Notes under the pieces: generated by a model
Databases searched by the model: none
What the model saw: only the letters and a program-made list of their open reading frames with translations
Told to the model about the DNA's origin: nothing
In this document: positions 1 to 34,339 of the stretch, piece by piece
Numbering within the stretch: the first letter of the stretch is position 1
Layout: each line of letters begins with the position of its first letter
From: Candidatus Gastranaerophilales bacterium
Lineage (GTDB): Bacteria > Cyanobacteriota > Vampirovibrionia > Gastranaerophilales > Gastranaerophilaceae
Reading direction: 5' to 3'
NCBI GenBank assembly: GCA_944325115.1
Contig: CALUYX010000008.1
Coordinates: 1 to 34,339 of the forward strand
Length of the DNA: 34,339 nt
Made by a program: the position numbers and the translations under genes

Positions 1-266
1 GCCAAGTGCGCGCGAGCGTGAGGACAGTGCCACAGAAAAGTAGAATGCTCAGCCTTATGGGGCATAAAGAGCGATTGTGCAACGGCGGGGTAAGAGCCCA
101 CCGCCGAAATCGTGAGGTTTCGGGCATGGTAAACCCCAATCGGATGCAAGTTTGAATTTGCAAGAAGAGTGCCTTTTCTCGTTTTGTTTTAACAAAAATT
201 GCATAAAAAAACGCATTAGACAGATGATTATCTGAAAAACAGAATCCGGCTTATTGCAGGCTTTCC
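1..266 (+). ncRNA. rnpB: RNase P RNA, 3' portion (5' end outside window)
   Basis: Catalytic RNA of ribonuclease P, which removes 5' leaders from pre-tRNAs. The conserved bacterial type A blocks appear in the right order: AGTGCCACAGAAA at about 26-38, the GGCGGGGTAAGAGCCCACCGC block at about 84-104, the GGTAAACCCC...GCAAG block at 128-150, and the 3' core ACAGAATCCGGCTTAT at 239-254, which forms P4 with a 5' strand not present here. The 5' part of the molecule (P1-P9, including the GAGGAAAGTCCGGGC box) lies before base 1. A long hairpin follows directly at 268-322. The 3' end is placed by analogy with other RNase P RNAs, accurate to perhaps 10 bases. Confidence 0.93.
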
Positions 267-267
267 A

Positions 268-322
268 CCAAAACCCCAAAATACTTACACTATTTGTTTA
301 GTGTTGTATTTTGGGGTTTTGG
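268..322 (+). terminator. Long perfect hairpin downstream of rnpB
   Basis: A 17-bp perfect inverted repeat (268-284 with 306-322), closed by an inner ACACT/AGTGT stem. It directly follows rnpB and could end or process the transcript, but no clean T-run follows, so it is not a textbook intrinsic terminator. Most of its right side is repeated 214 bases downstream. Confidence 0.5.
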
Positions 323-331
323 CAAAAGGAT
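276..331. repeat. 56-base direct repeat, copy 1 (partner 490-545)
   Basis: Bases 276-331 match 490-545 with only two mismatches at a 214-base offset. Each copy can fold on itself (CCAAAAT.C with G.ATTTTGG), although copy 2 keeps only the inner part of the long stem of copy 1. Confidence 0.9.
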
Positions 332-489
332 GTCGCTTCAGTTGTAGGCGAAGAATGAGCCATACAAATGAAGCGTGCGCAGGCGGCGTAGTAAAATCAA
401 GTCTTGAAAAGACTTTGATTTTCAAGCCGACCAGAATGGCGTACGGGAAGGCGAGAAGCCTTGCCGCTAGCCCGCAACTGGACTGGTAT
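323..489. other. GC-rich structured non-coding segment between direct repeats
   Basis: This stretch is visibly richer in G+C than the AT-rich flanks. It contains a strong hairpin at about 391-420 (AAAATCAAGTC...GACTTTGATTTT) and further local inverted repeats (for example GGCGAGAAGCC/TTGCCG). A 91-codon open frame runs through it but has no ribosome binding site and its translation looks like chance. No known RNA family is recognised. It may be a small structured RNA or a short non-autonomous element. Confidence 0.4.
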
Positions 490-545
490 CCAAAATGCTT
501 ACACTATTTGTTTAGTGTTGTATTTTGGGGTTTTGGCATAAGGAT
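490..545. repeat. 56-base direct repeat, copy 2 (partner 276-331)
   Basis: Second copy of the repeat that follows rnpB. It ends just before the convergent small gene whose stop codon is at 553. Confidence 0.9.
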
Positions 546-552
546 AAAGCTA

Positions 553-762
553 TTATATCCCCAGTCTGTCAATTAATTTTGACATGTTATTGTGCAAATT
601 TTCAATTTGTGCTTGTTGAATAAAAATAAGGTCGCCAAATTCTTTTTCGTTTAAATCAGGAAAACAACCGCCGTTTAGTTCGGTTATTACTTTTGACAGT
701 GTTCTTATCAAAGAAAAATCATTGTTTATTTTGTTTATTTCTTCTACTGAATTTATTTGCAT
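553..762 (-). CDS. Small hypothetical protein, 69 aa
   Basis: Unrecognised small soluble protein, predicted mostly alpha-helical, with no signal peptide or membrane segment. The start ATG (760-762) is preceded by a GGGGC stretch that could act as a weak ribosome binding site. The composition (rich in I, N, L, E, K) matches real genes nearby. It is divergent from the HTH-like gene at 876 with about 110 bases of very AT-rich DNA between them. The sequence does not allow a function to be assigned. Confidence 0.5.
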   Translation of the reverse strand: MQINSVEEINKINNDFSLIRTLSKVITELNGGCFPDLNEKEFGDLIFIQQAQIENLHNNMSKLIDRLGI

Positions 763-863
763 AACTGCCCCTTTATCTTAAATGATATATATTCATAAAT
801 AATAATAAATATCCTTTAAAATAACATATTTAGATATTATCGTCAAATTGTGTACAAGATTGC

Positions 864-869
864 TATAAT
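864..869 (+). promoter_or_regulatory. -10 box TATAAT, probably leaderless start for the 876 gene
   Basis: A consensus TATAAT sits six bases before the ATG at 876, so transcription would begin at or within a base or two of the start codon. There is no ribosome binding site. A weak -35 candidate (TCGTCA, 840-845) is at 18 bases. Confidence 0.5.
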
Positions 870-875
870 TACATA

Positions 876-1082
876 ATGGATATAAGAAACGAAGTTAAGT
901 CTTTAATTTTTAGAGAGGGTTATTCTATAAAAAGAATTGCTTTTGAAATTTCACAGCTGCTTGGCAGAAATATAAGCGCAGATACGCTTTCTCACAAACT
1001 TATAAATAATACCTTGCGCTACCAAGAAGCTAAAGCTATAGCTGAGATTCTTGGTTATGAGTTAGAGTTTAAGAAAAAATAG
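876..1082 (+). CDS. Small helix-turn-helix-like protein, 68 aa (copy 1)
   Basis: A small basic, all-helical protein. Its layout (EVKSLIFREGYSIKRIAFEIS, then DTLSHKLINNTLRYQEAKAIAEILGYELEF) resembles short XRE/Cro-like DNA-binding proteins in which 'SxKL.N.TLRY.EA..IAEILGYE' forms the recognition and following helices. It is a close paralogue of the next gene, 29 bases downstream. It appears to be transcribed as a leaderless mRNA from the TATAAT at 864-869. It likely acts as a small DNA-binding regulator, but this rests on pattern similarity only. Confidence 0.7.
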   Translation: MDIRNEVKSLIFREGYSIKRIAFEISQLLGRNISADTLSHKLINNTLRYQEAKAIAEILGYELEFKKK

Positions 1083-1111
1083 GACAGTTTTTTAAAGTAC
1101 GATATGAAGTT

Positions 1112-1318
1112 ATGAACACAAGAGAAGAAATTAAAAGTTTGATATTTAAAGAGGGTAGAACAATAAATTTTATAGCAAGAGAACTCTCGAATAAATTTGG
1201 TAAGGAAATTACGCCCAATAATTTATCGCTTAAGCTTGCACGTGACACTCTTCGCTACAAAGAAGCAAAAGCCATAGCGGAGATTCTTGGTTATAAATTA
1301 GAATTTAGAAAATACTAA
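1112..1318 (+). CDS. Small helix-turn-helix-like protein, 68 aa (copy 2)
   Basis: Tandem paralogue of the preceding gene: same length, about half of the residues identical, and a nearly identical C-terminal block (TLRY.EAKAIAEILGY.LEF). The divergence is spread through the N-terminal half, so the duplication is not recent. It probably forms a two-gene operon with copy 1, ended by the hairpin at 1320-1340. The predicted role is a Cro-like DNA-binding protein. No ribosome binding site is obvious, which fits the AT-rich, weak-SD style of several genes here. Confidence 0.7.
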   Translation: MNTREEIKSLIFKEGRTINFIARELSNKFGKEITPNNLSLKLARDTLRYKEAKAIAEILGYKLEFRKY

Positions 1319-1346
1319 AAACCGCCCTTTTGGGGCGGTTAAATTT
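1316..1346. terminator. Bidirectional intrinsic terminator
   Basis: Stem AACCGCCC (1320-1327) with GGGCGGTT (1333-1340), flanked by an A-run on the left and AAATTTT on the right. It serves the two HTH-like genes (plus strand) and the convergent transglycosylase gene (minus strand), whose stop codon is at 1346. Confidence 0.8.
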
Positions 1347-1846
1347 TATAGAGTTCCTGAAACTACGCTTTTTATTTCGGGGTCAGCTTTTAGAGTGTTA
1401 TACTCTTGCTTAATTCTTGAAATAAAAGCTTTTGTTTCTTTAAAGGGTGGTACGCCATTGTACCTTGCAACATTCCCGGGACCTGCGTTGTAGGCTGCAA
1501 GAGCAAGGTCCATAGAGCCGTATTTTTTGTACATCATTTGATAGTACATGATTCCGCCTTTGATGTTTTCGTTTTGTACATGCGGATTTACGCCTAATCT
1601 GCGGGCTGTATCAGGCATAAGTTGAAATAAACCTATAGCGCCCGAGGGGTTTTTCTTATTGGGGTTGAAATTAGATTCAAGTTTTGCAATGCTTAGTGCT
1701 ACAAAGGGGTCTACGCCCATTTTAAGTGCTGTTTGGGCAATTGCTTTTTGAACTTCTTGTGGCGATTGGGCTGCGTGAGCTTTGTCTGTGGTGCCGATTG
1801 CTAAGCAAAAGCACAGCAGCAAAGTTGCCATTAGCTTTTTCGTCAT
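1346..1846 (-). CDS. Secreted lytic transglycosylase (SLT/GH23 domain)
   Basis: Peptidoglycan lytic transglycosylase acting outside the cytoplasmic membrane. The 166-residue product has a Sec signal peptide (hydrophobic residues 6-18, AHA cleavage motif at 23-25). It then has a compact SLT domain: catalytic glutamate E57 in the KLESNF motif, the GAIGLFQLMP motif at about 69-78, and the AAYNAGPGNV motif at about 117-126, all diagnostic of the Slt70/MltE-type fold. There is no extra binding domain, so it is a minimal enzyme. It faces the HTH-like pair across a shared terminator. It might remodel the wall for growth, for envelope-spanning machines or for secretion; nothing in the context decides this. 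Confidence 0.93.
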   Translation of the reverse strand: MTKKLMATLLLCFCLAIGTTDKAHAAQSPQEVQKAIAQTALKMGVDPFVALSIAKLESNFNPNKKNPSGAIGLFQLMPDTARRLGVNPHVQNENIKGGIMYYQMMYKKYGSMDLALAAYNAGPGNVARYNGVPPFKETKAFISRIKQEYNTLKADPEIKSVVSGTL

Positions 1847-2151
1847 GGTTTCATCCTCTTATTCTCTTTTTTTTAAACAGGGTAGAAATCGTGTTTTGCT
1901 TACTTACTACACATTTTTATTCGCGAAACCGACATAACCCTAGTTTCATAACTACTATACAATAAAAATTAAATTTTGCAACCCCCCATGCAAAGTATAA
2001 AACCTGTAAACATAGACAGTGAAAGGAATAGCGCTATTACTACATATATAGAATATTGTTATATTTTGATATATTTTTTGGTTAAAAATTTAAAATTCTT
2101 GATTGTTTTAAGACTTTTTGATACCATTTTATTATTGAAAATTTAATATTT
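1847..2151. other. Intergenic region upstream of transglycosylase and tRNA-Ser
   Basis: Very AT-rich, with no credible coding frame. It must carry the divergent promoters of the transglycosylase (minus strand) and tRNA-Ser (plus strand). A small palindrome, TTTGCA (1975-1980) and TGCAAA (1989-1994) around a C-run, could be an operator. A loose tRNA promoter candidate is TTGATA near 2119. Confidence 0.4.
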
Positions 2152-2240
2152 GGAGAAATGGCCGAGTGGCTGAAGGCGGCACCCTGCTAAGGTGTTATGT
2201 GGAGAATTCTGCATCGAGGGTTCGAATCCCTCTTTCTCCG
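2152..2240 (+). tRNA. tRNA-Ser (anticodon GCU)
   Basis: Class II tRNA with a long variable arm. The acceptor strands GGAGAAA (2152-2158) and TTTCTCC (2233-2239) pair, with discriminator G2240. The anticodon loop CTGCTAA gives anticodon GCU for serine AGC/AGU codons, and the T-loop contains GGTTCGAATCC. CCA is not encoded, unlike in the tRNA-Gly below. A terminator follows at 2246. Confidence 0.95.
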
Positions 2241-2242
2241 AT

Positions 2243-2272
2243 TTTAAACTCCCTTTTGGGGAGTTTTGTTTT
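2243..2272 (+). terminator. Intrinsic terminator of tRNA-Ser
   Basis: Stem AAACTCCC (2246-2253) with GGGAGTTT (2259-2266), followed by TGTTTT. An almost identical hairpin recurs at 2415-2437. Confidence 0.85.
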
Positions 2273-2590
2273 AGGGATGAGAACCGAAGAAGAGGGTGAG
2301 AATCCTTCGACAAATCCAAAATCTTTGATTTTGTGATTTGACGAATGCAAATAGCGTAAAATTTCAAGGACGAAGTCCTATGAAATTAAGCGCTTGCCTC
2401 TATCTGGGATTTTTAAACTCCCTTTTAGGGAGTTTTGTTTATCTAAAAATCTTTGCTAAAAACCGTGTTCCAAAAAATACGGTTTTTTTGGTTGTTGTTT
2501 TGGGTGTATTCAAAAAACTACGATAAAACGGAATTAGCTTAGTTAAAGGCTATTTCTGATACCAGCTGCTACCAATGCAAAACATACTTT
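2273..2590. other. Structured non-coding region after tRNA-Ser
   Basis: No coding gene is supported. Three hairpins are visible: CAAATC...GATTTG (2311-2340), AATTTCA-AGGAC with GTCCT-A-TGAAATT (2360-2387), and a copy of the tRNA terminator (2415-2437). A further terminator-like stem AACCGT/ACGGTT with a T-run lies at about 2461-2487. The segment between the two terminator copies could be a small RNA or the scar of an event at the tRNA 3' end. Confidence 0.4.
2397..2441 (+). repeat. Imperfect duplicate of tRNA-Ser 3' end plus terminator
   Basis: CCTCTATCTGGGATTTTTAA and the ACTCCC hairpin here align with CCTCTTTCTCCGATTTTAA and the hairpin at 2229-2271, which span the tRNA 3' end and its terminator. 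The offset is about 168 bases. Confidence 0.6.
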
Positions 2591-3325
2591 TTATTTTGAT
2601 GTAGTGTTATCTTGTTTATTATCATTCAATTTATTAAATAAATTACTATTTACTAATTTATAAGCTAAAGAATTTTTTAAAAGCAAAGATTGACCCCCTG
2701 TTGCGATTATGTTCATAATGCCAAACTTTAATATACGAAGCGAAAGTTTATCTTCCAATTTATCAAGAGTATTGATTTTTCCAAATGCTCCAATTCCGCC
2801 TATAACGGCCCCAAAGGCTGTATCTTTCAAGAAATTTTTAATAGTATAATCTCCACTAACTTGATTTGTAGAAGCTTCAATTGCTCCAAGTCCGACTCTG
2901 GATAAAATACCTGTAAATAAAGAAAGAGCTATTCGCCCTTTTTTGTTGCAAGGGATTCTTGTTGTTCCCATTACCAACATACTGGAAAGAAAATTTAAAA
3001 TCCCCCGAGAGATGCATGCTTGTTGCACTGCATATTTTTCAACAGCTTTTTTAGCTGTTTTTTCATCAATCTGTTTAATTTCTGATTTTTTAATAATATT
3101 TTCTACATTGGAAGAGCCGCTTTTCATTCCAAGAAGGTTTTTTAAGCTATCCCATTTTTTTGCAAACCACCCCTGATTTTTTTGAATTTTCTCAAAAGAG
3201 TCAGCCAAAGAAGTTTTGTTGGGAAAAGTATGTGACAGTTTAGAAACATCAAAATCTTTAAATGTTTTATCATTATCTAAAGATTTCTGCGTATTAAAAT
3301 TTACGGGCTGAAAAGTCGTTTCCAT
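2591..3325 (-). CDS. Hypothetical membrane-associated protein, paralogue of the 12628 gene
   Basis: Unrecognised 244-residue protein. The polar N-terminal third holds the conserved piece QGWFAKKWDSLKNLLG...GSSN. A predicted helical linker follows (EKTAKKAVEKYAV), then several glycine-rich hydrophobic stretches (ILNFLSSMLVMGTT, LSLFTGILSRVGLGAI, DTAFGAVIGGIGAFG) ending in a polar tail. The gene at 12628-13602 has the same order (QG...WD.FKNL, ASSN..E, a helical linker, GKDYT...DTITGFINGAF), so the two are paralogues. I chose the ATG at 3325, which has GAAAG five bases upstream. Upstream in-frame ATG (3370) or TTG (3385) codons are possible but less well placed. There is no Sec signal peptide. 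It may insert into membranes, but the function is unknown. Confidence 0.75.
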   Translation of the reverse strand: METTFQPVNFNTQKSLDNDKTFKDFDVSKLSHTFPNKTSLADSFEKIQKNQGWFAKKWDSLKNLLGMKSGSSNVENIIKKSEIKQIDEKTAKKAVEKYAVQQACISRGILNFLSSMLVMGTTRIPCNKKGRIALSLFTGILSRVGLGAIEASTNQVSGDYTIKNFLKDTAFGAVIGGIGAFGKINTLDKLEDKLSLRILKFGIMNIIATGGQSLLLKNSLAYKLVNSNLFNKLNDNKQDNTTSK

Positions 3326-3440
3326 TGTTCTTTCGATATGACTACCTAATATAATAAAAACTTTTTGCATTATTTTGTTGCCCAAACAAACCGTTTTAAA
3401 TAGTTTGCAGGTTTAATTTATAATCAGACAGCAAAATTAA

Positions 3441-3470
3441 TTGACCTGAAATTACTCTAAGTCATAAACT
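3441..3470 (+). promoter_or_regulatory. Candidate sigma-70 promoter upstream of micro-ORF and R-M operon
   Basis: TTGACC (3441-3446), an 18-base spacer, then TAAACT (3465-3470). Transcription would start near 3477, ahead of the micro-ORF at 3513 and the restriction-modification genes. Confidence 0.4.
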
Positions 3471-3512
3471 CTTTGCAGCCTGTTTTTGGGATGTTTGTTT
3501 AGGAGTGAGAAA

Positions 3513-3560
3513 ATGTGCAGTTGTCAGGCTAACTTGTTAAACTGCTTATATTGCGGTTAA
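3513..3560 (+). CDS. Cysteine-rich micro-ORF, 15 aa
   Basis: The reading frame MCSCQANLLNCLYCG has an ideal ribosome binding site (AGGAG at 3501-3505, seven bases before the ATG), better than most annotated genes here. Four of its fifteen residues are cysteine (CxC and CxxC spacing). It lies between a plausible promoter (3441-3470) and the R-M operon. It could be a leader peptide controlling downstream expression, a small metal- or redox-sensing peptide, or chance. It is too short to assess by composition, so confidence is low. Confidence 0.3.
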   Translation: MCSCQANLLNCLYCG

Positions 3561-3573
3561 GATTTTATAAAAG

Positions 3574-3604
3574 TTGCCAACCTTAATTTTTTCTGTTGTA
3601 TAAT
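3574..3604 (+). promoter_or_regulatory. Candidate promoter of the R-M operon
   Basis: TTGCCA (3574-3579) and a perfect TATAAT (3599-3604), separated by 19 bases. Start would be near 3611, giving a leader of about 44 bases that contains the GGAGG ribosome binding site before the ATG at 3655. Confidence 0.45.
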
Positions 3605-3654
3605 TAATGACAAAATAAAGGTCATGTTTTGTGCATTGATTATATGGAGGATTA

Positions 3655-4509
3655 ATGCCCTCAAATGTTTTGGTTGCAATTAGAAATTTAATAAACAACC
3701 CTGTTGTTTCTATTGTGTCACATTATTCGGGTAGAAATAGAGTTAACGGGGTTGGTGATGCACTGGAAAAATATATAAAGGATTTATTTGCCGGAACCTT
3801 GCTTTGTGATGATGAATACCAAAAAATGCAAAGTTATCAAGAAGTTTTTTCATATACCGGCAATCAAAATAACCCTCCTGATATTATTTTAAAAGCTGGG
3901 GATTCAATTGAGGTTAAAAAAATTCAAAGTTCTGCAAATACATTGGCACTAAACAGTTCATATCCTAAAGACAAATTATATTCAGATAGTACAATGCTTA
4001 CCGATGCTTGTAAAAGTTGTGAGGTGTGGGATGTTAAGGATATAGTATATGTTGTAGGCAGTGTGACAGATGAGAGCCTAAATGAGCTATGGTTTGTTTA
4101 TGGCGATTGTTTTGCAGCAGATAAGTTAGTATACGAGAGGATTAAAAATACTGTTATAAGTGGCTTACATTCTATTTCTGATATTGAATTGGCTCAAACA
4201 AACGAGCTGGGTAAAGTGAAAAAAGTAGACCCCTTGGGTATAACAGACTTGAGGATTAGGGGTATGTGGTCAATATTTCATCCTAAGAAAGTTTTTGACT
4301 ACTTATCAAAACAAAATATCTCCTCAGGCTTTAAATTTTATTGCATTATGAGGGAGGAAAAGTTTCAAAGTTTTTCTGATGAGGATAAAAATAATTTGTT
4401 TTCTCTTGCAGAAGGTAAAAATTTTTTTATAAGTGATGTATTTATAAAGAATCCAAATAACCCTGCGCAACTTATGCCTGCCAAGTTTATGGAGTTTTAT
4501 CATGGATAA
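3655..4509 (+). CDS. Type II restriction endonuclease, NgoPII-like (predicted GGCC)
   Basis: Site-specific DNA endonuclease of the NgoPII family (284 aa). Features recalled from that family are present: [20 protein letters not shown] (about residues 77-96), where D and E-x-K form the PD-(D/E)xK nuclease centre, followed by [11 protein letters not shown]. It starts with ATG eight bases after TATGGAGG. Its last eight bases overlap the methylase start, so the two are translationally coupled, endonuclease first. NgoPII cuts GGCC, matching the specificity predicted from the partner methylase. Specificity is inferred from family resemblance. No truncation is visible, so it should be active. Confidence 0.9.
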
Positions 4510-5536
4510 AAGAGTTGTAAGTTTATTCTCAGGTGCCGGCGGGCTGGATAAGGGTTTTGAAAAAGCCGGTTTTAATATAATTTGGGCAAACGAGTATGAT
4601 TCATCAATATGGGAAACATTTGAGTATAATTTCCCTGATGCTGTTTTAGATAAAAGGAATGTAAGAAATGTTCCGTCTTTCGATATTCCGGAGTGCATAG
4701 GTATAATAGGTGGACCACCGTGTCAAAGCTGGAGCGAGGCAGGTGCATTGAGAGGAATAGAGGACGAGAGAGGACAGCTTTTTTATGAGTTTATAAGAAT
4801 TTTAAGAGATAAAAAACCGTTGTTTTTTTTTGCGGAAAATGTTGAAGGTATGTTGGCCAAAAGACATGCAGAGGCTCTTTTAAATATAAAAAAGCTATTC
4901 AAAGATTCGGGATATAATTTGAGCTTTAATTTGATTAACGCAAAAGATTATAGTGTTCCCCAAGACAGAAAAAGGGTTATTTTTGTAGGCTATAGAAATG
5001 ACCTGAATTTGACATTTGAATTTCCAAAAATACATGAATATAAACCGGTTTTAAAAGATGCTATATGGGACTTGCAAAAAACTGCAATTCCTGCAAAGGA
5101 AAAAAATTATACTAATGGAAGTGAGTGTATAATTCCTAATCATGAATATATGATTGGTGGCTTTTCAACAATATTTATGTCAAGAAATAGGGTTAGGGCT
5201 TGGGATGAGCCGTCTTTTACAATTCAAGCCGGCGGAAGACATGCGCCGCTGCATCCTCAAGCGCCTAAAATGATTTTTATAGAGAAAGATAAAAGAGAAT
5301 TTGCAAAAGGTTTTGAGAATTTATACAGAAGGCTTTCGTTGCGTGAATGCGCGAGAATTCAAACTTTTCCTGATGATTTTATATTCAAATATAAAAATGT
5401 CACTGACGGCTATAAAATGGTTGGCAACGCTGTTCCTGTAAATATGGCTTACGCGCTTGCAAGTAAAATTATGGAAGATTTAGAGTTGTTGTTCGATGAA
5501 GCAGAAAAACAAGAAAAGCAGCTTGTAAATTTTTGA
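4502..5536 (+). CDS. DNA (cytosine-5-)-methyltransferase, M.HaeIII-like (predicted GGCC)
   Basis: Protects host DNA by C5 methylation of cytosine. All main m5C motifs are present: SAM-binding motif [14 protein letters not shown] (7-19), catalytic motif [10 protein letters not shown] with C74, motif VI ENV (112-114), motif VIII QDRKR, then the variable target-recognition region, and motifs IX-X ([31 protein letters not shown]). At 344 residues it is close to M.HaeIII. The whole protein, including the target-recognition region ([20 protein letters not shown], then LHPQAP), closely matches M.HaeIII as I remember it, so GGCC is the predicted target. It overlaps the endonuclease gene by eight bases and converges on the ankyrin-like gene nine bases away. 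Confidence 0.95.
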
Positions 5537-5545
5537 TTATATTAA

Positions 5546-6544
5546 CTACAAACACATAAGCATCTTTAGCACTTTTGACTGCTCAGGCGTTTTTGCCATC
5601 ATAAGAGCAGTTTGTCCGTTTTTATCTTCTTGAGTAAGCATTGTAACAAGAGTGTCACTGTCAGGAACCGCATATGTCAGCGCAAAAGTTTGCTCAGGCG
5701 TTTTTGCCATCATAAGAGCATTTTGCCCGTTATTGTTTGTTTGTGTAAGTATTTCTATGAGTGTTTTTTTATTTGGCACATCGCAAAGCAGAGCTTTTGT
5801 TTCTGCGGCATTTTCCGCTAACATAAGTGCATTGTTACCTTTTTTGTCTGTTTGAGTGTACATAATTTCAAGGGTTTGTTTATCTGGCGCGGCTTTTTTA
5901 AGAACTTTTACCTGCTCGGGGCTTCTTAGCCACATTAGTGCATTTCTTCCGTTATTGTCCGCCTCTGTAAGTATTTTTTTAAGTTTATCTTCATCTTTTA
6001 TGGCTTCTGTTATGGCAAGTGTTTGCTGGGCTGATTTTGACCAAGTAAGTACATTGCCTCCGTTTTTATCCTTTTGAGAGAGCATTTTATTTAGAGTTTC
6101 TTCATTTGGTGCCGCTTTAATTAACGCCCTTGTTTGCTCCTCGCTATGCGCTCTCATTAGTGCATTGCAGCCGCTTTTATCTGATTGAGTCAATATTTTT
6201 ATAAGTGTTTTTTTATCAGGTGCCGCCTTAATTAACGCCCTTGTCTGCTCGGGTGTTTTTGCCCACATTAGCGCATTACTGCCGTTTTTGTCCGTTTGAG
6301 TGAGCATTTTTGTTATTTTTGCTATTGTTTCTTCATCGGGCGCAGTTTTAATAGCGGCAATTGTTTCCTCAATTGTTCTGGCGCTTATTAGGGCGTTTTT
6401 GCTTTTGTTGGCGTTATTTTTGTAAAATTTTCCGCTAAAGGACACCGTATCTTGTGCTAATTCCTTATATTTTAAACTAACTGATGAATTGTTGTTGTAG
6501 TTTAAATAGTTTGTATTTTTGAGTATTGGGGGGATAATTTGCAT
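5546..6544 (-). CDS. Ankyrin-like tandem repeat protein with N-terminal VSFSGK motif
   Basis: A 332-residue protein. Its first 50 residues are polar and Asn-rich and contain TVSFSGK at about 33-39. The rest is about eight repeats with a 37-residue period, the core being DKNGxNALMxAKTPEQ, then ALIKAAPD, then TLxKMLTQT. The NG.NALM.A element followed by two predicted helices resembles ankyrin repeats, but the unit is four residues longer than the usual 33. The last repeat is cut short at KVLKMLMCL. No Sec signal peptide or membrane segment is visible, so it is probably a protein-binding scaffold, cytoplasmic or exported by a non-Sec route. The same VxFSGK element occurs at the same place in the divergent gene at 6674. 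Confidence 0.85.
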   Translation of the reverse strand: MQIIPPILKNTNYLNYNNNSSVSLKYKELAQDTVSFSGKFYKNNANKSKNALISARTIEETIAAIKTAPDEETIAKITKMLTQTDKNGSNALMWAKTPEQTRALIKAAPDKKTLIKILTQSDKSGCNALMRAHSEEQTRALIKAAPNEETLNKMLSQKDKNGGNVLTWSKSAQQTLAITEAIKDEDKLKKILTEADNNGRNALMWLRSPEQVKVLKKAAPDKQTLEIMYTQTDKKGNNALMLAENAAETKALLCDVPNKKTLIEILTQTNNNGQNALMMAKTPEQTFALTYAVPDSDTLVTMLTQEDKNGQTALMMAKTPEQSKVLKMLMCL

Positions 6545-6673
6545 TTTGAACCTGCTTTTATTTTTTTAAATTCCTTCTTTTGTTCTAAAGTCTGAGCAGA
6601 AATTTTTTTGCCAATGTTAATATTTTTTGATGTTTTGTCAATTTTTTTGCTTCACATGTTTTATGAACTTGCT

Positions 6674-8056
6674 ATGAAAATAAATTTATTATCTTTTACA
6701 AATTATTCACAAAATAAAGTTTCGCAAAATACTAAAGCGAATGCTTTTTCTAACCCCTACAAATTGTGCCGTGATGAAGTTTGCTTTAGCGGTAAAAATG
6801 AAAAAGTTAAACAAAATGACAGCGAGTCTTTAAAGACTTTATACAGACAGGCACAACTTGCAAAAGAACTTGGTTTTAGCGATGAAACCCCTGTTAATTT
6901 ATGGGTTAAAAAAGGAAAATTAATTGGTGAGAATGTTCAAGGTCATTTGGGTGCGCAGAAAATTATTAACACTGCAAGAAAAGAAAATGCAGAGTTTTTA
7001 AATGAACTTAAAGAAAAATTGCCAGATATTTATCAAATAGATAGTTTTTCGCAAAAGTTCAACCTGCCAAAAAGCACAATTAAAGTACTGACTCAAAAAG
7101 GCGAACTAAGACCCTTTGGTATAGATGACTATCAAAACTCTTTCTCTGCCGGTTATGTTTTTGATGCTAAAGATGAATTAAACAAGATGACCCTTGAAAA
7201 GCATAAAAAACTTCATCCAATGCCTTCTGAAAAATATTTTAAGTATGACTATACAAAAATAGATAAGTTGTTCGTACCTGTGAAATATCTCTCAGAGCTT
7301 GGCTTTGGCGAAGCAAAACAGATGATAGATATGATACGCAACGGCAAGTTGAAAGGTGCATGTATTATAAAAGATACGCCTCAAGGGCGCAAGCTTTTTG
7401 CTGTTGTTGATGTTGCGCACTACTTTGGTGCTGAAGAAAAACTCAAGGCAATGCGCCAAAAAAATGAATCACTTACAAATGTATCTTCTCTTGCAAAAGA
7501 ATTGGGAATAAGAAAAAAAGATGTCGAAGAAGCAATTTTAAATGATGAAGTTGAAATTGTTAAAGAGTTTATTTTCCCCGAAGATGCGCAAGTGTCATAT
7601 ATCAATTTAAAAAATCCTAAAAATCAGGCATTTGTTGATAAAGTAATGTTTGAAAAGGAAGTTTTAAATAGCATAAAAGCAGAAAATACTCTTAAACAGC
7701 GCGAGAAATTCTCGCAACAGGTAAAGGCATTTGGTCCTGAGCAATCAGTAAAAATGCAAATAGTGTGGAAATTATGTCCCGCTACAAAACTGATTGCCTC
7801 AGAGCGTGCTAAGGGTGACGGGTATTTGGGCAATATTTTTGCTAAGTTGGATAATGGCGAAGAGTTGACACAAGGCGAAGAGGCAAAATTAGCTTCATAC
7901 AGAAAAGGTTTCTGGAATGCTGCCGGCACAAAGGAATTTATACAAGCAGGAAAGATTGCAAAAGAATATATAGAAGCATATAAAACCTTGGGTCTTGAAG
8001 CCATAGATGACCCTGAGATAAGAAAAGTATTTGAAGAAAATGCGGAACGCTTTTAG
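6674..8056 (+). CDS. Hypothetical protein with repeated HTH/MerR-like segments and VCFSGK motif
   Basis: A 460-residue soluble protein of unknown function. From the chosen ATG the N-terminus reads MKINLLSFTNY, with EVCFSGK at about 35-41, parallel to the 5546 gene. The body contains at least four segments that look like MerR/excisionase-type helix-turn-helices: AKELGFSDETPVNLWVKKGKL, SQKFNLPKSTIKVLTQKGEL, LSELGFGEAKQMIDMIRNGKL and LAKELGIRKKDVEEAILNDEV. Each is a short helix, turn, second helix and a G-x-L strand. A helical C-terminal region follows. An in-frame ATG at 6608 exists but would add an unusual hydrophobic stretch and break the shared N-terminus, so 6674 is preferred. The repeats may bind DNA or simply use the fold as a scaffold. 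Confidence 0.75.
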   Translation: MKINLLSFTNYSQNKVSQNTKANAFSNPYKLCRDEVCFSGKNEKVKQNDSESLKTLYRQAQLAKELGFSDETPVNLWVKKGKLIGENVQGHLGAQKIINTARKENAEFLNELKEKLPDIYQIDSFSQKFNLPKSTIKVLTQKGELRPFGIDDYQNSFSAGYVFDAKDELNKMTLEKHKKLHPMPSEKYFKYDYTKIDKLFVPVKYLSELGFGEAKQMIDMIRNGKLKGACIIKDTPQGRKLFAVVDVAHYFGAEEKLKAMRQKNESLTNVSSLAKELGIRKKDVEEAILNDEVEIVKEFIFPEDAQVSYINLKNPKNQAFVDKVMFEKEVLNSIKAENTLKQREKFSQQVKAFGPEQSVKMQIVWKLCPATKLIASERAKGDGYLGNIFAKLDNGEELTQGEEAKLASYRKGFWNAAGTKEFIQAGKIAKEYIEAYKTLGLEAIDDPEIRKVFEENAERF

Positions 8057-8105
8057 GGTTTTATTCTTATGATATGGCAGCAAATTTATAACGCCGGTGC
8101 GAGAA

Positions 8106-9569
8106 ATGGACTCTGTTAATTTATTGCAAGTAAACAATAAATATTCAATTAACAACAAAATAAGAAATGGGCGAGCGCAAGCACAAATCCGACCTAAAGT
8201 CGGACAAGTTAAAAACGGTGATGAAGAACTTCTTGCGGCTCTTGTCGTACTTGGGGCTATTGCTACGGCAGATGTCGGTGCAATCTTAGCTGCAAAAAAC
8301 AGTAAAACTCCTGTAAAAGCTCCATCTGATATTAATTTTGGTAACGGTATTGCAAAAGAAGAAGTTCAAAGAAAAACAGAGGAATACAATCAAAAAATAA
8401 CAGATTTTGCAAATTCGCTGTACTTGCAAAAGGTTAAGTACGCAATTAACGATGAATGTTTTGAGGCAATAAAATCGGATGATACTTTTAATAAAGAATT
8501 GTCCGCTCAAGATAAAAAGGATGTATATAACTTGGTTAAAACACGTGAATTGCTCGAGAAAAATGCAAATATAGAAGCTTTCCCGATAGTCATCGGCGAA
8601 AATCAAAATGAATTGCTTAATTTGTACATAGAACAAAATGCCCATAATATTAATAATGATTTATTTCAAAAGGTGCTCAAGAGAAACCTGAAATATACAA
8701 AATTGGCAAATCAAAATGCCCAGTTAATATACGACACCCCTTTAAATGCACAAAAGGCGCTGTGTAGTGCAAATGCTTATATTAAAGAATTCCCCGTTAT
8801 AGATTTATCAAAAATTGCGAATGATGCAGATGTGAGTTGTTTTGGTTTTCCTGTCGGCACAAAGAAAAAAGACCTGAGATTTTATGTTTATATGATTGAG
8901 GATAAGGGTACATATGGTGCAAATGTGTTGTCGCAAAATTTAGACCATATCTTAGAAGATATGGATTCAAATAATAAAATATGGTCAAAGAGTTTATTAT
9001 CATCGGAGCATAAAAATACTTTCAAAAGAAGGCATTACGGGTTTATAACCGAACCTAAAATAGGAAATATGTACACGACTCGTGTGGATGGCAGTTATAC
9101 GGGTTATGACAAAACAAAAAGTGCAGTATTAAAGAATGTTTTTGATAGCGAAAATGCTTATGAAACAGAGGCGTTAACAAAATTGCCAAATGCCGTAAGG
9201 CAGCAGCTTAATATATCGGAATCAGGCTATGAAGAACTTGTAAGAAAATTAAAACAGACAGGAAATATATTTGCTCAAGATACTCCTGAGTTTATTGAAA
9301 TTGAAGGCAGGCAAATAGAATTTTCAAAAATAAAAGAAGCTGTTTTAAGCGCTCAAGACAAGTTATTTGACATAATAAAGGCTTATAATAACACGGGAAA
9401 CAATGAAATACTGGATGAAATGCTAAATATTAAGGCTTTATTTATTAAATCAACCGATGGCTATGAACCTCCATATCGTTATATTGACAATAACGATGAA
9501 TATATTGCCGACTTTGCGGCAAAATTCAAAGCAAAAACAGGCAAAGATTTGCCAATAATTATCTTGTAG
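8106..9569 (+). CDS. Hypothetical protein with one N-terminal membrane segment, 487 aa
   Basis: Unrecognised. An Asn-rich start (MDSVNLLQVNNKYSINNK) is followed by one hydrophobic segment (LLAALVVLGAIATADVGAILAA, about residues 42-63) and then a long, mostly helical soluble region. The distinctive stretches are FGFPVGTKKKDLRFYVYM and HYGFITEPKIGNMYTTRVDGSYTGYD near residues 240-345. It follows the 6674 gene by 50 bases on the same strand and may share its transcript. I prefer the ATG at 8106 over an upstream in-frame GTG (8097). It converges with the efflux pump gene, seven bases apart. The segment order suggests a membrane-anchored protein with a large domain on one side. Confidence 0.75.
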   Translation: MDSVNLLQVNNKYSINNKIRNGRAQAQIRPKVGQVKNGDEELLAALVVLGAIATADVGAILAAKNSKTPVKAPSDINFGNGIAKEEVQRKTEEYNQKITDFANSLYLQKVKYAINDECFEAIKSDDTFNKELSAQDKKDVYNLVKTRELLEKNANIEAFPIVIGENQNELLNLYIEQNAHNINNDLFQKVLKRNLKYTKLANQNAQLIYDTPLNAQKALCSANAYIKEFPVIDLSKIANDADVSCFGFPVGTKKKDLRFYVYMIEDKGTYGANVLSQNLDHILEDMDSNNKIWSKSLLSSEHKNTFKRRHYGFITEPKIGNMYTTRVDGSYTGYDKTKSAVLKNVFDSENAYETEALTKLPNAVRQQLNISESGYEELVRKLKQTGNIFAQDTPEFIEIEGRQIEFSKIKEAVLSAQDKLFDIIKAYNNTGNNEILDEMLNIKALFIKSTDGYEPPYRYIDNNDEYIADFAAKFKAKTGKDLPIIIL

Positions 9570-9576
9570 CTTTTAT

Positions 9577-11142
9577 TTACTCTTGCACACCTTTTGTCTT
9601 TTTAACAAGTAAAAGCATCGGTATTAACAAAAACGTAGCAAAAGCAAACCATCTGAATGTATCAACATAGCCCCACAGCCTTGCCTGTTGTAAAAGCTCC
9701 TGATAAATGCTTGCCATAGCCATCGACTGGGCGGTTATGGTATCTGCAGTTGCTTGCATAAAGCCTTGCGTCATAGCGGCAAGTTTTGCAACATAGGCGT
9801 CATTTGCAAAGTTAAGATGTCCTGACATCATATGCTGGTGAGCTTGTGCAAAGCGAGAAACCATAGTTGTACCTATTGATGTACCAATCGCACCGCCTAT
9901 ATTTTTTACAAGGTTTTGTAAACAAGAGGCGTTTGCCATATCTTTATTGCTAACGGTTGAACAAGAAAGCGGTACAAGAGGCGTTAGTGCCAAGAAAATT
10001 CCAAGCCCGTAGAGGATATTTGGCACGGCTATGATATTTAGGTTTATCTGCAAATTAATCATTCCAAAGAATAAACTTCCAAAACCGAGCAGCGTGAGCC
10101 CTATCATAGTTATTCTTCTGTCCCCTATATGTTTTGATAATATAAGGTATGCTATAACCCCTGAGATACTACCTATACCTCTTGAGCCCATAGAAAGACC
10201 GCTTAAATAGGCGCTGTAACCTAAAAGTGTTTGCAACATTGAGGGTAAAAGCGCGGCTGAAGCTAAGAATACAGCCATTAATATTACCTGAATAAGTGTG
10301 CCAAAGAAATAAGTTCTGTTTTTTAAGACACTTAAATCAAGCAGCGGGTATTCTTTGTTTTTAAATTGAGAAACAAAGAAAAGTATGGCGCAAACAAGAG
10401 AAAATGCGCTCAGCCAGCATATCCACGCCGCACCGAACCAATCTGCGTCATTACCCTTATCAAGTACAATTTGCAGGCTTATAAGCCACAGGGATAGAAA
10501 AGTGAGCCCTTTGATGTCTATTTTTATGCCGACTTGTTTTCTTGCATACGGCGGGTCTTCAAGGAGTTTTTTTGCAAGAATTATACAAGCTATACCTATC
10601 GGTATGTTGATTAAATATATCCATGGCCAAGACCAGTTTTCGGTAATCCAGCCGCCAAGTACAGGTCCTAAAAGCGGCGCAAATACGATTACCATACCAA
10701 ACATTGCCATAGACTTTGGTCTGTCTTTACCAGTGAAGCTCTCAAGCATTATTGATTGACCTAAAGGCAGAAGCCCTCCGCCTCCAAGACCTTGAATAAA
10801 CCTGAATATTACAATCTCCGGCATGCTTCGAGCCACCGCACAGAGAAAGGATGATATTGTAAAAACAATAATTGAAACAATAAAATAATTTTTTCTGCCA
10901 AGAACTTTTGCCATCATACCCGCAAGCGGAATTGCAATACCTGAGGCTATAAGGTAACTTGTTAAAACCCAAGTGGATTCGTTATGGCTTACTGACATTG
11001 AGCCTGCAATGTATATAAGAGCTACGTTTGAGATGGTTTCATCCAAAACGAACATAAAAATTGCAAGCATAACGGGAACTACCCCAAGCCATGGGTTTAT
11101 GGAGGGTTTCCATTGTTGTTCTTCAACTACTGCTTCACTCAT
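9577..11142 (-). CDS. MFS drug efflux transporter, DHA2 (EmrB/QacA) family
   Basis: Proton-driven multidrug exporter of the 14-TM DHA2 family, in the cytoplasmic membrane (521 aa). Family marks are the D-E-T-I-x-N-V-A-L motif in TM1 (about 34-42), the motif A-like loop GMMAKVLGRKNYF, a G-rich TM4 (RFIQGLGGGGLLPLGQ), motif C in TM5 (APLLGPVLGGWITENWSWPW) and the LINIPIG run. The start ATG overlaps the galE stop in an ATGA arrangement, so it is translated by coupling from galE. No EmrA-like membrane-fusion gene is adjacent. The natural substrate cannot be deduced. Confidence 0.93.
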   Translation of the reverse strand: MSEAVVEEQQWKPSINPWLGVVPVMLAIFMFVLDETISNVALIYIAGSMSVSHNESTWVLTSYLIASGIAIPLAGMMAKVLGRKNYFIVSIIVFTISSFLCAVARSMPEIVIFRFIQGLGGGGLLPLGQSIMLESFTGKDRPKSMAMFGMVIVFAPLLGPVLGGWITENWSWPWIYLINIPIGIACIILAKKLLEDPPYARKQVGIKIDIKGLTFLSLWLISLQIVLDKGNDADWFGAAWICWLSAFSLVCAILFFVSQFKNKEYPLLDLSVLKNRTYFFGTLIQVILMAVFLASAALLPSMLQTLLGYSAYLSGLSMGSRGIGSISGVIAYLILSKHIGDRRITMIGLTLLGFGSLFFGMINLQINLNIIAVPNILYGLGIFLALTPLVPLSCSTVSNKDMANASCLQNLVKNIGGAIGTSIGTTMVSRFAQAHQHMMSGHLNFANDAYVAKLAAMTQGFMQATADTITAQSMAMASIYQELLQQARLWGYVDTFRWFAFATFLLIPMLLLVKKTKGVQE

Positions 11143-12128
11143 GATTTATACCCTTCCGGATGCTTTTTATGCCATATCCAGGCTGTTTGTATTATTTCTT
11201 CCAAATTTGTATATTGAGGCTGCCAGCCTAAAACATTTCTTGCCTTATCTGATGAGGCGATAAGTCTTGCAGGGTCGCCTGCTCTTCTTTCTGAAACGAC
11301 CGCAGGGATTTTATCTCCCGTAACTTTTCTTGAGGCTTCAATTACTTCTTTAACCGAAAAACCTACTCCGTTACCAAGGTTAAAGATATTGCTTTCGCCG
11401 CCTTTATTCAAATATTCAAGTGCTAAATAGTGGGCTGAAGCTAAGTCGCACACGTGAATATAGTCGCGGATGCAAGTACCGTCAGGTGTGTCGTAGTCAT
11501 CGCCATAGATATTTATTGACTCTCTTTTTTTATTTGCAACCTGTAAAACTATAGGTATAAGGTGAGTTTCAGGGCTGTGGTCTTCGCCTATTTTACCGCT
11601 TTTGTGCGCTCCGCAAGCATTAAAGTAGCGAAGTGAAACAAAATTAACCCCATGCGCCAAAGACACCCATTTAAACATTTTTTCCATAGAGAGCTTAGTT
11701 TCCCCGTATGTATTTGTAGGGTTTGTTCTATCCGTTTCTAAAATCGGTATATTTTCAGGCTCTCCATATGTTGCTGCGGTGGATGAGAAAACTATTTTTT
11801 TGATATTATTTTCAACCATGGATTTTAAGAGCACCATAGTGCCATATAGGTTATTATCATAGTATTTAAGCGGGTCTTGCATACTCTCGCCCACAAGAGA
11901 ATTTGCAGCAAAATGGATAATAGAGTCGATGTTTTCTTTCTTAAAAAGATTATCTAAAAATTCTTTATCTCGAATGTCACCACGATAAAACTTTGCATCG
12001 GGGTGAAGTGCTTGCATATGACCGCTTTGGAGGTTGTCTGCAACTATAACTTCGCACCCTTTATCAAGAAATTCATATACGGTGTGAGAGCCTATGTATC
12101 CTGCTCCTCCAAGTATTAAAACAGCCAT
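11139..12128 (-). CDS. galE: UDP-glucose 4-epimerase
   Basis: Interconverts UDP-glucose and UDP-galactose in the cytoplasm, supplying galactose for glycans or allowing its use. The 329-residue short-chain dehydrogenase fold shows the NAD-binding GGAGYIGSH (7-15), the SSTAATYG segment with the catalytic Ser/Thr near 116-117, and YGETK with Y141 and K145. The galactose-family signatures RYFNACGAH, DGTCIRDYIHVCDLA and NLGNGVGFSV are also present. A good GGAG ribosome binding site precedes the ATG, and an extended -10 (TGCTACAAT) lies about 25 bases further upstream. The efflux transporter gene overlaps its stop codon, giving a two-gene operon. Confidence 0.95.
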   Translation of the reverse strand: MAVLILGGAGYIGSHTVYEFLDKGCEVIVADNLQSGHMQALHPDAKFYRGDIRDKEFLDNLFKKENIDSIIHFAANSLVGESMQDPLKYYDNNLYGTMVLLKSMVENNIKKIVFSSTAATYGEPENIPILETDRTNPTNTYGETKLSMEKMFKWVSLAHGVNFVSLRYFNACGAHKSGKIGEDHSPETHLIPIVLQVANKKRESINIYGDDYDTPDGTCIRDYIHVCDLASAHYLALEYLNKGGESNIFNLGNGVGFSVKEVIEASRKVTGDKIPAVVSERRAGDPARLIASSDKARNVLGWQPQYTNLEEIIQTAWIWHKKHPEGYKS

Positions 12129-12189
12129 GCCTTACTCCTTTTTTATTGATATTGTAGCATAAATGAAAATATGTAAACTTTTTAGAGAA

Positions 12190-12226
12190 TAAAAACAAAA
12201 AAAGACACTCTTCGTGAGTGTCTTTT
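12190..12226 (-). terminator. Intrinsic terminator of tRNA-Gly
   Basis: Stem AAAGACACTC (12201-12210) with GAGTGTCTTT (12216-12225) and a TTC GTG-type loop. On the minus strand it is followed by a long T-rich run, right after the tRNA CCA end. Confidence 0.9.
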
Positions 12227-12302
12227 TGGAGCGGAAGACGAGGCTCGAACTCGCAACAACCTGCTTGGAAGGCAGGGACTCTACCAATTGAGTTACTTCC
12301 GC
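12227..12302 (-). tRNA. tRNA-Gly (anticodon UCC), CCA encoded
   Basis: Minus-strand cloverleaf. The acceptor GCGGAAG (12302-12296) pairs with CTTCCGC (12237-12231), with discriminator U12230 and encoded CCA (12229-12227). The anticodon stem-loop CTGC-CTTCCAA-GCAG gives anticodon UCC. The T-arm contains GAGTTCGAGCC. Its 5' end lies inside the first unit of a 95-base tandem repeat. Confidence 0.96.
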
Positions 12303-12537
12303 ATGTCAATCTCTTATTCAATTGTCAAATTTTTTCTCGTAACTCAATTGGAATTTTGTGGACAAGCCACTTTGCTTCGCAATGGAGTTACTTCCGCATG
12401 TCAATCTCTTATTCAATTGTCAAATTTTTTCTCGTAACTCAATTGGAATTTTGTGGACAAGCCACTTTGCTTCGCAATGGAGTTACTTGTGCATGTCAAT
12501 CTCTTATTCAATTGTCAAATCTTTTTTCGTAACTCAA
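12290..12537. repeat. 95-base tandem repeat, 2.6 units, starting inside tRNA-Gly
   Basis: Unit boundaries are near 12290, 12385 and 12480, each beginning GAGTTACTTCCGCATGTC (GTGCATG in the third unit). Units 1 and 2 are almost identical; the third stops at 12537. The first 13 bases are the tRNA-Gly 5' end. Each unit also carries, in the opposite orientation, GTAACTCAATTGG, identical to the tRNA D-arm region, so 12284-12296 and 12339-12351 form a 13-bp inverted repeat. On the minus strand each unit contains two TTGACA hexamers. Confidence 0.95.
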
Positions 12538-12627
12538 ATTAAAATACTATAACCGTTTATACACCAAAGTGAAGTTTATTTCAAGTGTTAATTACTTTTT
12601 GTGATTTTGTATTTAGTTTTTTTATTC

Positions 12628-13602
12628 TTAAGCACTTAGTGCCAATTCTTCATTTTCTTCTTGTGCTATTTCTGTTGCGTTGTTATCTTCTTTGCTAATT
12701 TCCTGATTTATGTTTCCTGCTCCGTTATCTTCAAAGTCCTCGGGTATTGTGTTTGATACGGTATTACCTATAGCTGATGCTACAGTGTCTACACCTCCGC
12801 CCATTGTGCCGTTTACGGTAAGTGTTGCTGCAAGTCCTCCTACGGTGCGAAGACCTGTTTTTGCACCTTCTTCGGCAACATATTTTACTGTGCTTTGTGA
12901 AAGTACTTTTGCTAAAATGTTGCTGCCCATATTTTTTACGGAAGATTCCACGGCTTTGTATCCGCAAGTTCTTGCTATCGTGTTACTTGCAGCACCCGCC
13001 AGTCCTCCCGTTATTGGCGAGAAAGCTCCGTTTATAAAACCTGTTATTGTGTCATAACATAAATCTTTTGCTGTATAATCTTTTCCGCCTATTGCTGCTT
13101 CGCCGGATTTGATTCCGACTTTTAATGCAGAGCCAGCTACCGCGGCAACCCCTATTATGCCTATCGGGGTTGTGGCAACTATGGGTGCAAGAATTCCTAC
13201 TGCAATACCGGAGAGTATATTGGCTGTAATATTTACTGCCATGTCTTGTCCGTCTTTATAGGCATTAAGTGCTTCTTGTGCTTCTTCTTTACTTATTTCT
13301 CCGGCTTCATATTTATTGATAGCTTCTTCTGCTTTATTTGAACTTGCGCCTATATTAAAAAGATTTTTAAATCCGTCCCATATGTTGCCTATGAGTCCTT
13401 GTTCTTCTCTTGTTTTATTGAGTTCATCTCTTAAATCAAGCTCTTGGGCTACTGTTTCTTTTTCTTGAATTTCAATAGTGTCTTGATTTCCTAAATCCGT
13501 ATTGTTGCTGAAAAGTTCTTCTTCCTCTTGTAGTGTTGAAACAGTGCCAATATTTTCACTGCAATTGACTTTATCAATCGTATTGATTGAATTAATACTC
13601 AT
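12628..13602 (-). CDS. Hypothetical hydrophobic, glycine-rich protein, paralogue of the 2591 gene
   Basis: Unrecognised 324-residue protein. An acidic N-terminal third (MSINSINTIDK..., Glu-rich) leads into QGLIGNIWDGFKNLFNIGASSN. A helical EEA-rich linker follows, then a long Gly/Ala/Val/Ile region (about 125-290) with several potential membrane-inserting helices (ILSGIAVGILAPIVATTPIG, GVAAVAGSALKVGI), and finally an acidic tail (EEDNNATEIAQEENEEL-like). The layout is that of a soluble-ended protein that can enter membranes, reminiscent in outline only of pore-forming translocators. The GAGAGAG stretch before the ATG is a usable ribosome binding site. It shares order and motifs with the 2591 gene. 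No Sec signal peptide. Confidence 0.8.
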   Translation of the reverse strand: MSINSINTIDKVNCSENIGTVSTLQEEEELFSNNTDLGNQDTIEIQEKETVAQELDLRDELNKTREEQGLIGNIWDGFKNLFNIGASSNKAEEAINKYEAGEISKEEAQEALNAYKDGQDMAVNITANILSGIAVGILAPIVATTPIGIIGVAAVAGSALKVGIKSGEAAIGGKDYTAKDLCYDTITGFINGAFSPITGGLAGAASNTIARTCGYKAVESSVKNMGSNILAKVLSQSTVKYVAEEGAKTGLRTVGGLAATLTVNGTMGGGVDTVASAIGNTVSNTIPEDFEDNGAGNINQEISKEDNNATEIAQEENEELALSA

Positions 13603-13689
13603 ATATAAACTCTCTCTGTCTAAAAGGTGATATGTATATATAAAGTATTTAGGTATTAAAAAAGTGACTTAATTGTAAAGATTTATAAA

Positions 13690-13718
13690 ATAAAAAAAAG
13701 CCGTCCTAAAAGGCGGCT
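13690..13718 (-). terminator. Minus-strand intrinsic terminator with no upstream gene
   Basis: AGCCG-T-CC (13699-13706) pairs with GG-CGGCT (13712-13718). On the minus strand eight T residues follow. It points away from the hydrolase gene and lies upstream of the 12628 gene, so it can only end a short transcript arising in this gap. Confidence 0.75.
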
Positions 13719-13803
13719 ACTAGACTTGGGGAGGAGGTTTTGAGTAGGACTTATGTCCTTATGTTATTCTTTACGACGTGTATTTTAAAAACTTTAAACA
13801 TAT
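13690..13803 (-). ncRNA. Candidate small RNA with C-rich CCUCCUCCCC segment
   Basis: No protein gene explains a strong minus-strand intrinsic terminator (13690-13718). Upstream of it on that strand lie, in order, a candidate promoter (13810-13837), a small hairpin AGGAC-ATAA-GTCCT (13746-13759), a single-stranded-looking ACCTCCTCCCC (13728-13738), then the terminator stem. Hairpin, C-rich seed, then terminator is the layout of several regulatory RNAs that pair with Shine-Dalgarno sequences. Length would be about 115 nt. The alternative is that GGGGAGGAGG is a plus-strand ribosome binding site for a TTG start at 13740. Confidence 0.4.
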
Positions 13804-13809
13804 CATCCA

Positions 13810-13837
13810 TTTGTATTAATTTTCAAAAAAAGTTCAA
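13810..13837 (-). promoter_or_regulatory. Candidate promoter of the small RNA
   Basis: On the minus strand, TTGAAC (13837-13832), a 16-base spacer, then TACAAA (13815-13810). Start would be near 13803. It overlaps the likely -35 region of the divergent hydrolase gene. Confidence 0.35.
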
Positions 13838-13868
13838 TATTTATGCTCGTTTTGCTAAAATATTCAGT

Positions 13869-14642
13869 ATGAAAAAGTTTATTTCTCTCTTTTTAATAAT
13901 GATTTTTACCTTTGCTTCTTTAAGTGCGATTGCTGCACCAAAAAAGAAAGCTAAAAAACCAAAAATTCGTACAAAAGTTGAAATAGAGGCAAAAGACGGT
14001 TTCTTATTGGAAGGCGATTTGTATTTTGCACCTCAAAAGAAACCGCCCCGTCCGCTTGTTGTATTGTTACATTCTTTTGGCGGCAAGGCTTCTGATTGGG
14101 GGACTTTGCCCGAGTCCTTAAGGCTTAAAAACTATAATGTCTTAACCATTGACTTAAGAGGTCATGGTAAGAGTGTATATACAAAGAATTTTAAATTCAA
14201 ATCAAGAATGAACTTCACAAAGGATGATTGGGTGAAGTATCCTGTTGATGTTGTTTGTGCAATTGATTTTATAAGGAAAAATTATCCTAACATTGATTCA
14301 AGTGAAATATATATAGTAGGCGCTGATATTGGTGCAAACTCCGCAGTGCTGGCTTCTTCGGTTATGAGAATCAAACCTAAAAAAATGGTTTTGATTTCTC
14401 CTTATGTTTCATTTAAAAATCTTGATATAGCGCTCACCGTGCCAAGATTGACAACCGTTCCGATGATGATTATGGCGTCAAAAGCAGATAAATATTCGTA
14501 TTCTCAGACGGATATTATTTCAAGGTTAGTGCATTCAAAAATGACTCTTAAGCTCTATGAGCAAGGCGGTTCCGGAATTTTGCTATTAAAGAGAAATCCG
14601 TCTTCTTACAATGAAATAATCAACTACATTTCAGGCAAATAG
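13869..14642 (+). CDS. Secreted alpha/beta-hydrolase-like protein lacking the catalytic triad
   Basis: A 257-residue alpha/beta-hydrolase fold protein exported by a Sec signal peptide (residues 1-23, ending SAIAA), then a Lys-rich linker (KKKAKKPK). Fold markers are VVLLHSFGG (oxyanion loop, 64-72), DLRGHGKS (95-102) and the nucleophile elbow IVGADIGAN (149-157). At the elbow the expected Ser is Asp (D153). Where the catalytic His is expected (a GxGHG-type motif) the sequence is GGSGILLL, with no His. It is therefore probably a non-catalytic or altered relative. Start: the ATG at 13869 gives a clean signal peptide and has TAAAAT at 13856-13861. A longer frame from TTG at 13740 with a strong upstream GGAGG is possible but would bury the signal peptide. 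Confidence 0.85.
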   Translation: MKKFISLFLIMIFTFASLSAIAAPKKKAKKPKIRTKVEIEAKDGFLLEGDLYFAPQKKPPRPLVVLLHSFGGKASDWGTLPESLRLKNYNVLTIDLRGHGKSVYTKNFKFKSRMNFTKDDWVKYPVDVVCAIDFIRKNYPNIDSSEIYIVGADIGANSAVLASSVMRIKPKKMVLISPYVSFKNLDIALTVPRLTTVPMMIMASKADKYSYSQTDIISRLVHSKMTLKLYEQGGSGILLLKRNPSSYNEIINYISGK

Positions 14643-14699
14643 ATGATTTAAATTACTCTACATATGTATATAGTATTCATATACTGTGGGGAGTTTAAT

Positions 14700-15569
14700 A
14701 TGGCAGGAAATTTAAAAAGTAAAGTTGATATAAAAGAACAGGGCGGCCTAAGAGTAGTTAAAGCCCCTAAAACTAAGCCATATAGTGACATTGACCTGAA
14801 CAACTGGAAAATGTATTCTCACATAAAAACAGGCACACTGTGGGAATTTGCCTCAAGAGAAAAGTCAAACGGACATAGTTATGATTACCATGGCAACTAT
14901 ATCCCACAAATTGCAACACAGCTTTTTGAGCGCTTTACAAAGAAAAACGATGTCGTGCTTGATTTGTTCTTCGGCTCAGGTACATCAGGCATTGAAGCTC
15001 TTAATATGGGCAGAAGATGTATAGGTGTTGAGCTTAAAGAAGATATGGTCAATTATGTTTCAAAGAAATTTTCAAAACGTGAATTAGTATCTAAAATGAA
15101 CATAATTTGCGCTGACAGTGCTTCAGAGGCTGCAAAAGAAAAAGTTGAAGCCCGTCTTGAGATTATGGGTAAAAAATCCGCTCAATTCCTTGTTTTGCAC
15201 CCGCCATATGATGATATTATAAAATTTTCAGACAGAAAAGAAGACCTTTCTAACTGTGCAACAACAGAAGAATTTTATGAGCTGTTTAAAAAAGTTGCAA
15301 AAAACGGTTATGATTTGCTTGAAAAAGGCAGATTTGCAGCGCTCATAATAGGTGATAAGTATGCAAACTCACGCCATATAAATCTAAGTTTTGAATGCCA
15401 AAGACGTATGGAAGAACTTGGTTTTATAACAAAAGCGGTAATTGTAAAAAATATCACGGGAAATGAAAGAGCAAAAGGAAAAACCGCCAACCTATGGCGC
15501 TACAGAGCGCTTGCGGGCGGTTTTTACATATTTGAACATGAATATATTATTCTGTTCCAAAAGCCTTAA
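14700..15569 (+). CDS. Orphan DNA methyltransferase (N4/N6 amino-methylase type)
   Basis: Putative SAM-dependent DNA amino-methyltransferase, 289 aa. Motif I is DLFFGSGTSGIEAL (88-101), with the SAM-ribose acidic residue E111 in GVEL. Motif IV is HPPY (167-170) in place of the usual (D/N/S)PPY. The N-terminal HGNYIPQIATQL resembles the 'F.P.I...LI' segment before motif I in such enzymes. The order I then IV fits the alpha/gamma rather than the beta class. GGGGAG seven bases before the ATG at 14700 decides the start over an ATG at 14664. No cognate endonuclease is adjacent. An RNA substrate cannot be excluded. Confidence 0.8.
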   Translation: MAGNLKSKVDIKEQGGLRVVKAPKTKPYSDIDLNNWKMYSHIKTGTLWEFASREKSNGHSYDYHGNYIPQIATQLFERFTKKNDVVLDLFFGSGTSGIEALNMGRRCIGVELKEDMVNYVSKKFSKRELVSKMNIICADSASEAAKEKVEARLEIMGKKSAQFLVLHPPYDDIIKFSDRKEDLSNCATTEEFYELFKKVAKNGYDLLEKGRFAALIIGDKYANSRHINLSFECQRRMEELGFITKAVIVKNITGNERAKGKTANLWRYRALAGGFYIFEHEYIILFQKP

Positions 15570-17696
15570 TTATATCCCACCCAATTGTGCCAACGCTCTT
15601 TCTTCGGCTCTTTGTGCCTTAAGCAGTGCATCGTTTACTTTTGGGTCAAGAGTTTGGGTTTGCGAATCTTGAGTTTTGCCTATTGTGCACTCAGAAGATG
15701 GAATGTATGTTCTTTTTGGTTCAAGCGGGTCTTGTTCTTGGGTTGTTTGTTCGGCTGCTTTTTCTTCATCTTTTTTGCCCAGACCGAATAAGTCAGCTTT
15801 GCTTTTTGACTCATCATTTATGGTGTTAAGACCGCTCTTTTGACCTTCAATGGGGTTGGCTTGAGGCGCTTGAGGTGTATTTGGGTTTTGTGTTGTAACA
15901 TTATTTTGCTGCTTGTCGGGTTTTATAATGTATTTTGAGTTTAAAAGCTCCTCATTTGCCTTCTTAATAAGGTCATTAACTTTTACTTCGCCGTTTAGAA
16001 CTTTCATAAACAATTGAGGATTATTCAAGAGTGCATTTAAAAGTTCGGGATTTGCTTGTAGTTGTTGCATAAGCTCGGGGTTGTTAAGAAGTTTTTGGCT
16101 CAATTCTTCTTCGCTTATGTTGAAATTTGGATTATTTGGATTATTTTCTACGTTTTTATCTTTATTTTTATCCTTATCTTCATCTAATATTGAGTTAGAC
16201 GGTCTGCCAAAAATAAGGTGAGAAATTTTTGTTATACCTTTTGCAATAAGCGGACCTACAACAAACATGCCTATGCCGAATCTTAAGACTGTACCAATGC
16301 CGGGACCTTTGATTTTGTTTATTATGTTTCTGGCTTTGTTAAATACCGTAGTACTTAATGATTTACTGTTTTTATCAACATAAGGTTTAATTGTCTCGGC
16401 ATTAAGACCTGTTGAGAATAATTTTCCAATAGCCTTAAGGGGTTTGTGATACCATTTTGAATCGCCTTTTAAGAAGTTTTTAATTTCTTTGGCTCTTTGC
16501 TTGTATTCAATTCTTGAAATTGTACCTTTAAGTACGTCGTCATTTAAGCTTTTTATTTTATCACGGTATTTTGCAACATTTTTAACTTGTTCTTGAGCAT
16601 TTTTAGCGCCGCCAATACCTATATATTTTAGACCGCCTACCATATGGGAAGACTTAACCTGCCATGGGATTGACAGGAAGTAACCAAAGTCGTTTGCAAT
16701 GTTTTCCGTAAATGTGGAGAGTTTTTCTCCTTTTGGCGCATCTATGGATTTTTTTATTGCCTTTGCAAAAAGGGAAGCCTGAATTACAATCATCAGCTTT
16801 CCGCCTGCGCCGCCGTTTGTAAGACCTTCAAGGGTCTTAAGTACTTGTTTTGGCGCTTTTTTGCCAAGGTTTGTTGCCTGTTTTGCAAGTGCAGTATCAT
16901 CAAAAACGGCATTTAGCTTATTTGCCATCTCTTTAAATGAACCTTTTCTTTTTAAGAAAGGAATATTTGGTATTTTGAAATTTATTTTTGTGAGCGGAAT
17001 TTTACCGTCTATAATGTTGTTGACGGTAATTTTTGCATCGCTTGCACTCATTCTATTGATAAGTTTTTTAATCTGCGGCATGTTGTCTTCGCAGTTTTCA
17101 AATAAATTTTTGATGTATCCTAATGCTTTTTCGCCTTCTGCTGCGCTAAATTTTAAATTAGGTTCTAAGCCGTTTGCAAGTTTTGCTATGTCATCGCCAT
17201 GACCGTTTTTGAGGTGAGATTCAAGCAGTGAACCTACATCTGACATTACAAAACCTGTTATGCCTCTTGCTTGGCTTGCAGCCATTGAGTTTTGAGCTCT
17301 TGTTGGTGTTTTTAAGCTTCTTAATATTTTTGATTTATCAAATAAGCCATTGATTTTATTTTTTAATCCGCCTGAGCCACTTTTAGCGGTTTTTCTGCCT
17401 AATTTATCAAATGTTTTTCCGACTTTGCCAAGCCAGCTGTTTTCCCAATCGGCATTTAATTTGTTGTTAAGGAATTGACATCCTTGAGCAAGACCAAGCC
17501 AGATTGCCCCTGTTAAACCAAGTGTCAGGGGGTCGGTTTCGGAATTTTTTGCCGTTTTTGCAATGGTTGTATTTTCCATTACATTTTTGGCATCAAAATT
17601 TTGTATGTTCTGAGGCAGTTTATCGTTGACGTTTTTTGGAACAACGTCTTTTACTGCTCCGTAATTAAGCTGATTTTGATAGTTATTTGTAATCAT
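15570..17696 (-). CDS. Large hypothetical membrane protein with STI1-like NPEL repeat, 708 aa
   Basis: Unrecognised as a whole. The N-terminus is Asn/Gln-rich (MITNNYQNQLNYGAVKD), followed by a hydrophobic stretch (LTLGLTGAIWLGLAQG, about 56-72) and a long basic helical region. A second hydrophobic region lies near 305-320, and a clear membrane segment (TVLRFGIGMFVVGPLIAKGI) near 465-485. After an Asp/Lys/Asn linker, residues about 530-566 read LLNNPELMQQLQANPELLNA then LLNNPQLFMKVLNG, the NPxL repeat of STI1/ubiquilin-type domains. The tail is Gln/Pro/Thr-rich and disordered. ATG 17696 is preferred over TTG 17702. It converges with the methylase gene with no gap. Confidence 0.8.
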   Translation of the reverse strand: MITNNYQNQLNYGAVKDVVPKNVNDKLPQNIQNFDAKNVMENTTIAKTAKNSETDPLTLGLTGAIWLGLAQGCQFLNNKLNADWENSWLGKVGKTFDKLGRKTAKSGSGGLKNKINGLFDKSKILRSLKTPTRAQNSMAASQARGITGFVMSDVGSLLESHLKNGHGDDIAKLANGLEPNLKFSAAEGEKALGYIKNLFENCEDNMPQIKKLINRMSASDAKITVNNIIDGKIPLTKINFKIPNIPFLKRKGSFKEMANKLNAVFDDTALAKQATNLGKKAPKQVLKTLEGLTNGGAGGKLMIVIQASLFAKAIKKSIDAPKGEKLSTFTENIANDFGYFLSIPWQVKSSHMVGGLKYIGIGGAKNAQEQVKNVAKYRDKIKSLNDDVLKGTISRIEYKQRAKEIKNFLKGDSKWYHKPLKAIGKLFSTGLNAETIKPYVDKNSKSLSTTVFNKARNIINKIKGPGIGTVLRFGIGMFVVGPLIAKGITKISHLIFGRPSNSILDEDKDKNKDKNVENNPNNPNFNISEEELSQKLLNNPELMQQLQANPELLNALLNNPQLFMKVLNGEVKVNDLIKKANEELLNSKYIIKPDKQQNNVTTQNPNTPQAPQANPIEGQKSGLNTINDESKSKADLFGLGKKDEEKAAEQTTQEQDPLEPKRTYIPSSECTIGKTQDSQTQTLDPKVNDALLKAQRAEERALAQLGGI

Positions 17697-17835
17697 TCCC
17701 AAACCTGTAACTTGTATATATAAAATAAAAACACGTTAAGCAAAAAAGTTGCCATGACAACAAAATAATACAAAAGGTAATGTGAGGAAAATATTATATG
17801 TTATAATTGTAAAAAATCTGACGGAGTTTAAAATT

Positions 17836-18621
17836 TTGCATATTGCGGTTTGTATAAAACAAGTTCCTGATACTAATAATGTCAAGTGGAGTAAGGAAAA
17901 TAACCTTTTAAGGGAAGGACTTATTTCCATTTTAAACCCTTGTGATGATTGGGCAATTCAGACTGCATTATCTATAAAAAAGAAATTTAAAAATGTTAAA
18001 ATAAGTGCAGTTACAATGGGACCAAAACAGGCAAAAGAAGTGCTTGAATATGCTCTTGCACGCGGATGTGATGAAGCAATTTTGCTTTGTGACAAGGCTT
18101 TTAGCGGTTCTGATACATTATCAACGGGCAGAATTTTATCTCAAGCTATTAAAAAATTTATTCCCGAATGCGATTTGATAATATGCGGACAATACGCGAT
18201 TGATGGAGATACGGCGCAAAGTGGTCCTACGATAGCCGGATTTTTGGATATTCCCGTTGTAACAAGGGTTTATGAACTAATAAATGCCGATACAAAAATG
18301 TCTATCGCAAAGCAGGAGCTTGATGAGGGCGTAAATTTAATAGAAGTTGAAAACCCTTGTGTTATATGTGTCTTAGAACATAAAGAGCAAATTGAACCCT
18401 TGCGTGTTGCAGACTATGTAAGGGAGCAAAATATTAAAATAAAAGAACTCTCCTTTGATGACTTAGGTTTAAATCGTGATGAAGTAGGGGTTTTGGGCTC
18501 TCCGACATTTGTATCAAAAGCTTTTAAAAAAGAATACAACAGGTCGCCCGAGCTTGTAGAAGACAACATTTGCGGCTTTTTATCCGCTCTTTTAAGGGAG
18601 GGTACAAAAAATGGAAAGTAG
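17836..18621 (+). CDS. etfB: Electron transfer flavoprotein beta subunit
   Basis: Beta subunit of the heterodimeric ETF that carries electrons between flavin dehydrogenases and other acceptors. In anaerobes it often takes part in flavin-based bifurcation. The 261-residue product begins HIAVCIKQVPDT, the family's N-terminal signature. It continues with NPCDDWAIQTAL, ALARGCDEAILL and CGQYAIDGDTAQSGPTIAG, the nucleotide-binding region. The true start is TTG at 17836 with GGAG nine bases before it; an ATG 54 bases upstream would add a non-homologous extension. It overlaps etfA by 11 bases. No acyl-CoA dehydrogenase is adjacent, so the electron donor is encoded elsewhere. Confidence 0.94.
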   Translation: MHIAVCIKQVPDTNNVKWSKENNLLREGLISILNPCDDWAIQTALSIKKKFKNVKISAVTMGPKQAKEVLEYALARGCDEAILLCDKAFSGSDTLSTGRILSQAIKKFIPECDLIICGQYAIDGDTAQSGPTIAGFLDIPVVTRVYELINADTKMSIAKQELDEGVNLIEVENPCVICVLEHKEQIEPLRVADYVREQNIKIKELSFDDLGLNRDEVGVLGSPTFVSKAFKKEYNRSPELVEDNICGFLSALLREGTKNGK

Positions 18622-19621
18622 AAAAATATTTGTCGTATGCGAATATAAAAAAGGGCAAAATACCTACAAAAATGTTTCTCTTGAGCTGTTAGGAGCTGCA
18701 AACAGGCTCAGAATGCAGGCAAAAGAAGAATTCAACCTTGAATATGAAGTTGTAGCTATTGTTATAGACTCCGGTATTGATGCAGATTTTTGTACATTGT
18801 CAAAATACGGAGCGCAAAAGATAATATACATGAAAAATCCTCATTTTAAGGATTATAACTGTGTTTACTATTCAAAAGCCATTATTGAAGCCGTAAAAAT
18901 AAAAAATCCTCAGATTGTTCTTTTTGGCGCAACAAATATGGGAAGAGAGCTTGCTCCATATGTGACTTCACGCCTTAAAACAGGACTTACTGCGGATTGT
19001 ACGGAGTTGTCATTGAGCGAGCATAAGGGTGAGGTAAAACTTGCAGCAACGCGCCCTACTTTTGGCGGTGTTTTAATGGCGACAATTTTGAGCAAAAAAA
19101 ATCCCCAATGTGCAACCGTAAGAGAGGGTGTGTTTGAAAAAGAAATTTTTAATTGCGGTAATCCAAACGTAGAGAATATAAATTTTTACGATTCATTTTT
19201 TAACCTGAAAGCCCCAAAAATATTGCAATTTTCACCAAGTGCAAAAAAAGAAAACAATCTTTCTTCGGCTAAAGTTATTCTCTGCGGCGGAAAAGGGCTA
19301 AAAACAAAAGAGAATTTTGAAAAATTAAAAAAACTTTCAGAACTCACCGGCTGCTGTTGGGCAGCAACGCGTGCTGCGGTTGATTCTGACCTTGCACCAA
19401 GGGAAGTTCAAATAGGGCAAACAGGAAGAACCGTAAGCCCTGATTTATACATTGCATTTGGAGTTTCAGGTGCAATACATCATATTTTGGGCATGAGTTC
19501 ATCAAAAACGGTAGTTGCAATAAACATTGACCCTAATGCGCCAATCTTTAAAAACTGCGACTACAAAATTATTCAAGATGCAACAATGGTTCTGGATGAA
19601 CTTTTGAGAGAATTCTCCTAG
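18611..19621 (+). CDS. etfA: Electron transfer flavoprotein alpha subunit (FAD-binding)
   Basis: Alpha subunit of ETF, 336 aa. The N-terminal domain has [27 protein letters not shown]. The C-terminal FAD domain has the diagnostic blocks [53 protein letters not shown] and [17 protein letters not shown]. It is translated by coupling from etfB (11-base overlap). Its stop codon TAG shares the palindrome CTAG with the stop of the convergent DnaJ-like gene (four-base overlap). No terminator lies between them, so the transcripts may overlap. Whether this pair bifurcates cannot be judged from sequence alone. Confidence 0.95.
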
Positions 19622-20667
19622 CTGCCCATTTCAGAAAGTTTTTCATACAATTCAAGCATTTGAGGGGTTATTTCTTTTGGCAGAGTGATTTTAACTCTGA
19701 CATTTAAGTTGCCCTTGCCGCCGTCTTTTTTAGGCAGTCCCAACTCTTTGAGCCTCAAGACTTTTGAGCTTGTTGTATTTTTTGGAATTGTAATATTTAT
19801 TTTGCCATCAGGTGTTGTAATTTCTTTTTTTGTACCTAAAACTGCTTCTGAGGGCAGAATTTCTACCTCTTTTTCCAAATCTTCGCCTAAGATTTTATAA
19901 TTAGGGTCTTTTATTTTGACAACAAGATACAAATCGCCCTTGTTGCCGTATCCGTCTGATTTACCTTCGCCCTTAAGGCGAATTTTTTGACCTTCTTTTA
20001 CAAATTTTGGAACTTTAACGGATAGATTTTTTGTAATTTTTTCAAGTCCCGTGCCCGAACAGTGGCTGCAGAACCCTCCTTTTGACTGTCCGCCGCAGTA
20101 TCTGCAAGGTTCAAAGTCAACAATGGAGACATTTTTTGTGGGTGCTTTTATTAAATCACTTACATTTAAAATTAAATCTTTGGTTATATCAAGATTCTTA
20201 GGTTTTGCACTTTGAGGTTTTGCGCCTCTTGAATAAAATTGAGAAAAATCCTGACTTGCGCCTTGAGCTCCGCCATTAAAGTTAAATTCTCTAAAGCCTG
20301 AGTGAGCTTGTTGTCCGCTCATTAAGTCGCCAAAAATTGCACTGAAAAAGTCGGAGAATCCTCCTTGAGAAAATCCTGCGCCGCCTTGAGAGAAATTAGA
20401 AAAGTTAAACCCTTCAAACCCCGGCGGAGGTGTAAAATCTGCACCTTGTTGCCAGTTTGAGCCCAATTGGTCGTATCTTGCACGTTTATCGGGGTCGCCA
20501 AGAACTTCATATGCTTCATTTATGTCCTTAAACTTCTCTGCTGCCCCTTTTTCTTTGTTTACATCGGGGTGATATTTTCGCGCAAGTTTTCTGTAGGCAG
20601 ATTTAATATTTGCCTGAGTTTCATCTCGCTTTACGCCTAAAATTTCATAATAATCTTTGTATTTCAT
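19618..20667 (-). CDS. DnaJ-like co-chaperone with a reduced zinc finger
   Basis: Hsp70 co-chaperone, 349 aa. J-domain at residues 1-70 with HPD at 33-35, then a Gly/Phe-rich segment (about 75-150) with [13 protein letters not shown]. Next comes a shortened cysteine region with only two pairs, C188-x2-C191 and C200-x2-C203, where canonical DnaJ has four CxxCxGxG motifs. The DnaJ C-terminal substrate-binding beta domains follow ([50 protein letters not shown]). It is intermediate between DnaJ and CbpA and could hold at most one zinc. No DnaK or GrpE gene is adjacent. The start is at the J-domain [11 protein letters not shown]. Confidence 0.92.
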
Positions 20668-20718
20668 ATTATTATATTAATATTTAATTTTAAAAAGTCT
20701 TTAGAAATTAATTTTAAT

Positions 20719-21552
20719 TTAATATTTTTTGATTCTTTTTCCCTCGACCTCATGGATATTTTCTATGGCAATAAATGCTTCAGGGTCAATTGAACTTACT
20801 ATGTCTTTTAATTTGGTAAGCTCCATTCTTGGTACAACGCAATAGAGCATTTTTTTCTTTTGATGAGAGTATCCGCCCTGAGCGTCAATGTAGGTAACGC
20901 TTTTATCCAGTTGAGATATAATATTGCTGCCGATTTCAAGGTTTTTATCGGATACAACAAATATTGATTTTGCTTCGTTTAAGCCTTGCAGTACCACGTC
21001 AATCACCCGTGATGCGCTTAAATATGTAAGGGTTGAATACATTGCCTTATCCCAGCCGTAAACAAAGCCTGCACAGGTGTATATAAAGACATTTAAAAAC
21101 ATTATTATTCCGCCAACGGATACGGGAAATTTTTTGGTTAACGTTATGGCAAGGATTTCCGTACCGTCTAATGAGCCGCTGTTTTTAAGTACAAGACCCA
21201 CTCCTGCGCCTAAAATCATACCGCCAAAAACAGCGACTAAAAGCCCGTCATGTGTTACTATGCCGATTTTTCCTCCGACAAGTCCCACAAAAATTGAGAA
21301 CATACTCACGGCATAGAAAGTCTGCAGGATGAACATTTTCCCGTATAGTTGAAATGCAAGCAGAATAAAAGGGATATTTAATACAAAAAGCAATATTCCA
21401 AGGTTTATCTTGGTAAGGTAGCTTATCATCATTGAAATGCCGACAATTCCGCCGTCTATTATTTGGTTTGGAACTAAAAATCCCTCAATTGCAAATGCTG
21501 CAAGAAACGCTCCAAGGGTGATAAAAAATATTCTTATCATAAATTTCTTCAT
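20719..21552 (-). CDS. YitT-family membrane protein (DUF2179 C-terminal domain)
   Basis: Inner-membrane protein of the YitT/DUF161 family with about six membrane helices in residues 1-180. Recognisable segments are FITLGAFLAAFAIEGFLVPNQ, IDGGIVGISMM and LVLKNSGSLDGTEILA. A soluble C-terminal DUF2179 domain (SIFVVSDKN...VTYIDAQGGYSHQKKKMLYCVV) ends the protein, as in Bacillus YitT proteins. Substrate and role of the family are not established. Its start codon lies only 24 bases from the start of the divergent binding-protein gene, so the two promoters must overlap coding sequence or each other. Confidence 0.9.
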   Translation of the reverse strand: MKKFMIRIFFITLGAFLAAFAIEGFLVPNQIIDGGIVGISMMISYLTKINLGILLFVLNIPFILLAFQLYGKMFILQTFYAVSMFSIFVGLVGGKIGIVTHDGLLVAVFGGMILGAGVGLVLKNSGSLDGTEILAITLTKKFPVSVGGIIMFLNVFIYTCAGFVYGWDKAMYSTLTYLSASRVIDVVLQGLNEAKSIFVVSDKNLEIGSNIISQLDKSVTYIDAQGGYSHQKKKMLYCVVPRMELTKLKDIVSSIDPEAFIAIENIHEVEGKRIKKY

Positions 21553-21576
21553 AAAATTTATGATACAATATGTTTA

Positions 21577-22371
21577 ATGAAAAATCTATTTTTAATTTTT
21601 ACATTGTGTTTATTTTCTTTGTTTATCTTTTGCGGCTGCACTCAGGATAATAGCAGTCAAAATGCGCTTTCGCATGCAAAATTGATGAACAAAATAACAG
21701 TAGGTATTAAAGCCGACTCTAAGCCTTTTGGCTTTATTGACAAAAACGGTACCCCCTCAGGGTTTGACGTTGATGTTGCAAGGCAAATTGCAAAGTACAT
21801 TCTCGGGGATGAAAACGCCGTTGAATTTGTTTATGTTACACCAAACAGTAGAATTTCAGACCTGAACTCTAAAAAAGTTGATATGGTAATTGCTGCGACG
21901 AGTATTACTCCGGCGCGCGCAAATGTTGTAAGTTTTTCAGTGCCGTATTATCAGGCAGGACAAGCCATTATGGTTAAAAATAACTCAAAAATATCTGCTC
22001 TAAGTGATTTAAACGGTGCAAACGTAGGTTTTGTTTTGGGTACAACAGGTGAAAAAACAATAAGAAGCCTTGCTCCTGCAGCCTCTTTAAGAGCGGCAAA
22101 AACATATCCCGAGATATTTAATTTGCTTAAAAACGGCGAAATCGAGGCAATTTTGGCAGATGACAGTATGCTCTACGGTTTAGCCTCAGATAATAAGGGT
22201 TATAAGATTTTGCCCAAAAGGTACACGGTAGAGTATTATGCGGTTGCGCTGAGAAGTTCAAAGGAAAGCGAAGAACTAAGAGAGGCTGTTAATTCTGCAA
22301 TAAGTATAATGCAGCAAAGAGGCGTCTTAAATAAAATTAAAGCTACTTGGATACCACCCTTACATTCTTGA
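21577..22371 (+). CDS. Amino-acid ABC transporter substrate-binding lipoprotein (SBP family 3)
   Basis: Extracytoplasmic solute-binding protein for polar amino acids, 264 aa. The signal peptide has a lipobox-like FCGC with the lipid-attachment cysteine at C21. The family 3 opening block follows: ITVGIKADSKPFGFIDKNGT, PSGFDVDVARQIAKYIL and VDMVIAATSITPARANVVSFS. Later blocks are GANVGFVLGTTGEKTI and AILADDSMLYGL. No permease or ATPase gene is adjacent, so it is an orphan binding protein in this window. TACAAT at 21564-21569, seven bases before the ATG, suggests a near-leaderless transcript. Confidence 0.93.
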   Translation: MKNLFLIFTLCLFSLFIFCGCTQDNSSQNALSHAKLMNKITVGIKADSKPFGFIDKNGTPSGFDVDVARQIAKYILGDENAVEFVYVTPNSRISDLNSKKVDMVIAATSITPARANVVSFSVPYYQAGQAIMVKNNSKISALSDLNGANVGFVLGTTGEKTIRSLAPAASLRAAKTYPEIFNLLKNGEIEAILADDSMLYGLASDNKGYKILPKRYTVEYYAVALRSSKESEELREAVNSAISIMQQRGVLNKIKATWIPPLHS

Positions 22372-22388
22372 TATAAATATGATATAAT
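22360..22388 (+). promoter_or_regulatory. Candidate promoter of the pyrophosphatase gene
   Basis: TTACAT (22360-22365), 17-base spacer, perfect TATAAT (22383-22388). It overlaps the end of the binding-protein gene. Start would be near 22395, about 32 bases before the ATG with GGAAG as ribosome binding site. Confidence 0.55.
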
Positions 22389-22426
22389 TTACCCGTTCGG
22401 ATAGAAAAAAGATAGGAAGATTGAAG

Positions 22427-24544
22427 ATGGAAAAACTTTCTTTCAAGAGCTGCCTTTATAAAACGCTCTTCTGGGTTGTTTTTGTGGCGGCTTTTTATGT
22501 GTGTTTCTTTAAGTTGTTTTTTGTCGATGTTCAAAGTGCATCATCGCTTTGGGTAGGTGCTATTGCAGGCGCTCTGGCATTACTATTTGCAATGCTTAAA
22601 ATATACAATATTGCAGGCGAAAATTCAGGCGATGACAACATGAAAAAAATCGCAGGGCACATATTTAAAGGTGCTATGGCGTTTTTAAAAAGAGAGTATA
22701 AAATACTTTTTTGGTTTGTACTTTTGGTTTTCGGTTTGTTGTTCCATTATATAGATTTAGAAACTGCCGTCTGCTTTGTTTGCGGTGCAACATGCTCTGC
22801 TATAGCAGGTTTTATAGGTATGTTTGTATCAACAAAAGCCAATTCAAGAACAACGGAGGCTGCTAAAAGTTCACTGAATAAAGCTTTTAAAATAGCATTT
22901 TCAGGCGGTGCGGTTATGGGTCTTACCGTTGTGGGGCTTGGATTATTCGGGCTTACGATTTTATATTTAATATATAAAGACCCCGCTATAATTAACGGTT
23001 TTGGACTTGGTGCAAGCTCGATTGCACTTTTTGCCCGTGTTGGCGGCGGTATTTATACAAAAGCTGCTGATGTTGGCGCTGACCTTGTAGGTAAAGTTGA
23101 AGCGGGTATTCCTGAAGATGACCACAGAAACCCTGCAGTAATTGCGGATAACGTGGGCGATAATGTAGGTGACGTTGCAGGCATGGGGGCAGATTTGTTT
23201 GAATCATACGTAGGTTCGACAATTGCCGCTATTACTCTTGGTGCAATTTGCCTGAATCTTCAAGGAGCATTTTTGCCTGTGTTGATTGCAGCAGCGGGAA
23301 TTTTCTCTTCTATTTTTGCAATTAACTTTGTAAGAACAAGAGAAAACTCAGACCCCATGGCAGCTCTTCAAAGAGGAACTGTTGTTGCTATGGCGCTTTT
23401 AATTGCAGCATCATACTTTATAGTTAAATATTTTGTTCCTGATTTTACGGGAATTTTCTGGTCAATCTTAACAGGTATAATAACAGGTTCGTTAATCGGC
23501 TTTTTAACAGAATATTATACATCTTATGATTACAATCCGACAAAATCTATCGCAGAGGCTACAAAGACAGGTCCTGCAACAACAATCATAGCCGGTCTTG
23601 GCGTTGGTATGATATCTACATTTTTGCCTTTGATACTTATATGTGCGGCAATTATTGCTTCATTTATACTTGCAGGCGGTTTAAACTCTTATACTTTAGG
23701 TATTTATGGTGTTTCAATGGCTGCTGTAGGTATGCTCTCTGTAGTAGGTATGATTGTAGCGGTTGATGCTTACGGACCTATTTCAGATAACGCAGGCGGT
23801 ATTGCTCAGATGGCAAATCTTGAGGGCGAAGTTCGCGAGAGAACAGATAAACTTGACTCTGTAGGAAATACAACCGCAGCAATAGGTAAAGGTTTTGCAA
23901 TAGGCTCTGCTGCTTTAACTGCTATTGCGCTTTTAAGTGCGTTTGCAACGGTTGTGGAGCTTGATAAAGTTGATATCCTAAATCCTTTTGTAAACTCGGG
24001 ACTGCTCTTTGGTGCGGTGCTTCCTTTCTTATTCTGTGCTCTTACAATGGGTGCTGTTGGTCGTGCTGCTCAGAAAATGGTAGATGAAGTAAGACGCCAA
24101 TTCAGAGAAATAAAGGGCATTATGGAAGGTAAATGTGAGCCTCAATACGCTAAATGCGTTGATATATCAGCAAGAAGCGCAATATATGAAATGTTTTTAC
24201 CGGGGCTTATTGCAATAGCTGCTCCTCTTGTTGTGGGTCTTGGTGTTGCGGCATTTACCGATAAAGCATCAGGTGCTCAGGCATTAGCCGGTATGCTTAT
24301 GGGCGCTATAGCATCAGGTGTTTGTCTTGCTATTATGATGGCAAATTCAGGCGGTGCTTGGGATAATGCTAAAAAGTACATTGAAAGCGGACACCTTGGC
24401 GGCAAAGGTTCAAACGAACATGCTGCAGCGGTAGTAGGTGATACTGTTGGTGACCCCTTTAAAGACACCTCAGGTCCTTCGCTTAATATTTTAATTAAAC
24501 TAATGTCTATAGTTGCCCTAGTCTGTGCGACATTGTTTATTTAG
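22427..24544 (+). CDS. hppA: Membrane-bound ion-translocating pyrophosphatase, K+-dependent type
   Basis: Integral membrane pump, 705 aa and about 16 helices. It couples hydrolysis of pyrophosphate to export of H+ or Na+, recovering energy from biosynthetic PPi. The catalytic loop [22 protein letters not shown] and the [22 protein letters not shown] motif (about 205-265) bind PPi-Mg. [17 protein letters not shown] (about 446-462) and the C-terminal [12 protein letters not shown] plus [16 protein letters not shown] complete the active site. In the [10 protein letters not shown] motif (about 481-490) the residue after the second Thr is Ala, which in this family marks K+-dependent enzymes (Lys in K+-independent ones). 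H+ versus Na+ is not settled. The start ATG at 22427 has GGAAG upstream; the TTG at 22421 is less likely. Confidence 0.95.
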
Positions 24545-24596
24545 CAAAATAAAGTTATAATCCAAACACGCTTCGATTTCTAAGGAGCGTGTTTGG
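24533..24596 (+). promoter_or_regulatory. Promoter and 5'-leader hairpin of the yjbQ-like operon
   Basis: TTGTTT (24533-24538), 17-base spacer, TATAAT (24556-24561). The expected start falls at about 24567-24569, inside an 11-bp stem CCAAACACGCT (24562-24572) with AGCGTGTTTGG (24586-24596). The hairpin could protect the mRNA 5' end if transcription starts at its base, or act as a weak terminator of the preceding gene. The ribosome binding site GGAAAG follows at about 24608. Confidence 0.5.
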
Positions 24597-24618
24597 TTAT
24601 TAAAAAGGAAAGATTTTT

Positions 24619-25035
24619 ATGCCGGTTCGTAACGAAAAATTTTTACTCTCAACACGCGGGTTTAATGACATTATTGATATTACAAGCAAAGTTGTCGATA
24701 TTGTTCGCACGGGTGGTGAAAAAAACGCCATAGTGCACATTTACTCCCCAGGCTCAACCGTTAGTGTTACGACACTTGAATACGAGCCGGGGCTTGTTAA
24801 GGATTTGCCTGAGGCATTAGAGAATATAGCACCCGTAAATAAGGTTTATGAGCACGACAAACAATGGCATGACGGCAACGGGCATGCGCATATAAGAGCT
24901 TCTTTGATGGGTAGTTCAATTACCGTGCCGCTTGCAGCAGGGCAGCTTGAGCTTGGCAGTTGGCAGCAGATTGTACTTATTGATTTTGACAACAAGCCAA
25001 GAACAAGAAGTGTTATTGTACAGATTTTATCTTAA
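24619..25035 (+). CDS. YjbQ-family protein (UPF0047)
   Basis: A 138-residue single-domain protein of the YjbQ/UPF0047 family. Members can carry weak thiamine-phosphate synthase activity, but their cellular role is not established. The conserved WHDGNGHAHIRASLMGSS, GQLELGSWQQIVLIDFD and PRTR segments are present, with the family's metal-binding His residues in HDGNGHAH. It is the first gene of a likely four-gene run: the M24 peptidase starts nine bases after its stop, with a GGAG ribosome binding site between them. Confidence 0.93.
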   Translation: MPVRNEKFLLSTRGFNDIIDITSKVVDIVRTGGEKNAIVHIYSPGSTVSVTTLEYEPGLVKDLPEALENIAPVNKVYEHDKQWHDGNGHAHIRASLMGSSITVPLAAGQLELGSWQQIVLIDFDNKPRTRSVIVQILS

Positions 25036-25044
25036 GGAGAAAAA

Positions 25045-26661
25045 ATGGAAGATTGGGGCAGGAAGTATAAAGAAATTCTTAAAAACGGCGGGTATGCTCT
25101 TGCTAAAAGCTCGGATGAGTATTTTATGTGCCACTATAAGGGCTCTAATCTTAACCTTTTAACGGGTTTTTCAGGTACTGCGGGTGAAGCTTTGATAGAT
25201 GATAAGGGTAAAATTACTCTTTTTGTTGACCCAAGATACCACGAGCAGGCTGATTTTGAAACCGAGGGTAAAAATGTCGAAGTGGTAAAACTCAAGCAGG
25301 GCGAGGGTTTTGTTAATATGATTGCAAAAAAAGTCCAATCTTCACCCCTTTATGTAAGTAACACGACACTTTTATCTTTTGTTGAAAAACTTCGTGCAAA
25401 TCTGCCCGAGGTCTATACTTATGAAGATTTCAAGGGTTTTGGCGAAAATAAAAATATAGATTTTTCAAAAGAAATATTTTTAACTTCATCATCAAAGAAG
25501 TTTTCTGACAAATTAAAAAGTCTGAAAAAACACATAAAAGAGCGCTATATGCTTGTGACATCTTTAGAAGAGATTGCATATCTTACAAATCTAAGAAGTT
25601 TTCAGATGAGTGAGATTTCTACTTTTAAGTCAAAATTGCTTTTGGATTTTAAAAAAAAGAGTATTCTTTTTTGCGACCAAAAGATAAAAAATCTGCCTGA
25701 AAACCTTATTCAAGAGCCTTTAGAGGAATTTGAAAAATATATAAAGAAAATAAAATCAAATGTGCTTATAAGTCCTGATTCTATTACAATAAAAGACTAT
25801 GAGCTTATTTTAAAACCCGTTAAAATAAAGAAAAACTACATAGCTAAAATGGCGGCTATAAAAGAAAAAGCGGAAATAAAACACCTGAAAAGTGCGTTTT
25901 TGCGCCTAGATTTGGCTCTTAATTCTTTTAAAAACAAGATTAAAGCGGGTTTGTCCGAATTTGAACTAAAGGAAATTTTTGAACACGAGCTTATAAAATA
26001 CGGCGCAAAAACCACAAGTTTTAAGACCATACTTGCGCTTAGCGATAATTCATCTTCCATACATTATTCAAATTATGATAAAAATAAAATCTTAAAAGAT
26101 GGGGGTTTAATCCTGCTTGATTGCGGCGGATACTATGAAGAAGGGCTTGCAACAGACATTACAAGGGTTTTTCTGTGCGGAAATAAAGCCAATAAAAAAC
26201 AAAAAGAAATATACACAGCCGTTCTAAGAGCGTTTTTGCACTCATACCATTCAAGCGCTACAAGCGGGGATGAGCTGGATAAAATCGCAAGAAAGATTCT
26301 AAAACCTTATGAAAAAGAGGGCTTTTTGTTTCCTCATGCACTGGGTCATGGCATAGGAATACCCGTGCATCAGATGCCGCCTGTGATTACAAGCTTTAAG
26401 GATAAAAAATTTCCTCTTCAAAATAACATGGCTCACACAATTGAGCCGGGGTTATACTGTTCAAAAAAACCTCACAAATTTGGTGTAAGACTTGAAAATA
26501 GTGTCTGGGTAACAAAAAGAGGTCAGAGGGAGTCTTTTTCAAAATTTGAATTTGAAGAGAATTTAATTGATAGAAATCTCCTTACAAAAAAAGAGCAAAA
26601 ATGGCTTGATGAGTGGCAATTAGGCTGGAGAGAGTTTTGTGAAGAGCATAAAATCAACTAA
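25045..26661 (+). CDS. Xaa-Pro aminopeptidase-like M24B metallopeptidase
   Basis: Cytoplasmic dinuclear-metal aminopeptidase that removes N-terminal residues before proline, 538 aa. An N-terminal creatinase/prolidase-like region (about 1-270, Lys-rich) precedes the pita-bread catalytic domain. Metal ligands are visible in order: Asp in LLDCGG (about 358), Asp in TDITR (about 370), His in LGHGIG (about 434), Glu in TIEPGLY (about 466) and Glu in RLEN (about 482). The HALGHGIGIPVHQ motif is typical. A good ribosome binding site (AAGGAGA) precedes the ATG. Its last 23 bases overlap the glycosyltransferase gene. Confidence 0.93.
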   Translation: MEDWGRKYKEILKNGGYALAKSSDEYFMCHYKGSNLNLLTGFSGTAGEALIDDKGKITLFVDPRYHEQADFETEGKNVEVVKLKQGEGFVNMIAKKVQSSPLYVSNTTLLSFVEKLRANLPEVYTYEDFKGFGENKNIDFSKEIFLTSSSKKFSDKLKSLKKHIKERYMLVTSLEEIAYLTNLRSFQMSEISTFKSKLLLDFKKKSILFCDQKIKNLPENLIQEPLEEFEKYIKKIKSNVLISPDSITIKDYELILKPVKIKKNYIAKMAAIKEKAEIKHLKSAFLRLDLALNSFKNKIKAGLSEFELKEIFEHELIKYGAKTTSFKTILALSDNSSSIHYSNYDKNKILKDGGLILLDCGGYYEEGLATDITRVFLCGNKANKKQKEIYTAVLRAFLHSYHSSATSGDELDKIARKILKPYEKEGFLFPHALGHGIGIPVHQMPPVITSFKDKKFPLQNNMAHTIEPGLYCSKKPHKFGVRLENSVWVTKRGQRESFSKFEFEENLIDRNLLTKKEQKWLDEWQLGWREFCEEHKIN

Positions 26662-28093
26662 AATATTTTATATTTCATTTGTTTTAATTTTTATTCTGGC
26701 GCTTTTGTTGAGGCTTGATTTGTATATTTTTAACAGACCCTTTTGGTTTGATGAAGCGGCGCTTGCGCTAAATGTCACAGATAATCCCTTTTCTTTTCTT
26801 TTTGGAGAGCTTTCATACTACCAGAGTGCGCCTGCGATGTTTCTTTTTGAGACAAAAATCTTGGTGAGCCTTTTTTCAAAGTCTGAATACGTTTTTCGCT
26901 TTATTCCTTTTGTGACGTCAATTTTTTGTATACCTGTTTTTTATTACTTTTCAAAGTATTTTCTATCAAATAAAACAACAAGACTGTTTGCACTGTTTTT
27001 ATTTGCAATAAATACAAATTTAATCTACTACTCGGGCGAGTTTAAGCCCTATGCGCTTGATGTATTTTTATCTTTGGCGCTTTTGCTTTTGGTTTTGATT
27101 TTCAAATTTAAAAAGCCCCTTTTGCTCGGGTTTTTCTTTGCTTTTGCGCTTTGGTACTCATATTCTTCAACAATTTGCGCTATTGGCACGGCGTTAGTTC
27201 TTTTAACGCTTGTTATAAAGACAAAAAAACATAAAAAAGAGTATTTTTTGTTTTTATTGCCGCAAATGCTTAATCTCATCCCTTTTGCGCTTCATATGAG
27301 TGCAATAGAGAAAACCAGAATTTTTATGAGTTCAATATGGTCACATGGTTATATCGAGCAAAATTTATCAAACCTTACGACTTTGTTTTTGGATAATATT
27401 TTTTATATTTTCCACCCTTACAAGTTTATTTTGCCTCAGTTTCCATACTTTTTGCCTATATTATTCGGTATTATTTGTATTTTGGGTGCAATTATTTTAT
27501 ACAGGCAAAATAAGTTCAAATTTTACCTCTTGTTGGCACCTTATTTTGTATTTTTGTTTTTGTCATACGGCGGATTTTACCCTTATTATGACAGGATGAC
27601 CTTGTTTTTGACCCCTGTTTTTTTAATTCTTTTTGCAAAGAGTTTTGAATTTATTTTGAAAAAGCGCTTTGGCTTTTTGGTTTTTGTTGTTTTGGTCATT
27701 TTTTCAATATATCCTGCAATTACCTCGCAAAAAGTTATGAAAAATTTACCCTCGCAGGACTTGTACACGTTTTTAAAATTAAAGGAAAATTACAAAAAAG
27801 GCGATGTCATAGTGCTTAACCAGACATCTTTGCCGCAGTTTTTATACTACAGTGCGAAGTATTCTTTTGTGTGCGAAAATATAAAAGTAGAAAAAATGTT
27901 CTATAGCGCAGATGAGTATCTTATGCTTTTAAATACGCTTGATGAGAATAAAAACTACTGGTTTATGGTAAGCTCTGTTAAGTTTCCTAAAGCTGTTAAT
28001 ACAAGAGAAGTGATTGAATTTTGGGGTTCAAATAAGGTAAAATTTACTCATTATAATAAAGGAAAAACTGATTTATACTATGTCGGAAAATAA
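26639..28093 (+). CDS. GT39-like multi-pass membrane glycosyltransferase
   Basis: A 484-residue membrane protein with about ten helices, resembling ArnT/PMT-type (GT39, PF13231-like) transferases that move a sugar from a lipid carrier to an acceptor on the outer face of the membrane. The N-terminal helix is followed by NRPFWFDEAALAL, where the acidic residues after W-F match the catalytic D-E of this superfamily. A further match is YSGEFKPYALDVFLSL, the second conserved loop. The C-terminal soluble tail (about 375-484) is short. Translation starts at GTG 26639 with GGAGAG upstream, coupled to the M24 gene. Acceptor and donor are unknown. Confidence 0.8.
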   Translation: MKSIKSTKIFYISFVLIFILALLLRLDLYIFNRPFWFDEAALALNVTDNPFSFLFGELSYYQSAPAMFLFETKILVSLFSKSEYVFRFIPFVTSIFCIPVFYYFSKYFLSNKTTRLFALFLFAINTNLIYYSGEFKPYALDVFLSLALLLLVLIFKFKKPLLLGFFFAFALWYSYSSTICAIGTALVLLTLVIKTKKHKKEYFLFLLPQMLNLIPFALHMSAIEKTRIFMSSIWSHGYIEQNLSNLTTLFLDNIFYIFHPYKFILPQFPYFLPILFGIICILGAIILYRQNKFKFYLLLAPYFVFLFLSYGGFYPYYDRMTLFLTPVFLILFAKSFEFILKKRFGFLVFVVLVIFSIYPAITSQKVMKNLPSQDLYTFLKLKENYKKGDVIVLNQTSLPQFLYYSAKYSFVCENIKVEKMFYSADEYLMLLNTLDENKNYWFMVSSVKFPKAVNTREVIEFWGSNKVKFTHYNKGKTDLYYVGK

Positions 28094-28880
28094 ATTTTTT
28101 GAAATTACATCACTTCAAAACGAAATTGTAAAAGATACCGTAAAGCTGCAGCAAAAAAAATACAGAAAAGACTCGGGACTTGTGCTTTTAGAGGGTGAAA
28201 AGTCTGTCTTTGAGGCACTTAATTGCGCAATTGAGCTTAAATATATAATAAGCAATGACATCAAGCTTTTAGAGCGTGCTCAAAAAAACTCAAAGGCAAA
28301 ATTGTATCTTGCAAATGATAAAGTCATGGAGAAAATTTCATCTACAAAAAGCCCTGTAAATATTCTGGCTGCTGCAATTGAGCCTGGTTATGAAATAGAT
28401 GAGATATTAAAAAAAGAAAAGCTTCTGCTTTTAGATAATATAAAAGATGCCGGAAATTTAGGCACGATAATACGCTCAGCATGTGCTTTCGGGGCGGATG
28501 GGATTTTGCTTTTCGGCGATTGTGTGGATGAATTTTCATCAAAAGTTATACGCTCAAGCGCGGGAAATATTTTTAAAATGCCAATTATTAGGCTAAATTC
28601 AGACATGTGTCTAATGAAAAAAATCAAAAAATCGCATAAGATAATATCAACAGTTGCACCCTTTGGTAAATGGGGCAAAAAGGCAAAAAAATGTGACGAA
28701 CAGGTTTATCAAAAGCCCTATGTAATCATGCTCGGTTCTGAAGCTTCGGGACTATGTAACGAATTATTAAGCATGGCGGATGAGCATGTAACACTAGTCA
28801 CAAATAACAATGTAGAGTCCCTAAATCTTGCTGTATTTGCAGGTATAATGCTCTATATCATAAATTCAAAAAATAACTAA
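28080..28880 (+). CDS. SpoU/TrmH-family RNA 2'-O-methyltransferase
   Basis: A 266-residue SPOUT enzyme that methylates ribose 2'-OH in rRNA or tRNA using SAM bound in a trefoil knot. An N-terminal substrate-binding domain (about 1-105) is followed by the three motifs. These are motif 1 DNIKDAGNLGTIIRSA (about 118-133, with the catalytic Asn and Arg), motif 2 IMLGSEASGLC (about 216-226, usually GSEGxG, so one Gly is Ala here) and motif 3 ESLNLAVFAGIMLY (about 245-258). It overlaps the preceding gene by 14 bases and closes the operon that begins at yjbQ. The substrate site cannot be stated. Confidence 0.92.
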   Translation: MSENKFFEITSLQNEIVKDTVKLQQKKYRKDSGLVLLEGEKSVFEALNCAIELKYIISNDIKLLERAQKNSKAKLYLANDKVMEKISSTKSPVNILAAAIEPGYEIDEILKKEKLLLLDNIKDAGNLGTIIRSACAFGADGILLFGDCVDEFSSKVIRSSAGNIFKMPIIRLNSDMCLMKKIKKSHKIISTVAPFGKWGKKAKKCDEQVYQKPYVIMLGSEASGLCNELLSMADEHVTLVTNNNVESLNLAVFAGIMLYIINSKNN

Positions 28881-28888
28881 ATTTCTTA

Positions 28889-28917
28889 TTGCTATGCTTT
28901 ACAAATTGTGATAGAAT
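28889..28917 (+). promoter_or_regulatory. Promoter of the small protein-gpsA pair
   Basis: TTGCTA (28889-28894), 17-base spacer, TAGAAT (28912-28917). Start near 28924 gives a 26-base leader with AGGAG (28940 region) before the ATG at 28950. Confidence 0.6.
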
Positions 28918-28949
28918 TGTCCTGTTGAGCCTACATGAAAGGAGCCCTA

Positions 28950-29138
28950 ATGCGGATAGCACCTATATTGTTGAATTATGGTAAGAATAATGCCATTTCT
29001 ACAAAAGGGCAAGCTATAAACAGACAAAAAACACACTCTGTGCGCAATTATACGGGTAATCCATGTCAGGACTTAGCTTATGCGAGCATGTTTGATAAAA
29101 AAATTGCTCGAGATTTAAAATTAATGGGATTGATTTAG
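28950..29138 (+). CDS. Small conserved-looking protein with V-x-x-Y-T-G motif, 62 aa
   Basis: A 62-residue polar protein: MRIAPILLNYGK at the start, SVRNYTGN at 30-37, and a helical end ASMFDKKIARDLKLMGLI. The opening and the motif parallel the N-termini of the 5546 and 6674 proteins (MQIIPPILKN...VSFSGK and MKINLLSFTN...VCFSGK). Here the leader is followed by almost nothing else, as if the protein were the leader module alone. The ATG at 28950 has a good AGGAG; the ATG at 28935 is inside the region before it. gpsA begins three bases after its stop, so the two are probably coupled. Function unknown. Confidence 0.7.
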   Translation: MRIAPILLNYGKNNAISTKGQAINRQKTHSVRNYTGNPCQDLAYASMFDKKIARDLKLMGLI

Positions 29139-29141
29139 TAA

Positions 29142-30149
29142 ATGAAACTTACTGTTTTGGGTTTAGGCTGTTGGGGTTTGGTTTTGACAAAACTCCTTAC
29201 TTCGCAATTCGATGAAGTTTGGGGATGGTCAAGAAAGCAAGATTTATCGGAAGAATTGCTTTTGCATAAAAAATCCACTATGCCTTTTGAAGTTGAACTT
29301 GATAAAAGTGTCAACATTACCCATGACTTAAAGCGTGCTGTTGACGGCGCAGATATAATTCTTTTGGTTGTATCAACTTCTGCTATAAGAAGTGTCTGTG
29401 AGCAGCTAAAGGAAGCAGGTATTAAAGACGAACAGATTTTGGTCAATACTTCAAAAGGGCTTGAATTGCCCTCATTAAAGCGCATGAGTGAAGTTATAAA
29501 AGAGGTTTTGCCTAATCAAAAATTTGCCGTGCTCTCAGGTCCGACTCTGGCTCGTGAGGTGCTTGAGGGACAGCCGACAGCAGCTTCTGTTGCATCTGAT
29601 GATGCTGCGGTTGCAAAATTTGTTCAGCAGCATTTAAACGTAGATGGAAGATTCAGACTCTATACAAATGATGATGTTATAGGGGTTGAATTTGGCGGAA
29701 GTTTAAAAAACGTAATTGCAATTGCTGCAGGCTTTATATCAGAGCTAAATATGGGTGATAACGCAAAAGGTGCTATTTTAACCCGCGGCATGGCAGAAAT
29801 TGTGCGTGTTGGCACAGCTCTTGGTGCAAAACCCTCGACATTTTGGGGTTTATCGGGCGTGGGCGACTTAATTGCAACTTGTTCAAGCCCTTTTAGCAGA
29901 AATCATACTGTGGGCAGAATGCTTGCAAAAGGCAAAAAAATTGACGATATTTTAGCTGAGCTTGGCTCTGTTGCAGAAGGTGTTAAAACTTCAAAAGCAA
30001 TTTGCGAGTTGTCAGAGAAGTTAAATATCGACACTCCCATATCTCATGCAATACATGAGGCTGTTTATTCAAAAGAAAATTCAAAAGAAATATTTATGAA
30101 TCTTATGTTTCGTCAGCTTAAAGCGGAAGAAACATTTAGTAAAAAATAA
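29142..30149 (+). CDS. gpsA: Glycerol-3-phosphate dehydrogenase [NAD(P)+]
   Basis: Reduces dihydroxyacetone phosphate to sn-glycerol 3-phosphate, the backbone of phospholipids, in the cytoplasm. The 335-residue enzyme has the N-terminal dinucleotide fold (VLGLGCWGLVL, in place of the common GAGSWGT). It also has VNTSKGLE, VLSGPTLAREV, and the catalytic lysine in FGGSLKNVIAIAAG (about K190), with NAKGAILTRGMAEI and GLSGVGDLIATC in the C-terminal domain. The set is complete and full length. It is coupled to the preceding small gene and followed by a bidirectional terminator shared with dnaB. Confidence 0.95.
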   Translation: MKLTVLGLGCWGLVLTKLLTSQFDEVWGWSRKQDLSEELLLHKKSTMPFEVELDKSVNITHDLKRAVDGADIILLVVSTSAIRSVCEQLKEAGIKDEQILVNTSKGLELPSLKRMSEVIKEVLPNQKFAVLSGPTLAREVLEGQPTAASVASDDAAVAKFVQQHLNVDGRFRLYTNDDVIGVEFGGSLKNVIAIAAGFISELNMGDNAKGAILTRGMAEIVRVGTALGAKPSTFWGLSGVGDLIATCSSPFSRNHTVGRMLAKGKKIDDILAELGSVAEGVKTSKAICELSEKLNIDTPISHAIHEAVYSKENSKEIFMNLMFRQLKAEETFSKK

Positions 30150-30175
30150 AAGCTCCCATTATGGGAGCTTTTTTA
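30148..30175. terminator. Bidirectional intrinsic terminator between gpsA and dnaB
   Basis: AAAAGCTCCCAT with ATGGGAGCTTTTTT around one central T. An A-run on the left and a T-run on the right let it end both convergent genes. The dnaB stop codon lies within its right arm region. Confidence 0.9.
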
Positions 30176-31528
30176 TACGTTTAAATTAGGATTTACTTTG
30201 TTTTTGAATTTTGTTGTTGAACCTTGGAATATAAGCTCAAAACTTCCTGTCGGACCGTTTCTTTGTTTTGCAACAATTATTTGAGCTTTGTTTTTAAGTT
30301 CTGGGTTTTCTTTGTCATAGTATTCTTCGCGATAAATAAACATTACAACGTCTGCGTCCTGCTCAATAGCGCCTGATTCACGAAGGTCAGAGAGCATAGG
30401 GCGCTTATCCGTTCTGTCTTCTACCTTACGTGACAATTGCGAGAGGGCAATAATTGGCACATCAAGCTCACGTGCTATACCTTTTAAACCCCTTGATATG
30501 GTTGAAATTTGTTGGTTACGGTCGTTTGAGCTTCTGTCTTCAATTAATTGCAAATAATCTATCAAAATAAGCCCCAAATCAGGGTATTTCATCTTTAGTC
30601 TTCTGCATTTTGCTCTTATGTCAGAAATACTAACCCCTGCAGAATCATCAATAAACAATGGCGCTTGGTGAAGTTCGTTCATAACATTTGAAATTTTTTC
30701 CCACTCGTTTGCTTGCAATTCTCCTGTTCTTACTCTTTGTGCGTCAATTTCGGCTTCAGCGCACACTACCCTTTGTGCCAATTGTATTTTTGACATTTCA
30801 AGAGAAAATATAACAACAGGAACATTTTGCCTAATTGCGATATTCTGAGCGATATTTAGCGCAAAAGCAGTTTTTCCCATAGATGGACGTGCCGCAAGTA
30901 CAACAAAGTCAGACTTTTGAAAACCTGCCGTTAAATTGTCCAAATCAACATATCCGCTTGGTACGCCCGTGTAAGAACCCTTATTTGCGCAGCGGTATTC
31001 GATTTTTTCAACAGTTTCCATAAGCAAATTTGTTAACTGTTCAATTTCTTGTGAGCTTTTTTGCTGTGCTATATCAAAAATAAACTTTTCAGCCGCTTCA
31101 AGAGATTCTTGGGCGTCGGAGTTTTTGTATGTCTGTTCAATAATGTTTGAGCCTGCGTTTATGAGCTTTCTTTTTATTGCGTTTTCTTTGATTATATTTG
31201 CGTAGTACTCGATGTTTGAACTAAGTACGGTGTCGCTCATCAAGTCGCTTAAATATTCGGCTCCTCCAATCTCATCCAGTCTGTTTTTGGATTGAAAATA
31301 GTCGCTGACACTTAGGGCGTCTACGGGTTTATTTTGGTTGTAGAGCGTAAACATCGCGTCATATATCATTCTGTTTGAGGGCGAGTAGAAAAAATCAGCC
31401 TCAAGAATTTCAACTACTCTGTTCATGCTCAAAGGATTAATTAAAATTGACCCCAATACTGCTTTTTCTGCGTCAAGATTATGCGGGGGAAGTCTTTTTG
31501 AGATGTTTTCTTTTGCTTGTACTGCCAT
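30173..31528 (-). CDS. dnaB: Replicative DNA helicase DnaB
   Basis: Hexameric 5'-3' helicase that unwinds DNA at the replication fork. The 451-residue protein has the N-terminal DnaB domain (PHNLDAEKAVLGSILI at 15-30 to about 115), a linker helix region, and the RecA-like motor. Walker A is ARPSMGKT (213-220), and Walker B/H2 is in GLILIDYLQLI. QLSRKVEDRTDKRPMLSDLRESGAIEQDADVV and the arginine-finger region KQRNGPTG follow. No intein interrupts the usual insertion points. A consensus promoter lies upstream (31555-31583). It is divergent from flagellin. Confidence 0.97.
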   Translation of the reverse strand: MAVQAKENISKRLPPHNLDAEKAVLGSILINPLSMNRVVEILEADFFYSPSNRMIYDAMFTLYNQNKPVDALSVSDYFQSKNRLDEIGGAEYLSDLMSDTVLSSNIEYYANIIKENAIKRKLINAGSNIIEQTYKNSDAQESLEAAEKFIFDIAQQKSSQEIEQLTNLLMETVEKIEYRCANKGSYTGVPSGYVDLDNLTAGFQKSDFVVLAARPSMGKTAFALNIAQNIAIRQNVPVVIFSLEMSKIQLAQRVVCAEAEIDAQRVRTGELQANEWEKISNVMNELHQAPLFIDDSAGVSISDIRAKCRRLKMKYPDLGLILIDYLQLIEDRSSNDRNQQISTISRGLKGIARELDVPIIALSQLSRKVEDRTDKRPMLSDLRESGAIEQDADVVMFIYREEYYDKENPELKNKAQIIVAKQRNGPTGSFELIFQGSTTKFKNKVNPNLNV

Positions 31529-31554
31529 TTATTCCATTCCGAACTTTTTAGTAA

Positions 31555-31583
31555 ATTATAGCGCACTCAAGATTTTTGCTCAA
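31555..31583 (-). promoter_or_regulatory. Sigma-70 promoter of dnaB
   Basis: On the minus strand, TTGAGC (31583-31578), 17-base spacer, perfect TATAAT (31560-31555). Start near 31548, about 20 bases before the ATG at 31528. Confidence 0.7.
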
Positions 31584-31789
31584 TAAATTATACTTTCGTA
31601 TGAAGAAATTCTAACTTTTCTATAATTCTAAATGGCTTGAAAACCTTGTATATTAACAATGTAGTCAATCACCAATTACATTTTAAAGATTGTAATTCAT
31701 CACAAAGACTAAGTATTGCTTGTAATCACTAAATTAGAATATCACGCTGATTTTCAATTGAGAGCAGCTTGATAGGAGTCAGACCTAAA
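31584..31789 (+). promoter_or_regulatory. Leader and promoter region of flagellin
   Basis: AT-rich region with no coding frame. It has a TATAAT at 31621-31626 without a clear -35, and a hairpin AATTACA/TGTAATT at about 31675-31698. I looked for sigma-28 (TAAA-N15-GCCGATAA) and sigma-54 (TGGCAC-N5-TTGC) flagellar promoters and found no convincing match. AGGAG lies at about 31774-31778, eleven bases before the flagellin ATG. Confidence 0.3.
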
Positions 31790-32653
31790 ATGGCTATTGT
31801 CGTAAATACAAATGTTGATTCAATAATGGTTCAAAGAAATTTGAACAGTGCAACTTCAAATTTATCAAAAGCTATTGAACGTTTGTCTACAGGTTCAAGG
31901 GTGAACCAAGCAGCAGATGACGCCGCAGGGCTGGTGATTGCAAAGGGTCTTGAAACTCAGCAAAGAGGTTCAGTCGTAGCTCAGAGTAATGCCCAAACGG
32001 GGGTTAACCTTCTGCAGACGGCCGAGGGTAATTTGGATGTTATTCAAGAGCACTTAATGAGAATACGTGACTTAACACTTCAGGCGATGAACGGCGGACG
32101 TTCCGCAGATGAGGTAAAAGCCATAGAAGATGAAGTTCTGCAAAGGGTTGCAGGTATAGACAGAGTCTCAAGAAGTGCTATGTTTAACGAGTTTCAGCTT
32201 TTCCCCGAAGCGCCATATGAACCTTTGGTGCTGCAAGTAGGTCCAAAATCCGAAAAATATACAAATACAATTGAAATTACAGATGTATTTATTGAGGCTA
32301 CTTTTTCGGTGCTAACAGGCAGAACAGGCGTAGCTGTAGGATTTTTGGACGATGCGGGTGAAATTATCCCCGATGAAGATTTCAGAGAATTTCTGGACCA
32401 GATTGACGTCGGTATAAAGGAAATCTCTACAAGAAGAGGTACTATAGGTGCTATTACAAACAGAATAAATGCAACAATAGATGCTCTTGATATACAAAAC
32501 GAAAATATTCTTGATGCAAAATCAAGAATTATGGATACCGATATAGGCGAAGAATCTTCGAATTTCGCTAAATATCAAATACTCCAGCAGGCGTCAGCCT
32601 CACTATTGGTACAGGCAAATCAACAACCTTCTATTGCCTTGTCAATAATATAA
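31790..32653 (+). CDS. Flagellin
   Basis: Structural subunit of the flagellar filament, exported by the flagellar type III system, 287 aa. The conserved N-terminal D0/D1 helix region (VNTNVDSIMVQRNLN, then IERLSTGSRVNQAADDAAGLVIA and LLQTAEGNLDVIQEHLMRIRDL) and C-terminal D1/D0 region (SRIMDTDIGEESSNFAKYQILQQA...LLVQANQQP) are complete. The exposed middle domain is short (about 130-215), so the filament surface is minimal. The ATG at 31790 starts the canonical MAIVVNTN; a TTG at 31769 is rejected. A strong terminator follows. No other flagellar gene is in the window. Confidence 0.96.
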   Translation: MAIVVNTNVDSIMVQRNLNSATSNLSKAIERLSTGSRVNQAADDAAGLVIAKGLETQQRGSVVAQSNAQTGVNLLQTAEGNLDVIQEHLMRIRDLTLQAMNGGRSADEVKAIEDEVLQRVAGIDRVSRSAMFNEFQLFPEAPYEPLVLQVGPKSEKYTNTIEITDVFIEATFSVLTGRTGVAVGFLDDAGEIIPDEDFREFLDQIDVGIKEISTRRGTIGAITNRINATIDALDIQNENILDAKSRIMDTDIGEESSNFAKYQILQQASASLLVQANQQPSIALSII

Positions 32654-32701
32654 AAATTTAGAAATTATAAAAAACAATCTAACTGGTGATGGCAATACAG
32701 T

Positions 32702-32728
32702 GGATCGGGAAACCGATCCTTTTTTTTA
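32702..32728 (+). terminator. Intrinsic terminator of flagellin
   Basis: GGATCGG-GAAA-CCGATCC (32702-32719) with a GNRA-type tetraloop, followed by a run of nine T residues. Confidence 0.95.
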
Positions 32729-32729
32729 T

Positions 32730-32907
32730 GAGCGCAGCTCGAATTGTGACGCGACGCGTCCAATGAGAGCAAGCGAGTCTAAGGTGTGTGAAGTGCGCAT
32801 GTGGCAAGCGGGGAGCTTGGCACAAAGCACAAACCGTACCCGAGCGCAGCTCGAAGGCGTGAGCCGGTGCGTCCAATGAGAGCAAGTGAGTCTATGGTGT
32901 GTGAAGT
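32730..32907. repeat. Two GC-rich direct repeats of about 65 bases
   Basis: Copy A (32730-32794) and copy B (32842-32907) share GAGCGCAGCTCGAA, then GCGTCCAATGAGAGCAAG, then GAGTCTA-GGTGTGTGAAGT, with differences concentrated in a 12-base middle part. Both lie in a GC-rich island within AT-rich DNA. The ends GAGC...GCTC are self-complementary. Overlapping open frames here are chance. Confidence 0.85.
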
Positions 32908-33039
32908 AATATGGCACAAATTTGTTTTTTGCCATATTGCACAACAGTTCTATGCCGCCGTTGCAAATGGAGCGAGAGCAAAACGAGCGAAGCGATTTTA
33001 ATTGCACAGGCGAAAAAACCTAAAGGTGCGGTATATAGC
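32908..33039. other. Non-coding gap with a hairpin
   Basis: Contains an 8-bp stem ATATGGCA (32909-32916) with TGCCATAT (32930-32937) around a T-rich loop, then a GC-rich stretch with short GAGCGA repeats. No gene is supported. It separates the flagellin repeats from the convergent hypothetical gene. Confidence 0.4.
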
Positions 33040-33372
33040 TTACTTATTATTTTCAAATAAAATATAAATAGCTTCCAATAAGTCATTTATATCTTTGACT
33101 ATGATTGCAACGAATTGTTCTATTTGCTTGATAAGTTCTTTGTTATTGTCATCTAAATTGTTATAAAATTTTTCGTTGTTATTTATATTTTTAAAAATAT
33201 CGTTTAAAAATATAAACTGACACTGGCTTTTTATAAGATAAGCGCTTGCTTCTCTCATTGCATTATATGTTGCTTTATATAGCCCTCTGTTGGCAAAATG
33301 CTTGCTGAGCCAATTATTTCTTTTTTTAAGAAATTCCTTTTTAAATTCTACAAATGAAAAATTATTGTTCAT
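33040..33372 (-). CDS. Small helical hypothetical protein, 110 aa
   Basis: Unrecognised 110-residue soluble protein rich in Asn, Lys, Ile and Phe and predicted to be all helical. It has a basic N-terminal part (EFKKEFLKKRNNWLSKHF) and an acidic, hydrophobic C-terminal helix (QIEQFVAIIVKDINDLLEAIYILF). It lies divergently 80 bases from a small XRE regulator, with an inverted repeat between them. The pairing hints at a regulated accessory module. No known toxin fold is recognised. Confidence 0.6.
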   Translation of the reverse strand: MNNNFSFVEFKKEFLKKRNNWLSKHFANRGLYKATYNAMREASAYLIKSQCQFIFLNDIFKNINNNEKFYNNLDDNNKELIKQIEQFVAIIVKDINDLLEAIYILFENNK

Positions 33373-33415
33373 AACTATAAAAATAAATAATAATTTAATA
33401 AAATAAATTATAGTT
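33373..33415. promoter_or_regulatory. Inverted repeat between divergent small genes
   Basis: AACTATAA (33373-33380) and TTATAGTT (33408-33415) form an 8-bp inverted repeat in the 80-base divergent gap. This is a plausible operator for the adjacent XRE protein. It begins immediately before the start codon of the 33040 gene. Confidence 0.4.
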
Positions 33416-33452
33416 TATCGCAATAATATTGTCAAGACCATAAAATACTATT

Positions 33453-33671
33453 ATGGACGAACAAAATATACTAAAGACTTTTGGTTTTAATTTTAAAATT
33501 GCAAGAATGAAGTTAAATCTTTCGCAGGATAACATTGCTGATTTAACAAACTTTAGTAAAGCCTATATCAGTAATGTAGAGCGTGGTAAGCATAATTTAT
33601 CGTTAATTAACGCACTTAAATTTGCAAAAGTTGTTAATAAAACTATTGAAGAATTAATTTCAGACGATTAA
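33453..33671 (+). CDS. XRE-family transcriptional regulator, 72 aa
   Basis: A minimal Cro/CI-type DNA-binding protein. The HTH_3 domain fills the protein: FKIARMKLNLSQDNIADLTN, then SKAYISNVERGKHNLSLINALKFAKVVN, then TIEELI. The recognition helix is in the FSKAYISNVERG segment. It is of the size of R-M controller proteins and small repressors. It is divergent from the 33040 gene and directly upstream of radA, with nine bases between stop and start. TAAAAT at 33441-33446, six bases before the ATG, suggests a leaderless transcript. Confidence 0.9.
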   Translation: MDEQNILKTFGFNFKIARMKLNLSQDNIADLTNFSKAYISNVERGKHNLSLINALKFAKVVNKTIEELISDD

Positions 33672-33674
33672 AAT
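33646..33674 (+). promoter_or_regulatory. Promoter of radA giving a probable leaderless mRNA
   Basis: TTGAAG (33646-33651), 17-base spacer, TAAAAT (33669-33674), then only six bases to the ATG at 33681. No ribosome binding site is present. The promoter lies within the end of the XRE gene. Confidence 0.55.
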
Positions 33675-33680
33675 ACTTTT

Positions 33681-34339
33681 ATGGCTAAAACAAAAACTAA
33701 ATGGGTGTGTCAATCTTGCGGGTATGAGAGTTTTTCCTACCTTGGCAGATGTCCTGATTGCAATAATTTTGCAACATTTTGCGAAGAAGTTGTGCAAGAG
33801 GCGACAGTAGCTAAGACAAATTCTGCTTCTATCATATTAAATACTGATTTATCCGCAAAGAAAATAAAAGACATAGAAAACGACGAAAAAATTCGCATTA
33901 AAACTGATATGCAAGAGTTTGACAGAGTTTTAGGCGGCGGTTTTGTGGCGGGTTCTCTTGTATTATTAGCAGGTGACCCCGGTATCGGTAAGTCTACTCT
34001 TATTTTGCAGACTTGCAAAAATTTATGCTCGAAAAAAGAAAATAAAGACCCGATTTGTGCACTGTACATATGTGCGGAAGAATCTCCCCAGCAGGTTAAA
34101 CTAAGGGCGCAAAGGCTTGGGGCGGATGCTGATAATTTATATGTCACAAATCAAAACTGCCTTGAAGAAGTTATTAAACAAATTGATGAAATTAAGCCTG
34201 ATTTTTTGGTTGTGGATTCTATTCAAGCAGTGTATTCATCGCAGATTACAAGCTCGTCGGGTTCTGTTTCTCAGATTAGAGAGTGCACAAATATTTTAAT
34301 GCACATTGCTAAACAAAAAAATATTACAACGGTTATAAT
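33681..34339 (+). CDS. radA: DNA repair protein RadA (5' part; runs off the window)
   Basis: RecA-like ATPase/helicase that helps branch migration of recombination intermediates. The reading frame stays open to the last base, giving about 219 residues of an expected 450. The N-terminal C4 zinc finger is C10-x2-C13 and C24-x2-C27 (WVCQSCG, RCPDC). The motor domain starts at DRVLGGGFVAGSL and includes Walker A GDPGIGKST (about 96-104), ICAEES, and Walker B DFLVVDSIQ. The characteristic KNRFG motif and the Lon-like C-terminal domain would lie beyond 34339. It starts at ATG 33681 without a ribosome binding site. Confidence 0.95.
   Translation, partial: MAKTKTKWVCQSCGYESFSYLGRCPDCNNFATFCEEVVQEATVAKTNSASIILNTDLSAKKIKDIENDEKIRIKTDMQEFDRVLGGGFVAGSLVLLAGDPGIGKSTLILQTCKNLCSKKENKDPICALYICAEESPQQVKLRAQRLGADADNLYVTNQNCLEEVIKQIDEIKPDFLVVDSIQAVYSSQITSSSGSVSQIRECTNILMHIAKQKNITTVI

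Follow-up and report, generated by a model that had tools for sequence, protein, structure and literature searches.

A conserved small RNA gene with a sigma-28-type promoter and an anti-Shine-Dalgarno-like core in Gastranaerophilales

We analysed a 34,339 nt stretch of a Candidatus Gastranaerophilales contig (CALUYX010000008.1; the whole stretch is called the window), in which an earlier note had proposed a regulatory small RNA on the minus strand. The minus-strand features on which that proposal was built, a promoter-like pair, a hairpin, a C-rich stretch and a terminator with eight T, are all present in the sequence, and the terminator indeed has no gene upstream of it on its own strand, the gene on that side being divergent (ATG 13869, plus strand). 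The locus comprises the following features:

13692–13764, minus strand: small RNA of ~73 nt, with the 5´ end placed from the -10 element and the 3´ end from the terminator
13746–13759, minus strand: 5´ hairpin AGGAC-AUAA-GUCCU (predicted fold)
13714–13738, minus strand: core ACCUCCUCCCCAAGUCUAGUAGCCG, nearly invariant; its anti-Shine-Dalgarno segment CCUCCUCCCC spans 13737-13728
13692–13718, minus strand: intrinsic terminator, a GCCG..CGGC stem followed by eight T
13770–13796, minus strand: sigma-28 (FliA) type promoter, with -35 TAAAGTTT at 13796-13789, an 11-nt spacer and -10 GTCGTAAA at 13777-13770
13869–14642, plus strand: divergent neighbour, an alpha/beta hydrolase starting at ATG 13869 (Pfam Hydrolase_4, E 3e-13), given for context
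12628–13602, minus strand: next gene downstream on the same strand, without a Pfam family; a homologue lies downstream in only 3 copies of the RNA gene

The C-rich stretch, ACCTCCTCCCC, can be read at 13738-13728 of the minus strand, and the terminator stem, AGCCGCC..GGACGGCT, at 13718-13699, directly before the T-run. The folding z-score is -2.5 for the window copy and as low as -6.6 for other copies. Elsewhere in the window, a bacterial RNase P class A RNA occupies positions 1-268 (plus strand), cut at the 5´ end of the window.

Among 58 relatives, represented like the other genomes by draft assemblies of mostly uncultured organisms, blastn found the element in 54, several of which carry two or three copies close together. 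Given these matches and the single occurrence of CCTCCTCCCC in the window with at most one mismatch, we take the element to be beyond chance. A pattern scan of about 85,000 species with the core only found it exactly in at least 115 stretches; the titles among the listed matches were Gastranaerophilales, Melainabacteria or uncultured (cyano)bacterium, plus one Clostridia, probably a mislabelled bin. Matches to a covariance model of the family were obtained in 296 of 382 genomes of the class. The RNA family covers almost the entire Gastranaerophilales sample, and other orders of the class hold members that have diverged further. For two families outside the order (f9 and f15), the matches are clearly real, with the diverged core AACCUCCUCCCCAARU and, in several cases, sigma-28-like sequence upstream; the model matches read in two further families (f10 and f12) are terminators or chance. 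No convincing match of the family's model (R1) was obtained in photosynthetic cyanobacteria, the core was carried by none of the viral contigs, and Rfam 15 gave no match at the gathering cut-off for the window copy or in 12 loci with diverse copies.

Alignment of 45 diverse copies resolved three modules, the hairpin, the core and the terminator, for which counts were made on 136 unique copies. The core reads ACCUCCUCCCC(A/G)AGUCU(A/G)GU(A/U)GCCG in RNA letters, or CCTCCTCCCC(A/G)AGTCT(A/G)GT(A/T)GCCG in DNA letters, includes the stretch CCCAAGUC, and exists in seven versions, two of which account for 122 of the 136 copies. The C-rich segment, whose conservation in relatives the earlier note had proposed as a check, is thus part of the most conserved stretch of the RNA, and this stretch continues into the terminator stem, which starts with GCCG and finishes with CGGC and a T-run in the aligned copies. 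An extra single base within the core in 4 copies argues against a reading frame. The 5´ hairpin is predicted in 134 of the 136 copies, with 50 distinct arm pairs, and its stems are variable in sequence and covarying. Canonical pairs make up 94% of the six loop-proximal pairs, versus 58% with reassigned arms, though these counts lean towards structure since the arms were defined by folding each sequence; the fairer measure, the folding z-score of the 5´ region against shuffled sequence, has a mean of -5.4. The core itself is mostly unpaired in predicted ensembles.

The earlier note had assigned this RNA to a TTGAAC-16-TACAAA promoter (13837-13810) and expected a transcript of ~115 nt. That pair is kept only inside the genus and is absent outside it, and we rejected it as a sigma-70 promoter: even in the genus, only the -35 half is well preserved and the -10 half is variable. 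The consensus shared upstream of the 136 unique copies is TAAAGTTT-N11/12-GCCGATAA, with a spacer of N11 in 89 and N12 in 45 and a mean promoter score of 19.5, compared with 14.1 for shuffled upstream DNA. TAAAGTTT followed after 11 or 12 bases by GCCGATAA is the textbook sigma-28 promoter. The window copy, TAAAGTTT-TTAAAATACAC-GTCGTAAA, is the only zero-mismatch match to the search pattern in the window. Since the shared promoter ends 27-47 nt ahead of the core, transcription would start at the hairpin, which shortens the predicted transcript to about 73 nt. Just upstream of the -35 element, at 13800-13807 of the minus strand and in many copies of one family (f1), we also noted a conserved block, GATGATAT, a possible activator site.

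FliA scoring over the curated cut-off (TIGR02479) was found in 52 of the 58 relatives and, in other orders, in 14 of 14 model-positive genomes of families f9, f10, f12 and f15, so that the TAAAGTTT-N11-GCCGATAA promoter occurs in genomes that encode its putative sigma factor. Three model-positive genomes of f8 and f13 were without FliA; the model matches there are weak and probably due to chance. Several other-order genomes with FliA had no detectable RNA. In these genomes an HD-GYP response regulator and a repeated family of MGLAASQ-type proteins are also preceded by this promoter consensus, and the plain sigma-28 pattern is only modestly enriched over a reversed control. The MGLAASQ-type proteins, which have no Pfam match and lie repeatedly downstream of sigma-28-like promoters (L173, G000:C3:18173; L166, G021:C6; L150, G045:C1), are candidate members of the FliA regulon. 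Taken together, comparison of the sequences gives strong support for the RNA gene, for the class of its promoter and for its conservation, with transcription and the start site as predictions.

Other observations concern sigma-28-like sequences elsewhere. Upstream of the flagellin gene in the window (31790-32653) there is no recognisable GCCGATAA -10 element, and TAAAGATT is present at 31684-31691. At two loci (L151, G040:C2:425134; L160, G045:C1:782409) a perfect or near-perfect sigma-28 promoter is followed by ACCAAAACCTCCTCCCCTTTAAGTCTTGCCG and a CGGC terminator with no 5´ hairpin; these look like a second small-RNA-like unit, a putative paralogue of the family with its core elements re-spaced. 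At another locus (L156, G021:C4:200885), TTTTCCTCCTTTTCCCCTACTACTACTAACTAACC and a terminator come after a perfect sigma-28 promoter; this may be a further anti-Shine-Dalgarno RNA of the regulon.

We consider it likely (probability roughly 0.75) that the small RNA acts in trans as an antisense RNA under FliA control, covering ribosome binding sites, with its transcription, its pairing to these sites and its targets as the inferred parts. RNA polymerase carrying sigma-28 would transcribe the stand-alone ~73-nt gene, the RNA starting at the 5´ hairpin and stopping at the intrinsic terminator, with the unpaired CCUCCUCCCCAAGUCU core exposed between the two. The CCUCCUCCCC segment is complementary to strong Shine-Dalgarno sequences, and the AAGUCU that follows extends the ideal target to GACUUGGGGAGGAGGU; the core would pair with ribosome binding regions of target mRNAs and block translation in trans. 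Hfq was found in 0 of the 58 genomes, with positive controls, and the RNA would therefore have to act without it. The part of the earlier note that called the core an anti-Shine-Dalgarno seed fits its near invariance and its mostly unpaired state in predicted folds, while repression of any target is suggested by the parallel with NfeR1 (PMC10746234) and Yfr1 (PMC6974561), both of which repress through a motif that base-pairs with translation initiation regions. The small RNA would then be a post-transcriptional arm of the FliA regulon and, were the fliA mRNA a target, would form a negative feedback loop.

The fliA mRNA is the best single target candidate. Leaders of fliA were fetched from 75 genomes. 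In the window's genus, 14 of 15 genomes have GGACUUGGG (GGACTTGGG) shortly before the start codon, a stretch of nine bases complementary to CCCAAGUCU of the core, and TTGGG is found in 10 of 21 fliA leaders of the family (one per genus) versus 7 of 528 other leaders. The duplex energies for fliA were better than background, with p values of 0.001 in the family and 0.055 in other families and no signal in other orders; 69 of 500 shuffled cores equalled the fliA duplex result of the true core. In other families and orders the match fades even though their core retains CCUCCUCCCCAARU. Since the motif was noticed in the leaders first and tested second, making this a weak, post hoc test, we regard fliA feedback as doubtful, including its broadest form, in which a class-wide, Hfq-independent, FliA-driven RNA shuts off translation of fliA and of export and flagellar mRNAs with strong Shine-Dalgarno sequences. 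If it were true, a sigma factor would limit its own synthesis via an anti-Shine-Dalgarno RNA, and genomes that have lost the classical flagellar FlhA would still retain this feedback RNA.

We also searched for targets beyond fliA. The targets suggested in the earlier note were not supported as a group by duplex calculations for two of them, galE (-8.2) being about average and the methylase at 14700 (-14.8) above average and not outstanding. The leaders of the flgE-like and FtsW-like genes of this genome have good complementarity to the core. When duplexes were ranked for 551 leaders drawn from flagellar and fliA regions, among which export-gene leaders were over-sampled, a fliP-like family came out best. 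A search for GGGGAGG before ATG in 12 genomes gave no pattern conserved beyond the genus; the matches included repeated elements, the FtsW-like gene in this genus and one sequence that we take to be 23S rRNA.

The regulon served by the RNA may lie outside the classical flagellum. FlhA over the curated cut-off was absent from 17 of 57 members of the order, several of them nearly complete, and nearly all of these 17 retain FliA and most retain the RNA. The RNA thus follows FliA and not the classical flagellum, in line with a survey in which most of nine Gastranaerophilales genomes were without a full flagellar gene set (PMC4040986). These data point, tentatively, to a sigma-28-type RNA that uses the same antisense mechanism in the service of a non-flagellar export or envelope programme, a possibility compatible with the preferred reading and differing from it only in the regulon. 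However, another FlhA-like protein, scoring about 650-710 bits and hence below the FlhA cut-off, was found in 17 of the 17 genomes and in most of the remaining ones (for example G000:C16:4658-6694, G020:C11:299006-301039 and equivalents), indicating that some export apparatus remains there and may be flagellar in origin.

A different role for the core is also conceivable. The invariant core is longer than an anti-Shine-Dalgarno seed needs, making another constraint, such as protein binding or more targets, likely. The extension of this stretch into the terminator stem, beyond the usual seed length, together with the difficulty of finding conserved targets, would suit a sigma-28-dependent RNA in which the core acts as a protein-binding site or a decoy instead of an antisense seed, for example by titrating a protein that binds RNA or functions in translation, or by mimicking the 3´ end of 16S rRNA. 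We think this unlikely given that CCUCCUCCCC, as exposed in the RNA, matches anti-Shine-Dalgarno seeds of a class that has been tested (PMC10746234, PMC3927594) and that the core is complementary to fliA leaders within the genus.

The neighbours of the RNA gene bear on whether it acts in cis. Copies stand alone beside unrelated genes, some in tandem, and the neighbouring genes fall into 139 clusters in both orientations, the largest of which, in a clustering with part of the neighbours annotated, contain a phosphoribosyl-pyrophosphate-synthase-like protein and the hydrolase. Within the window's genus, the divergent hydrolase is the usual neighbour (a cluster of 22 copies). A downstream gene was called for 125 copies, co-oriented in 49 and opposed in 76. 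As the neighbours vary in kind and orientation and tandem copies exist, we regard the RNA gene as independent and non-coding. A cis-acting leader or attenuator of the gene at 13602 might be suspected in the window, where this same-strand gene starts about 90 nt past the terminator and GUCCUA/UAGGAC pairing between hairpin and terminator is possible, but the neighbour diversity largely refutes it and the alternative pairing is not conserved since the stems vary, leaving this reading very improbable. We dismiss the reading that the earlier note had named as fatal to its own, with GGGGAGGAGG as the ribosome binding site of a plus-strand protein frame from TTG 13740: the frame is open over 13740-14642 in the window but in 13 of 13 relatives from the genus it contains stops or does not run in frame with the hydrolase, and the core is kept at loci without the hydrolase gene.

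The small RNA has the architecture of Yfr1, the seed of the cuckoo RNAs and the promoter class of the flagellar small RNAs of E. coli and Campylobacter. Yfr1, a cyanobacterial sRNA of the same phylum with a similar size of 54-69 nt (PMC2190773), pairs with ribosome-binding regions in Nostoc (PMC6974561). Both RNAs have a 5´ hairpin and a 3´ terminator hairpin and, in the unpaired linker between them, an ultraconserved motif rich in C and U that includes CUCCUC. The motif differs, however, being ACUCCUCACAC in Yfr1 and ACCUCCUCCCC(A/G)AGUCU in the present family, and ACTCCTCACAC was found in none of the loci examined. Yfr1 sits near guaB and trxA in 25-27 of 31 genomes (PMC2190773). The present family has a sigma-28 promoter and varied neighbours, the latter annotated in part. 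Direct homology to Yfr1 was rejected, the model matches in photosynthetic cyanobacteria looking like chance terminators.

In the alpha-r14 RNAs (NfeR1, SmelA075; PMC10746234, PMC3927594), as in the present family, the anti-Shine-Dalgarno motif CCUCCUCCC is ultraconserved and the stems vary strongly; in the cuckoo RNAs the motif is repeated in the unpaired regions of several hairpins, whereas here there is one, in the linker. The CcsR RNAs, four in a row (PMC10253847), are, like the cuckoo RNAs, from alphaproteobacteria and hence another phylum; they share a transcript with a DUF1127 protein, made from an RpoHI/HII promoter, in contrast to the FliA promoter here. Transcription by the flagellar sigma factor, deduced here from the promoter, is shared with UhpU, MotR, FliX and FlgO of E. 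coli (PMC10578931) and CJnc170/FlmR of Campylobacter (PMC11187230). The E. coli RNAs are UTR-derived, bind Hfq and are conserved among some Enterobacteriaceae (PMC10578931), whereas the present RNA is a stand-alone gene of Hfq-less bacteria with order-to-class conservation and an anti-Shine-Dalgarno core. Given the different Yfr1 motif, the absence of the cuckoo loop arrangement and the Rfam scores, we place the RNA outside these families and, from its sequence features, rate it as a new RNA family. In the literature searched we found no description of regulatory RNAs from this non-photosynthetic sister group of the cyanobacteria, and as judged from sequence the gene is real and previously undescribed.

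These observations define an ancient RNA of gut-dwelling, non-photosynthetic cyanobacteria, one whose promoter can be read, whose seed hardly varies and whose partner sigma factor can be tested. They suggest that both the photosynthetic and the non-photosynthetic branch of the cyanobacteria evolved or retained RNAs in which an anti-ribosome-binding linker lies between two hairpins, and that small RNAs under sigma-28 control occur more widely than in the enterobacteria and Campylobacter from which they are described. The RNA may also serve as a marker of FliA activity in uncultured gut bacteria.
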